Source: Hansfordia pulvinata (Eukaryota; Ascomycota; Sordariomycetes; Xylariales). From it: a stretch of DNA of 64,000 nucleotides. Location of the stretch: contig BJKQ01000009.1 of assembly GCA_006538405.1 (NCBI GenBank), forward strand, positions 496,001-560,000. The letters are read 5' to 3'. Each line of letters begins with the position of its first letter. The first letter of the stretch is position 1. Positions 1 to 64,000 of this stretch are shown in pieces. The notes beneath the pieces were generated by a model, which was given only the letters and a program-made list of their open reading frames with translations, did not search any database and was not told the origin of the DNA. The translations under genes and the position numbers were made by a program.

Positions 1-1029
1 AGGCGGCGACGCGGATCACGGCCGCGTGCGCGGCGCTGGTCACCGAGGCGCCGAGCCAGCGGCACGCGACGACGGCGGCGGCGGTGGAGGCCTCGTCTAG
101 CGACGTCGCGGCGCGGCCGGTGGGGCCGGGGGGCGCGTCGTCGTCGTCTGCGGTGGTCGGCAGGCCGATGGGTGGGAAGCCCGAGAGGTAGGTGCCCAGG
201 ACGTGGTCGCATCCCGCGGCGACGGCGGCGGCGGTGGTGGAAGCGGTGGTGGTGTCGGGTGGTAGTGGGGCTGCTTCTTCCCCCCCCTCCCCCTTCTCCT
301 GCTGCTGCTGCTGCTGCTGCTGCTCCTCCAGCGCGCGCAGCACCCCGGGCACGTTCTCCGGCAGCACCGACGCGGGCGGCCGGGCGGCGGCGGCGGCGGC
401 GGCGTGCGGGCTGCGCCAGTAGCTGGCGAGGGGCGCCTCGGTCCCGCGCTCGAGCACGTCGGCCAGCACCCCGAGCAGCGCGCCGCCCAGCATCGCCATG
501 CCCACCCCGTCCAGCCGCCAGTGCGAGCTGCGCAGCACCGCCTCGCCCGACGCGGGGACCCAGCCGCACTGCGCCTTGGCCTCGGGGCCCAGCTGGCCCA
601 GGAGGTCCCGCGCCGCCGCCGCCGTGCCGTGGCGCGTGAAGGTCTCGCGCGCCCAGGCGGCCGCCGCCGCGGACTCTTCTTCTTGTTCTTCCGGGTCGTC
701 AACGACGACGACGAGCCGGTCGCCGCCGCCCTCCTCCTCCTCCTCCTCCTCCTCGGCCGAGGAGGAGGAGGAGAAGGGCACGATGGCGGACCCCAGGGCT
801 GGGAATTGGTGGTGGAGCACCTGCCAGGCGCGCACGAGGTAGGGCTCCGGGTCGGACGACGCGGGGCCCGAGGCGGGAAGCGCAGCTTGAGCACCAGCCA
901 GATGACCCAGTGCTCGCGGCCGTGGGCCTTACCGGCCGAGGTGATGGTCTTGAAGAAGCCCTCCAGCTGGCCCAGCGGCCGGGACTGCGTGGTGGCGGCA
1001 CTGGAGGGGAGGGAGGAGTCTAACGCCAT
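1..1029 (-). CDS. Condensation/acyltransferase-like protein (Tri3/alcohol acetyltransferase type), 5' part, apparent frameshift
   Basis: The gene starts at the ATG ending at 1029 (MALDSSLPSSAATT) and runs off the left edge, so the C-terminus is not in the window. The first 51 residues include a stretch ending WLVLKLRF. The reading then continues in another frame with SSDPEPYLVRAWQVLHHQFP, HWRLDGVGMAMLGGALL and, near the edge, LGASVTSAAHAAVIRVAA. This order (N-terminal greeting segment, 'hWRhDGhG' core, 'SVTSAAHAA' helix) is that of fungal Tri3-like acyltransferases related to condensation domains; I infer acyl transfer to a secondary metabolite or alcohol. The frame change lies at 862-877, where TTC CCG would need one more C (GGG on + at 875-877). 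It could be an assembly error, a true mutation or an unrecognised intron. A Gln run (CAG/CTG repeat, + 299-325) and an acidic run (+ 731-775) interrupt the domain. Confidence 0.6.
298..325. repeat. (CTG/CAG)n trinucleotide repeat coding poly-Gln
   Basis: About eight CTG units on the + strand, read as CAG (Gln) in the minus-strand acyltransferase frame. It lies within the coding region, as does the (CTC)n tract at 731-757 that encodes a Glu run. Confidence 0.85.
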
Positions 1030-4000
1030 TTTTTCTCTTCTTTTTTTTTTTCTTCTCTTTTCTTTTCTTTACTTTTCCCCGTGTGTCGGTTTCTCGGTGA
1101 CAGCAGAAAGAAGAGAGGGTGCCCGCGTCTGAGTAGTTGCAGAGCGAGCAGGAAGAAGCCGGGCGGCCAGGGAGTGTGGTCCACAGAGTGAAGCGCGGGG
1201 TTGGGTGGCTGTGTGGTATGTGGTGGTTGTTCACTACACGGGCACTCTCTGATGAGCTCTGTCTGTATACTCGTACGAGTACTGCTGCCCTCACGCTACA
1301 TATACGCTCCGAAGGCCGCTCGAGGCCAGGCGGTAGGGGCTAATTACACATGCCGGCCCATGATTCCCCACTACATACTGTATCTACATGTACTCGTATG
1401 TACCTATGTACACCAGGAACCTTGAAAGCCCTTGGCACCCCTGCTGATGGCTGATGTGCCTGATCATTCGAGACTGGGCTGGGAACAGACCCCGACTCGG
1501 CGCAGAAGTGCGAGTACCCGATAACAGGCAACTGCGAGATACGGATAGGCTTGCACGTGGAGGACGCAGGCACTTCATGAGACACAGGCCGTAATCGACC
1601 TGGCCCGCGCGGACGAGGCCCCTGTGCTACAGGTGATGCCTGTCCGAGTAAATGACGCTCGGCCGGAGGAGGGAGGCCAAAAAATAGACAGACGGGGTCT
1701 TTGCTCCTGCAGTGCCGGGAGCAAGCAAGCAAGCCGTCCCGTCTCCTCCCGTCCGTCTCATCATGATTTCAAAGTCTCGCCATCGGCTGATGTGCGCGAG
1801 AGACCCCCCCTAATCTCAGGCTATAAACCTACGGGCGAGCGTTCGGCTGCGCTTGAGCGAGCCGATCACGACACGGGCTGCACAACCGGCGCCCCGGACC
1901 GGCCGTGTAATCTGGCTCGACACCGAAACGCGCACTCAAAACTCCCACGCCTCCGCGAGGCACGAGGGCCAGCGCCGATGGAAAATGAAGAGCCCGCTCT
2001 CCCTCGTCATTGCCGGGCAGTAGGGAAGCGCCGACCAGCTAGCACGTCTGCCCGCCCGCTACCGTCTCGATCCTGTGCCTCAACGCCTCACCTAATGAGT
2101 GTAGCTTATGTACTTACGTAGGGTACCTTAGGTAGCCTACGGGAGACGAGCCCGTCCCGTCGCGGACTCTTGTTATTACCGTAGGTAGCACAACAGGCCT
2201 GGGCCAATCAGCCAATTAGCCCTGGCCTATTTGAGCAGGGCGGGCCATCCCAAGCGGCAGGGCGTGCGACTATATTGTCACCCCCCCCCCCCCCCCCCCC
2301 AGTCAGCAGCCTCACACGCCTCCCCGTATTCTAGCGCCGTTTCTACTACCTGTTCCTCGCGTACGAGCGAGTCCTCGTAGCCCGCCCGGCAGTGCAGGTG
2401 TTTCCTGGCCTTACGAGTTTGCCACCGACCGCATGGTCTGTCTCAAACAGACTGCTTGAAGCCTCCATATTACGACATATTCGTAGGTGGACAGCAACTT
2501 GCCAGTGGCGGCCAGTTATGGACCGAGAAACCAACGATCAGTACCAACTTTCATTTGCCTAGATGACGTTCCGCGAGGGAGAGAAAGTGCGTGTGTGTGT
2601 GTGTCTGTGTGTGTGTGTGTGTGGGAACGGACCCAGTTCTCGCTGAATCCACTTACCAGTACTCATAGTACATTAAGTACTCATGGCTCCATTGTCTCTC
2701 GGACTGCTCGTTATTGCCGAGAGAAGAACGACCGGTGGTGCCGGCTTTCGCAGCGGTCCGCCCGGGACCCGGCCTCCTTCAGGTCTGCCGGCTAACGAGT
2801 TTATTAGTAGCGGCCCTGGGAATTGTCCGAAGTTTCGCCCTCTGCCTTGTTTGGCCCCGAGGCCTACGAGTACAGAGACGCGCGCGAAGGATCGCGAGGA
2901 CCCTCTCTCACTCGGGCTCAGCCCCCCCTTAACGCCCTAACCCCCCCTTGCGGCACATCAAGTCCACTCTACGGAGTATGCATTTTAGTGCAAGCAGAAA
3001 CAACCTAGACTACATAGGTCGCTCGAGCTATGAGTAATGCAGGTTGCAGGCTAACTTGGAGAGTATTTGTAAGTGCCGGCGGGCCAACACGACATGTGTA
3101 CCTACCTACCACGCCTACCTACATACCTTATGTATTAACAGTAGTCCTAGTCGCTTGGGCACCACAGCAGAGGTACGTACAAGACGCGCGCGTGGGGCCT
3201 CCCGCACGTGCAGTCGGACACTGGCCTCTGGCCTCGTCTTCACAGCAGGAATGGGAGCTGACAAAGCGGTGCTGACTTAGGCACCTTACCCACAGAGGTG
3301 GCCCCCCTTCCGCCTTGGGTAAGTAGTCTCCAAGCGCATGTCCCGGATTTCTGCAGTATACGGGCAGATGGAGGAGGAGGAGGGAGGAGGATTCTGCGCC
3401 CCATCTCCACTTCTCAGTCATCGCTCGACGAGCCCACCAACTCTATCGGGACCGCACACGTAACTCGCGCGCCCTTCGCCCCGGGGCCGCCGACGCGCGT
3501 GATATGCCAATGACCGCATCACCCTGCAGCGCAGCCATGTAGAGAACTCGAAGGATGCAACAGGAAAGAAAGAGAGAGAGAGAGAGAGAAAGCAGCCCCC
3601 CCTCCCACCTCTCCATTTGCCCACCCACACCCGCTGCTGAAAAGTAGGGCGAGATCTCCAGTCCCAACAGCCCAAGTAAATCACCTTAGGGCTGATCGCC
3701 AAGCAGACGACCTACGAATACATGGTGCAGTACTCGTAATCGCCGCGATGGTGCTTGGCCACTAACATGAGAAAATTGCCCCCCCCCCCCCCCTCCTCTC
3801 CACTATCTATCTCAATTCCTCATACCACCACCGCACCGGTCCCGAGGGTTGGAGGATTCGGTCCCTGCGGAGACTTCGCGCCACATCTCTTCTGCCGGGG
3901 ACCTGCCTGCCCTCAATGCCTCAGAGTCAGGAACAGCGTCAACCCTTTGCGGAGCGGGTACGTTAGGAACGACCATTGTCGGGAGGATGGGAGAGAAGCC

Positions 4001-5453
4001 GAAACATCGCGGGTTGCATCATCTCTTCACATTTTCTCCTGGGAGGGGGACGAGGGGGGGGGCACGCAGATAGATACCAATACTCCTTCCCCCCGCCCCT
4101 TTACCTGCGCGGCTTCTGGTCGTACTAGATCTGCTGCTTGAAAAGAGAGAGAGAGAGAGAGAGAGAGAGATAGCGAAAGGGAAACGATCGCCATATGGGA
4201 AAAGGCGCCGTGCAAGAAAGGTATGATTTACATCGGTATTAGATATGATGTACGAAAGGCAAATATTTCCTTCCCCCCGGGGCAAACAGAGCACCCCCAA
4301 CGCCCTGAATGAGCGTTGGAGCGTGCGTCGTACGAGTACCTGTCTGGTATCCTTATTTGGCGGAGTCACTGCTGACGACTTCCCGGGGCCCGTGAGGAGG
4401 ACACTGCCGCGTGAGAGGAGGAGGTGCCCCTGCTCGGGCCAGCGGAGTGTACTCGTACCGTACCTGATGACTTTGCCCCCCTCGGGCCCTCTCTCTCAGC
4501 AAGTCCATCGCACCTCTTGAGTCGTTCGGTCACCGCATGGGCAGATCTCCAGCAGCTAGGTACTTTCGGGGTGCTTGCCGCGCGAGGTCGCTCTGCGGGT
4601 AGGACGCGGAGAGGCTGCGGGAGCCATGCCCGCAACCATCACCCACGCGGTGCTTCTGGCTGGCCGCAGCCTCACGACATGTCGAGCCGAGCAGAGGACC
4701 GTCGGTGAGCGGGACGAGGAGCCCCGAGGAGGGGCCTGGAACGCAGCAGTCGCGAGACTGGCCGAGAGAGGCTTGGAGGAGGTGGCGGGCCGCGGGAAAG
4801 AATACGCGCTCGTACGTAACGTACACATCGTGGGGGGCCGGGGTCACCGTCACAAGTCACACACGAGACAACAACGGAAACAGCCGATAATGATGGGATG
4901 AGTCTGTTTTGACTGATTGATTGAAAGTACAATGTTCGATACCGATTAGGCAGGAACTAACAAGAAAGCATGCCACACTTTGAACGCCGGCGGGCCTGGG
5001 TTCCCTTTGTTGACACCGAGTCCGAAAACTTCCGCCCTTTTCCCTCCCCTCACAGGAGCTTTCCGTGAGAGTATGTAGAACAGGGCATGTATGTATGTAC
5101 AGAGAAGAAAGAAAATAGAGAAAAGAGAAAGTGAAGCGCTGTGGCTCAACGAACCCAGGCTCCAACCCAAAAAGACAAGATGCAACCTTCCCGTTTCCCG
5201 GTCCCGTTCCGTTGCCTTTCCCGCTCCTAGAACTCCAATTGGCCACGTCATTCGGCGGGCTTTCAAAAATGAAATGGAAAGATGGTACATGTACAGCCAG
5301 GCAACGACCTCACACAATGTGTGTTGCGAAGGAGTCCCCGTACTAATAACTTAGCCAGTGGACCAAGTTACACTAGTAGATTATGGGTTAAAAAAAGTCG
5401 GGCCCATTTGGGCGGGCGCACAAAACGACACCTGAGGTAGGGGGCACAGCCTA
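1030..5453. other. Gene-free intergenic region with simple repeats
   Basis: No convincing gene on either strand. It holds a C20 run (2281-2300), a GT/TG tract (about 2589-2622), GA tracts (3571-3589 and 4143-4170), a C16 run (3779-3794), many short GTAC/TACCT motifs, and several copies of TACGAGTA or its complement. A pyrimidine/T-rich block just upstream of 1029 (1029-1080 on +) is in the promoter or 5' leader of the acyltransferase gene. Confidence 0.6.
2281..2300. repeat. Poly-C tract, C20
   Basis: Twenty uninterrupted C residues on the + strand. Its length in a genome is likely uncertain because homopolymers elsewhere in this window look undercounted. Confidence 0.95.
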
Positions 5454-6714
5454 TCAGTGGGTCGCTGAGGGCTTGACAATGGAGCCCTGGGAGGCGACGC
5501 TGCCGCTGCGGCTGGCCCAGGACGAGGCGTCGTCGGCGACGCGGACCCACGCGCCGTTGCGCTGCGCGTGCTTGACCAGCTCGACCTGGTCGGTGACCTG
5601 GATGCCGCCGCCTGCCGAGCCGGCGCCGCCGCGGGCGGCCGAAGACAGGGTGGCGTCGAAGTCGCGGGTGCCGCCGACGGAGACCTGGGGCCCGTGGCCG
5701 CGGTGGCTGGCAAAGGTGGCCGAGCCGCCGGAGCCGCCCTTGTAGTCGCGCTGGTAGTAGCCCGGGCTGCCGCCGCTGTGGGCGGAGGAGCCGACGGCGG
5801 AGCCGTTGACGAACTTGCGCCACAGAGGCTGGTAGGTAGGGATGGAGGCGGCGGTGAAGGCGATGAAGAGCTCGGCGGTGGACAGGAGGCCCGGGGGCAC
5901 GTTGTCCCAGCTCGAGTCGGCGGTGACGCCGACCTTGAGGGTGTAGGCGAGGCGGACGATGCTGACGACGCAGGCGCTGCTGCCCATGGCAAAGGTGAAG
6001 ATGAGCAGCCACTTCTTGTTGCGGGAGGTCTGCAGCTTCCAGATGAGGGGGATGGGCAGGAAGAGGATCCAGAAGTCGGTCAGGATGTTGATGACGCCCG
6101 CGGCGAGGGTCAGCAGGCCGTAGTCGATGCACTTGCCGCCCGGGATTGTCGGGTCCCAGCCGAAGGCGATCGGGGTGCACTGGCCGATGGAGACGCCGTT
6201 GGCCGAGATGACCCAGGCGGTGATGAGGGCCGCCGTGCCCCAGAGGTAGCGGTGGAAGGTCGGGGAGCGGAAGATGCGGCCGTAGAAGGCCAGGATGCTG
6301 AACTTGATGAAGGCCATGGTGGCGCAGTAGAAGTTCTCCGTGACAATGGTGTACTTTTTTTGCGTGTTAGTTGGAGTTTCTTTCCTAATTTCTTTTCCTT
6401 GTCTCTGTTCCTCGTGTGGAGAGGTAGGTGTAGAAACTTACAATCTGCAGGGCGCGGGGGGCGGCGGGGTCGGTGATGAGGATGACATGTTTGCCGGCGC
6501 CGTAGACGGTGGTCATGACGAAGCTGACGTTGTAGATGACATAGAGGCAGAAGGCGAACATGATGAGCCAGTCGCTGAGGTCGACGGACCAGCGGCCGGT
6601 GACGACGTGGCGGGAGACGATGCGCAGGGCGATGAGGCCGATGGTGCCGAAGCCGCAGATGGCCGAGGCGGCCCAGACGTTGGGCTGTAGCGTCTCGTCA
6701 ATGTGCGCCATCAT
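5454..6714 (-). CDS. Pth11-like seven-transmembrane receptor (rhodopsin-fold, no CFEM domain)
   Basis: Two exons, 6714-6442 and 6353-5454, give 390 residues. The 88-nt intron has a GTAAGT donor, a CTAAC branch site and an AAG acceptor. Translation starts at the first in-frame ATG (MMAHIDETLQPN); an in-frame stop lies upstream. Seven hydrophobic segments follow in the usual spacing: VWAASAICGFGTIGLIALRI, WLIMFAFCLYVIYNVSF, the FYCATMAFIKFSILAFYGRI segment, YLWGTAALITAWVIS, VINILTDFWILFLPIPLIW, WLLIFTFAMGSSACVVSIV and AELFIAFTAASIPTYQPLW. The NFYCATMAF-KFSILAFY signature and the cytosolic Ser/Gly-rich tail are typical of the fungal Pth11-like integral membrane family. Pth11 members sense surface cues in plant pathogens; the ligand here is unknown. 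It has no close gene neighbour: there is about 4.4 kb to the left and 5.7 kb to the right. Confidence 0.85.
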
Positions 6715-9700
6715 ATCCTGGATCTGCTCGGGGGTGGGGCGAGCGAAGGCATCTTGGCTGTCTGTCTGTCTGTGGTCTTGCTATCAGGCTATTGATAGAA
6801 GCTGGGGCGTAGGTGCTCAGACAAGCCTGCCTGTCTGGCTCTTCTGTCTTTCAGAGAAGGGGATCTCGGGGGTGATTATGAGATATAGGAAAGGAGAGGA
6901 TGGGAAGAGGGAGGGAGAGGGTGTGTGAGTGAGTGAAGAGAGCCGATGGAGTCCATGTTGGATTTTTGCCACCGGGAGAGCTGCCAGGCATCTAGTTATA
7001 CCCAAAGGCGAGCAAGCGCGCCTGTCCAGCCCTACCCTTGAGGCTCGACAGGCAGACAGACCCCCATGATGGCAAGCAGGATCAGGCGGATGCCGGAGGA
7101 TTCTCGATACTCCAACGGGCATCGGGCCACACGAATGGGCAGAGTGACAGAGACAGAGAGAGACTGCCCAGTGAGAGACTGGTGAGAGACAGACAGACAG
7201 ACAGATAGACAGGTGCAGGGGTGGCTGGCAGTGGAGTCTGCGCTAAGCACCTCCAAAGATTAGGCACATGTAGGGGTCGTTGCCAGGTACCTATTTTAGC
7301 CACCTGCTTGCTGGGTCGACCAGATCCGTGGCGGCGGCAGTCTGCAAATGTGCCGCCGGGGCCAGGAATTACCTACAGTAAGGTACATACCGCATGTACC
7401 TATGGTAGGTACCTCAGTGCGTGCACGAGTACGGTACCCAGCCTTGTACCGCACCTTTTTCTGTCGCCGTTCCCTACCAGGCTGCGGCCATCCTACGGTT
7501 GTCGATCACCGTTGCGTCGACCTGGGCAAGCAGCGTGCCCAGGCGTCCCACGAGCCGCTGGGCGGTCCCAAAGCCCGGCCTCGACCTTGGAAGACAAATA
7601 GCCGCCAACCTAACAGCCATGGAATGCTTGCGGGCAGGGCATCGGAAATACCTGCTATCCAGAGGCCCATAGGAAGGTACAGACCTCCACCTGGATGATG
7701 GGACAACGTCCCGGCAATACTTGGAAGTCGACCGTGGGTGACTTCCATCATTGCATTGCATCCCGCATCCCTCCAGGCATTGCCCATAGGCCAAGCACCG
7801 GGGTGTTCAGTACATATGTAGCGATGTACCTTCCCAGGTACGTGTAGCTTGCCGAGTACACACTTACACACACACACACACACATCCATCCATTCAGGTT
7901 CGCTCGCGCAATGGATAAGGTATCCATCAGCTGCCGTGGAGACTCTAAAGCTGGAAGGATTCCGCCGCGTACCCCCGAACCGCGGCACGTCCGCACACAC
8001 ACACACATTCTCTCTCTCTCTCCCTCTCTCTCTCTCTGCCTCTGCCTCGCTCTCCAATGACCCCATAGTCTGCAGCTTGGCCAATCCTACCTTAAACAGC
8101 GGGCCGGCGCAAGTGCCCGCACCGGCGCTCCCTGCCCTCTGGCGCTCCATTCACACACCTCACTACCGGCACTTCGCACACACGCTTTCTCTCGATCATC
8201 ACGCCCAACCCACCAAACAGGAAGGCGGGCGTGGGAATCCGTTTTCTGCACACATACATTCATACATACATACATACATACATACATACATACATACTTC
8301 GTTAAGCGCATGCCGCAAAGAGCCGGCAGAAGGATGATTAGTCGCCCGCCGATCTCGGGAGCAGCGGGCGGAAGCTCTCTCCTGCCGCCGTGACACTTTC
8401 GCCACTGCGACACACGCAACATGGCCCCCGGACTCGACCCGTGTGCGTGTACGCGAGAAGAGGGAAGGCAGAGAGACAGAGACAGAGACAGAGGGAACCC
8501 GGCAGCCCGGCAGATGAGCCCCCGTTCTCCCCCGCCAGGGTCCATCAGGCCCTGTTTTGCTTCTTCTCTCTCCCACGTGCCTGTTCCCCTCCCCTGGTGT
8601 CTTGTTCTTTTTTTACCTACTTTTAGCACTGGCCAGTGCGTCTGCTGGCCACGAGGGGTGGGGGAGGCTACGGGGGCCAGCGAGTGCTCCTCGTACGAGT
8701 ACGTTGCGTTGGTACTCGACGTAGGTGCGGTACGGCCGTGGGGTCTCCTGTCGGCCCTTCAGGTTTTGTTGGAGAGGGCACCAGGAGCTATGCTATCGAG
8801 TCGGGCTGAAGGGCCCCCATCCGAGTGTCCCACTTCACGTCAGCTGGTACTCCAGGGCGATGGAGAACTGCCGGGGAAGGGAGTTAACTGAACGAGTGAT
8901 CATCAGGGCGCGAGGCGGTCGTCCCGCTAAATGTTGTCAAAAATAGAGTGAGTGTGAGAGACCATCTTGCGGGACGTGCGTCTGGCTGACGAGGCGGTCA
9001 GGCCCTCGCTCGCCAAAAGAACAATCTGCCAAGAGTGCGTACGAATGCTCGTAGGGCGGAACTTGGCCCAACCCCTGCAAAAGCCATGGGTCGACGGGGC
9101 CCTACGAGTAGGCACTGACCAAGGTACATACTCGCATTATGAGTCCACTCGTGTTAGTCCAGTTCTTTTCTGGGAAAGCTGAGCACCACGCATGCAGGGA
9201 ATATTAAACTCATCACTTAAAGTTGACAGGGGGCCTCCCCTGGCGACGATGCCGGACCGCGCTGGACCAGATCAGGAGGGGGAGACCAGGGGAGGGGGGG
9301 CGTGTGCCCTGTAAAGCTGGGCAGAAAGAACCAGCTCCCGGCTCGATGCAAGGCACCGATCCGCTTCACTTCAGACAACATTGGCGGGACACTGGGAGGC
9401 GGCCCATACATGGATGGATCCCGGCTCTCTATCACCCGCTCGCTCGCTGGGGTTTGCCTTGCCTTGCCTTGCCTTGCTGTGTGCCGCGGTAGCGACAACG
9501 GCAGCGCTGCATCGCACCTCATCGCCCGCGCGGCAAATGCACAAGCCCAACTTGGTAGCTCACGCTCGCCACTAACGAGGACCGCACCTTGGGTAGGCTC
9601 GATTCCCCTCTCCCCTTCTCCCAGAGAGGCAGACCAGCGTGCCTTCCCCCCCGCCTTGTCTGCCGACTACCTAACTCTTAGCGTACATACCTACCTACCT

Positions 9701-12457
9701 AGGCTATTCCGTGCCTTACTCGTAGTTAGCACTTTACATTAGGTGCCTCCTCCTTAGCCCGCGGGCCCGAAAGGGCCTCTCGTACCCCACCGCCCGCCTC
9801 GGGAACCGCGGGCTCTCATAGATCCCGATGAAGACAAGACGTCACAGGGCGGCTACTGACCTACCTACAAGAACCTAGTCGGAGCCGGGCCCGAGAGAGA
9901 CAAGACAAAACGGCGCGAAGGAGCTCTTCATGACAAGACCACTAACGCGGGGCTAGTGCAAGAGTTCCCTGTGAATTCAGAGTCCCGCCCCTCACCCGTT
10001 TCGGCCCCGAAGCACCCGGTGAGGACGGCGGGGGTCATCTATCTCTCTTTCTAAACGCCGCACGGCACCGAGAAGGACCGCTAGAGTGGACGTCGCATCG
10101 GGCTTCTCAGGTGGTTGTTGCGTGCAGGCAGGGCGCAAGCGAGGGTGTCGAGGGTGTCAAGCCGCGCCAGTTTCACGGGCCGCTGGGGGGGCGAAAGAGG
10201 GGGGGGGGAAAGGGGGAAGGGGGGAGGCGTTGCTCTTGACACCGTGGTGGCCGAGTTTCGACATCTCTCCAATCTCGGCGCCGCAACGCGAGAAGATCAG
10301 GGTGTCTCGTGAGCCATCATCACACCACCAAGTCCTCGTCAGCCGGGCTACCTTGGTACCTTGGACAGTATACGCGTTGCTCTCACTCGCGGGCCGCGCT
10401 TCTCCGGAAAGCACGTGAAGTCGAAGAAACCCCTTCCCCCCCTCCAGACCCAAAGCGCCCGCCACGCCTCCCTACCCTTGCCACCGCGAAAGACGATGGC
10501 GGCCCCGGCGCAAAGGGGTGAAACCCGGGGACAGCCCCCCTGCTCGACGACATTGCGACTCCCCGGCGGGATCACTTTTCTGCCTTAGGTAGGTGGCGTA
10601 GAAGTCTGGCCCTTGCGGGGTTTCCTTGTGAGCTCCCTCCCCAGTGGTGACAAAGGAAGCGAAGACAGACAGGGTAGATAGGAGTATAGGCAGGGGAAGG
10701 GGGAGGGGGGAGATCCCCGGGGTGGGGTTTGATAGAGCGGGCTATGGAAATCGAAAATCCCGCGCCCTCCTCTATCCGTAACCCCATGCCCCCATCGTGA
10801 GCGGCAACCTCCGGCGGAGAAGCCCCAGGGGGGGAGGGGCGGAGGGACCGTCGAGAGCACAGGGTTGTCGAGGGCGAGGGCTGTCTGCCTACCTTGTTGG
10901 GCGTCAGAGCCCGGAGAGCATAGGCGTCCGGTTGGTTACAGACGGGAGTTGGAGATTGAGTGCTCTCCTTGCTCGATCTGCGGACTGCATGGCCTGGCCC
11001 CGGCCCCGGCCCCGTTGAACCTTTGCCTTGGAAACCGTCACCCACAAGAAAAGCGGCCCCTTGATCCCTTTCCCACGGTGGCGACGTCGGCGGGCAGCGA
11101 GCATAAGATATTGATTGATTGCATGGGGCCCGCCGTGTCATGGGCACCACTATTCAAGCTTACTTCGATCTCCAACTCTCTACAGCGGACCGCCCTGTCT
11201 GCCGTGGATCACTCCATTGGAGGCTATGGCCGGAGGAGGGTCGTCTATCGTATCCTAGACAGTCATGTCGCTTGTGCTAGTGTTGTTCCCTCTACTATGC
11301 TTTGCGGGTACATGTGACGCACCTCAGTATGACCGCCGAGCGCAATCCCCGGACACGACCACGGCTATCGATCGGGTCGAGTTCAAACCATTGCTCCTTT
11401 GATTATCCTCCTCCACCGAGCGATATCCCTGCACTTCAACGGGTCGCCATCATGTCGCCAAGGAGTTGTCGCCGTCTCGGGGCGGCAAGCTCCGGGGTCT
11501 GCCAGGCCAGAGGCAGCCATGGGGTCACGCCCGACGAGCGCTGGTAGATACCTCCTTCTCAATCGTATGCCGAGACGTTGTCGATGAATGTGACAAGGGG
11601 GCTTTCTCCCCAAGGTAATCCCCCACTGCTCCAACCGCGACCACGACCGAGAGCGGAGCTCGCTAGTGTTCACATGCCTCAGGGTCGTGTTGCGTCGATG
11701 ACCCATGCCGGCACATGCGTAACTGGGTAGGCCGGTCCTCGAACAGTACCCAGCTGGATAACCGCTCTCCATGTCTTGGGCCTGTGAGCAGAAGGGTGCA
11801 ATCTGCTCAGGCGAATGGCCATGCAGTCGCCGAACGGGCAAGATTCCGCTGTTGCATATTCCTTGGAGCGTGGGAGCTTCATCACTGCGTCAACAAAGCT
11901 CGCTCGTCTTTACGAGAGACATCCGGCAGTCAGCGTGAGTGATGGCCATCCATACTTCTTCGAGTCCCTTTTCAACTCAGAGCGCTGCAAGGGCAAAGAC
12001 AGGGCTATGGAAGAAGCTGAAACTGCTACAGGACGCATGGGTTGCCATCTTCCTTGATAATCACATGACTTGTGAGACAAAGATTTCTAAACACTTCCGT
12101 CACTCAACAAGCACTGTATCTAATCTAGTGAGTGACAAGGGCTCATGTCCAACGAAAGAATCTCGAGTGATACACAAGGAATGGGAGTTTACTTTATGGC
12201 GGTACGGGTCTCAGATTCAGAATTTACTCATTGCAAGTCGCTGAAGAAGGCCGCCGAAAACTCAAGTCCCGCACTTTCCAGTCTGAAGCCCCCGTATCCA
12301 TAGAACGCCATATATGCCGGCCAGCGTCTGGGCTTAACCCACTAAAGACGCACTTTCGTCCCTTGACAAAAGAGTCAAGGCCGGATTATAAAATCCCAGA
12401 TACAAGCTGTCAGCGAATGCCAACGAATGTCAACGCCTCATTACACATGTCCATAGT
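6715..12457. other. Gene-free intergenic region with microsatellites
   Basis: No supported gene. It contains a (CA)n tract (about 7858-7884), a second CA/CT block (about 7994-8037), an (ATAC)n tetranucleotide array (about 8260-8297), a TTGCC pentanucleotide run (about 9454-9478), G-rich tracts (10200-10230) and clusters of GTAC/AGGTAC/TACCT motifs at 7370-7440, 7800-7860 and 9680-9740. The right end (12250-12457) is the 3' flank of the copper ATPase. Confidence 0.55.
8260..8297. repeat. (ATAC)n tetranucleotide microsatellite
   Basis: Roughly nine tandem copies of ATAC/TACA on the + strand, preceded by a degenerate CACA start. Noncoding. Confidence 0.9.
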
Positions 12458-15400
12458 TCAACGAGGACGGAATCCAATGACAGGCCATCCCGACCCCAGG
12501 GCCAGACTGCTGAGAAGAACGCTGATGCTGCTCAGAGCCATGGCCAGCGAGGCCCACACAGGGTCCAGGCGGACGTGCTCGCCGTTGCCGCCTACCAGCG
12601 GGTACAGGCAGCCGGCAGCGACAGGGACAGCAACGAGGTTGTATACCAGTGCCCAAGTGAAGTTGAGCTTGATGCGGCGGAAGACGGCTGAGCTGAGGTC
12701 CAGGAGAGTTGGGATGGCGGCCAGGCCGGAAGCCGCTGGGCTTCTCTCGTCATGGCTACTACTACCACCGCCACTCATGAGCACCACAAAGCCGGCGCTG
12801 GCAATCGCCACGTCGCTGCCGTCACCAATCGCAATGCCCACGTCTGCTGTCGTGAGCGCAGGCGCATCGTTGATTCCATCGCCGACCATGGCAACCGTGG
12901 CTCTTTTGCCTCCACTACCGATGCCACGGGCTGTGAAACCTGCCTGGCCCTCTTCCGCCGCACTCAGGTCCTCCTCGCAGTGTCGTTTGAATTGCAACTC
13001 CTTCACCTTGTCTGCTTTCTGAGCCGGGAGAACACCAGCTATGACATTCTCGGGTGCGATGTCGACTTGCGCAGCCACAGCGCGGGCAGTAATGACGTTG
13101 TCGCCGGAAAGCATCCAGACTTGCGTTCCACGAGCCTTGAGAGCGCGCACGACGGTTGACGCCTCAGGTCGGACGGGGTCAGAAATGGCCAGAGCAAGAG
13201 TGACTTCATAAGCCGGCACCTCAAGGGAAGTTGCCTCGCCTGACGCGCTGGGTGGTGCGCCCACTCTGCATGCGGGCTTCGAGGTCGCGACAAGAGCGAT
13301 GGACTTGGCCTCGTATTTCCAGCGCTGCAGGGTCTGTTGCACGTCACGCGGGATGCGTACACCAAGTTCGGTCATGAGGGTCTCGTTTCCGACAAGCAGA
13401 TCGAAGCTGAGCCCCGTATCTCCATCAGCAACACCCGCCTTGAGGCCCTTCCCTGGTATTTCTCTGTCGACACACACCTCCACTTTTGGTGCCCTGGCGA
13501 TGGGTTGGCGGCTGCAGAAGGACACAATGGCTTTCGCAATAGGATGGCTGCTGTTCTGCTCGACGGATCGAAGAGAGGCAAACAGCAGATCCCGGTCGGT
13601 TTCTCCTCTGCTCGCTGTCGTGGACTCCGGGTCGTCACCCTGGCCGTGCTCAAAAACCTCACTGTCTGTCACCGTCGGCTCTCCGCCAACAGTCAGAGTT
13701 CCTGTTTTGTCGAAGACCACAGTGTCGACCTTGCTGGCAGTCTCGAACGCCTCTCCACCACCCTTGGCCAGTATACCGTACCGCGCTGCGAGGCCGCCGC
13801 CGACAAAGATGGCCGTGGGGGCGGCAAGTGCCAGGCCGCAAGGGCATGCGACGACGAAAACTGCAATGGCGAATTGCAAAGCAAACGTAGCCCAGTTGCC
13901 TCCGCTGCTGCTCTCCGGGAGGTAGTCCACCGGCAATACGCCAGACATTCCCAACGCGAACCAGACGAAGAATGTGACAACTGCCACCAGAATAATACCG
14001 GGCACAAAGTATGCAGTCAAACAGTCAGCAACACGCTCGAGAGGCGCCCGCGTTGCTTGACCCTCCCGCACCGCCCGCACGATCTGGTCCAGCATCGACT
14101 TCCCCGCTGTGCCGGTCACGCGTATTGCCACTGGGGCTGCTTTGTTGACCGTTCCTGCAAAAACGGTGTCTCCAACCTGTTTTCGAATTGGGCGCGACTC
14201 GCCAGTCAAGCTTGATTCGTCGAACTCTGTGGCTCCGCTCTCAAGGGTACCATCGCAAGGAGGCGAGCTCCCATGAGGAACGCGAACGAGATCGCCATAG
14301 TCGAGGAGGTCGACGGGAACTTCGTTATCGGAGAGAGCTGGAGTGGAATCGACCAGTGTTGTTGTGTCGTCTTCCGACTTGAGGCACTCGCCCATAGGGC
14401 TCTGCACCAGTAGTGCAGTAGTAGGTCGGAGTTTACCCAGCGACTCGACGGCGTCACCAGTCTTTCTCTTGCTGTGAGACTCGATCACGCGGCCAACAAG
14501 GACGAAGAGAGTCAAGAAGACCACGGAGTCGAAGTAAAAGTCAGAATCGGCTATGTGCCGCGGCTCGGGCCGTGCCACACCAGCGGCAATCAAGCGGCTG
14601 ACGGACGAGACATAGGCAATGGTGGTGCCAAGGGACATGAGGAGATTCATGCTTCCGAAGCGGAAAAACCGCTGCAGTATCGGTGTCTTGCTTCCAGGCT
14701 TCCACAGCGCCCAGATTTCCTTGAGAGCTCGATTGTGAAAAACGTCTGCGGCCAGAACCCAAACCAGCGACGCCAAAATGAGCAGAGATATCTGGGCATG
14801 GCTGATGCCTGCCACCAAGGGGGACATCAGATATTTGCGCGCAGTACTGGCTGGAGAGACCAAGCTCATATACACAACGCCGATGACGAAGGTAGGGATT
14901 GCTGCCACGGTAGTCAGCACCACGCGGTAGAGAAGCCGGCGTTGGTGTTGTATTTGCATGACTTTGGCGCGCTCCTCGAGAGACGGGGGATGGAATATGG
15001 ACGCCTTGAACTTTGGGTCTTCCTGCTCTATCGTTTCGAGAATGTGTCGGATGGTAAATGTCGGCGCATTGGGGACATAGGCAAGCTTGATAAGGGGCTC
15101 ATGCTCGGTGGGAAGCTGGAGAATGCGCAGGCTGAGCTGTGGGTCGAGTCGCGAGAGGGTCTTCATGGACCTTTCAGCACAGAAGTCGCAATAGAAACCG
15201 TCGATCTTGATATCGACATGGCGCTCTGCTGGAGAGAGCCGCGAAGGGTCCGTTTCTACTGCCGCGTTGACCGAGGGCTCATCCAGACTGACGACATGGT
15301 CGATGTTTGCTTCGTAGCCGAGCTCCTCGATGGCCTCCGCGACTTGTCTGGCGTCCTCCTTGGTACCACAGTACTCGACGCTGGCACCGTTGGATATGAG

Positions 15401-15520
15401 ATTGATCTTGGCTTTCCATTGCTTGTGTTCGAGGGCCTCGGTGATGGCGTTGGCACAAGAGCCGCAGGTCATGCCACCGATGGCCAGAGACGCCCGCCAC
15501 CTCGTGGCGGGGGACTCCAT
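12458..15520 (-). CDS. Copper-transporting P1B-type ATPase
   Basis: A single uninterrupted exon of 1,020 residues. The N-terminus holds an HMA metal-binding domain with GMTCGSC (Cys19, Cys22) and a second, degenerate HMA-like domain with CDFC near residue 110. The membrane domain includes the CPC metal-binding motif (Cys559-Pro-Cys561). The cytosolic domains have a TGES actuator loop, the phosphorylation motif DKTGT (Asp604), an SHP nucleotide-binding motif and GDGINDAP (880-887). Together these define a Cu(I) P1B-1 pump that moves copper out of the cytosol, either into the secretory pathway for cuproenzymes such as laccase or out of the cell. Which role applies cannot be told from sequence; CPC rather than other motifs makes copper (or silver) the likely substrate. 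There are no gene neighbours within about 2.8 kb on either side. Confidence 0.93.
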   Translation of the reverse strand: MESPATRWRASLAIGGMTCGSCANAITEALEHKQWKAKINLISNGASVEYCGTKEDARQVAEAIEELGYEANIDHVVSLDEPSVNAAVETDPSRLSPAERHVDIKIDGFYCDFCAERSMKTLSRLDPQLSLRILQLPTEHEPLIKLAYVPNAPTFTIRHILETIEQEDPKFKASIFHPPSLEERAKVMQIQHQRRLLYRVVLTTVAAIPTFVIGVVYMSLVSPASTARKYLMSPLVAGISHAQISLLILASLVWVLAADVFHNRALKEIWALWKPGSKTPILQRFFRFGSMNLLMSLGTTIAYVSSVSRLIAAGVARPEPRHIADSDFYFDSVVFLTLFVLVGRVIESHSKRKTGDAVESLGKLRPTTALLVQSPMGECLKSEDDTTTLVDSTPALSDNEVPVDLLDYGDLVRVPHGSSPPCDGTLESGATEFDESSLTGESRPIRKQVGDTVFAGTVNKAAPVAIRVTGTAGKSMLDQIVRAVREGQATRAPLERVADCLTAYFVPGIILVAVVTFFVWFALGMSGVLPVDYLPESSSGGNWATFALQFAIAVFVVACPCGLALAAPTAIFVGGGLAARYGILAKGGGEAFETASKVDTVVFDKTGTLTVGGEPTVTDSEVFEHGQGDDPESTTASRGETDRDLLFASLRSVEQNSSHPIAKAIVSFCSRQPIARAPKVEVCVDREIPGKGLKAGVADGDTGLSFDLLVGNETLMTELGVRIPRDVQQTLQRWKYEAKSIALVATSKPACRVGAPPSASGEATSLEVPAYEVTLALAISDPVRPEASTVVRALKARGTQVWMLSGDNVITARAVAAQVDIAPENVIAGVLPAQKADKVKELQFKRHCEEDLSAAEEGQAGFTARGIGSGGKRATVAMVGDGINDAPALTTADVGIAIGDGSDVAIASAGFVVLMSGGGSSSHDERSPAASGLAAIPTLLDLSSAVFRRIKLNFTWALVYNLVAVPVAAGCLYPLVGGNGEHVRLDPVWASLAMALSSISVLLSSLALGSGWPVIGFRPR

Positions 15521-18377
15521 GGTGATTCTTGTGTGGGCTTCGTGTCTTTCGGAGCACCTTTGAAGGGGTCAGAAGGCACGATACCTCTGAGCAGAGATCG
15601 GCAGCTCCCGCGTTGTGAGCCCGGAAGAGCCCCTCTGGAAGCGCTTGATAGTGAGGTAGGAAGAGTGATGATGATGCACTATTCAACCCACGAAGCTCGG
15701 AGAAGAGTAAGGAGAAGGTTCGGGGATGAAGGAAGTCGACGTATATCGATATGATGAAGAAAGATGCGGAGATTGGTAGACGAGATATGTAGGGAAAGGG
15801 CTGTAAGTAGAAGTACTTTTTTAAGTACGGTAATGGGGTGGGTGAGAAGGAGAACGAGAAGGTTCCGGAGGTTGGATGGAGAATAATGGGCAATGTTTGT
15901 CACCATACCCGTGCTTGTCATGTGTGCGCGCAGCCGAGCGGACGACGAGGACTGGAAGACTCATCAGCGGCATTATCGCGTATTGTCAAGACTCAGAGGT
16001 CGGGTCGCACTGAAGCGTGCAAACCTATTGGGCACCTTGAATCAAGGCAGCTACCCCAATCGGGAAGTGGCAGGAATCGGTTTACGCAAAAGGCGCGCAA
16101 GGAAAACTGTATCCGTGACACGGGCAATTCCTCTCGCCGCTGCCACTTGCCGCCGCAGAGCCTTCAATGCTCCTTCCTACGCACAAATCTCGCAAGTACA
16201 ACACGTCGCACCTGCCGCACTTCAGACTCCCGCCTTCACATGCAGTGTTCTGTTTGCCGCATGTAGCTGCCTACACGTACGGGTACAACGAATGAATGTC
16301 CCGCTCGTCTACCATCCATCCTCTGTGTACACCGCAAGCTATTCCTCTGTACATTTAACCAGTCTGAAGACGAGCAGACCCGTCCGTTTTGGCGGGCCGG
16401 AACAATCCAAGGTACATCCGTAAGATCCAGGAAATACCTGTCACGGGGTGCATTGCCCTCCTTCCACTGCATGGATCCATTCAATGTTCCATGGGATATG
16501 CTCCAACCGTGCATGTATTGATACAGCACGCTTTCAACCTATCACTGCAGGGCAGGTGGTAGGTAGTGGAGGTATTTGGATGGCGCATGAGCGAGCACCT
16601 CATATTGAATCATCGACAGCCCTGCACGGGGGCGGCCTTGCCTTTCAGAGCACCTGCCTAAGCCATTGGTCGTCCGGAACGGGCCACGGGCGGCGGAGAG
16701 ACGGGCGGCAATCCGGCACGGATCCATGGGTGGGCTCCGGGCCATCTCCGCCCTGACTCGCCGCCGGCTTACGCCTGAAGCAGCGGCCCCCGGTGATTAG
16801 TGGATAAAAGGCGCCACTCTCAACTTGACTCTCATCATTCGTTGCAGAAGCATCAGATCCGATATCCTGCCCGGTTAAACAGAGTAGGAGGGGTCGTTTC
16901 ACCTCCATCATCTGCCTTTTCTCCATCCCACCCAGTGCGTGTCCAGGGCCACCACCACTACCACGGCTGCTGCCACCGCCACCATCTCGGACACTCCTCG
17001 GCGCTCGGCGCTTGTTGACTCCGGGTCGTTTGCGTCTTGGTCTGAGCTGTCGTCGCGTATCACATCTGACTCGGCGCGCCCGCGACGACAGAAAAACGCC
17101 CCTCCGAGCCAGGTTGATGAGTAGATGTGGGCTACCTGTTTGTGGCAGAGCAAAGCAGGTGGACTAAATAGGCACGCGCTACCGCCGTGCGTGTGCGATG
17201 TGATGGGGGTTGTGATGTGACAAGAGGCAACAAGCTGAGCTGGGGCAGCACCGAGCCCACGGGAATGGCATCATGTCCACGGCAGAAAGAGTCGACGCGC
17301 ATATCCCCCATCGCACGAACGCGCCCCGCGTCGAGCTTTTCTCTCTTCACATGCCGCCGCCCGTCTTCTCCAGCAGATTGTTCAAGAAACACGGCACGCC
17401 GCAGAAAATGCCCCGTCGGCCCGTTGCGTTTTTGCAGCATCTTAAAATGAACGACAGCCTGCCATTCGGGCCCAGTTGGCTTCACAATCATGACTTGCCG
17501 GTGGCTTATTTGGTCCAGACCGGTTTGTCCGCGAGAGCCTTCTTCACAGTGGTTAATGCAATCTGTCGACGACGACGAACGTCACACATGTTCATCCACA
17601 ACCCCTTTGATGAATCTGAGGTCGGAAAAGGGGGGCTCCGTGGCTGGCGTGGCGTGCAAGCCGGCAAGGCCCGAAGCGGGCGAGACCCGGCCGTCTGGGA
17701 CGAACGCGCTGGTTTCCCCGAACCAGGCACCAGCGGTCTTGGCTGATCGGCAGTCGACGCCAGGTTCATATAAGAACCGCGTGTGAGTGGATGCACGACG
17801 CTCACAGAACTGGCTCGCCCGATTCTCGGGCTTTTGCGCGCGCCAATCACGCATGACACGGGCTGCGCCGGTGGTCAGCCCGTCATATCAGACAGAGCAA
17901 CCTTGATCGGTGTAGGAGCCATCCGCGGCACTTATTTTGCCACATTATTCTCTCTAAATGTCTCTTCCCATTCGTCGATTTCTCATGACCATACGTACTG
18001 GCGTTATTCTTAGGCTGACTTGTCGAAGTTGACAAATGACGGATGTCTGGGTATTGGCTGCGGCCCGGATTGTCGAGTAAGCTCGCAGTAGGTAACCATC
18101 ACTCCAACAGCCACGACCAGCCAGTACCGCGCCACATATGAGGCATCACATGGGGGGATACGGAAGGATGGCCAGATCTGCAGCTGCGTGACAAGTCTGC
18201 TATGGCGGGCGATGTTTGCATCGCTACCAAATCAGCTTCATGTTCTAGAATTCGTGACATTTCGTAAGCGTCTTCAAGCACGTTCCCTTTTCGTCTTAAT
18301 AATACAGTAAAGCTTCAAGCCTCCATTCGATAGCCAGCTTCACATTCATCACATGTGTTCCCGTCACCTATCGCCCA
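15521..18377. other. Intergenic region, upstream of the copper ATPase
   Basis: No gene supported. The first few hundred bases form the promoter and leader of the copper ATPase. I saw no ORF here with domain-like or composition-like support on either strand. The stretch 18250-18377 is the 3' flank of the zinc-finger gene. Confidence 0.5.
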
Positions 18378-20053
18378 TCACTTCTCACTACCACCGCCGC
18401 CTCCGCTCCCTTCGTTGACGCTGGCTTGTATCGAATTGACGGTCCGCGTCGAGCCTGTTGTTCTGGTTGTGTTGGCAGTCTCGGGACGCACACTTTTTGA
18501 TGACCCAGGCCGGCTCAGCGTCCGCCGAATCTTCCGGCTGGCTTTCGTATCAAAGAGGCTCTTGACCCTGCGTAAGCGCGCCCACCTCTCCTTATCTTTG
18601 GCGTCCCGGGTGGCCGGGTCCTCCTCGCCATTCTCTTCGCCGGGTTTGTCGTGATTCTGGCTGTCCTCGTCATCCGACACCATATCCGGTCCCAGCATGA
18701 CCAATCGCTCGTTGCTCTCGCCATTTGGCACGTTGCCCCCCTTCGTTGGCGTCACAGGCATTGACGACGTCGGTCGATGGAAGATTTTTCGCGGGCTTTG
18801 CTGGCGCCGGGTGCTCTTCTCGCCTTGCGAGCGCAAAAATGAATGGTTCTTGAGGGTTTGCGCCTGCACCTCCCAGGCGGCCTGAGAGACGATGTTCTTG
18901 GATCCCGGGTTGCGCTGCGCCGCTCCATTGCGCCACGGGCAGAAGAAACGGTGCTCGCGCACGGGGTCGAGGTGGCCCATCGGGGCCGGCACTATGATCT
19001 CGCCCGTCGTATTGTCTACCTCCTTGCTCTTGAACATCCAGAGCCCTAGGCGCCTCAGGCAGGTGGCGCAGGACGCAGAGTTGGGCACCGGGCCGATTCG
19101 GGGGTTGGTCAGGCCCTGCCACCCGGTCAGGGCCAGAGCCAAAGCCACATCGTTCAGACTGGAAGTCGGAGGCGCGCTCCCTCGCCCTTTGAAAGGCGGT
19201 GGCAGAGGATTCGTGGCAAAGAAGTCACGTGGCAGTTGACTCTTAACGGTTTGCAGGTCCAGAGTATCGGGCAGGCGGATGTTGAACATGTAGGGCAGAA
19301 ATGCGGACCGGGTGCAGAGATCGTCGTATTTGTGGCGGAGAGCAGTCAGAGCGGCGTCGGGGCTTGCGAGCGACAGGCGCAGAAGCGAATCGTCGCAGCC
19401 GCGCTTCCTCCACAAGCAGTCTTCCTGGTGGGCGTCGACGATCAATTCGGCGAATTTATCGGCCAGGGCCTCTTCGACCTCGGACCCGGCGGGGACGGGG
19501 ACATCCTGGCCGTCGACTTGGCGCTTTTTCGTCTGTACCAAGAGCTCTTTGTTGCAGAGGACGCAGCGAACACGGTCCTTGCCCTGCGAGACCCAGCCGC
19601 GCTTAGCCCATTGAACCTCGTTGATCTTGTCGGGTTTGGGGGACCACTCTGTCAGCTCCTGGAAAGTGGCAAGCCGGCGGACCAGCTCCTCGCGGTCGTT
19701 TGGGCAATACTTGGGGGCGTGCGAGGAGCCTGTCGGGAGGGTGACGGTAGTGGTCACGTTGGAGATGGTGGTGACCGGGGCGCGGACTATTGGAGAGAGC
19801 TTAGGAGTCGCGGCGCCGGGAATGCCGGGAGAAGCCGGGGCAGAGGCCTTTTCGTTGGCAGATGGGGTGCCGAGGATGCCCATTCCGAGGCGACGGCGCT
19901 TGGACAGGAATTCGCTGGCAGCGGGCGAGGCGTTGACGGCGGCCATGTCTTGCGAAGCAGTCGAGGGACGTGGGAGGTGTTGGAGTCGGAGGAGGACGGG
20001 CGGGTGCCGATGCCTTGTATTAGGGCGTTGAATTTGCGCTTGGTGGCATTCAT
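18378..20053 (-). CDS. C3HC zinc-finger protein, Rsm1/NIPA-like, with apparent 1-nt frameshift near the N-terminus
   Basis: The main frame from an internal ATG at 19946 gives 522 residues. It includes the C3HC zinc-finger core (WAKRGWVSQGKDRVRCVLCN, then DKFAELIVDAHQEDCLWRKRGC) and the second Rsm1 half (CATCLRRLGLWMFK ... HRFFCPWRNG). Rsm1 in yeasts is linked to mRNA export; animal NIPA/ZC3HC1 sits at the nuclear basket. The natural start is probably the ATG at 20053 (MNATKRKFNALIQGIG). That frame joins the main one only if one C is added in the run at 19965-19967 (+ strand GGG), giving 558 residues. Otherwise translation would begin at 19946. The C-terminal third is basic and Ser/Thr-rich (RRTLSRPGSSKSVR). 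The product is most likely nuclear. Confidence 0.82.
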
Positions 20054-21982
20054 GGTGGGCGAGAATGGGGGAAAGACCAGAGACTGGGTTGCTGTAGATG
20101 TCGAGCGTCGGTGTGCGTGGGGGATAGCTTTGCAGCAGGCCGGGGTGCGGTGCTGGCTTACTCGGAGGCCGACCAAGACACGGACCGGTACGTTGGGCGG
20201 CTGGTGGTGCTTGCAGCCCGACGCATGCGGGCGGGTAGCTTCGGTGGGCGCGCAGGCAGAGCGTACGAGTAGAGGTGTCCGGGATGGTGTGTCGGGCGAG
20301 GGTGCGCAGGAGGCTGATGCCAGGGTGATGGGCGGTCCGTGAGGCCGCGGGTGGTGTTGTTGACGCAGGCACGCAGGGTGAAGGCCGAACCGCCCTTGCT
20401 CGCTGGCTGGATCGCGCCGTCCGCTGGCCGGGAGACAGTGATGGCCTGTTGCGGGCTTGCAGGGGCGCGACAGGCCCTGGACTTCGGGGGTGTGGGGCCC
20501 TTTGAGACGCTTTGCAGGGGCCTTCGGTGGTCCGATCCGCGCCACGGTACCTGCACCAACGCAGAGTCGGACTTTGCACCTCTACTGCCGTCTTTCACCC
20601 TCTCGGCTCCATTGGATTGTCTCCCTGATTTGACGTCCGCGTTGCATGTATGTACCTAAGGTACTCGTACAAATTCTGGAGGCCCATTTCCATGGGGCCC
20701 AGGCGAGTTGAAGGGAGGGAAGATCTTGACAATGGCGGCTGACCTGTTACTGTCGCCAAAGTCAATAGTCCATCATCTGTACCCCACGCTATTTGAAGGC
20801 TGTGCCGCAAGAGAGGGCCACACGCGGAGCGACTTGGCCAGCAGACTGCGAGTGCCAAGGCGACGTGCGAGGTATCACGCCTCGGGCAGAAACTTGGTTG
20901 TCACGTCAAAGGTCCAGTCGGGCAGGCTGATCAAGCATCGGAACTCTCGACGCATCGAAACTCTCGACGAATGGAATGGTGCTACTCGGGGATTTACGTG
21001 TGAATCCGCTGCTCAATACTGCGAGCAGCCATATCCCTGTACTCGTATGTGAGAGTCGAGTTGTCTTGCGACATGGGTCGTTCTATAACTCAGGCCGAAA
21101 CCCGAACGGTGCGAGTTCAAAAGCGCCGGGTTGGTCACGACAAGCCAACACAACCAAGGACTTTTAATGAATTACAGCTAACCTAAGGCAGTCCTTCCTT
21201 TCTTGATTTCTCGGCTATGTGCTGAACTTCATCACAGCCACCTCTCTGGGATTCTTCCAGCGTGGTAGAGCTATCCATGCTCTCCATCTCTCTAGGTACC
21301 TGCGACCACTCGTGGGCACGTGCATGACTAAGCGAGGCGGCCATCGGTGGCACTGGCTCCGCTCCGGCTTCCGACTGCCCGCTACGACGCGGCCCATCTT
21401 CACGTCATCGGGCCGGACCCCATGTTGCCAACAAGTACACTCGTACGCTGGCTGATGGACGTGCTTGTTTCCATGTACTCGGCCCTCGCACAGCTCAAGA
21501 TCATTACCAACGATTCAACGCAGCCGCCCGCAACAGCGCCCCGGCGGCCTTTAATGCTCGCAGCATTCCCCTGAGCAGCCAGGCCGCACGGCCCGTCGCT
21601 GATGGCCCAACGGCACTTTGTCTGTAGCGTCCGCCCCGCGGCGCCCCTCGGTGCGTGGAGCTGCCTCCCGATCGCCTTTGGCGGCTCCAGCGGCGGCATT
21701 GGTGGTGGGCATAGCAGGCACTGCGGGCTCCTCGTCGCAGCATCTACAGTGGGTAGCTCAACCCCACCTACCTGCGTTACGCGTAGCCGCCCCCGGTCAT
21801 GGAGCACCCCTCACCACCACCACCAACGCCGCCAGTGCCGCCTGGCACCACCTTGCCCGCTACCCGCACAGGCCGGCCGACCACGATTCACCTCTTGTCG
21901 TTTCCGTCCTCAACACTTTCCTCAAGCACCTGCCACCCCATTCTCCTCCCACCACCACCCCGCCACCTCAAACTCGCCCACC
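20054..21982. other. Divergent intergenic region between zinc-finger gene and MET22
   Basis: About 1.9 kb with no supported gene. The left part is the promoter of the minus-strand zinc-finger gene. The right part (about 21780-21982) is a C-rich, CACC/CCACC-rich leader typical of highly expressed fungal genes, ending in the CCACC context just before the MET22 ATG. TACTCGTA-type motifs occur near 20661, 21041 and 21438. Confidence 0.5.
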
Positions 21983-23083
21983 ATGTCGTACGCCAAGGAG
22001 CTCGAGATCGCCGAGCTGGCCGTCCAGCGCGCCGCCATCCTCACCAAGCGCGTCTTCCACGAAAAGGCCAAAGGCACCGTCTCCAAGGACGACAAGTCCC
22101 CCGTCACCATCGGCGACTTTGGCGCCCAGGCCCTCATCATCTCCGCCCTGCGCGCCAGCTTTCCCGACGACGAGATTGTCGCCGAGGAGGAGGCCGCCGG
22201 CCTGCGCGGCGACGACAACGCCGCTCTCCGTGCCACCATCTGGGACCTCGTCCGCACCACCTCGCTCGACGACGCCGCCGCCGAAAGCCAGCTGGGCGGC
22301 GCCATCCCCACCGAGGACGCCATGCTGTCCCTCATCGACGAGGGCGCCAGCAAGGGCGGCGCCTCGGGCCGCATCTGGGCCATTGACCCCATCGACGGCA
22401 CCAAGGGCTTCCTGCGCGGTGGGCAGTATGCCGTCTGCCTCGCCCTCATGGTCGACGGCGACGTCAAGGTCGGCGTCCTCGGCTGCCCCAACCTCCCCGT
22501 CGACGACGCCGCCCCGCTGGCCGCCGGCACCATGGCCGACGGCCAGACCGACGAGGCCGGCCGCGGCGTGCTCTTCTCCGGCGTCCTCGGCTCGGGCGCG
22601 TCTAGCCGCGCTCTCACCACGGGCGCTCTGTCCGCCGACACCCGCAAGCCCATCTCCATGCGCGCCGGCCTGACCCCGGCCGACATGGCCTCGGCCACCT
22701 TCTGCGAGAGCGTCGAGGCCGGCCACTCGGCCCACGGCGACCAGGCCGCCATCGCTGGCCAGCTGGGCATCACCAACCCCAGCGTCCGCATGGACTCGCA
22801 GGCGAAATACGCCAGCATCGCCCGCGGCGCCGGCGACATCTACCTGCGCCTGCCCGTCAGCGCCACCTACCGTGAGAAGATCTGGGACCACGCCGCCGGC
22901 GACCTCATCGTCCGCGAGGCTGGTGGTGCCGTCACCGACGTCGCCGGTCAGCGCCTCGACTTCACCCAGGGCCGTACCCTCGCCGCCAACCGCGGCGTCG
23001 TCGCCGCCCCGGCCGCCGCAGGTTTCCACGCCCGCGTCCTTGCCGTCGTGCAAGACGTCCTGGGCGCTAAAGCCAAGGCTTGA
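21983..23083 (+). CDS. MET22: 3'(2'),5'-bisphosphate nucleotidase (Met22/Hal2)
   Basis: One exon, 366 residues, from the ATG at 21983 (CCACC ATG TCG). The frame is open further upstream, but that part is low-complexity leader. It belongs to the lithium-sensitive, Mg-dependent inositol monophosphatase fold: an acidic EEEAAGL loop near residue 75, the metal-binding motif DPIDGTKGF (Asp135, Asp138) and the second motif WDHAAGDLIVREAGG (Trp301, Asp302). The enzyme removes the 3' phosphate from PAP and PAPS, preventing PAP from inhibiting sulfotransferases and 5'-3' exoribonucleases during sulfate assimilation; inhibition by Na+ and Li+ links it to salt tolerance. It is transcribed towards, and convergent with, the mitochondrial L6 gene about 560 bp away. 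Confidence 0.95.
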   Translation: MSYAKELEIAELAVQRAAILTKRVFHEKAKGTVSKDDKSPVTIGDFGAQALIISALRASFPDDEIVAEEEAAGLRGDDNAALRATIWDLVRTTSLDDAAAESQLGGAIPTEDAMLSLIDEGASKGGASGRIWAIDPIDGTKGFLRGGQYAVCLALMVDGDVKVGVLGCPNLPVDDAAPLAAGTMADGQTDEAGRGVLFSGVLGSGASSRALTTGALSADTRKPISMRAGLTPADMASATFCESVEAGHSAHGDQAAIAGQLGITNPSVRMDSQAKYASIARGAGDIYLRLPVSATYREKIWDHAAGDLIVREAGGAVTDVAGQRLDFTQGRTLAANRGVVAAPAAAGFHARVLAVVQDVLGAKAKA

Positions 23084-23643
23084 GCATCGCCTTTGAGCAT
23101 CGCCTCTGCGTCTCTGGCCGTCACGCAGCAGGCTATAGCCCTGGTGCCAAGGTTGTGCCCTAAACATAAAAATAGAGAAGCGTCATGTTCGACAAGTGAA
23201 GGAAAAATTGGAGTCTATGAAGCTTTTGTTATGACATTTATGGTACAGGCTACATTGTACATGGCTACATACGACACGCCTGTCTAGCTGCTTGCAGACA
23301 GGCCGCTCCGCTCATGTGCGGGTATATCAAGTTGGGCAATGAAGCCGAGCCACGGCTGTCCCAACAGTAGGTGGGGTCTGGCACGAGAATCGACAGGAGC
23401 CAGATCGCGCTGAACCGACGAAAGCAGATTCGGACTGCGCACTGAACATAGAGATAAATGTCCTTGAGGGCGTGATGATGAGGCGGGTGCAAAATAGAAG
23501 CAATGCCTCCTGCCCTCGACGCACAGCCAGCAGTTCATTCGGCCGCATTGGTGTTTTTGTGACCGGTTTTGGCGACCAATATCCGTATCCAGGCTCAAAA
23601 GAGTGCAGAGCAAGACGTCCGCCGCACGCACAAAGCGAGCCAT
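23084..23643. other. Convergent 3' intergenic region
   Basis: About 560 bp between the stops of MET22 (plus) and mL6 (minus). It holds the two 3' untranslated regions; AT-rich stretches near 23160-23260 are candidate polyadenylation signals. No gene seen. Confidence 0.6.
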
Positions 23644-24557
23644 CTATTTGATCTTCTTCTGCTTGAGCTGGATAGTCTCGTCGTTGACGAAAATACCCTT
23701 ACCCTTGTAGGGCTCGGGACGGCGCCAGCGGCGGACGCGGGCGGCCATCGACATGACCTCCTCGCGGTTGATGCCCTCAATGAGGATACGGGTAGGCTGG
23801 GGGTGCTGGCGCGCATGCCGCGCGGCACGGGCTCCTCGACAGGGTGCGTGAAGCCCAGCTTGAGGCACACGAACTGCTGGCCCTCGAACTCGGCCTTGGC
23901 GGGCCGCTGCTCCACGCTCGCACGGTAGCCCACGCCCACCAGCCGCAGAATCGCCGTGTGGCCCTCGGACACGCCGATAATGTGCCGTTGGAGGTAGGCC
24001 CAGGTGGTTCCTATGCGTTTGAAGAGCGTCAGTGGGTGTCTCTTCGACTAGTATCTGAGGTCTTGCCAGAGGCCCCTCGGGGCAAGTAGCAACGTGTCAA
24101 TGGAAGCACACTCACCCCACATCTCCTTCTGCTGCTTGGCCTGAAAGTCCTGGATGCTCAGGGTGGCCTTGCGACCGCCATCCTCCAGGGCGACGGTCAG
24201 GTACTCGGGGATATCAACGGGCAGGCTTCCAAGGGGCCCGGAAACCGTGCAGGTGCGCTTGGGGATCTTAAGGTAGCTGGTGGCATCGCGCTTGATCCAG
24301 GGCTCGCCGATCGTCAGTTCGACGCCCGGAGGGATGAAGATGGGCGTGCGGCCCAGCTTCGACTGGCAGCTCGGGGTGCTGGAAAAGGGTCGGCGGGGCT
24401 GCTGGGCGCAAGAGGACGGAGAGGTGTTTGTCGCCCTGTAGGCGCCCGCGGTTTGAAGCTGGAAGGCCGGGACGAGAAAGCTGGGCAAGGCGGCGGCGGC
24501 GGCCGGCGTCGCGGTGGCCGCCCTCTCGAGGACTCGGCTGGCGCTGGGGGCCAGCAT
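23644..24557 (-). CDS. MRPL6: Mitochondrial large-subunit ribosomal protein uL6m, with apparent 1-nt frameshift
   Basis: Exon 1 (24557-24116) encodes an Ala-rich mitochondrial targeting sequence, then the L6 body ([37 protein letters not shown]). A 105-nt intron (GTGAGT donor; CATAG acceptor) leads to exon 2 (24010-23644), with [29 protein letters not shown] and [16 protein letters not shown]. The conserved C-terminus ([14 protein letters not shown], then [12 protein letters not shown] and a basic tail) is in another frame. Adding one C to the C5 run at 23799-23803 (GGGGG on +) restores continuity and a 269-residue protein. Because L6 is a core ribosomal protein, an assembly error is the simplest reading. 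Role: part of the mitochondrial large subunit near the sarcin-ricin loop. Confidence 0.9.
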
Positions 24558-25618
24558 CGTGTGAGGGGCGCAGCGACCTGTGCGGACTGGGTGTTCTCAA
24601 AGAGCGTATGCTCCGGGGGGCGTCGGAACCAGAGTTGGACGCGACGCGTGCTGATGACGACGTCTACGGCGAGGGGAGGCAAGGCGAGATGATGTCCGGT
24701 TGTCTTGATAGGTCGAGTTGAGCTTCGAAAATTGTATCGAGTACGCGCATCGACGGGTTGGCGCTCATAAGCGACTATTCCTTTGTTGGACTAGTTAGCC
24801 TGGTACTTGAGCGTCGCCCTTGAAAACGCTGATCGGTCAGGTCTCAGCTGGTAGCCTGCTCGATCAGCTGCAGCGGCGTCGGTTGAATATGAGCCTATCC
24901 AGTATTATGTCCCCGTATGCTGCATACTCCCTTCGCGCGGACATTTCGGGCTAGATGCACAATGCTTCTAGGCAGGCGCTACATGTACCAGCGAGCATCG
25001 CGAACTTGACGTTGCGCACCTTCCTGAAGGCAGGCTGACTTACAGGTATAGATTGTGGCAGATAGTCAGATAGCTCCTTCCTCGGAACTCGCACCATTAT
25101 CCCAGTCAGTGTTCCTGTGTGCGATCTGTCCAGTGTGCGTTTTATCGGAGTGATGGCGCACCTAATGCATTTCCCTTCAATGCCACATGCCTTCAAGCCG
25201 GCGACAGTGAGAGCAGATCCGAAGCCAAGCCAACTCAGCAAGTGGCTCTTTGAATTGTGTGTCCCTCATTCGAGGTAGTGAGCGTGAGAGTCGCCCATCT
25301 CTCTTTTAGACCTTCTGGCCTGCCTCTGTTTGCTTGGCCGGGACAGACAGCGCCGTTCTTGTGCCTCGCCCACGTTTGGCGTCTTCATCCACCGTCGCCT
25401 CACCCAGTTTTGACATACTCTTCTCTTTCTGCTTTCTTGATTCGACTCTGTGGTGAAGGGCATATCTAAGTATCAACCTTCCTCAATCGTCCTTACTCTT
25501 CTTTCATCACATCTCGCGGTGATCTTACAACTATCGCACTCCCCGCCCTTGCGTTGGCTTTTCAATTCAGCCCCAAGAAAGGTTCGCCGGCCAGTGCTGC
25601 TATTTAACCTAAGCTACA
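24558..25618. other. Divergent promoter region, MRPL6 / KAR5
   Basis: About 1.06 kb separating two divergently transcribed genes. No coding segment supported. It should hold both promoters. A pyrimidine-rich stretch (about 25300-25450) precedes the KAR5 start. Confidence 0.55.
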
Positions 25619-27400
25619 ATGCGCCTCCCTTCTAAGCCACCATGCCTCATGGCTCTGGCTTTGTGGCTTTTACTTGCATCTGCTCCCTTCACTCTTGGGA
25701 TCTGGCCCGTACACTCCGGTTCCCGGCCCTCGAAGAGTACGCCAGGCCAGCCTCTTCTCTCGTCATCCAGTGTGACGACCTGGTGGGCTAACTCTGATAA
25801 TAGTTGAGATACGCGAGCCACACCTTGGTACTTCACCGAGTCCGACCTCTCAAGCAGAGGAACACCGGGAATACACCTATCGGATGGCTCTTCGTGAATT
25901 GAACCAACTGGAGTCAGCTCCCAACTGTCACAAGACCGCTGCTCAGTTTCTCGTCAACAGTTGCCACCTCCTCGAAGGGAAAGATGAGGCCAGTTTCTTG
26001 ACGGACAGCGGAGCCCGAATACGCGACTTCGTTGACAGCTACTCTGCGAGTCTCGCCATTTGCGACTTGCAACGCGGCAGCTTCACCATTCCTCGTGAAT
26101 GCGGTCCGTTCACCGAGTCGGCACTTTTGCAACTCTCCACTGCATCAGGGCCTCGGCTTCATGTCTCTTCGCCCGAGATTGACCGTTGTCTCTCAGCTTT
26201 GGCTACTTCCGACTCGGCCTGGAACACGTGGATCAGTTACCGACACAAGGCCCTGCGATTCTGCCAGGCAGCCCGCGCGGACCACGACAAAGGTCACACA
26301 ATGTTGCCAGTGTTCAGGATCAACGCTAACGCATCGCAGATCAACACATCTTGCTATTCCAGCACTTGGCCAAAACCATGGGAAAACTGACTGATGCCGT
26401 CGATGAGAGAATCGAGGCCCAGCTACATGGCATGGACAGGCTGACAACCGCAAGTGACAGTCACGTCGATAGCCTGATCACGAAGCTTGGCCAACTTGCA
26501 GGCATTATCAATCAATCAGAGCAATTGATTTCCGGTAATCTGAACGAAGCTATACAGGTATGTCTTCAAGCTCTGCTGATAGGCCCGATCCTCACGTGGC
26601 GCAGAGATCTGCAGACACCACCAAGGCCAGCATCGTCGAGGCCGAGACCCTGCAAAGAATGTTACAGGTTATGGTCCAGAGTGCCTTTGAGGGACATGCC
26701 GAAGTGTCGCAATCGCACGAGAGCTCTCTACAGTTGATGAACAAGCGTGCAAAGACGGAGATGGAAAGCTTTTCGGGCCACATCGCCGAAGCAGTCTCCT
26801 CAGTAGACATGCTCCAGGCTCAGCTTGTAGGTCTGCGTCTTCCTCCCGCGACGACTCAATGGTAACAACGAACAGGAAGTATCACATTTCCATTCCGCCG
26901 AGCTGGAGCACAGACAATCTATTCTGGAACAGGTGAGGCAACGACTCTAAGGCACAAGCGACCACATCAGAGCGCTAATCTAGGTCGCCGCCAAGGGAAT
27001 GGATCGACTCGCTGGTGTCGCTGAGTCCCTGACTGTCACGTACGATGACCACGCGCGCCTTCTCAACCACGCCCGGAACATGACAAACGACATACTCGAC
27101 ATCCTAGAAGACAGTGCCTCTACTGCGGCGTCATTCAGTGAAAGCTTGCTCCAAGCCAACCCCCGCTCATCTTGGTGGCCATTCGTCTGGTGCCCGACGA
27201 TGTCTGTCGTGTTAGGGTCTTACGGAATGCCACCATCTGTCTTCCGGAACCTGGCTCTATTCTTTGCAGGTACGGTCTAAGAACAGTCCCTCATAGCGTG
27301 TGCTAATACTTGATTAGGAGAAATCGCCGCCACTTTACTCACTTTCTTCCACGCTTACCCACTGGGCTTCTCACATTTGCTATCTTACCTCCAATCGTAG
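25619..27400 (+). CDS. KAR5: Nuclear fusion protein, Tht1/Kar5 family
   Basis: Seven exons: 25619-25736, 25804-26292, 26340-26557, 26605-26826, 26876-26932, 26984-27269 and 27318-27400, joining to 490 residues with all phases consistent. Introns are 47-67 nt, and several show CTAAC branch sites. The start gives a signal peptide (MRLPSKPPCLMALALWLLLA). A Cys-bearing N-terminal domain follows (MALRELNQLESAPNCHKTAA, LVNSCHLLEGKDE, SLAICDLQRG, RCLSALATSDSAWNTWISY), then a long helical, probably coiled-coil part (residues about 200-390). The hydrophobic C-terminal segments are SWWPFVWCPTMSVVLGSYG and RNLALFFAGEIAATLLTFF. This is the Kar5/Tht1 layout: an ER and nuclear-envelope protein needed for nuclear membrane fusion during mating or in ascogenous cells. 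The split structure makes it easy to miss. Confidence 0.88.
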
Positions 27401-30100
27401 CTGTTCACGGTCATTGCGCTTAGCGATCCTATCGCTCCCAGCCAGGCACAGCGCAACAACTCGCCTGTGCTTAACAATACAAAACAATAACCCAGCATGG
27501 GGCTTGGTACACAGACGGGTTCGATCATCGGGCTTGGGTTGGCACGAACGTTTAGACGGATACAGGATCTCCTCTTTGGAATCTCGCGAATATCTTTATG
27601 GGACTGGGAGTGGCAGTGCTGGGCGAAGGACATTCTGGGGAACAAAACCATTTCATATTAGGTAACCTGACAAATACCGTCCCACATTGCGAGGACTCAT
27701 CATCACTGCCGCTTAATCTATCACACGCCGCGCCACAACGAACGGCACCTCTTTGACGGATCTCATTCTTAAACGTACTTGATCCTCTATAGCATGAGAA
27801 CATGAGTGAACTGATGCTGCTAGCGGGTCTTCAATTTATGGCGACGCAAACCTTGCTTGAGCACCCAGCCATCTTGCCGATGAGACCAATCATCTAGCTC
27901 GAATGCTACACAGATTCGTAGGCAGTGTCCTTGCGTGCCGCTCCTCGGACACGCCATCTAGCGTTCGTCTGTTCCCACTGATCGAGCGCTTGGAGGTGAT
28001 CGGCAGACTGAACAGATCGTGGGGCAGGCCAGCGCGCTTCCCCTCGGACACTCACGAACGGGTTCCTTACTGCTTCGTAGTGACATCCCGTGTGGATCAG
28101 GTCGTTCTCCTTGTCCCACACGTTTCTGGTTAAATAATGACTGTCCAAGTGCCAGTAGAGAATGAAACTTTTTGGTAGTCGTAGGCTCAGTAGTGTTACA
28201 GAAACCGCACCGAGTCTGAACATGGCAGCTGGAGCAGTTCGAAAGACGACTGCTAGCAACCTCCTCACGGCGCTAAGGCAGTCCGCAGGCTCAGCCGGTT
28301 CAGTCAAGAGTGGCGTGGGCACTCCCACGGGACAAACAGCCCCAAGAGTGCGGCTGACGGCGTGCATGCGGATCGCTAGCAACGTGTCTAGGGCAGAGAG
28401 CTCTGACGGGGTCCCCTGCCGCTGTATAATGACGTCGCGACAGCCACCGCCCCACGTCGTTCTCGACGAACTGGTGAAAGCGTAGGACGCGCTTGGGCGG
28501 GCTGTACTCGCACGATTAATACTCGGCAGCGCTCGTCAAGTCTCTTCGGTGCTCAGCTCAGAGGGCCGGCACTCGACAAGATCGGGGCATCCCAATTGAC
28601 AAGGGGCCGGCTTGCCTCCTCGTAGATCTGACAATGGGGCCCGCGTCAAAGCCGCCCCGGCCATGCTGGAGGGGTTGCGGAGGTAAGAATACTGCCCTTT
28701 CGGGCTTTCTTGCCGAGTATGGGCTAGGCTCAGGTCAAGAGGATGACAGATAAGACGGACAATTGTCATCGTCAAGGCCCAGGCGAAGAGTTCGAGGAAT
28801 GGCTCCCGGATCCGGGCGTGAGCAGCGGAAGTGGGAAGTGAGCCTACGTGCTTAGGTAGTCTGCTCATGTGCACATGCGCGAGTGACTCCATCGTCCTGT
28901 CTGCCGCCGCGAGGCAGTGGACCACTGAGGCTGAGCGCCTCGCTGGGCCAGAGGGGCCCTTCTTCTCCGAGTGCTCCCAAAGCTTCGCCGTGCGGCTCCC
29001 TTGTCGGCCGAGACCAGCCACAACGGTCCCTTATTCTTCTTCTTCATCGAGGGCCATTGCCAGGACGCATGGTGCTTGATGCTTGGATGATGCGAATCAT
29101 GACACTCTTGGGTAGAAAAACTGCCCCGGATCTCTACGTACCTCCACGATGGGTCTCTCCCAGCTGACATACTCACGGGAGGAGCGAGCGAGCTGGGCAC
29201 GCTGGGCTGAGAAGCCAACATAGTCTTGCGATGCGCGTGCGCGCGCGCGCTATGACGATCTTGCTAGACAGGATAGGGCCCGGGATCGTCCCGGGCAGGT
29301 CGCGGAATTCTCCACATGCAGACAACGCCGGCGATCTTCAAAGGGCAGCATCCGATCCGGTTGGGTTTGTGTGGTTGTTCCCCCAAACAAACATTTATCG
29401 CCGAACCAATCGCACATCCAATGTCATGCCCCCCTCCCAAAAGGAATCTCTGGCTTTTCTCGTAGGACCGGCGACTGGCGCAAGCGCGAGCACAGCCAAC
29501 CGGGCCGCCCAGGCGCGGTCTCTCCGCCGCTCGCCAGACTTGACCGCTCCCAAAGCCGCACCCCTTCCCCCCTTCCCCCCTGTGGTATCCTCGCTATACC
29601 CGTAGGCCCGCGATAGCAATGATGTGCCGCCCCGCCTCTGCACAGCCCTGCGCAGCATGGTCGGCGTATAGACGAAGCCGGATTGACGTTAGCCTTTGGC
29701 CGCAGATCAATGCCACAGGCAGGCTATGGTTAACTTAGTCGCCTCTCGTGGATGGGGGCAAGCTGCTACGAAGAATAGGCATAGACTGCCACGAATAGAA
29801 GCCCAGAGGGCAAACAATGCCACCGCGGGAGATAGACTGACGTAACGCAAAGAGCAGCAGTCAACGGTGGGCTGCCCTGATCTGCTCTCCCAAGGTTGCA
29901 GGATCCTTTCGTCATTTACACAAGCTATATGGCTGTATAAAAACGAGGAACCCATCCGCGCACACCTAGAGCTATGAGCCTCGCACCACACACCCAAAGA
30001 TACCCGCAGTCTTCGAGTTGATTCTGGGCAGCAACAGAGAAACACTCCTCAAAACCCTCTATCCTCGAGATTCTCCCGCTACCGTCATACCTACCTAGCA
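27401..30100. other. Gene-free intergenic region
   Basis: About 2.7 kb. No ORF on either strand has recognisable motifs or coding-like composition. It contains the 3' flank of KAR5, a GC/CG dinucleotide stretch at 29235-29250, and the promoter of the Pro/Gln-rich gene at the right end (CT-rich, CATACCTACCTAGCA before the ATG). Confidence 0.5.
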
Positions 30101-30795
30101 ATGGCAGCGCATTACGGCCAGCACTACAGCGGCGGCGGCGGCAATGCACCGTACTCGTCGCCCTGCTACCAGCAGCAACCCCAATATCAGCCTTACCAGT
30201 CTTACCAACCCTATCAGCAAAACCAGCAGCCGTACCCTTCTCATCAATCACAGCCCGAGTACTATCCCCTCCGCCTCAGTCACAACAATACTCCTACCCG
30301 CCTCCGCCCGCCGGCGCAGCCTACCCTCCCCACCAGCACTACGAGCAGCCATCAGCACCCTACCCACCGCCTCACGACGCGGGCCCGGCAGGCGGCGAGC
30401 GCGGCCTGGGCTCGAAGCTGCTGGGCGGCCTGTCGGGCCACAAGAAGAGCGACAGCACAAGCAGCGCCGCCGGCTACTCGCAGGGGCAGCAGACGGGCGG
30501 AAGCGGCGGGGGAGGGACCGCGGCGGCGCTCGTGGGCAAGGGCCTGAAGCGGCTGTCGCAATACCGCAAGGACAAGAAGGAGAAGAAGGAGCGCGAGGCC
30601 GCGGCAGAACCGGAGAAGAAGAACAGAAAGAAGGAGAAGGAGAAGTTGGGTAAGATCTTTGGGGGAGGAGGCCACCACGGCGGTGAGCAAGGCGGCGAGC
30701 AAGGCGGCGAGGGGGATGATGGGAGCGGAAGCGACAGCAGCAGCAGCAGCAGTAGTAGCGACAGCGACAGCGATGGTGGAGACTTTGATTTCTGA
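30101..30795 (+). CDS. Pro/Gln/Tyr-rich protein with basic and acidic low-complexity tail, apparent 1-nt frameshift
   Basis: From the ATG at 30101 the protein begins MAAHYGQHYSGGGGNAPY and is rich in Gln, Tyr and Pro (QQQPQYQPYQSYQPYQQNQQ). At the C4 run 30266-30269 the sensible reading changes frame to PPQSQQYSYPPPPAG, GERGLGSKLLGGLSGHKKSD, LVGKGLKRLSQYRKDKKEKK and an end of Ser/Asp repeats (SDSSSS...GGDFDF). With one C added, the product is 231 residues. I recognise no domain. The central GLGSKLLGG...KGLKRLS segment looks helical and amphipathic, in a disordered protein of a kind common in Pezizomycotina. No function is assigned. The CAG/AGT microsatellite at 30736-30760 encodes part of the Ser run. 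Confidence 0.6.
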
Positions 30796-31028
30796 TCATG
30801 GCCGGGGTAAGCTTGCCGTGCGAGATGCTACCCGGGCGGGTGCAATGCTTCATATTTCAGCCGAATTAAGTACCATTGTTCGATTCCATCATTTCCTAAG
30901 TGCCCCTGAGGCGAGCAAAACGCCCAACTCCAGACTCAACTCGCTGTGATATTCCTATGTGCACGACCCCTCCATCGATCCCAACTCCAGCTCAGGTCGG
31001 AACGCTTGAGGCTTGATGGGTGCAATGC

Positions 31029-33658
31029 TTACTCCCAAACCTCCTCCAGATCCAAGTATGCCTTTCGTTGCGTCATCTTCTCAGTCGTGTGCTTGTGTTC
31101 CAGTCGCGCCCGGTACTTTTCACGCTTCCTTTCAGCGCTTGCGTTCTTCGCCGGCTCATTCGAAGTGACGATCTGGAGCAGTTCGTCGTCACGCGGTGTC
31201 CATACACCACGCCATCCCGTTGGAAGGGGCTCGCCGTTCTTCAACAATTCCATTATCTGGCCACCAAGACCCTGTGACCATGTGGTCGCGGCAAGCGAAC
31301 GGATGACTATGTCTCGCGGGTATCCAAGACTCATGAAGAACTCGATGATCTCTTCCCCCTTCTCCCTCGCGCTCTTCTGCGGCGGCGAGGCTTTTGGTGA
31401 AGGGGCTTTCGGTACGGGAATTCTCTGCGCCGACGCAGTAGGCACTGATGTCGTTGTGTCGACGGGCTGGTCTTGGGCAAACGACGCCGGCAGAGCACGG
31501 CGGGCTGATCTGGGCCCGGCTGCCGCAACGGGCTTTTCGGAAACGGACGCAGCCGCATTCCGTGACGTTGACTCGAGCTCAAGCCCTGATCCTTCGTCGT
31601 CGTGGATGAAGGGATTGCGCGCCCTTCTCTTTCTGCGCACTGGGGTTGTATGATCCCCGGACCAAAGATCTGACTCTTGCTGCAGCTGCTGAGAAGGCGT
31701 CATGGTTTCAAGGTCCTGGGTCTCTGCCGTTGGCTTCGACACGGATGGAGTCTGTGGGCGCCCTTCTTCGGTTTCGCCCCCGTGCTCGGATAGCCGCCAT
31801 GTTGGAGGGGTCCCGATCCGGTTCTGCTCGCTGCGAAGATGAGATGTTCCGTTGAACTCATCTGGTGTTGACGGTATCTCCTCATTGCGACTCAGCCTTT
31901 GCCTCTTTGGAGTCAAGGAATGCTGGGAAGGCTCGGGAAAGGCTCTTTTGAGCAGTGCCAGCGGTGGCGAGGATGGCATATCGTTCGACTGGCTCTGCTG
32001 TGTTGGCGGATTGAACTGCTCAAAAGCAGGCATGCAAGCCTCGAAATCCGCCAGTGTTTCCTCGTATTTGAGACGAAGCTGCTCCGGAACACTTTCGTCC
32101 TCTACCCAGTTGTAGTTCAGATCCTCGGCAACAAGCTGCCAGTCTCGTTCCTCTGGTGGTAGATTCTGATTCATGACAGCATGCCACAGATCCCAAAGTT
32201 CGAAGGTCTTCCCGGAGATGGTGGGCCACCACTGTGCATCAACTTCACTCTCTTTTGCGAGCAGCTCGTAGTCGCGCATGAACATGGCTTTTTGCTCTTC
32301 CAGACTGAGAGATCCTGTATCATCGTCACCGACACCGTCTTCTTGCGCAGGTACTGGATGGTTTTGGTCGACGGTCTCCGTTGGCTCTTGGTTCACCAGT
32401 GCGTCACTCGGTTCTGATCTTGCTGCTCTGGCTGACTCCGGGCGTTCTTCAACAGACTCTTCGGGTTCAACTTCTCTGCCACCGCCATTCTTTGAACTCT
32501 TTGAAGCAGTCAGCTCTGAGGGCTCATTGTCGCTAGCCTCATCAACCAAATTAACGACTTTGCGAGATGATCGAGTTCCCGAGCCTCTCCTAGGAGGTGG
32601 TGTAGCAGCCGAGACCCGCGTAGCTTGGAAAACTGGGGAATTCTGTTGGATTGTAGGCGCTAGCTGCCGCTCCCATCTCCCTCTCCATGAGTTCGCAGTA
32701 TGGTGTGGGAACTAGAACAGGTAAGCCCATGTGGCCGCAGGAAGATCTCTGGGCCGACTCACATCATGCTCAAGTTCTCTAAAAATCTGAGTGGCATTAG
32801 TGGTGCCCCCCCGTTCCCTAACATGCGCAATGAGAATCTCGTCGTCTTCCGCCGTGAAAGGTGTCCTAGTCTGAGCATAAGAGCTTCTCGAAGGTGGGAT
32901 TGCTGTTGACGGCATCGCTCGAGAGGCGGTGGATGGGGGCGGGTTAGGCCCCGGCAACTTGACAGGCTCTGTGGTGTCGACAGCAGCTGGGCGTGGCTGG
33001 TGCTGCGTAGTCTTGACCCAGCGATCTCTCCATGATTGCCATGTATGGCGGGTATACTGCAAGCTTGTCAGCAGAGAGAATTTTCGACTGTGGCGGAGGG
33101 AGGCGACTTGCATGGCGTGCCAGTTCTTGAAATATTGCATTGCCTCTTGTTCTTGCATCGCCCTCTCTTTGCTTCGCCTCGATCCATTTCCAAAGAAGAA
33201 CGTCTTCGTCGCGTGTGAATGCAGCCCTTGCAGCTTTGATAGGCTTCGTTCCCAGCCTGGCTGTAGAGGCAGAAGGGGCTGAAGCAGTGGCACGGGGCGG
33301 TTCATCACTTGCTTGCGGTTGCGCCGAACTGTACTGCTCGAGGTCTTGCCGGGCGCCTCTTCTTATAGAATCATCGATGAAAGTATATGAATAGGCACCA
33401 GGCGGGCAATCATTTCTGTTGGTATTGGCGAGCAGTAGATTTGCTTTTTTGTCAAGCTTTTCCACGGTGCCGCCGTGTTTCTGGGCTTTCGTGAGTGAGT
33501 GAACCATGGGGTTTGGGAAGGTGAAATACCCTGATAGCATCAAGCAAGGCTAGACGACCAGGAACACGCTGAGAGACCCATATGTTGAGGCCTTGAAATA
33601 GGCCCCGGTCCCCGTGTTCGTGGGCTAAAGCGCCCTCATACGTGATACCGCCAGGCAT
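31029..33658 (-). CDS. RAP1: Telomere-binding protein Rap1 (BRCT, two Myb-type domains, ARID-like segment, RCT)
   Basis: Four exons: 33658-33530, 33480-33112, 33056-32763 and 32711-31029, giving 824 residues. Domains in order: BRCT (GLFQGLNIWVSQRVPGRLAL through AYSYTFIDDSIRRG, about 1-80); a Myb domain (FTRDEDVLLWKWIEAK, HTWQSWRDRWVK); a second Myb-like domain (TPFTAEDDEILIAHVRERGG, HHTANSWRGRWER); an ARID-like stretch near 400-490 (WWPTISGKTFELWDLWHAV); and a C-terminal RCT domain (GYPRDIVIRSLAATTWS to the end). Rap1 binds or is recruited to telomeres and controls length, end protection and subtelomeric silencing. Intron 2 (33111-33057) has a GC donor, GCAAGT, with a TTGCAG acceptor; a GT reading does not keep the Myb frame. 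Introns 1 and 3 are GT-AG (49 and 51 nt). The BRCT start is an ATG at 33658 (MPGGITYEGAL). Confidence 0.9.
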
Positions 33659-34764
33659 TGGGTATGAGGAGTAATGCAACTTGAGGGCCTATCTCGAGCA
33701 GAAACCCTGTGCAGCAGGGCCGGTACAGTGTATTGTAGAGACGCCGGCGGAGTTGAATGAGATAGCGCCGTCAGGGTCGGGTCTCGCAGCTTCGTCAGAG
33801 CGTAGGATGGCACGGAGATGGTGGTGCTCGGCGGCGCAAACGCGGCAGAAGCCAAGGGCGATTGCCAGGGCGCTGGCGGGCTGTTATACGAGACGGAAGA
33901 TGGGAAGCCAGGGACACCAGACCTGAAGTCCTCGTGTCGCAGGGTCATGAAAGCGGCGCGTGATAAAAGGAGGAGCAGAAAGCTCAGTCGCAGCTGGCTG
34001 GCCGGTAGGTTTGTCACGTGAAGTTGAAGCTCCCACTAGGTACCGTATCATCAGACGCGATGGTTAACCCACTTTCGCGCCTGCCCTCCAACATTTGTGA
34101 GGCACGCGCGTGGTGGCTGCGTCTGAGATCAAGCCAAAGCAGAAAGCGCTACACATCAGTGGGCCTCGAGGGCCCTCAAGTACGAGTACGAGCACTGATT
34201 CTCTGGGCCGGCCGGGATAGGTCCAATTGTAGACATAATGTACTGCTCTCTTCTCAGGCTGACAGAGGTACGGCTCAACACAGAGAAACAGGGACTGATC
34301 ATCGGCGAAGCAGAGTCGTTCTCAATCTACGGCATGAAAAGTTACACGCAGTCTACATTTTATGGCCAAGACCCAAGCCACACCAAGCTCTGGGCAGTGT
34401 TCAAAGGCCACAGCCAGCACAGCCCTGGGCCGCGTTGGCAGCCCGTGAAGAGAGGAGCCTGGCTGCGCGGCTGATACTTGTACTCGTGCCTGTCCTGCTG
34501 TCTCACCGTTCTATCTTGTCGCGGCTGATCTGCCTCTTTGTTCATTCACTTCTGACCCCCCCGGCCGCACCGCCAAACTTGCCCTGCTTGCCCGCCGACC
34601 GGCCCAGCGATAGTTTCGCTTTGCCGCAGATGCTGGGAACCCGCCGACCAGGGTGCACCGCTCGTTCATCCAAGGCCACCTGATCCGCCGTGTCTGGTCC
34701 TGCAGCCCACCCTCGCAAAGCCAGTTCCCGGCTGCTCGCCTCGCGCCGTGTCGTTCACGGCAAG
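33659..34764. other. Divergent promoter region, RAP1 / SWF1
   Basis: About 1.1 kb between divergent genes, with no gene supported. It contains a TACGAGTACGAG motif at about 34182 and pyrimidine-rich sequence near 34480-34560 ahead of SWF1. Confidence 0.5.
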
Positions 34765-36427
34765 ATGGGCACCCTCGCGCGCATCGCCGTTGGCGTCCTC
34801 GCCATCTCCTTTATGACCTTCGTCGCCTTCTTTGGCCGCCTGCCTGCTCTGAGGTAAGTCATCAGCCAAACTTCCGCCCAGCGCCACTGCCAGGGGGTCC
34901 CGCGCCTGCCGGCCAGCACTAGGCCGGAGACACGGGGCGGCACGCGGCCACCCGCCTGTGGGCCAGGCCCGTATGTTCGGCCCCGCGTGCCCGTCCTTGT
35001 GACCGAGCACCGCATGCCAGATGCGCCATCTACATCAGGAGCTCATTGGCGACTTGCTCCCAGCTTGATCTCCTTCATCGCCTTTTGCTGACCTGCCCCT
35101 GCACAGAGGCACGCCCATCGCTTGGCTGCATCGTGTCATCTGGGTGTATATTCCCAATGCTCTACTGGCCTTGGACCACCGGCTCACCTCGGGTCGCCTC
35201 ACCACCGGTCTGGCCCGACTGGGCAACCGCATTCTCTATGGCCGCCACCCCACCATTTTGATCTTCTTCGTCCTGTTGCTGGCGGGCGGCGAGTTCATGT
35301 ACCTTCCCGGGGCCTGGCCGAGACTCGGCCCCTTCCACCAGTTCGTGGGCGCCATCAGCATAGCCCTGCCCTACATCTTTCTCTATCTGGCCGCTTTCAG
35401 CGACGCGGGCAGCGTCACATCCGACACTTTGGCCCGCTACATGTCACACTACCCGTATGACTTCACTCTCTTCCATCCTGGTCAGGTCTGCCGGACATGC
35501 AACCTGCTCAAGCCGGCGCGGTCCAAGCACTGCTCTGTCTGCAACCGCTGCGTGCACAAGATGGACCACCACTGCGTGTTCATAAACAACTGTGTGGGCT
35601 ACGGCAACCAGCATTGGTTTCTGCTGTTGCTCCTGAGCACCGCCTTTCTGACAGCATACGGCTCGGCTTTGGGCTGGTCCATGATCACCCACCGCGTCCG
35701 GGTCGGATACCGGCGACCCGACTTCTCCTTGTGGAAGCCGGCCACGCCTTACGACTGGCATGACTACTTGATACTGCTCACCGTGGGTATCCAGGACGAT
35801 GTGGGGGTGGGGTCGGTGACGCTGCTGACCATGATGACCTCGCCGCTGGTGTGGGGTCTCCTCACGTACCACATATATCTCATATGGTGCGGAACCACGA
35901 CCAACGAAAGCATGAAGTGGCAAGACTGGAAGATGGAGATGGATGAGGGATGCGCTTTCAAGCGTGGGCTCCCGGTGGAGAGGGTTAAGGACCCGCGCGC
36001 CGAGGCAATGTGGACGCGGTGGCCGGTTGAACCGGTGCAGGTCATGGTGCGGACCGAGAGCGGCAACCCTCCCAGCGCCGACTCACCGTCCGGGCAGGGC
36101 GAATGGGAACGCGTTTGGCGGCTGGCCGATGTCGAGAACTTGTACGACATTGGCTTCTGGGATAACCTTACTGATGTGTTCTTACTTGACTACTCCTTTC
36201 GCCGGGGGGATGGGAACGACAGCGACTCGGAAAGCGACAGCAGCAATAGTAGCCGGTCCGGCAAAGGGAAAGACGGTCTAGGCCGCGCGGATATCGAGCG
36301 AGGCCGAAGCAGAACGAAAAACCCGAAGGGCAAGGGGAAAGGGGGTGGGAAGGGCAAGCGAGGCGGGGGTGCGGGCAAGAAGCCCAAAGCACCGGCGATG
36401 GCCAGCGTGGTGAATGCCGCTACGTGA
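34765..36427 (+). CDS. SWF1: DHHC palmitoyltransferase Swf1
   Basis: Two exons, 34765-34853 and 35107-36427 (469 residues), split by a 253-nt intron (GTAAGT; GCACAG), long for this window. Exon 1 is an N-terminal membrane anchor (VGVLAISFMTFVAFFGRLPA). Further membrane segments follow (ILIFFVLLLAGGEFMYLPG, GAISIALPYIFLYLAAF, HWFLLLLLSTAFLTAYG, VTLLTMMTSPLVWGLLTYHI). The zinc-binding Cys-rich domain has VCRTCNLLKPARSKHCSVCN and the catalytic Asp182-His-His-Cys185. Swf1 palmitoylates single-pass membrane proteins such as SNAREs next to their transmembrane segment, at the ER. The last 80 or so residues are a Ser/Asp stretch followed by a Gly/Lys-rich tail (GKGKGGGKGKRGGGAGKK) that I infer to be a disordered extension. 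Confidence 0.92.
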
Positions 36428-37175
36428 GAGCCAAGACTGGAGTCATTGCATCTAGAAGCCAGCCTGATTCTTATTCCCATTTCTTGCGCCGTACGATACT
36501 CGCCGAGCAGTAGTGTGAGCCGACGATGGTGTGCAGCTATTGTGTGTGGGCTGACCGGTACTCGTATTGATCTTGACGGCAAATCACACGATTCCAGGTT
36601 GAAGAAATTGGGAATGCAAACGCGGACAACATCCCTTGGCCGTTAGCATGGCCGGGGGTCACGAAGGAGCTTGTTTCTAGAACACACTGCTGGAGAACCC
36701 GTTCCTGCATAAGGCCGGGATGGTGCCATGCTGAGGCGGTGCGTGGTCAGGGCAGGCCAGACAGCATCGAGCCATCTCCAACTGCGGCGAGCCAGGTGGT
36801 AATCATCAATGCTGTGATTGGCTGGGCCTCGATAAGTGGGTGAGCCTGGCCAATCACAGGCTAGGTGATGACCAGCAGCCAGGGAGCCCAGTGATGTCAG
36901 ACCCGCAACCGGGCATCAAAGGCGCATCGTCACTGTCGCAGGACAGCGGATCTGTTTGATGGCAGCTCGAGTACAAATATCCATTCTTCCCTCCTGCTAA
37001 GTGGTGAAGGAACATCATCTTCATAAACTTCCTCGCCATCCGCCATCACTCCATTAAACAACCTAAAGTCTCGCCGTACCAATCCTCCTCGAACGCTCCG
37101 GCCCAGCCTTAACCACCCAGCTCTCCCTCACTTACACCGAGTCCAAATCCACAAACCTCCTTCATTACCGTCAAG
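36428..37175. other. Intergenic region and promoter of the Cys-rich gene
   Basis: About 750 bp. It includes the SWF1 3' flank, the CCAAT dyad described separately, and a C-rich leader (37050-37175) directly before the Cys-rich protein start. Confidence 0.55.
36812..36859. promoter_or_regulatory. CCAAT inverted-repeat dyad upstream of the Cys-rich gene
   Basis: CTGTGATTGGC (36812-36822) and its exact reverse complement GCCAATCACAG (36849-36859) face each other across 26 bp. Each arm holds a CCAAT box, in opposite orientations. Bases flanking the arms on the inside are also partly complementary (GGGCCTC against GAGCC). It sits about 320-360 bp before the start codon, where fungal CCAAT-binding complex sites act. 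It may instead be a chance hairpin. Confidence 0.5.
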
Positions 37176-37646
37176 ATGAGCGCGGTCGCCAGTGCCACCT
37201 CCACCTGCTGCGGCAAGAACAGCGGCGGCGTTTGCGTTTGCGGTAAGTCTGCCTCCTTCCAAACATCCTCATCTACCCTCAACCCCTCCTCCTCCTTGCG
37301 TTCATCTCCCCGCTGCCGAGCCCACCGCTGACGTATAAACCCCGCCCACACAGCCAACCAAGCCACCTGCTCTTGCGGCGAGAAGCCCGCGCTGGCGTGC
37401 ACGTGCGCCAAGGCGGACGCGGGCGAGAACGCCACGTCCGGGGCGCGCTGCTCGTGCCGCGCCCGGCCAGCGGGCGCCTGCAACTGCGGCAACGCGGCGC
37501 GCGAGAACGCCGGCCTGCAGCCCGGCCAGGACGCCTGCGCCTGCGGCTCGAGGCCCGCCGACTCGTGCACCTGCGAGGCGGGCAGCGGCGGCGGCGGCGG
37601 CAGCGCCAACGACGGCAACGAGATCGACTTCACCACCCGGAAGTGA
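37176..37646 (+). CDS. CxC-rich metallothionein-like protein
   Basis: Exons 37176-37242 and 37354-37646 give 119 residues; the 111-nt intron has a GTAAGT donor and CACAG acceptor. The protein has 16 cysteines, arranged as one CC and seven Cys-X-Cys pairs (VCVC, TCSC, ACTC, RCSC, ACNC, ACAC, SCTC). It starts MSAVASATSTCCGKNSGGVC and ends IDFTTRK, the form of a small Cys-rich protein family widespread in Pezizomycotina. Two adjacent modules look duplicated (ENATSGARCSCRARPAGACN and ENAGLQPGQDACACGSRPAD). No signal peptide, so cytosolic. By composition it probably binds metal ions; the metal and physiological role are inference. A CCAAT dyad lies in its promoter. Confidence 0.8.
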
Positions 37647-39605
37647 GGGTTTCTTCTTCTTCAAGTTTTCTGGCTTGGTGCGCCAAGTTATTTTCCTGGA
37701 CATGCATTGGCTCGGAGTTGGTGATGGCGGGGCGTTATTTTGTTGTGTCAAGAAAGATGGACAGTGAGGCTGGCAGAGGAGCGGCATTGATACGGCATTC
37801 AGCATTGGCGTCGGCATCGATATTTGTCACGCCCGGAAAGGAATGGCATCGGCTGGTGGGGTTGGATGGGATTATGGCATGGGCGCAGCATGAAGAGACG
37901 GAGGCCAAGATTCAGGCAGCAGTTGGGTTGACTCTATTCGCGTTTCGTCGAGGAGTTGGGGAAGTCTATGTTGCAGGCGGTTGTCATAGCGAGGATATTC
38001 TTATGATCCTTCCACAGATGAATCTGCTCCGCCCATTGGTGATATAATTCTCACTGCGAAATACCTGATGGTCGGGTTCTGCAGGCGGATAGGACGGCTC
38101 AGATTGAAAGGTCCTCTTCTGAGCCACCAGAGATTATTCCCTTATATGAGGCTCGTGACCCTACGAACCCCGGGTACCACAAGTACGACGTAGCAAGATT
38201 GTTCGCTATGTTGAAGAAACAGCAACGATGTGCCGATATCTATCAAGTGGGTGTCGTCATCCTCTTATCCGATGGTCGTTTACGTCAATGTACGAGATAG
38301 GACGTCTTGAATGTGTAAAAGACTTAGCAAACCTTGAGATTACTCGTAGACTGGATAGTTACCTACGGTGAGATATCTATTCGGCTATCTTGAGTTGTCC
38401 CCGTCGTCACTGGATCCCGCAATTCGTCCTCGACCACAAAATCTCCTTGAATTTGACGAGATATAGGCTTATGTGGGTTTTATAGCGTCAGTCTCCGGAG
38501 ATCCCGCTCAAGCGCGCAACGCACGAGAGGACAAAGACAGGCTCTTGATATTACGTATTGTACATGTTCATCAGAAACAACCATCATGTGCAGAACGATA
38601 AGGGAGCAGTGTTTCTCCGGCAGGGCTACATACTATATTCTAGTTGCAGGTGCTGGATGCTGGTCGATCAATCAAGCACTCGATTAATCAGTCCACGCAG
38701 CTCTGTTATCCAATGAGACTTGAGGAAATTGAGGCCTGTCACCTTGCGTTCTCTACGCGCCGTATCGCCGGGGAAGGGCGCTGGCTCGACTGAATGGCGG
38801 CGATGCCCAGGCAATCCTGAGGCGTGTCGGGATGCCTGTGTAACGCGCATGCAGCCGTCTCAGGGGCTTGTTTCTTGTTCTTGTACAGGCGGGCATGGAA
38901 CCGTGGGAGCATCCGTGCAAGCCTCGGTTGGATGAACAGCAAGCAGAGACACGAAGCTTTAGATCTCGAGAACTTACCTAACTCGTACTCGTAGAAGAGA
39001 CAGAGCGAAAGCAAGCGCAGGCCAGGCCAGGCTGGGCAGGGCAGGGCAGGGCAGGGCGGGCCCACTGAAGGTCGCGCTCCAATCGCGTCAAGCTCCGATC
39101 AGCCCATTCCGCATCCGTGCAACACCATGGATTTCTTTTTTCTCTCTCATTTCTCTATTATCGCAGCTCTTTCTTCGACCGGGCCCTGGCTCTGCACTAC
39201 CACCGCCCCCTGTTCAATGTCCTTTCATCAGACTCTGGCTCAGGCCCCTCGCTTGCGCGGCTGCGAGAGGCAGATCCCGTTAGTTCTGCAGCTTGATCGC
39301 AGACAGCCAGTGACGAAGAGGAGATAGCTCGAGCCCTAGGGCTGCGGGCTGCATCGCCAACACATTCGCCTGTGGCCTGCTCTCGTGGATCATTACGCCG
39401 CGCTGGCACTGCGTCCGAGGTGCGGAATACCGCTGCGAGATACCTACCTACGGGTACCCTACCATCTGCAGACCCCGGGCCGCTGATTAGAGAATTCCTG
39501 TGTGTCGGTGCTCCGTACAAGTACCTAAGCGGGAAGCAAGAAGAACCTGCAGACAGATACTGGGAAGTATCCGGATCAGGCGATCTGCGTATTTCCAATG
39601 TATTA
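37647..39605. other. Intergenic region left of the transposon island, with a coding-like fragment
   Basis: About 1.96 kb. The first part is the 3' flank of the Cys-rich gene. A coding-like fragment lies at about 37990-38300 (listed separately). GGCAG/GGGCA tandem units occur at 39028-39058. The composition is normal for the genome up to the edge of the transposon at 39606, so no RIP spread into the flank is visible. Confidence 0.5.
37990..38300 (+). pseudogene. Orphan coding-like fragment, unidentified
   Basis: One frame reads GYSYDPSTDESAPPIGDIIL then TAKYLMVGF up to about 38080. Another frame, from 38085, reads ADRTAQIERSSSEPPEIIPL, YEARDPTNPGYHKYDVARLF, then AMLKKQQRCADIYQVG and stops at 38298. 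The two could be exons joined at TTCTGCAG (38077-38084), a frameshifted remnant, or a chance. Composition is protein-like, but no start and no clear downstream exon are seen. Family not recognised. Confidence 0.3.
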
Positions 39606-39641
39606 AGGCTTAACAATAGGATACGTTAACACGTTAAACGC
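39606..39641 (+). repeat. Left terminal inverted repeat of the Harbinger element
   Basis: Begins AGGCTTAACAATAGG; the inner 29 bases match the right repeat exactly in reverse complement. Compared with the right end (GGGCTTGACAATAGG), two G-to-A changes are present. Confidence 0.93.
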
Positions 39642-39821
39642 CCAGCAGCACGGTACATCTTCGCCTTATTAAATTAATACGTGTTCCTTAATATCACTTA
39701 CTTATCTCCATTATATATATTAACCGTATTTATTAACCGCCTTTACCCCTTTACGATACGTGTTTTTAACGAACTCGTCGTTTTTTAAGGTGTTTAACCT
39801 TTTATACATATACACACACAC

Positions 39822-39854
<33 letters not shown>

Positions 39855-40275
39855 CACGCGCACACGCGCCCCTTTAAAGTCGGTTAATTACGTGTTTTTA
39901 TATATATATACGTATATGATAAATTCCACCTTTTTAACGTAACGGATCGTAAACGACTTATTAAATAAAAACGCCTTTAACACCTTTTTAAATATCGATA
40001 TTAAACTTAACGTATTTAATAACTTAAACGTTAATATTACCGTTTATAAAAGTATTATCTTATAAAAAGATAACGTTATTAATATAAGCTTTTAAAATAA
40101 AGTTATTATTATATATCCTTCCCTTTTTTAACCCTTAAAGTTAAGTCGTATACGGTGGATTAATAAGGACGTTTATTACCTTATATAATAAATAACTTAT
40201 TATAATAATATTAATATATTTTACGTTATTATTATAAAGGCCTGTTTAAAGGTGTTTTTTTTAATTAAAAACGAT
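39642..40275. other. Left internal segment of the Harbinger element
   Basis: RIP-mutated AT-rich DNA between the left inverted repeat and the retrotransposon. It holds an alternating TA/CA microsatellite (about 39810-39868). PIF/Harbinger elements often carry a second, Myb-like gene, but none could be read here. Confidence 0.5.
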
Positions 40276-40280
40276 ATATT

Positions 40281-40817
40281 TATTACGAACCCGATTATTA
40301 AGCCGGTAAGACGGGCCATATTAATATAAGTAAAAGACCTATAAACTAATAGTTATATAAAACGACGTTAAACCAATTATGTACGTAAGAAAAAGCGGAT
40401 CACGGGTCACGTGATTTAAGGTGCTTAATAAAGGATTATTAAACAGAATTAAGCAAGCGGTTATACTTAACGACGCTCGATTAAGCGTAATTAAGCTATG
40501 TAAATTGCTTAATTCCGCTTAATTAAACTATATAAAGCATATTAAGTAATTAATAAGGGAATAAAGGATATATAAGGATAAAAAGGTTTCTTATATATTT
40601 AATCATTTATTACCTTAATAATTAATTTAAGCATTTAAGTTATTCTTAAATAAAAGTAACCTCTTAACGATAATCTACCACTTATTCAATACTTTAATTA
40701 CCGATTATCAATCGATTACTTAGCGTTTACCGATAAACGACCTTTTAAGTGTTCTTTTAAAATATAAACCCTTAAATTAATTTTATATTTTTCTTAAAAA
40801 GAATTTAAGTTATTATA
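40281..40817 (+). repeat. 5' LTR (537 bp)
   Basis: Starts TATTACGAACCC (a RIP change from TG at the terminus) and ends TTATATTATA. It aligns to the 3' LTR without gaps; the differences I compared are all transitions. Confidence 0.95.
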
Positions 40818-41892
40818 TTTTAATCACTTTTATTTAAGTATTTAATAATTGTTTATTAATACCTTTAAGTAATATTTAATTAACACGATATCGTCCTGAC
40901 CCGGATCCTTTAAATAACCGGTAACGTAAACGCCTTTAAGGAACTTAATTAAAGAAATAAAGGGGGTTAATAATAATAAAAAAGAGTACGATCTTATTAA
41001 AGGCGAGTATAAATAGTTACTTAATAGGCTTCGTACTTTATAAGATTAATTATAAGCTTCGTATTAAGCTTACGAAAACGTTAACGAGTAATTATAATAA
41101 GCCCGTATTAAGCGTATTAATATAGTTAACGAACTTTAATAAGCTTAACTTATTAAAGCTATATAAAGCGTTAAAGGCATTATTAAAGCTCCCTTAATTA
41201 ATATTAACCTTAAGATCAACCCTTTTAAAACCTTTAACAGCACCCTTAAATAACTTTAAAGGTTTTTAACTTAAATAAAAGTATTCTATTAATTATATAA
41301 ACACTTTAATAACGAAAGAGATTAAATTATCCACGCTAGGTCGTTTCTTTATAAAAAGGCTTTAACTTAATTTAAGCTATACCTTATTAAGGTAATCGAT
41401 AAACCTTAAAAGCAATAATCGATTAAAATTAAAGGGATCTTTATATCTTATATTAAATTTAAACGATAACTTAAAGGCTTATTTTAAGACTTAAATAAGA
41501 AACGATAAGCTAAAAAAGAACTTATTAACCTTTAATAAAAGACCTTAACGTCCTTTTACGCCGTAAACTTTAAACGCATCCTTACGTAACTTAATTTAAT
41601 TAAGGAAAATAAGATTCTTACGTTTTATTAAAGATTAAAGGAGGAAGTTAAAGACGAGTTAATTAAATAAGACTTATTAAATAGCTTTATAAAGTATATT
41701 AAGGCCGTTATTTATATTAATTCCCGACTTTATAAGCGACGTCGCGAGAAAGGAGGAAATAATTAACGTATATTATAAAATATAAAGCGATAACGATAAG
41801 GAGGAACGAAGCCTTACTTTACTTTTTATAAGTAATACTTAAGACTTATAAATATTAACCGCGCTCTTAATAATAAGTATAAGAAAATATTT

Positions 41893-41940
41893 AAGTATTA
41901 TAATTACGATAAATTAAGGCATATCGCGCGCGATTATAAA
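41893..41940 (+). pseudogene. gag nucleocapsid zinc-knuckle remnant
   Basis: Reads KYYNYDKLRHIARDYK. The three cysteine positions of the CCHC knuckle all read Tyr (TAT or TAC, one G-to-A step from Cys), while the His is kept. Confidence 0.85.
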
Positions 41941-43702
41941 GCGTTTAAACGACTTAAATAAGTTAACGAACATATTAAAGTTATTAAGGAAGTTACGATA
42001 AATTAAAACGGATAAACCTTTGTACTTAAAGAACGGGTTTATATAACTTATAAGGTATATAATAATTTAAACCTTAACCTTAAATTTAACGCTGCCTTTA
42101 ATATCTTATAAGGAGGGTTTAATAAAGTAATAAAGCATTAAAAACGACGCGTAAATTAATAAACTAAGACCTTTTAAAAAAGGATTTATAATGCCTTTTA
42201 AGTTAATTACATGTATTTAACCTTATAATAATACGTCGGTCACGATATATTTAATATTATAATGCTTTTATAAGACTTAAAGGATATATTAAAATAAAAA
42301 GCACATAAATAAGGCTTTATATAACGTAACTCCTTAAAGTAAATCCTTTAAGTAATCGTAAGAACTATTAATTAAAGGAAGCTTAATATTATTATATAAT
42401 ATAACGTTATACTTCGGATTTTTAAGCACGGATATTAACGAGTCATTATAAAAGAGCGAGCTGCTTATTTAAAATAAAAGATTTAGTTCTTTAACGAATC
42501 CGTAAATAATCCCCGATTATACGTATTACTCGATAAACGATACGATAACGACTTAAACGATATTATTAACGATATGCTTAAAGCTGAGAACGATAAAATA
42601 TAAGAACGTATTAAAATTATGTTATTTATTAAAGAAGATCCTTTTAACTTACTTATTAAAAAGGCTATATTTAAAAATAAGTAAGAATTACGCTTTAAAT
42701 TATACTTTATAAAAAATAAGATAAACGATAAAATTTAAAACGATAAATTAACGATTATAAGGACTCTCACACCCTCGTGATAAAAAACCTTATATTAAAC
42801 GACGAAATAATTAAAGTAACAGATTAATTAACACACGCTTAAACTTTAAAAGGGCTTAACGGATAAATATTAATTCCGGAATCCGACGAATACCTTTTAA
42901 GAAGTTTAATTAATTAAAACGATTAAGGAAAGATTTATTAAGTAAGGAGCTTATATAAATATTCTTTTAATAAAGAAGAAAAAAAAGATTTCTTTTATTA
43001 TAATAAAACCTTCAACGACATGAAAAAACTTATAATAATTTTAAACGAAAAAGACTTAAAAAAGGTATATAAAAACGTATATAACTTAATTCCTTACAGC
43101 GCTCGACACGGCGAGATCGTATAATATAATTATATTTATATTACTTATTAATAACACTTAATTAATAAAGTTAAGTATCGTTACTTCCTTATAAAAGTTA
43201 AAACGCTTAAATTAATACGGGAACCACGATATTATTAATACTTTAATCACTTCGTGTTAATAAAACCTTTTATATCTTATTAAAGAACACTTTTCGTGCC
43301 TTATAAGAAATTAAGATAACATTACAGCTTATTAAAAGGAACCGTGTGCGTAACACGTGTTAAACTCGTAAAGTAAATACGACACTTAATTAAAGAGTTA
43401 ATACTTAAAAGTCGGACGTTAAAATATATTAATAACTTATTAATTAAACTACCACTGTAAAACGATAAATAACGTGCTCCGCCTTTAAACACCGAATCAC
43501 GATAAAGTAAGGCTTTTACGAGCAGCTCTCGATAACACGGCTTAAAACGAGTAACGACGCGATAACACTTAAAAAATTAAAGCACCTTATTATTAATTTA
43601 AGGTAATAAATAAGAAAAACTTATATAATAAGATAAGCCTTTAATAAAAATAAAGCTATATAACTTAACGTAACGGTATGTTATAAATTAAAGAAAATCT
43701 AA

Positions 43703-43762
43703 GTATTAATTAATAACGGATCGACCCGGAATTTAATATCGCCACGAATCGTTAATAAATTT
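43703..43762 (+). pseudogene. Aspartic protease remnant
   Basis: Reads VLINNGSTRNLISPRIVNKF. The catalytic D-S/T-G position reads N-N-G, consistent with G-to-A changes. Confidence 0.75.
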
Positions 43763-44340
43763 AAATTATTATAAAATAAGAAAAACACCCCGTACCGACT
43801 TATAATAATAAATAAGAGTTATTTAAGGAAAGCTTAAAGATAAATCGAACGCGAGACTACGCCTTTCCCGGTTATTATTTAAGAACGACTTATAAACCTT
43901 TAATTAAACATCGTTAATATCTCGGATAAGATAATCTTAAGGATACCTTAATTATAATCGGTAAATCTTAAAGTTAATTAAAGTATTAACCGTTTTTAAT
44001 AAGAAACATTAAAAAGAGATCACGATACTCGGTTAAAGATAACGCTTTTATCACCGAATAGATTTAAGTTTATATTTATAAGACGCGTTATCGTTAAGAT
44101 AATAAAAAGGATTACTTATTAAAATAAGTAATACTTAAAGAGTATCGGTAATTCGCGATATTATTTTAAAATAAGTTCGATATAATAAACGGCTTATTAT
44201 TATACTTAAATTATAATTATACGATACCCTTTAAGGATAAAACTTAATTAACGTTTAAGTCCGTTTACTTATTAAACTTAATATAACGCGTTAAGCTTAA
44301 AAAGAAGCTACGATAAGATTTAAAAAAGGGATATATTAAA

Positions 44341-44830
44341 CCATTCACGTTTTTAATTAATTACCTTATTTTATTCGTGCTTAAAAAGGACGGATCTTAA
44401 AGGATATATATTAACTTTTAATAACTTAATAATATCACGATTAAAAACCGATATTCTTTACCTTTAATTAAAGTGCTTAAAGACTAATTATATAAAGCTA
44501 AGATCTTCACCGCGATAAATTTATTGAACGCTTATTATTTTATTAAGATCTTAAAAGGAAATAAATAAAAGATAGCGTTCCGGACACTTAAAGGATATTT
44601 TAAGTACTTAATAATGCTTTTTAAACTTACGAATACTCTAGTTAATTTTTAAAATATAATCGACGACACTCTTAAACCTTACCTTAATATCTTTATCGTA
44701 ATATACCTTAACGACATTTTAATTTATTCGGAAAACGAAACGGATTATATAAGCTATATAACGTAAGTCCTTTAAGCCTTTTAAAACGTTAACCTTTAAG
44801 TTAACCCGAAAAAGAGTTAATTTTATTAAA
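44341..44830 (+). pseudogene. Reverse transcriptase remnant
   Basis: The YLDD-type box is at 44701-44730 as IYLNDILIYS; the first catalytic Asp reads Asn. Upstream text (about 44380-44540) also fits the RT palm with stops in place of Trp/Gln codons. Confidence 0.9.
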
Positions 44831-45119
44831 TAAAAGTTGATTTCGTTAAATATATTATTTAATTAAGGAAAGTCTTAATATAATAATTTAAGATTTAAGT
44901 AATTAAGGATTAGCTTATTCTTAATAATATTTCGGATATCCGATCGTTTATCGGACTCACGAATTATTACTGTGCTTTTATTAAAAAGTATAATAAACAC
45001 GTTACACCGCTTACCGATATAATAAAAAAGGATCGCTTTTTCAAATAAAATGATAAACTTTAAATAATATTTAACGCGATTAAAAACGCTATTATATAAG
45101 AATTAATTATAATAATAAT

Positions 45120-45520
45120 AAATCTTAATAAACTTATAAAAGTCGAAACTAACGTTAATGACTTCGTTATAAAAGAATAACTTAAATAACGAGATAAATC
45201 CGGTAAGTTACACTTAATAACTTTCTTTTTAAAGAAGTTTAACGGACTTAAGCTTAATTATATAATACACGATAAAAAGCTTATAGTTATTATCGAAGTA
45301 TTTAAGGAATAAAGACATTATTTAAGTAATACCTTTACACTTATAATCGTCCGAACCAATTATAAGAACCTTACGGCTTTCACGGAAAATAAAGTCTTTA
45401 ATAAACGTTAAATTTAATAAATAAAGATCCTCTTTAAATTTAACTTTAAAATCGAATATTATAAAGGTAAAAAGAATGTTAAAACCGACGCTCTTAATAA
45501 ACGATTTAACCACTTTATAA
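45120..45520 (+). pseudogene. RNase H remnant
   Basis: ETNVNDFVI at about 45145-45171 marks the start (the first Asp reads Asn), and DALNKRF near 45488 is the usual end before integrase. Confidence 0.8.
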
Positions 45521-45699
45521 TAAACTTAATAACCGAATTATAATTTATTTTACGATAAGATAAGGATAAAAACTTAATCTTAATATAATAAATCCGACTT
45601 ACTTAAGTTAAAGAAGAATAGTTTAATTATAAATTACGATAAGAAATATAACGCTTAAAAGCATTATTAAATAATAACCGGTTTAACCTCTTTAAATAA

Positions 45700-46860
45700 C
45701 TTAATAAAGTTATACTTTTCCGCGATAAACGATTTATGCTTATATTATTATAACGGTAACTTATTATAATAATTTATAAAGACTTATCTTATAATTATTA
45801 AAAGATTTAAAAAACCATATAATAAGTACGACGCGATTACGATTTTCCGAACCTTAAAAGATTAATTAAAATAATAATCGGAGAATATGATATATATATT
45901 CGATTTAAGGCAACGCGATATAAGCCTTATAAAGAACTTTAACTTATACCTTTTAAAAATAAAGCATAAAAATCGGTTTTAATAAACTTTATTATAAAGT
46001 TACCGTTATTTATAAATTTAATAATTAAAATCGTTTATAATAATATTATAATTTATATAAAATAGCTTATTAAATTTACGAAGTTCCAGCTATTTAAGGA
46101 AACTATAACCGTAATATAAATTATATAACTTATAAATAAAACTATATTTAATTAATATAGTTTATTAAAAAAACTTATTACGGATCGAGATAAGCTTTTT
46201 ATAGCTTACTTTTAAAAATTATTTATATAATAACTCGGAGTGTAATATAAGACGTTAATAATATATCACTTATAAATAAATAATCGTATAGAACGACTTA
46301 ATTAAGTATTAAAGCAGTATTTACGATGTTACGTTAACTTCGAATAAAATAATTAAGTATCCTTTTTACTTAAAGTAAAATTCGTATATAATAACTTAAA
46401 TAATAAAGATATAAAGATATCACCTTTTTATATAAATTATAAATTCAACTTATAAAGATTATAATAAGTAATAATTAACGGTAACGCTTTAAAAGCTATT
46501 ATTTAAGTTAAATATCTCACGACTCTTTATAAACACCTTTATATAAAGCTTACGGTGATTTAATAACGTATAAAACGATATTACGATAATTACCGGTCGT
46601 TAAGGCCGACTTTTAAAAAGGGAGATAAGGTTTATTTATTACGTAAAAATATTCGAATTAAAAGACTTAATAATAAATTAAATTTTAAAAAGATCGGATC
46701 ATTTAAAATTAACGAGATCGTTTTATTAATTAATTATAAATTATCGTTACCCGACGTTATAAGAATTTATTTAATATTTTATATTTTATTATTAAAACCA
46801 GCACCGGTTAACGTATAACTCGAAACCGAAATCGAAGCTGATACCGATGCTTAAAAATTT
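45700..46860 (+). pseudogene. Integrase remnant
   Basis: The HHCC zinc region ends near RRDYDFPNL (about 45830-45856). The core has ITDRDK at 46178-46195 (second Asp kept) and RIERLN at 46285-46302 (Glu kept), fitting the DDE core of Ty3/gypsy integrases. Confidence 0.9.
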
Positions 46861-46980
46861 AAGGTCGAAAAGATATTAAATTCACGTTAATAAGGATTAA
46901 CGATAAAGTATTTAATATAATAAAAAAGTTACTTATTATTAGAAAACACTTAAAAACTTAAGGACCACTTAAGTTACTTA
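46861..46980 (+). pseudogene. Chromodomain remnant at the integrase C-terminus
   Basis: Reads KVEKILNSR, then IKYLI, two stops where Trp-containing text is expected, KSYLLLENT, a stop, KLKDHLSYL. This spacing matches the chromodomain core of fungal chromoviruses, which directs insertion to modified histones. Confidence 0.85.
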
Positions 46981-47674
46981 TAATTATTAAAGCAGTTTCA
47001 CCGTTAATATTTAAAAGGGGAGGAACCGAGAAATTAAAGTTAACGGTAGTTTAATCGATAACATTAAAACCGCTTAAAGCTTAAACCCCGATAGTAATCT
47101 CCGCCTTTTACCGCTTTTATTTATTTAAGTTATTTAAGGATTAAACACCACGTTATATTAACTTCACGCCACGCGAACGAGTTAAAGATTTTATCTTTTA
47201 TAAACGGATTAATTTCGCGATAACCTTATTTATCTCTTATTAATAACGACAACGAATTTCGAAAAGACGAGCCTTAACGGTAAACTCCTTAAATTTTAAA
47301 CGATCATGTTCTTAACGAATACGCTTTAGCGACGCGATAAGAATATTAATATTATTATAAATAAACCTTACTTAAAAACACTCCTTATATTTCGACGTCC
47401 CTTTAACTATCACGCACTTCCACCCTTTATCGAAGCAGCGAGTGTAAAGCATCACTTCGAAATTAAACGAATCGAAAAAAGGAAGGAAGTCGTGCCGGCG
47501 TTAAGTAAACGATCGCCGACTAAAAAAAGTCTTATTAACCTTTAAAGGCATAATTAATAAGGCCGGTATAAAAAGAAGGAAAGAACGCGTTATAAAGGCC
47601 ACGCTTATATTAAGGCTTACTCACTTTTTTATATTAATTAATTAAGGATAAATAACTTAAAAGGAAAAGTATAA

Positions 47675-48211
47675 TATTACGAACCCGATTATTAAGCTAA
47701 TAAAATAAGCTATATTAATATAAGTAAAAGACCTGTAAATTAATAATTATATAAAACGACGTTAAACCAATTATATACGTAAGAAAAAGCGGATTACGGG
47801 TCACGTGATTTAAGGTGCTTAATAAAGGATTATTAAGTAAAATTAAGCAGGCGGTTATACTTAACAACGCTCGATTAAGCGTAATTAAGCTATATAAGTT
47901 GCTTAATTCCGCTTAATTAAGCTATATAAAGCATATTAAGTAATTAATAAAGGAATAAAGGATATATAAGGATAAAAAGGTTTCTTATGTATTTAATTAT
48001 TTATTACCTTAATGATTAATTTAAGCATTTAAGTCATTCTTAAATAAGAGTAACCTCTTAATAATAGTCTACCACTTATTCAATACTTTAATTACCGATT
48101 ATTAATCGATTACTTAACGTCTACCGATAAACGACCTTTCGAGTGTTCTTTTAAAACATAAACCCTTAAATTAATTCTGTATTTTTCTTAAGAAGAATCC
48201 AGGTCGTTACA
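47675..48211 (+). repeat. 3' LTR (537 bp)
   Basis: Starts TATTACGAACCC and ends GGTCGTTACA, keeping the canonical CA end. The last 17 bases have fewer RIP changes than the 5' copy. Both LTRs keep GGGTCACGTGATTTAAGG-like sequence in the middle. Confidence 0.95.
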
Positions 48212-48216
48212 ATATT

Positions 48217-49379
48217 ATTATACGATTTATTAAAGCTATAATTTATATAAAATATAAAGGATAAGTAAATAAAATAACTTTACCGTTAACGTTTATATTA
48301 TACTTTTATATTAAAAAGCGTTAATAATAATAATAAAAATAAGTTTAACGCCCCCTTTATAAGTAATAAGAAGTAAAAAGAGTTTTTAATAAAGTAAAGG
48401 CATTTTTAAGATATATATAACGTAAAGAATAAGTTAATCCGTAATAAAATATTATATAAAGTTATTTTTAATAAAGATTAAGTAATTAATCTTTTTATCC
48501 GCCCGTTTAAAAGTATAATAAGCTTATTAACGCTTACTTAATTTATAAGGAACGATAACGATATATCGTTATTATTATTAACGTTAAAAAAGAGGAGGAA
48601 AAAGGATAATAATATATTAAAAAGTTTAATTACGAAAAGGGGTTAAAAAACGTATATTAAAGTTATTAATTATATATAAAAGCACTTTAAAAGGTAACTC
48701 ACCCGCTTAAAGCTAATAAAGGCCAGCGTCGTGTTAAAATAAGGGCTTAATATTATTATAATACTTAAATAACTTATAAATAAGGCGAAATTAAAGGTTT
48801 TAAGGGTGCTTTTAAATAAGTAAAGTAATAAAAATAAAGCGTATATATATATATAAGCGGGTATATATATATTAAAGTAAAGTAATATTAAATAATAATA
48901 ATTAAAGTTATCGGTTATACTTAAATTACTTATTTTAATTAAAAAACGGGTTAAACTTAATTAAAAATAATAATTAAATAAGTTTAACTTAAGTTTAATT
49001 AATAATAATAATATATTAAAGGCGTGTTTTTTCGTAATTCTTATTAATATTATTAATATTACTTAACTCGCTTAAAACCGCACTCTTTTATTATTAATAA
49101 GAAAACATATATACCGGCTTATTAATTATTAAAAAGCTTTTAAAAATAATAATTACCGATTAATAAACGGCCGGTATTATCTCGATTTAAAGTTTAAGCG
49201 ATTAAGTGCTTTAAACTTCGCTTAAAGTACGTTTACGATCTTTATATATAATTGCTTTACCGGTAACCCTTTATATTACTTTTATATCTCTTCCTTTTTT
49301 ATATTTATTATTTCCTTTATTAACCTGCTTATCGGTTAATAAAACTCTTTTAACGGTACTTTATTTATTTTAATAAAGT
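48217..49379. other. Internal RIP-mutated Harbinger sequence
   Basis: AT-rich, full of stops in all frames; simple (TA)n runs near 48844-48870. A second element gene may have been here, but no family could be read. Confidence 0.4.
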
Positions 49380-50100
49380 TATAAAGGGTGTAAATAACGT
49401 ATATAATATCGATTTACATTTATAATAAAAACTTTTAATTTAAGTATTACACGATCTTAAACCTCCTTTTTAATTAACCGAACGTCCTTTTAATAATCTT
49501 TTAATATTATAAATATTAATAATTAAATATTTTATTGCTTAACTTTAATATTTTTAACTTATCACGTTACTTTTAATAATAATAATAAAGTCTTAAAATA
49601 AGCACGATTATATTAAAGTAAAGGTTAAATCCGTTATTAATAAGGATAAAGCGATCTTATAATATTTTAAACCTTATTACTTTAATATACTTTAATATAA
49701 AAAAGTTATATATAAACCCTTTAACGCTTATTAACACGTATAAAAATGTGTAATTTAATTATATAACGGTGAAAACGTTTTACGAAACGCTTCCTTTATA
49801 AGATTATTATTATAATTAACGTACTTTAAGTATATATATAAAGATATATATACTATTAATAACACCGATATAGCCTTTAAACTCCCCTTTTTATAAGTTT
49901 ATTTTTAACTTATAATAAAGTTAATTATCCTTTAAAATCCTTATAAAATCGTTATATATAACCGGTATATACCTTAACACCTTTTAAAACACGTTATAAA
50001 CGCTTTAATATATAAGGTTAAAGCGGTTATTAACGTCCTTTTACGTACCGTTATACTTAAAGACGTATAAAAAGATTATTAAATATATTAACGTTAAAAG
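49380..50100 (-). pseudogene. DDE_4 (PIF/Harbinger) transposase remnant
   Basis: Four landmarks lie in one minus-strand frame without indels: YIGVINS (first catalytic Asp reads Asn; 49852-49875), SVKGFIYN (second Asp reads Asn; 49705-49727), INNGF (49627-49641) and IIKRTFG followed by LKRRFKIV (49454-49500), where the catalytic Glu reads Lys (49489-49491). All changes are G-to-A type. The N-terminal part (to about 50340) is less clear. Confidence 0.8.
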
Positions 50101-50717
50101 CCTTTAAGTGCCTTTAAAGCCTGCTTTTAACTTTAAGCAGTTTAATAATTATTAAAACACGGCTTATAATATTTTAATAATAAAAATAATCCTTTTTTCT
50201 TTATTATTTAATAATTTAATAATAATATAAGTGGCTTATAAAGCGTTATTATATTTAATAAATAACGTATAACGTTAAGCACGTAGTTTACGCTTTCGGC
50301 ATTATTATAAAAGCACCTTATTATCGCTCTTATTATCGTTATTAATCTTTATATTAAAAGGTGTTATATTGTTTTTTAATAGCTTTTAATATAATAAATA
50401 TACCTTTAAACTTTATATAAATTATATAAGAAATAAAAGACTTTACTTTATTATTAAGAAATCGATTTAAACGTTATTATACGTAATAACGGTTAAAACT
50501 TTAAAAAAACTTTATTTTATAAGTAAAAAACGTAAGATTATACCTTATATAAGACCCTTATTAACTCGTTACATCGCGAAACTTTATATAAATCCACGAT
50601 AACTTATATAAACGTAAATCTTATTAAAATAAGTGTAAGACTGCTTAACGGCGTTAAAATTAACTGCTTAACGGCTGTGAGCGGTAAGTTTTACGGCGAT
50701 CGTTCTTGGCAAATTCT

Positions 50718-50753
50718 GCGTTTAACGTGTTAACGTATCCTATTGTCAAGCCC
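50718..50753 (-). repeat. Right terminal inverted repeat of the Harbinger element
   Basis: Read on the minus strand from the outer end it begins GGGCTTGACAATAGG. Just inside (50641-50690) are two direct copies of CTGCTTAACGGC, possible subterminal transposase-binding repeats. Confidence 0.93.
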
Positions 50754-50756
50754 TTA

Positions 50757-51820
50757 ATCGGTGATATAATCTCGTATACGAAAAAAACGTACGAGGCCTC
50801 GATCAGCAGTGAATCCTCCGTAGCCGGACAGCACCCGACTACTTTTTTCTGCTGCCACGAGGACAGGCACGGACAGCCAGGCGCACTCGTAGGTGGGAAA
50901 AGGCCGCCAGACTCGAGATTATCAGCGCATCCCTTTTCATTTTTCCCGACCCTCTTCGTCTGCCCGCTTGTGTCGGCACTGGCTGTTCATCTTTGTTGCT
51001 CAGCGCTCCTGTTCTGCCCTCTAGGTACCTATTAATCGCGTTTCCTGCCTTGCCCGAACACCTCCACCAAGAACAAGTCCGCTTCCGTAGGCACCCGCCC
51101 AACAGCCACACACACCCTCTCACCGGCACGCGCGCGCCTCGCCTCATCCGCCGCCGCCCCAAAACCACCACCCACCACCTCCAGGCTACCTTGCTTGCTA
51201 CCTCACGCACATTACGCGCCCATCGCATCAACAAACCACTCCCGCCGCCCCTGCAGACGCGCCCCTTGCACAAGAGAACATATCACGGCAGAACAAGGTC
51301 CTTTGTCGTTACACCCGACTTCAGCTGCTGCTCGATTCCGTCCTGTCGTGCCCTGACTGCTTCCCGGCTTCCGACGCTGTAAGTCTCCTGTCAACAAAGA
51401 CGCCTGTTTGTGCTACACCACCCCGACCAGCGCTCGTATCCCTCTCCCTCTTCACCCATCCCCCAGCATCACCTCACCTATATCAACCCCGACTCTGGCC
51501 AACAGTCCCGCGGCCCTCTGCGCCTTTCATCTTGTCCATCATCCATTTCACACTGCGCTCGCTGCCTACCTACCTACTTCTTCCCACCACTTCTCGTATT
51601 CCCCCCTCCACCAGCCTCGCGCCGGTTCGCGACCATCCTCAAACCCGCGCTAGCCCCATCGCGCATCCCTACCTCTCCGTGGCCCATCCCCATCACAGTC
51701 GCGCTCATCCCCGACGCGTCTGTCCAGCTTGTTGACGAGCCAGGCCTCCCAGCGCGCGGCGATTATCACCAGCGCCGCTTCCACAACACATCCCATCAGC
51801 AACCAGATCACCCGACCGCG
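50757..51820. other. RCC1 promoter and long 5' leader
   Basis: Composition returns to normal immediately right of the transposon. From about 51000 the + strand is strongly C-rich (CCACC, CACC, CATCCC), as in fungal promoter/leader regions. A possible leader intron donor, CTGTAAGTC, is at about 51378. The frame ahead of the RCC1 ATG is open but is judged untranslated. Confidence 0.55.
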
Positions 51821-53587
51821 ATGCCTCCGAAGCGCGCCGCCTCCAAGGCTGCTGCTCCGGCAGCGCCGGCCACCAAGGCCAAGGCCACCGCCGCTCCCTC
51901 CAAGGCTGCCACCAAGGCAGCCCCCAAGACCAAAGCTGCCGCCGCTCCCAAGGCGGCTCCCAAGACCAAGGCCGCAGCAGCTCCCAAGGCTAAGGCAGCC
52001 CCCCAGTCTAAGGCCGCCGCAAAGACGAACGGCGAGGCGCTTGCTCCCAAGGTCAACGGCGCCACATCCACCTCGCGCAAGCGCAAGGCCGAGAGCGTTG
52101 AGGCCGACGCCCCCGAAGACCTTGAGAACGCGCAAAAGGCCAAGAGGGCCAAGGCCGGGCCCAAGGCCGCGCCCAAGAAGCCTATTGCCAAGGCCACAAC
52201 GCGCAGAGGCCCTCCGGCCGTCACCAACGAGATCCCCTCCAAGCCTCTGGACGTCTGGGTCTTCGGAGAGGGTTCTTCTGGTGAGCTGGGTCTGGGCAGC
52301 ACCAAGCACGAGGGCAAGAAGCCCATCGATGTGAAGCGCCCGCGCATCAACCACAACCTCGACGCCGACAAGGTCGGCGCCGTCCAGGTGGCCTGTGGTG
52401 GCATGCACGCCGTCGCCTTGACCCGCGACAACAAAATCCTGACCTGGGGCGTCAACGACGACCGGGCGCTGGGCCGCGACACCAACTGGGACGGCGGCCT
52501 GCGCGACAAGGACGATGAGGAGTCGGACGACGAGGACGATGACGACACCGGCGTCAACCCTCACGAAAGCACTCCCGGCGAGGTCGATCTCTCGGCCTTC
52601 CCTCTCAACACGCGCTTCGCCCAGGTGGCTGCCACCGACTCGGCGACGTTTGTGCTGACCGAGCACGGCGACGTCTACGGCTGGGGCACGTTCCGCGGCT
52701 CAGACGGCATCATCGGCTTTTCGCGCGATGTGCGCATCCAGGCGACCCCCAAACACATTGCGGAGGTCAAGAACATCACCAAGCTGGCCTGCGGTTCCAA
52801 CCACGTCATCGCGTTGGACAAGGACGGCAAGGTCTTCACCTGGGGCTGCGGCGGCCAGTTCCAGCTGGGCCGCAAGGCCGTCTCGAGACACGAGGGCGCC
52901 AAGGCGGGGCTCAAGCCGGAGCCGTGCGGCAAGTTCGGCGCCAAGAAGCGCGCCGTCGACGTGGCGGCTGGATCGTACCACAGCTTCTACGTCGACAACC
53001 ACGGCGAGGTGTGGTCCTGGGGTCTGAACAACTACTCGCAGACCGGCCAGACCGACAACACCGGAGAGGACTCGGCCATGATCCTGGCTCCGGCTGTGGT
53101 CGAGAGCCTCAAGGCCTTCAAGATCGCCCAGATTGCCGGTGGCGAGCACCACACGGTGGCCTGCACCCAGGACGGCAAGCTTCTTACCTGGGGCCGCGTG
53201 GACGGCCACCAGGTTGGGCAGCCCAGCAGTCTCTTCAACGCGGATAACACGCTGTACGACGAGAACAAGAAGCCCCGCGTCCTCATGAAGCCGACGGCGG
53301 CCGCAGGTATGTCGCAGATTCCCGGAGCCCAAATCACAGGAGTGCTAACATGGGCAACAGACGTCGAAGCCAAATTTGTCGCGGCAGGCACGGACACGAG
53401 TTTCGCCATCAACGGCGCGGGCCAGGCCTACAGCTTTGGCTTCTCGGCCAACTACCAGACTGGTCTGGGCACGACAGACGACATTGAAGTGCCCACGCTC
53501 ATCGACAACTCGGCGGTCAAGGGCCGCAAGGTCATCTTCGCGGGCGCTGGAGGCCAGTACTCCCTGCTCGCGGCCTACCACGCATAG
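51821..53587 (+). CDS. RCC1-type Ran guanine nucleotide exchange factor
   Basis: Exons 51821-53306 and 53361-53587 give 570 residues. The 54-nt intron has GTATGT, a GCTAAC branch and CAACAG; since it is a multiple of three without a stop, retention would add 18 residues. The N-terminal 130 residues are Ala/Lys/Pro-rich with basic clusters (SRKRKAES, KKPIAKATTRRG), likely for DNA binding and nuclear import. The seven-bladed RCC1 propeller follows: DVWVFGEGSSGELGLGSTKH, ILTWGVNDDRALGRDTNW, DVYGWGTFRGSDG, VFTWGCGGQFQLGRK, VWSWGLNNYSQTGQT, LLTWGRVDGHQVGQPS and AYSFGFSANYQTGLG. An acidic insert (DDEESDDEDDDD) lies between blades. RCC1 (Pim1/Srm1 in yeasts) loads Ran with GTP on chromatin for nuclear transport and mitosis. 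It sits directly beside the transposon island. Confidence 0.93.
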   Translation: MPPKRAASKAAAPAAPATKAKATAAPSKAATKAAPKTKAAAAPKAAPKTKAAAAPKAKAAPQSKAAAKTNGEALAPKVNGATSTSRKRKAESVEADAPEDLENAQKAKRAKAGPKAAPKKPIAKATTRRGPPAVTNEIPSKPLDVWVFGEGSSGELGLGSTKHEGKKPIDVKRPRINHNLDADKVGAVQVACGGMHAVALTRDNKILTWGVNDDRALGRDTNWDGGLRDKDDEESDDEDDDDTGVNPHESTPGEVDLSAFPLNTRFAQVAATDSATFVLTEHGDVYGWGTFRGSDGIIGFSRDVRIQATPKHIAEVKNITKLACGSNHVIALDKDGKVFTWGCGGQFQLGRKAVSRHEGAKAGLKPEPCGKFGAKKRAVDVAAGSYHSFYVDNHGEVWSWGLNNYSQTGQTDNTGEDSAMILAPAVVESLKAFKIAQIAGGEHHTVACTQDGKLLTWGRVDGHQVGQPSSLFNADNTLYDENKKPRVLMKPTAAAGMSQIPGAQITGVLTWATDVEAKFVAAGTDTSFAINGAGQAYSFGFSANYQTGLGTTDDIEVPTLIDNSAVKGRKVIFAGAGGQYSLLAAYHA

Positions 53588-54859
53588 AGACGGACACGAC
53601 CACGATGGTTCGGTGGCCAGACCAGTAGCACAGCAGGCGTTTGCGGCGGGGGATGTGTACTGATATGGGATATATGTAATTAATACTTGCTTCGTTGGAC
53701 AGGGCATCTTTTCTGATTTCTTGGCCCAGTACGCTCGACAACGCGGAGATACATAGACATGACCAGTCGCAAAAAGAACTTTTACTCTACTCGCAGCTAC
53801 TCGTAGACCCTGACCCTGATGTACGCGTATAGGAAGCTCGGTCATCAAGGGACCCCGGCGTGGATGCGTGGGTGATGGGTGAGCCTTAAGTGAATACATG
53901 CTGAGCATTGGTTATAAACATTGAATTCATGCAGGCATCATAAAAGGTTGACGTGAACGCCGTATTAGATGAGCCGTCATACAGGAACTTAGGACAAAGT
54001 CAGATTGGGCACGCCATGTGGACTGGTCAGGAGGACGCACTCTGAAGTACCGGTACTTCCCTCGTGGCGGTATTCCGGAAGTTCTAGCGATCTTCTTGAT
54101 TTTCTCTAGCCAATCATAGGTGGGGTTTCTCGGTGGGCCCATTGGTCTTATCGTCTTTTTTTTTTTTTCCCTCTTCTCCCCAGGTAATACTCAGGTCTTC
54201 ACTACTCGCACGATTACGAGTACAGCAGGCAGTCCCTTTGTCCACCCCACGCCGTTGTTGGTCTGTTGTTTCGACAGAGTTCGTAGCTCAATCGAAAGAC
54301 GCCTGGATGAACTTCGACTTACACTTTTGCCTCATTTCTTGCGCAAGAATGTACTCTTGAAAGAACGAACGAGGAGGTACGAGTATTTGGCCCTCAAGTT
54401 ACATATACCTATGTACATGCAGCCGTTTAAACAGACGCACTGGAATTCGAGCCTAAAGGTACTGGTACGCGCAAGAGACCGTCATGTACCCGTGTGATGC
54501 AGCACTGGCCCTGCGCGTCCAATGAAATGCAACACACGGCCTGGTCGAACAATAAATTGAAAAGGACCGCGGTACTGGAGGCAGGCGCGAGGCGCAACCG
54601 TCATTTACAAGGACACCAGGGAAATCGCTCCCTACACCAAGCGACAATACTGAACCTAGCCTTCACCCACCACACACGACAACGTGTTCGAACGTCCCCT
54701 CATCCAATCCCATACCAGCCACCAGCTTCCCATCAGCCGTTGCATTTACTCCCTTCGTCTCCCACTTCGCCGTGCGAGCGCCGCGCCTCTCAGAACCCGC
54801 CAACCCAAATAGCCTCCAACCGCTTACCCTGCTCTCTGCTTTGATCCTCGGGCCTCACC
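53588..54859. other. Intergenic region
   Basis: About 1.27 kb: RCC1 3' flank, a T-rich run (54157-54171), TACGAGTAC-type motifs at about 54203-54220 and 54376, and a C-rich leader (54660-54859) before the poly(A) polymerase gene. No gene seen. Confidence 0.5.
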
Positions 54860-57253
54860 ATGGCATACCGAGATCGAGACCGCGACAGGGACGGTCGCCG
54901 CCCTCCGCACAACCGAAGTGGTGACCGCGCCAATTACTCAAGGGTGAGCACATGCTGTCCATGCGCCCGTCTATCTATTGCGCCGGCCACTGACCCTACC
55001 TGACAGGCTCCCCCGCCGCGCTGGGACGAGCACCGTGAAGGCGACCGCTACTTTGCGCCGCCGCGAGACAGCCGTGATAATGGTGACGGCCGTGGTGACG
55101 GAAGATGGAACCGCGACCAAGATCGCGACCGACGCCCTCGATCCCGATCCCGAGACCGCCCCTACAACCAGTCTCGCGATAACGGCTCCGGCTCCGGCTT
55201 TCGCGGCCCGTTCTCCGACCTGCGCCGCCAGAACAGGGAGGCCGACAACCAATTCCGTCCTCCCCAGAGCGACTTCACCTTCAGCGCGCCTGCTCCCTCG
55301 GGCCTGCGCCCTGACGCGTTCGATGACAAAAACTACCGTCCCGATCCCCGTCGCCGTAGGGACCGACACGGCGACTCGCAGCGCCCGCCCCGACGTGGCG
55401 GCCCCTTCCAGTTCCGCGGCGGTTTCTCCCGCAAGGCCTCTGATCGTCTCTTCTTGAAGCAGGCCAACAATACCGGCACTGAACAGATGCTGGGGGATAC
55501 CTCGAAAGGCTCCAAGTTCCGTGATCTTGCCGATTTGTCTGATAGTGACGACACGGCCATGAGTATCTCTGGCGACGAAGCTGCGGAGCCCGAGGTGGAG
55601 GAGCCTGACGCCAAGCGCGTCAAATGGTCCAACCCGGATCCGTATACGGCTCTTCCACCGCCGGAAGAGACGACGCGTAAGAAGCTTGACATGGTGCAAC
55701 TGATCCGGAAAGCCAAGAACGAGAGCGCCCAGAACGAGGCGAAGAAGACAGAGGAAGCTGATTTCATATCGTGCGACTTTGACGATGATGACGACGAACC
55801 CAGCAATGGCAAGAACGGGAAAGCAGCCCAACCGTCTAAGAACCATGAGAAGGGTAGTGATATTCGAGATATGGCGCCTCGACAACCCAACGGAAAGGCG
55901 CAGCCACCACAGTCGTTGCCTCCCAGGCCAAGATTTTCCCCGCCGCCTCCGCCTCAGGCGACAACATTTGCCAACACGACTGCCAGCGCGCCGACGTCGC
56001 TGCCCCCACCTCCCGGTCTTGCCCCGTCTGCATCACTGGGCAGTCGCAAACGAACCCACGATGATCAGATCAAGCTCCCCCACACGGCGCTCAAAGCAGC
56101 TCCAGGCAAGATGTCGGATGGCAGAGTGACATCGGACTGGAGCCCGAAACCCAATGAAGATCCCTATCCTTGGGTCTCGTCGACCGAAGTTGACTGCACG
56201 CCCGAAATGCGTCTTCACATGGACATCATGGACTTCTACAACTTTGTCAAGCCCAGTGACTTCGAGCACCGCATGCGGTCAGAGATGCTTGCGTCTCTTC
56301 GTGCTCAAGTCAAGAAACACCTGCCGGACGCCGACTTGTACCCATTTGGCTCATTCATGTCTGGCCTCTACCTGCCCACGGCAGATATGGACATTGCCAT
56401 CTGTTCTTGGCGCTTTGTCAAGGATGGATGGCCCAAGTATGATGCCAAGAAGGCTCTGTTCAAGTTCGGCGCGTTTCTTCGTAACAACAACATCCCCTAT
56501 CGTCAGGATGTCGAGATCATCTCGCGCGCCAAGGTGCCCCTCGTCAAATATGTCGACCGCGTCACTGCCCTCAAGGTGGACATATCCTTTGAGAAGCTTG
56601 ATGGCCACAATGCGATTCAGACTTTCCTCGATTGGAAGAAGACCTATCCTGCTATGCCCATTCTTGTCTCTTTGATCAAACAGTTCCTGACGATGCGCGG
56701 TCTCAATGAGCCTGTGAATGGTGGCATCGGTGGCTTTACCGTCATTTGCATGGTGGTGCACTTGCTGAATATGCATCCTGACGTGCAAAGCGGCGCCCTC
56801 ATCCCGGAGCACAATCTCGGGCGCATATTGATGGAGTTCTTTGACCTGTACGGTAATAAGTTTCAATATGAGACCGTCGGCATTCGAATGAACCCACCCG
56901 GCATGTTCAACAAGGTCAGTCACTCCAAAATCTCCACGATCGGTCTGCCGAGATGGTAGTTATGGGCTAACTGTGTTGCGCAATCAGAGTCAAGCAACCG
57001 CGGTCGTTTACCGCAGCATGGACCGGCTATCCATCATAGACCCGAACAACCCGAAAACGATATCTCAGGCGGTTCCAGAAACACAGGCACCATCTTCAGG
57101 CACTTCTCCCGGGCCTACGATACACTGCAGGGCAAGATGGCCGACTTTGCAAAGAATAAGAGCCTTAACGAGCCGCTGCTAGGCTCGCTGCTTGGAGGAG
57201 ACTACTCGTCTTTCCGGGAGCAGAGAGAATACTTCAAACACATGAGCCGCTGA
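54860..57253 (+). CDS. Trf4/Cid14-type non-canonical poly(A) polymerase, with apparent 1-nt frameshift in the last exon
   Basis: Exons 54860-54943, 55007-56914 and 56988-57253. The N-terminal 200 residues are Arg/Asp/Gly-rich (MAYRDRDRDRDGRRPP; RDRRPRSRSRDRP), then a Pro-rich linker. The nucleotidyltransferase core has FGSFMSGLYLPTADMDIAIC (Gly476, catalytic Asp488 and Asp490) and a third Asp in LKVDISFEK; the PAP-associated domain follows (GGIGGFTVICMVVHLLNMHP, LMEFFDLYGNKF). The end (NDISGGSRNT, IFRHFSRAYDTLQGKMADFA) is in frame only if one A is added to the A4 run at 57054-57057, giving 752 residues. Trf4-type enzymes of the TRAMP complex add short oligo(A) tails to aberrant nuclear RNAs for exosome decay. 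Confidence 0.9.
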
Positions 57254-59230
57254 ACAGCTATGACGCGCAGTTCCCGTTGCCTGCTGGGACTTGGCGAATA
57301 GGGGTATGAAAACTACGAGGCCTCTGGAGATGCTTGGCTTCTCTCCCCAATCTGTCTTCCAATGGCGTTTATTTGCACGAAAGCACCCCTCGACCTCACC
57401 GCTTGGATTCGTGGTCGGCATGCTAATTCGTTCTTCTCTTGCAGGTCATGACGGTTTTACGCTCTTGTTGATTGCGCACCTGGCGTGGCGTTTCGGGATC
57501 ATGAAGAAATGCATGAGATACCCTTTTGTTTTACCTGCTTTACCTGCTTACCATGGCGACTGTCGATGCTCAAATAGCACCTAGATTAGACGGGAGAGGC
57601 TGCAGCCACTAACGAGCCCAGGTTCGCGACCGCGCTGAGATGACAGACTCACAGGCCCTCCCCCCGCAACTCGTTCAGCCTATTGGGCCACCTCGATCGT
57701 TCTCCTCTTCCGCCGTGACTGCTCGACACTGGATCTGACCAACCCGGGGCTGCGCCCTGTCCTACTAACCGTGCAGATCACCTTATGAGGCGATTCTGTC
57801 AACTTGGTTGCCAGTTTGTCCTGCTAACAAGCTCAGCACGAATATCGCTGCTTCCTACTCCTGAACAGAACGGAGAGCCACGCTCAGAGGCACCACACTT
57901 ATTGTTGATAACCCCTATTCTGGCCATGTCGTGTTCCTTGTTGAGACGCTTGGTTTGGATGCAGCTGGTTATCCGAATGCCACCATTCAGAACCAGCTAC
58001 CCTTTTCTCACCAGATGTCGGGGCTTGTCCCGGGCTTTGGAGAGGAACGACAGAGGCCTGAGGGCGACTCGAGGGATAGAGCCCTTGGGGCCTGTCTCTA
58101 ACCCCTATGAGCGAGCGAGGAATGGGACCCTCGTGTGCAGGGTCACACCGAGGGGATTGTAGCGAAACCAGTACTTACTGGGTCGCATCCCCAAGTCGAG
58201 CGAGGCCCACGGTCCCCGAAGTGCCGCGAAGACTGAGTCGTGAGCTGGCGCGATGGCTTTGTTCAGACGGCGCATCCTCTCGAATATTTCTTGGATCCCC
58301 TCAGCGCATCGCGGACAGCCTTCCCACGAGGTAATGGCTGAGGATATAGGCTGGGGAGTTGACTAGGAAGCCCTCGCTCGATTGTCAAGTTATGCAATGT
58401 AATGTCCTTTTTTCCATCACCAGGTATCTCAGCGCAAAGCTGGGGGTGGAAAGCCGCTGCGCGTTAGAACCCGTGATGGACTCTCCGGGTTTCCTGCGAC
58501 GCCCTTGCCTGGCCACTCCCAAGGGTGCATGCGTGTGTACCTATCCACTGGGTTCCAGCGACGTGCCAAGAGCAAGGCCACGATCAGCCCAGGGAGAGAA
58601 CCCAAGGAGGGAAAGAAGACCCCAGACTGCCCAGTAATACCGGCGGAGGCGGCCGAACCCGACACGGAGGGATACCTGGGAGAGGAGGCGAAGAGAAGAA
58701 CAAAGGGAATCGTTAGAGGACACGACTGCTTGTTTTCCTCGGATGAGCTCATTCCCGACCTCCCATGTAGGCGAAGCGTCCTCCTCACCTCACTCCCCCT
58801 CCGTCGCCCCTCGCGGGCCGACACAACGTTGAAGTTTTGCGCCTTCAAAACTTTGATAGCCTAGAGGATCGCAGAGGCGGGGCGGCACTGGCGGACGCCG
58901 GGATCTTCCTTGCCTTGACGTACTCTTCTGCACAATTCTAGCTCCGACGGGGACAAGTCGGGCTTCCTGCCCATTGGTGCGCAGCTGGAGACCAGAGAAG
59001 AACAACAGGATGCATCCCCCCCTCCGGAGGAAATAGAAAGAGAAAACACGACTGGAGCTGTCTCTTTGATTCTTCAATCACCCCCTCAGTCATTTTCTCC
59101 TATCCTCCGCCCGCCTAATCGTCACACGCGTGTTGTCGGTCATCGACCTTGTGCTCGCCATTGCTGACATGCCAATGCGACCCATCTGCCCATGCAGACA
59201 TGCGGGCAGCATGCCCTTTCTTTTCCTTCC

Positions 59231-59266
<36 letters not shown>

Positions 59267-60144
59267 CGTTCATCTCGTGTGGCGGCCACAGAGACGGCCC
59301 AGGATAGCGGGCCCTTCTTGGTCAGCCTCAAAACGCCAGAAGGGAGGAGGCCCGCATCCTCCGCGCGGCTAGACGCCGAGGCCGAGCCTTCCCGAGTGTG
59401 TGCGATTGGATTCTGGGAGAAGCATGCCAGTACAAAGGGGAGAAAAAAAGTCGAGATGAGGGAGTGACATCGGGCTTGGCACAGGTCCCACCACCTCTAC
59501 CCTCTCAACCCAAGCCGTTTTGTCAGCCATGCCATTGTTGCCCGAGTCGCGCTTTGCAAGGCTACCCTCGGCAGCTGGCTCAATCCCGGCTCTCGATGCC
59601 CCGAAGTTCGGCCGGCGAAGACCGCTGGGTCTCTTCCTTCCGAAAGGCTCCTTGACTGCGGGCCCCCCGCCACCCTGTGGCTCTTGCTCCCGATCCCTCC
59701 GCGCCCCGCACCGCCCGCCACAGCCCGCCCAGCTTGCGTCGCTGCTCTGCTCCTTTGTGGCGTTTTTGTTTGCGCCGTATCTCGGGAGGGGTAGATCGCT
59801 TTTCTAAATATGGCTGCGGACTGCTCGTGCTGGGCTCTCGACGTTGTTACCATGTATTCTCACGTGAAGCCGGATTTGCTGCTTGGCAGCCTTGTTTGTA
59901 AGCCACCGACTGCCGGAGGCTGAAGTGTCAACATTCATTGTATATACCAACTATATCTACATCGTAAGGGTAAAGAAGCTAAACGGTAATGGCCCGGCTC
60001 TGCCATCCAGGGGAGCCGGCGCGAGAATCAACAGTCGAAAATTTTGTGAGCCCAAAGGCAATAAGTTGTGGATATGGATTCCTCGCGAATGTCCGGGCAG
60101 CGTAACCGGCCAGGATGATTGCTGAGGTCAGTGTTCCTGCAGGC
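57254..60144. other. Gene-free intergenic region
   Basis: About 2.9 kb with no supported gene. A (CT)n tract lies at 59237-59263. Confidence 0.5.
59237..59263. repeat. (CT)n microsatellite
   Basis: Uninterrupted CT dinucleotides on the + strand, about 13 copies, ahead of CGGCGTTC. Confidence 0.9.
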
Positions 60145-61493
60145 CTAGTCGTCGCAATCGTCGTCGTCGTCGTGACCAAATAGACGTTTCGTGTATTGCC
60201 TCTCAGACCTCTTGCAAACCCCACACTTCTTGTCCTTGCCGCCGAAAAGACCGCCGAGAAGCCTCTTATTGTGTGAAACAAAGGCTCGCTTATCCTTGCA
60301 GGTCTTTTCCTCGTCGTCATCACCGCTGCTTTCCTCCTTCTTCTTGTTGTGGAAGTGATCGAAGATGGCTTTGCCGATCAAGCAGACGGGTTCTGTGTCG
60401 TTTCCATGGTCAGCCAGTGTGATTATGAAGGTGTTGCTCGCAAGGGCCACTTACCGCAGACAGCAACAATCTCGGGAAGGACCAGCCAGTCCAGAGGGAT
60501 GACTGCTGGAACGATGATGCATAGTAGGCAGATATGGTCAGTCAAGATGTTCCTACCCTCAAGGCTTCTGCCTTGAAGGCTTCTGTGCTCGATATAGTTC
60601 CAGCCGATCTCCAGGGGGTCGACCCCACCGCGCTTTGCAAGTGCAAGAGGATGGTTCTCAAGATCATGCCTTGCAATAATGCTTTTCCCAAATTGCTTGA
60701 CGACGTACTCGACAGACTCCTTCTCGTTGTACTGAATCGATCCTCCAGGTTGAATTTTCCCAGGATACTTCTTCTCATAGGACTGGAGGTCAATCGTCTT
60801 CCAGCCGTCGTTGTCGGTAGTAGTTGCGCGCCTCCGGCCAGGCAATTCCCTCTTTTTCCTTTCCTCCTCCCAGCGTTTCTTCAAGCCGATCAGCTTCTTC
60901 AGATCGAAGTTTTGGAACTGCTGTAATATGTTGTATTGCTGGAACTGCTGAAGGGAGAAGTTCTGCATGACCGTGACCGATCCTCTGCTTCCGGGTGTGT
61001 TGGCTCCAGCCTTGTAGGTGACAAATTTGTCAGGGCCGGCGCTTCCACTGGCCGGGGCAACGGCTGCCCCGGTCGTGGCAGTGGGTGTCAGTCCGTTAGC
61101 TGCAGGCACACCACCTCCCGTTGCTGTATTTGGGTTGGTCAGACCTCCAGTGCCAGCCGTCCCGGCGCCGATGTTGGCAACGCCTCCGGTGCCAGCCGTC
61201 CCGGCGCCGGTGTTGGCAACGCCTCCGGTACCAGCGCCAAGGCCAGTACCGGTGTTGGAAACGCCTCCCGTACCACCAGTCGCTGGCGTACCGGTACCGG
61301 TCAGTTGGCGCTTGGCATTCTCATCCTGGCCTGTAAAGTCGTCATCCCGAGCGCGACGATTCGCGACGAGTGTCGTCCCTGGTAGGTCTTGCGAGCCGCG
61401 TCGTTCGGCTGGTAGGGTCTCGGGAAAGACAGGCGTGCCCAGCGCGCTGCCCAGCAGACTAACGAGGGTAATTGCGCTAAATAATTTGATCAT
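60145..61493 (-). CDS. Secreted repeat-containing protein, unknown function
   Basis: Exons 61493-60455 and 60392-60145 (62-nt intron, GTAAGT/CACAG) give 428 residues. The ATG at 61493 opens a signal peptide, MIKLFSAITLVSLLGSALG; an in-frame ATG upstream would bury it. After a dibasic-rich propeptide-like part (AERRGS, ANRRARDD, ENAKRQLTG) comes a Gly/Thr/Ala repeat region with near-identical 13-residue units (TGGVANTGAGTAG), coded by 39-bp tandem repeats at 61144-61221. The rest is basic (KKRWEEERKKRELPGRRR), then a Cys-bearing C-terminus (EPVCLIG, KTCKDKR, KKCGVCKR) ending in an Asp run (HDDDDDCDD). Several KR/RR sites could be Kex2 cleavage sites. No known family recognised; a secreted or wall-associated, possibly processed, protein is inferred. 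Confidence 0.72.
61144..61221. repeat. 39-bp tandem repeat within the secreted-protein gene
   Basis: Two nearly identical 39-bp copies (61144-61182 and 61183-61221, differing at about two bases) followed by a diverged third. Length is a multiple of three, so copy-number change keeps the frame. Confidence 0.85.
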
Positions 61494-64000
61494 GGTGACC
61501 GATTTGAAGCTGTTGGTGTCCGGCTCAGTCACCGATTGGCTCCAGTAGAGAACTGCAAATGGTGAAACTTCAAATGGAAAACTACAAATTGAGAGACCCA
61601 GTCCGGGTCGGCTTCGAGAAGAGGGCTTATATTTGGCTCTCTGCTGGGCACGCCCGGTGTTGATTGCCGGGTGGGCTCAGCGCTACTGACGAGCTCGGAA
61701 ATATTGAACAAATGCGGAGGCGAGAAAGAGCCCGAAGGCGGCTTAACCGGCCGAGTGGCAAGCCAGCGTATACTCGTGGTGAAGGTAGGAATGGCAGGAT
61801 GCGCGCGAGGGATTGGACGACCAGGTCGGCTGGGGCCTTGTCGATATGAGACTGGGGAGAGGCTGCAGTTCCGCGCCGAGCATGCAGATGAAGGCAAGCT
61901 TACTTTGTACCTGGGATTCAGCCGAGGTGGAAGTGGACGCCACGAGAGGCGATGTAATCCATTCGGGCGGGTTGCTGCAAGTTCGATTGCGCGGCATAAC
62001 GGACTTGGAAGAATGAAAACCGAGAATGCGTGCAATGATCGACAGAGTCGACCCGGGGGGATCGAGGTAGGCGCTGAGTGACAACAACAACAGGGATGCG
62101 TGGTCCGATGAGTGTGAAGTGAAGCGTGAGCGCAGTGTTGGTGGTTTAGGTATCACCTACGTACGAGTCGGGTACATGTGATCGTGTGCCCAGGCCATAC
62201 GAGCCTGGCCAAACTACCGGGGGAAGGTGTGCCTCGAAACGGAGGTTTCCTTAGCTTGGGTAGAGGAGAGACCAAAGCACGGAAGGCACGGAAAACGCCA
62301 TGTCCCGCGGACTTCGAAAGAGTGGAAGGCAAAGTTGGCAGCGTCGGGAGGGACATGGATGATGGATGGGAATGTGGGGGCTCGGACGCAGGGACTGGCG
62401 ATGCGTGATGGTGTCAAGTGCCGATGACTGGACCTTACAGATGGTCGTACTTGACCGCATCCCGATCCCGCAAAGGCGACAGGAGACGGGCGGAATTGAG
62501 GCAAAAGGGCTGTGTTCCCTCGTGCCATGCACTTGCCCAATGAAGATACCAGACGTACACCTAACCTACATGAATGTACCTTACCTAGCATAATGCAGTG
62601 GGTGATGCCGGTACCCTTGTAGTGGGATCCATGTCGTCCAGCAAATCGACGACTCTTGGCCCACAGCCCTGCCGAGCGTTTGACAGCAGCTTGGCCGGGT
62701 CTTGGCTGTTGCTCGGGCATCTGCCGTCTTGGCCAGCAGCCCTGCCCAGCCCGCCTCAGCCGCCGCCATCCAGCGCCGTGGTGCTGCTGCCTGAGCAGAC
62801 AGCCATACATCAGGTACCTGCGCAAAGGATGCTGACTCAGTTAGGAGGTACACGTAGGTAGATCCTGGTGAGGGCCAGCAAGAAGAGGGACATCGGTGAC
62901 GGCGAGGACTGGACGGGACCCTCGTCTCATGGCAGCCTGTCAGAGGGACATCTGGAAGTTGCAAGAAACAACCTGAAAAGGCGATTGGATTGGTATGACA
63001 GCAATCGATTAGATCATGGAAGGTGCTAACGAGTGCTGGTGCTGGCTCCTACACCCAAGTCGAAGTGCCTTGATTCGTGAGGCAGGCGTGCTGCCACACA
63101 TAAGAGGTAGGTAGGTACTCGCACTTGCCCGCCGGCGGTCAAAATCCAAATCGACTGTTGCTTTCATGACACATCAATACCTAAGGTACATGTAGGTAAT
63201 GGATGTGCCCACGGTTCCTGCTGGGCAACCTATGGCCCATTGCCGAGCCCAGCATACAGCATCAAGCCTGTCGTCACGCCAAAGAACCTACAAGTTGTGC
63301 ACGAGCAAAGCCCTTCGCTTCCAGCCTCCAGCAGGCCAATCGAGCCGAGGGGCCTGGCGGGGCGGGGCGCGGGGGGCGGTAGTGATCAGATCAGCCAGGC
63401 AGTGTTCCTGAGAAGCTGAAACCACCCAAGTTAGGCCCACTGTCGCCTCACTCCCAGCGCGCTGTGCTGTTGAATAAGCTTTCCCACTCTTCGCCTCCCG
63501 ATCCGTCGGCAATCTAAACTTGGCCATCTCGCCACACCGGGACAACCGAGGCGGCATGCACACGACCTGGATGCTTCGGGACCGGGACGAAATGAGGCCA
63601 GGCGACGCAGGGTGCCGGGCCACCTACTCCAGTTGTGAGAAGGGACCATAGAATGGGTGCACCGCGCTGGTAACGTGGGGTGTCAATATTGGGGGGGAAA
63701 AAAACGATCGCAGCCTTGAAAAATATCACATCTGATGGGTTGATCCAGGCCGGTGTGGTGGGCGCTTGAAGCCCCTTCCCCTCCTTACCATGAGCAGGGC
63801 TCGGATACTCCAGCAAGGCCGCCGTCCGCATCTGTCCGTCTCCCTCCGCTTTGCGCCTGCCGGCTGCCACCAATTTCGTCAGTGACCGCCATCATGGGGA
63901 ACCCAGGAGGCCGAGCATGAACACAGCACAACACAGTCGTCGATGACTGCGCGGCTTTTGGCCCCGCCGTCTTGCGGGTGCCTGCATCGTTGTCCCAGGA
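61494..64000. other. Gene-free region to the right edge
   Basis: The first several hundred bases are the promoter of the secreted-protein gene. No convincing coding sequence to 64000. AGGTAC/TACCTA motif clusters occur at 62555-62590, 63100-63130 and 63175-63200, and a G-rich run at 63355-63378. Confidence 0.5.

Follow-up and report, generated by a model that had tools for sequence, protein, structure and literature searches.

An AT-rich island of about 11 kb in the genome of Hansfordia pulvinata (Eukaryota; Ascomycota; Sordariomycetes; Xylariales) is, as several lines of evidence support, a mutated PIF/Harbinger-type transposon into which a retrotransposon subsequently inserted, splitting it. 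The island lies in a 64,000-nt stretch of contig BJKQ01000009.1 (GCA_006538405.1; positions 496,001-560,000, forward strand), referred to here as the window. GC content per kb is 0.21-0.32 across positions 40001-51000, and the entire nested element has a GC content of 0.244, compared with 0.57 and 0.58 in the 550 bp on either side. ARAGORN with bacterial settings called no tRNA genes in the window. The outer transposon occupies positions 39606-50753 including the insert, and is approximately 3.2 kb in length without it (Table 1). Nesting of this type is ordinary in kind, yet this island is a clear example of a dead transposon serving as the landing site for another.

Table 1. Features of the nested element in the window
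Feature	Position	Strand	Evidence
TTA target-site duplication, left	39603-39605	.	End alignment
36-bp terminal inverted repeat, left	39606-39641	+	Matching or related ends in the five sister copies
Outer PIF/Harbinger-type element, left part	39606-40280	+	Ends with the first ATATT, 40276-40280
Ty3/gypsy retroelement, RIP-mutated, 7931 bp	40281-48211	+	LTRs, tblastn, Pfam
5' LTR, 537 bp	40281-40817	+	LTR alignment
Reverse transcriptase remnant	44380-44841	+	Pfam RVT_1, 39 bits; tblastn
RNase H remnant	45124-45432	+	Pfam RT_RNaseH, 49.1 bits
Integrase region	45811-46800	+	tblastn, 25% identity, E-value 2.5e-15
SH3_Tf2-1, end of integrase region	46621-46800	+	Pfam, 35.3 bits
Possible chromodomain, frame of integrase region	46858-47004	+	15.2 bits, below the cut-off of 25.1
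3' LTR, 537 bp	47675-48211	+	LTR alignment
Outer PIF/Harbinger-type element, right part	48217-50753	+	Sister-copy comparison
Second conserved frame, 3' part (approximate)	48217-48804	+	tblastx between sister copies; presumed position, mapped by alignment
Transposase remnant, 23 stops	49366-50115	-	DDE_Tnp_4 at about 49378-49806, 26.1 bits
36-bp terminal inverted repeat, right	50718-50753	-	End alignment
TTA target-site duplication, right	50754-50756	.	End alignment

Six copies of the outer element found by DNA searches of the genome were compared: that of the window and those designated C10a, C10b, C26, C3 and C12. The initial annotation, made from the window's sequence, described 36-bp inverted repeats with TTA at both edges, and both the coordinates and the mismatch count (two, both A/G) were re-derived. 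Four exact inverted 26-mers are present in the real island and none in 200 Markov-resampled islands. The 36-bp ends are not unique to the window: the ends of C10a and C12 are nearly letter-identical to them and the other three copies have related ends. In all six copies the inverted repeats start with GG and have a GGCC-type core; we take these ends to resemble those of mPing. The TTA register favoured by the annotation was also recovered, as TTA/TTA results only when the repeat starts one base before the GG and the other register tried gives TAA/CTT. A TTAA sequence does occur at both edges of the window's copy, as would be expected if the outer element belonged to one of the TTAA-type transposon classes, PiggyBac or Kolobok. 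Such an origin is extremely improbable, since the TTAA register requires a gap, and fails in C10a (CTA) and C12 (TAT), and since the transposase matches DDE_Tnp_4; the sister copies rule this register out.

Two details of the PIF/Harbinger assignment required revision. The element was expected to use a 3-bp TWA target. Duplications of 3 bp are indeed found in all six copies (one, in C26, with one mismatch), but the target is not strictly TWA: in element orientation the triplets are TTA (three copies), TTA/TCA (one copy), CTA (C10a) and TAT (C12). Further relics have TAA (C15), TCA (C6) and, for a pair on C3, TTA and TAA. Both mismatches between the 36-bp repeats had also been described as RIP-type, which is unlikely to hold for the terminal mismatch (A on the left, G on the right). 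This mismatch is identical in five of the six copies, including C3, C10b and C26 (transversions per site: C3-C10b, 0.10; C3-C26, 0.12). Because of this sharing, the terminal mismatch is more likely to represent an inherited asymmetry of the ends than a product of RIP.

The outer element carries the remains of a transposase. As the initial annotation had anticipated, a stop-riddled DDE_Tnp_4 match is found on the minus strand, above the Pfam cut-off of 24.8 bits when stops are read as X. The same frame in the sister copies, with frames chosen by tblastx against one relic, gives 19.5 (C10a), 15.7 (C10b), 23.4 (C26), 28.3 (C3) and 31.4 bits (C12), such that all six copies match at E-values of 0.012 or lower and three exceed the cut-off. 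In a genome search, the DDE_Tnp_4 family recovered a single relic, which is not among the six copies. A second conserved frame is split by the retroelement, with its 5' part at about 40147-40280. No Pfam match to a second Harbinger protein or to a Myb/SANT domain was found in six frames of one sister copy.

The insert within the outer element has two 537-bp LTRs flanked by the 5-bp duplication ATATT (40276-40280 and 48212-48216), as originally described. The reverse transcriptase, RNase H and SH3_Tf2-1 matches all exceed their Pfam cut-offs, and the order of domains, with reverse transcriptase and RNase H ahead of the integrase region (placed by tblastn and SH3_Tf2-1), supports classification as Ty3/gypsy. 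No Pfam match to the integrase core was found in the pieces tried, nor to the zinc knuckle in three frames over its supposed site. The insert had been called a chromovirus. The Ty3/gypsy part of this claim is borne out by the reverse transcriptase, RNase H and 5-bp duplication, but the chromodomain match falls below the cut-off. The candidate chromodomain spans almost the entire profile and lies, in frame, where it would be expected, with no match in either of the remaining frames; the element is probably a chromovirus.

Both the outer and inner elements appear to have been mutated by RIP, as originally proposed, and the pattern of substitution supports this. The 45 differences between the window's two LTRs comprise 45 transitions and no transversions, and host copies C9 and C10a differ by 251 transitions to three transversions over 2107 sites. 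Across the island's three parts, one RIP index takes values of 1.36-1.42 and the other of 0.21-0.32; the corresponding values for positions 1-39500 of the window are 0.69 and 1.24. All six Harbinger copies are RIP-dead.

The order of the two insertions is provided by the sister copies. C10a and C12 are continuous across the insertion point of the window's retroelement; therefore, the Harbinger landed first and the retroelement second, an order that is shown by these empty sites at the level of aligned copies and that agrees with the original proposal. Alternatively, the entire 11-kb unit could move as a single composite transposon, carrying the retroelement along, a reading to which the similar sizes of the six copies with their inserts (10.6-14.9 kb) would lend themselves. 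This has hardly any probability, as each of the six copies is interrupted at its own point, their inserts come from at least four LTR families, and C26 and C3 contain the same retroelement at different places with different duplications (read by eye). The absence of shared insertion points rules out composite transposition for these six copies. Cut points between insert and host follow the ends of the alignments, with an accuracy of a few bases. The insert duplications in C10a, C26, C3 and a solo LTR were read by eye, and the C12 reading is uncertain; the inserts in C10b, C1, C2 and C3 near 2.859 Mb have no established duplication. The C12 insert has a weak Ty3 reverse transcriptase match by tblastn, and pieces of it had no match in Pfam.

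C26 and C3 are RIP-mutated Harbingers that each contain a chromovirus whose pol frame is open and which lacks RIP marks. The insertion must therefore postdate the RIP of its host element, and it is in these two copies only that this order is shown, as read from the mutation marks. The two chromoviruses differ by two substitutions over 7239 aligned sites and are the youngest two insertions seen. Their chromodomain scores 38.2 bits, and they belong to a different family from the window's retroelement.

LTR insertions (11 events) are found in nine of the 13 Harbinger relics examined. Three short-LTR families have 44 loci between them, eight of which fall within approximately 43 kb of Harbinger relics; these families were selected because they were seen in relics, and their loci were counted at limited sensitivity. 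For this count, two of 69 LTR matches (short opposite-strand rows) were dropped and other short matches were kept. With one discovery locus per family removed, five of 41 loci remain in relics (Poisson P = 6e-10 taken over the whole genome, 3e-5 for an assumed safe compartment of 5 Mb and 0.03 for one of 1 Mb). For the 537-bp-LTR family, placement is not clearly biased. Of its 59 matches, with 40 of 121 candidates scored, the window's copy alone falls inside a relic; a second possibly does so, at the margin of a C3 nest near 2.881 Mb. Strong matches to the DDE_1 elements, the intended comparison family for nesting, are mostly open-framed. In another similarity search, 22 of 34 rows were weak (all ≤65.3 bits) and were set aside.

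The proposed model, which as a whole we consider very probable, is as follows. A 3.2-kb PIF/Harbinger-type transposon would have entered GC-normal DNA at a TTA, probably during the burst that also produced C10a and C12, given the near lack of transversions between these copies. RIP would then have mutated the Harbinger, as the almost transition-only divergence and the indices suggest. A Ty3/gypsy element, probably a chromovirus, would have landed inside it, generating the 5-bp duplication, and likewise been mutated by RIP. The most likely cause of nesting is that AT-rich DNA made by RIP would become H3K9-methylated heterochromatin, to which the integrases of chromodomain-bearing retroelements may be drawn. 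Chromodomain-guided landing in heterochromatin is a known principle, and the nesting pattern fits landing of this type in putative RIP-made heterochromatin.

That short-LTR chromovirus-type elements in H. pulvinata land repeatedly on single RIP-mutated Harbinger islands falls just short of an even chance. The landing step, as distinct from the nesting itself, could instead reflect chance and selection, with retroelements inserting anywhere and persisting in harmless dead transposons. This explanation is plausible, if somewhat short of an even bet. It is favoured by the four insertion-free relics (C6, C15 and two adjacent ones on C3) and by two older 184-bp-LTR loci (C3:69720-76979 and C6:1833978-1841229) whose outer flanks have a near-normal GC content (0.49-0.58 over 1500 bases), and passages of one study describe nested LTR elements in dead elements as common in some fungi and Mycosphaerella graminicola as having no obvious insertion preference (PMC4522978). 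The concentration of short-LTR loci in relics argues against it, with or without the discovery loci, the P value rising to 0.03 for the 1-Mb compartment.

The order of events can thus be read from what might otherwise be recorded as an 'AT-rich' stretch. The sister copies form a natural series of uninterrupted RIP-mutated relic, RIP-mutated relic with a fresh insertion lacking RIP marks, and relic with a RIP-mutated insertion. This series allows chromodomain-guided landing on RIP-made heterochromatin to be tested at isolated sites rather than in large repeat clusters. If the landing-site reading is true, RIP would kill one transposon and would also create a site that attracts another.

The outer element resembles PIF/Harbinger transposons (Harbinger/Nuwa, PHIS superfamily) in its DDE_Tnp_4 domain, GG-starting inverted repeats, length of about 3.2 kb, 3-bp duplication that is often TTA and possible second frame on the opposite strand. 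It differs from them in that the targets of the six copies include CTA and TAT, an extra terminal base is present (A on the left, mostly G on the right) and Myb/SANT was not found in the one copy scanned. Canonical Harbinger elements make 3-bp duplications and Nuwa elements encode two proteins, according to passages of PMC12730594. The window's retroelement shares reverse transcriptase, RNase H, SH3_Tf2-1 and a 5-bp duplication with MAGGY-like fungal chromoviruses (Ty3/gypsy elements with a chromodomain integrase), but unlike theirs its chromodomain is hinted at by a 15.2-bit match. As in the nested clusters of RIP-bearing fungi, LTR elements have inserted into other elements; PMC4522978 gives them as the most frequent primary insertion in other elements of M. 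graminicola and also mentions Leptosphaeria and Epichloe. Unlike those clusters, the hosts in H. pulvinata form one group of Harbinger islands that stand singly, with GC-normal flanks where checked, and two of the insertions arrived after their host had undergone RIP.

The nested structure of the AT-rich island is real, and the initial annotation was right in the main; the kind of case is ordinary. The outer repeats, their TTA, the inner LTR element and its ATATT all lie in the sequence where that annotation had placed them. GC content is 0.59 over window positions 1-39500, falls to 0.21-0.32 per kb within the island (40001-51000) and is 0.244 across the entire outer element including its insert (flanks: 0.57 and 0.58). 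With the retroelement and one ATATT taken out, the outer element is 3212 bp long. The island contains exact inverted 26-mers, which occurred in 0 of 200 Markov controls. An AC/AT microsatellite (39810-39870) lies within the left Harbinger part and is probably the source of several short genome matches. The proposal that both elements were mutated by RIP is supported by shifted indices in all three parts of the island (TpA/ApT 1.36-1.42 versus 0.69 in window 1-39500; substrate index 0.21-0.32 versus 1.24) and by the retroelement's LTR pair, which differs by transitions only (45, with 0 transversions).

The window corresponds to C9:496001-560000 of a genome of 46.8 Mb in 63 contigs, which by its RIP and the composition of its genes is probably that of a filamentous ascomycete. 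The genome was searched at the DNA level with both ends and the middle of the outer element, and five additional full-length copies with identical or related ends were found (sister copies, named by contig; the window's is C9). Each of the six shows inverted ends flanked by a 3-bp duplication (given in element orientation: C9 TTA, C10a CTA, C12 TAT, C10b TTA, C26 TTA/TCA, C3 TTA). On the left, the inverted repeat has A as its outermost base in all six; on the right, five have G. In the relics on C6 and C15 and a pair on C3, the duplications fit without this extra base. Nearly all differences among C9, C10a and C12 are transitions (e.g. 251 versus 3 transversions, 2107 sites). C3, C10b and C26 are distinct lineages (transversions per site: C3-C10b 0.10, C3-C26 0.12).

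Comparison of the relics by tblastx singled out a single minus-strand frame. Its translation, with each stop written as X, scores 26.1 bits against DDE_Tnp_4 in the window and 15.7 to 31.4 bits in the sisters. All six copies match the domain in the transposase frame, three of them above the cut-off (24.8), which supports the assignment to Harbinger. Searching the genome for the Pfam family picked up one other relic, barely past the cut-off (25.4 bits), and none of the six. A second conserved frame on the opposite strand, without any Pfam match in the one sister copy scanned, may be the usual second Harbinger gene.

In the window's retroelement, RVT_1, RT_RNaseH and SH3_Tf2-1 score above cut-off and a chromodomain is hinted at by Pfam; the integrase core and a zinc knuckle were not found in the pieces scanned. 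A Ty3 pol aligns to the integrase region (25% identity). When the window's Harbinger flanks are joined, C10a and C12 align unbroken over the insertion point. The Harbinger therefore landed before the retroelement, as had been proposed.

Coordinates of the nested elements and related copies (sister-copy coordinates include the duplications)
Feature	Position	Remarks
Outer Harbinger-type element	window 39606-50753	TTA on either side; insert of 537-bp-LTR type
Inner Ty3/gypsy retroelement	window 40281-48211	ATATT on either side
C10a	C10:1379037-1390386	175-bp-LTR type; solo 184-bp LTR
C12 copy	C12:776760-791651	170-bp-LTR type
C10b	C10:240390-251355	diverged relative of 537-bp-LTR type
C26 copy	C26:153448-164185	184-bp-LTR chromovirus
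C3 copy	C3:403454-414074	184-bp-LTR chromovirus
Un-RIPed chromovirus in C26	C26:155999-163237	
Un-RIPed chromovirus in C3	C3:403683-410939	
175-bp-LTR element, C3 nest	C3:2867340-2875213	
Far-off piece matching Harbinger right end, C3 nest	C3:2880881-2880999	
537-bp-LTR type element, C3 nest	C3:2881091-2889064	92 bp past right-end piece

The series of sister copies is the valuable part of the result. All six carry an LTR insertion, each at a different place. Seven more Harbinger relics were found in the genome. The C1 and C2 relics contain the 175-bp-LTR type, and a C3 relic near 2.859 Mb contains, besides a solo LTR of 170 bp, an element related to the 184-bp-LTR one at 65-67% identity; the C6 and C15 relics and the neighbouring C3 pair (2594561-2601184) are insertion-free. 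In total, 9 of 13 relics have LTR insertions (11 events), with C1, C2 and C3 near 2.859 Mb seen in part. The RIPed C3 pair lies in the same direction, 12 bp apart; each member has its own duplication (TTA and TAA), so these are two separate adjoining insertions. C3:2858500-2889100 is a larger AT-rich nest of a C15-like Harbinger, the solo LTR, the 184-bp-LTR relative and others.

The C26 and C3 chromoviruses have normal RIP indices (GC 0.535), identical LTRs within each insert, an open pol frame and a chromodomain (38.2 bits), and differ from each other by 2 substitutions over 7239 aligned sites and a net 17 bases in length. The surrounding Harbingers are RIPed (GC 0.22-0.24, except the final 234 bp in C3, 0.38), and, unlike these chromoviruses, the relics of Harbinger and the older copies of LTR elements examined in the genome are heavily so. 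Either the two insertions are very recent or RIP is no longer active. All eight DDE_1 (pogo/Fot1-type) matches are on contigs C23, C24, C29 and C43, and four of the six strong ones have 0 or 1 stop; these contigs are perhaps accessory chromosomes less affected by RIP.

Chromodomains have been reported to guide integration to heterochromatin. For the three short-LTR families (184, 175 and 170 bp), 8 of 44 loci are inside Harbinger relics, or 5 of 41 after one discovery locus per family is dropped (Poisson P from 6e-10 for the whole genome to 0.03 for a 1-Mb compartment, the compartment size being assumed). Among the 59 matches listed for the 537-bp-LTR family, the window's copy is the sole one in a relic, with perhaps one further at the C3 nest edge. 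Given these counts, a bias of the short-LTR families toward Harbinger relics is likely, which implies neither cause nor specificity.

Searches of the open-licence literature turned up no paper on chromoviruses landing repeatedly in Harbinger relics, and the passages of PMC9720130 consulted do not deal with chromoviruses. Fungal Harbingers and their 3-bp duplications are described in the part of PMC12730594 available; that of PMC3562529 describes a Harbinger of Mycosphaerella fijiensis that is mutated and has CTC as its site. TE-rich niches are discussed as sites of nesting in Zymoseptoria (PMC9970103, in part). In M. graminicola, nested LTR insertions have DNA transposons among their base elements too, and, in the sections consulted, an insertion preference was not obvious (PMC4522978).
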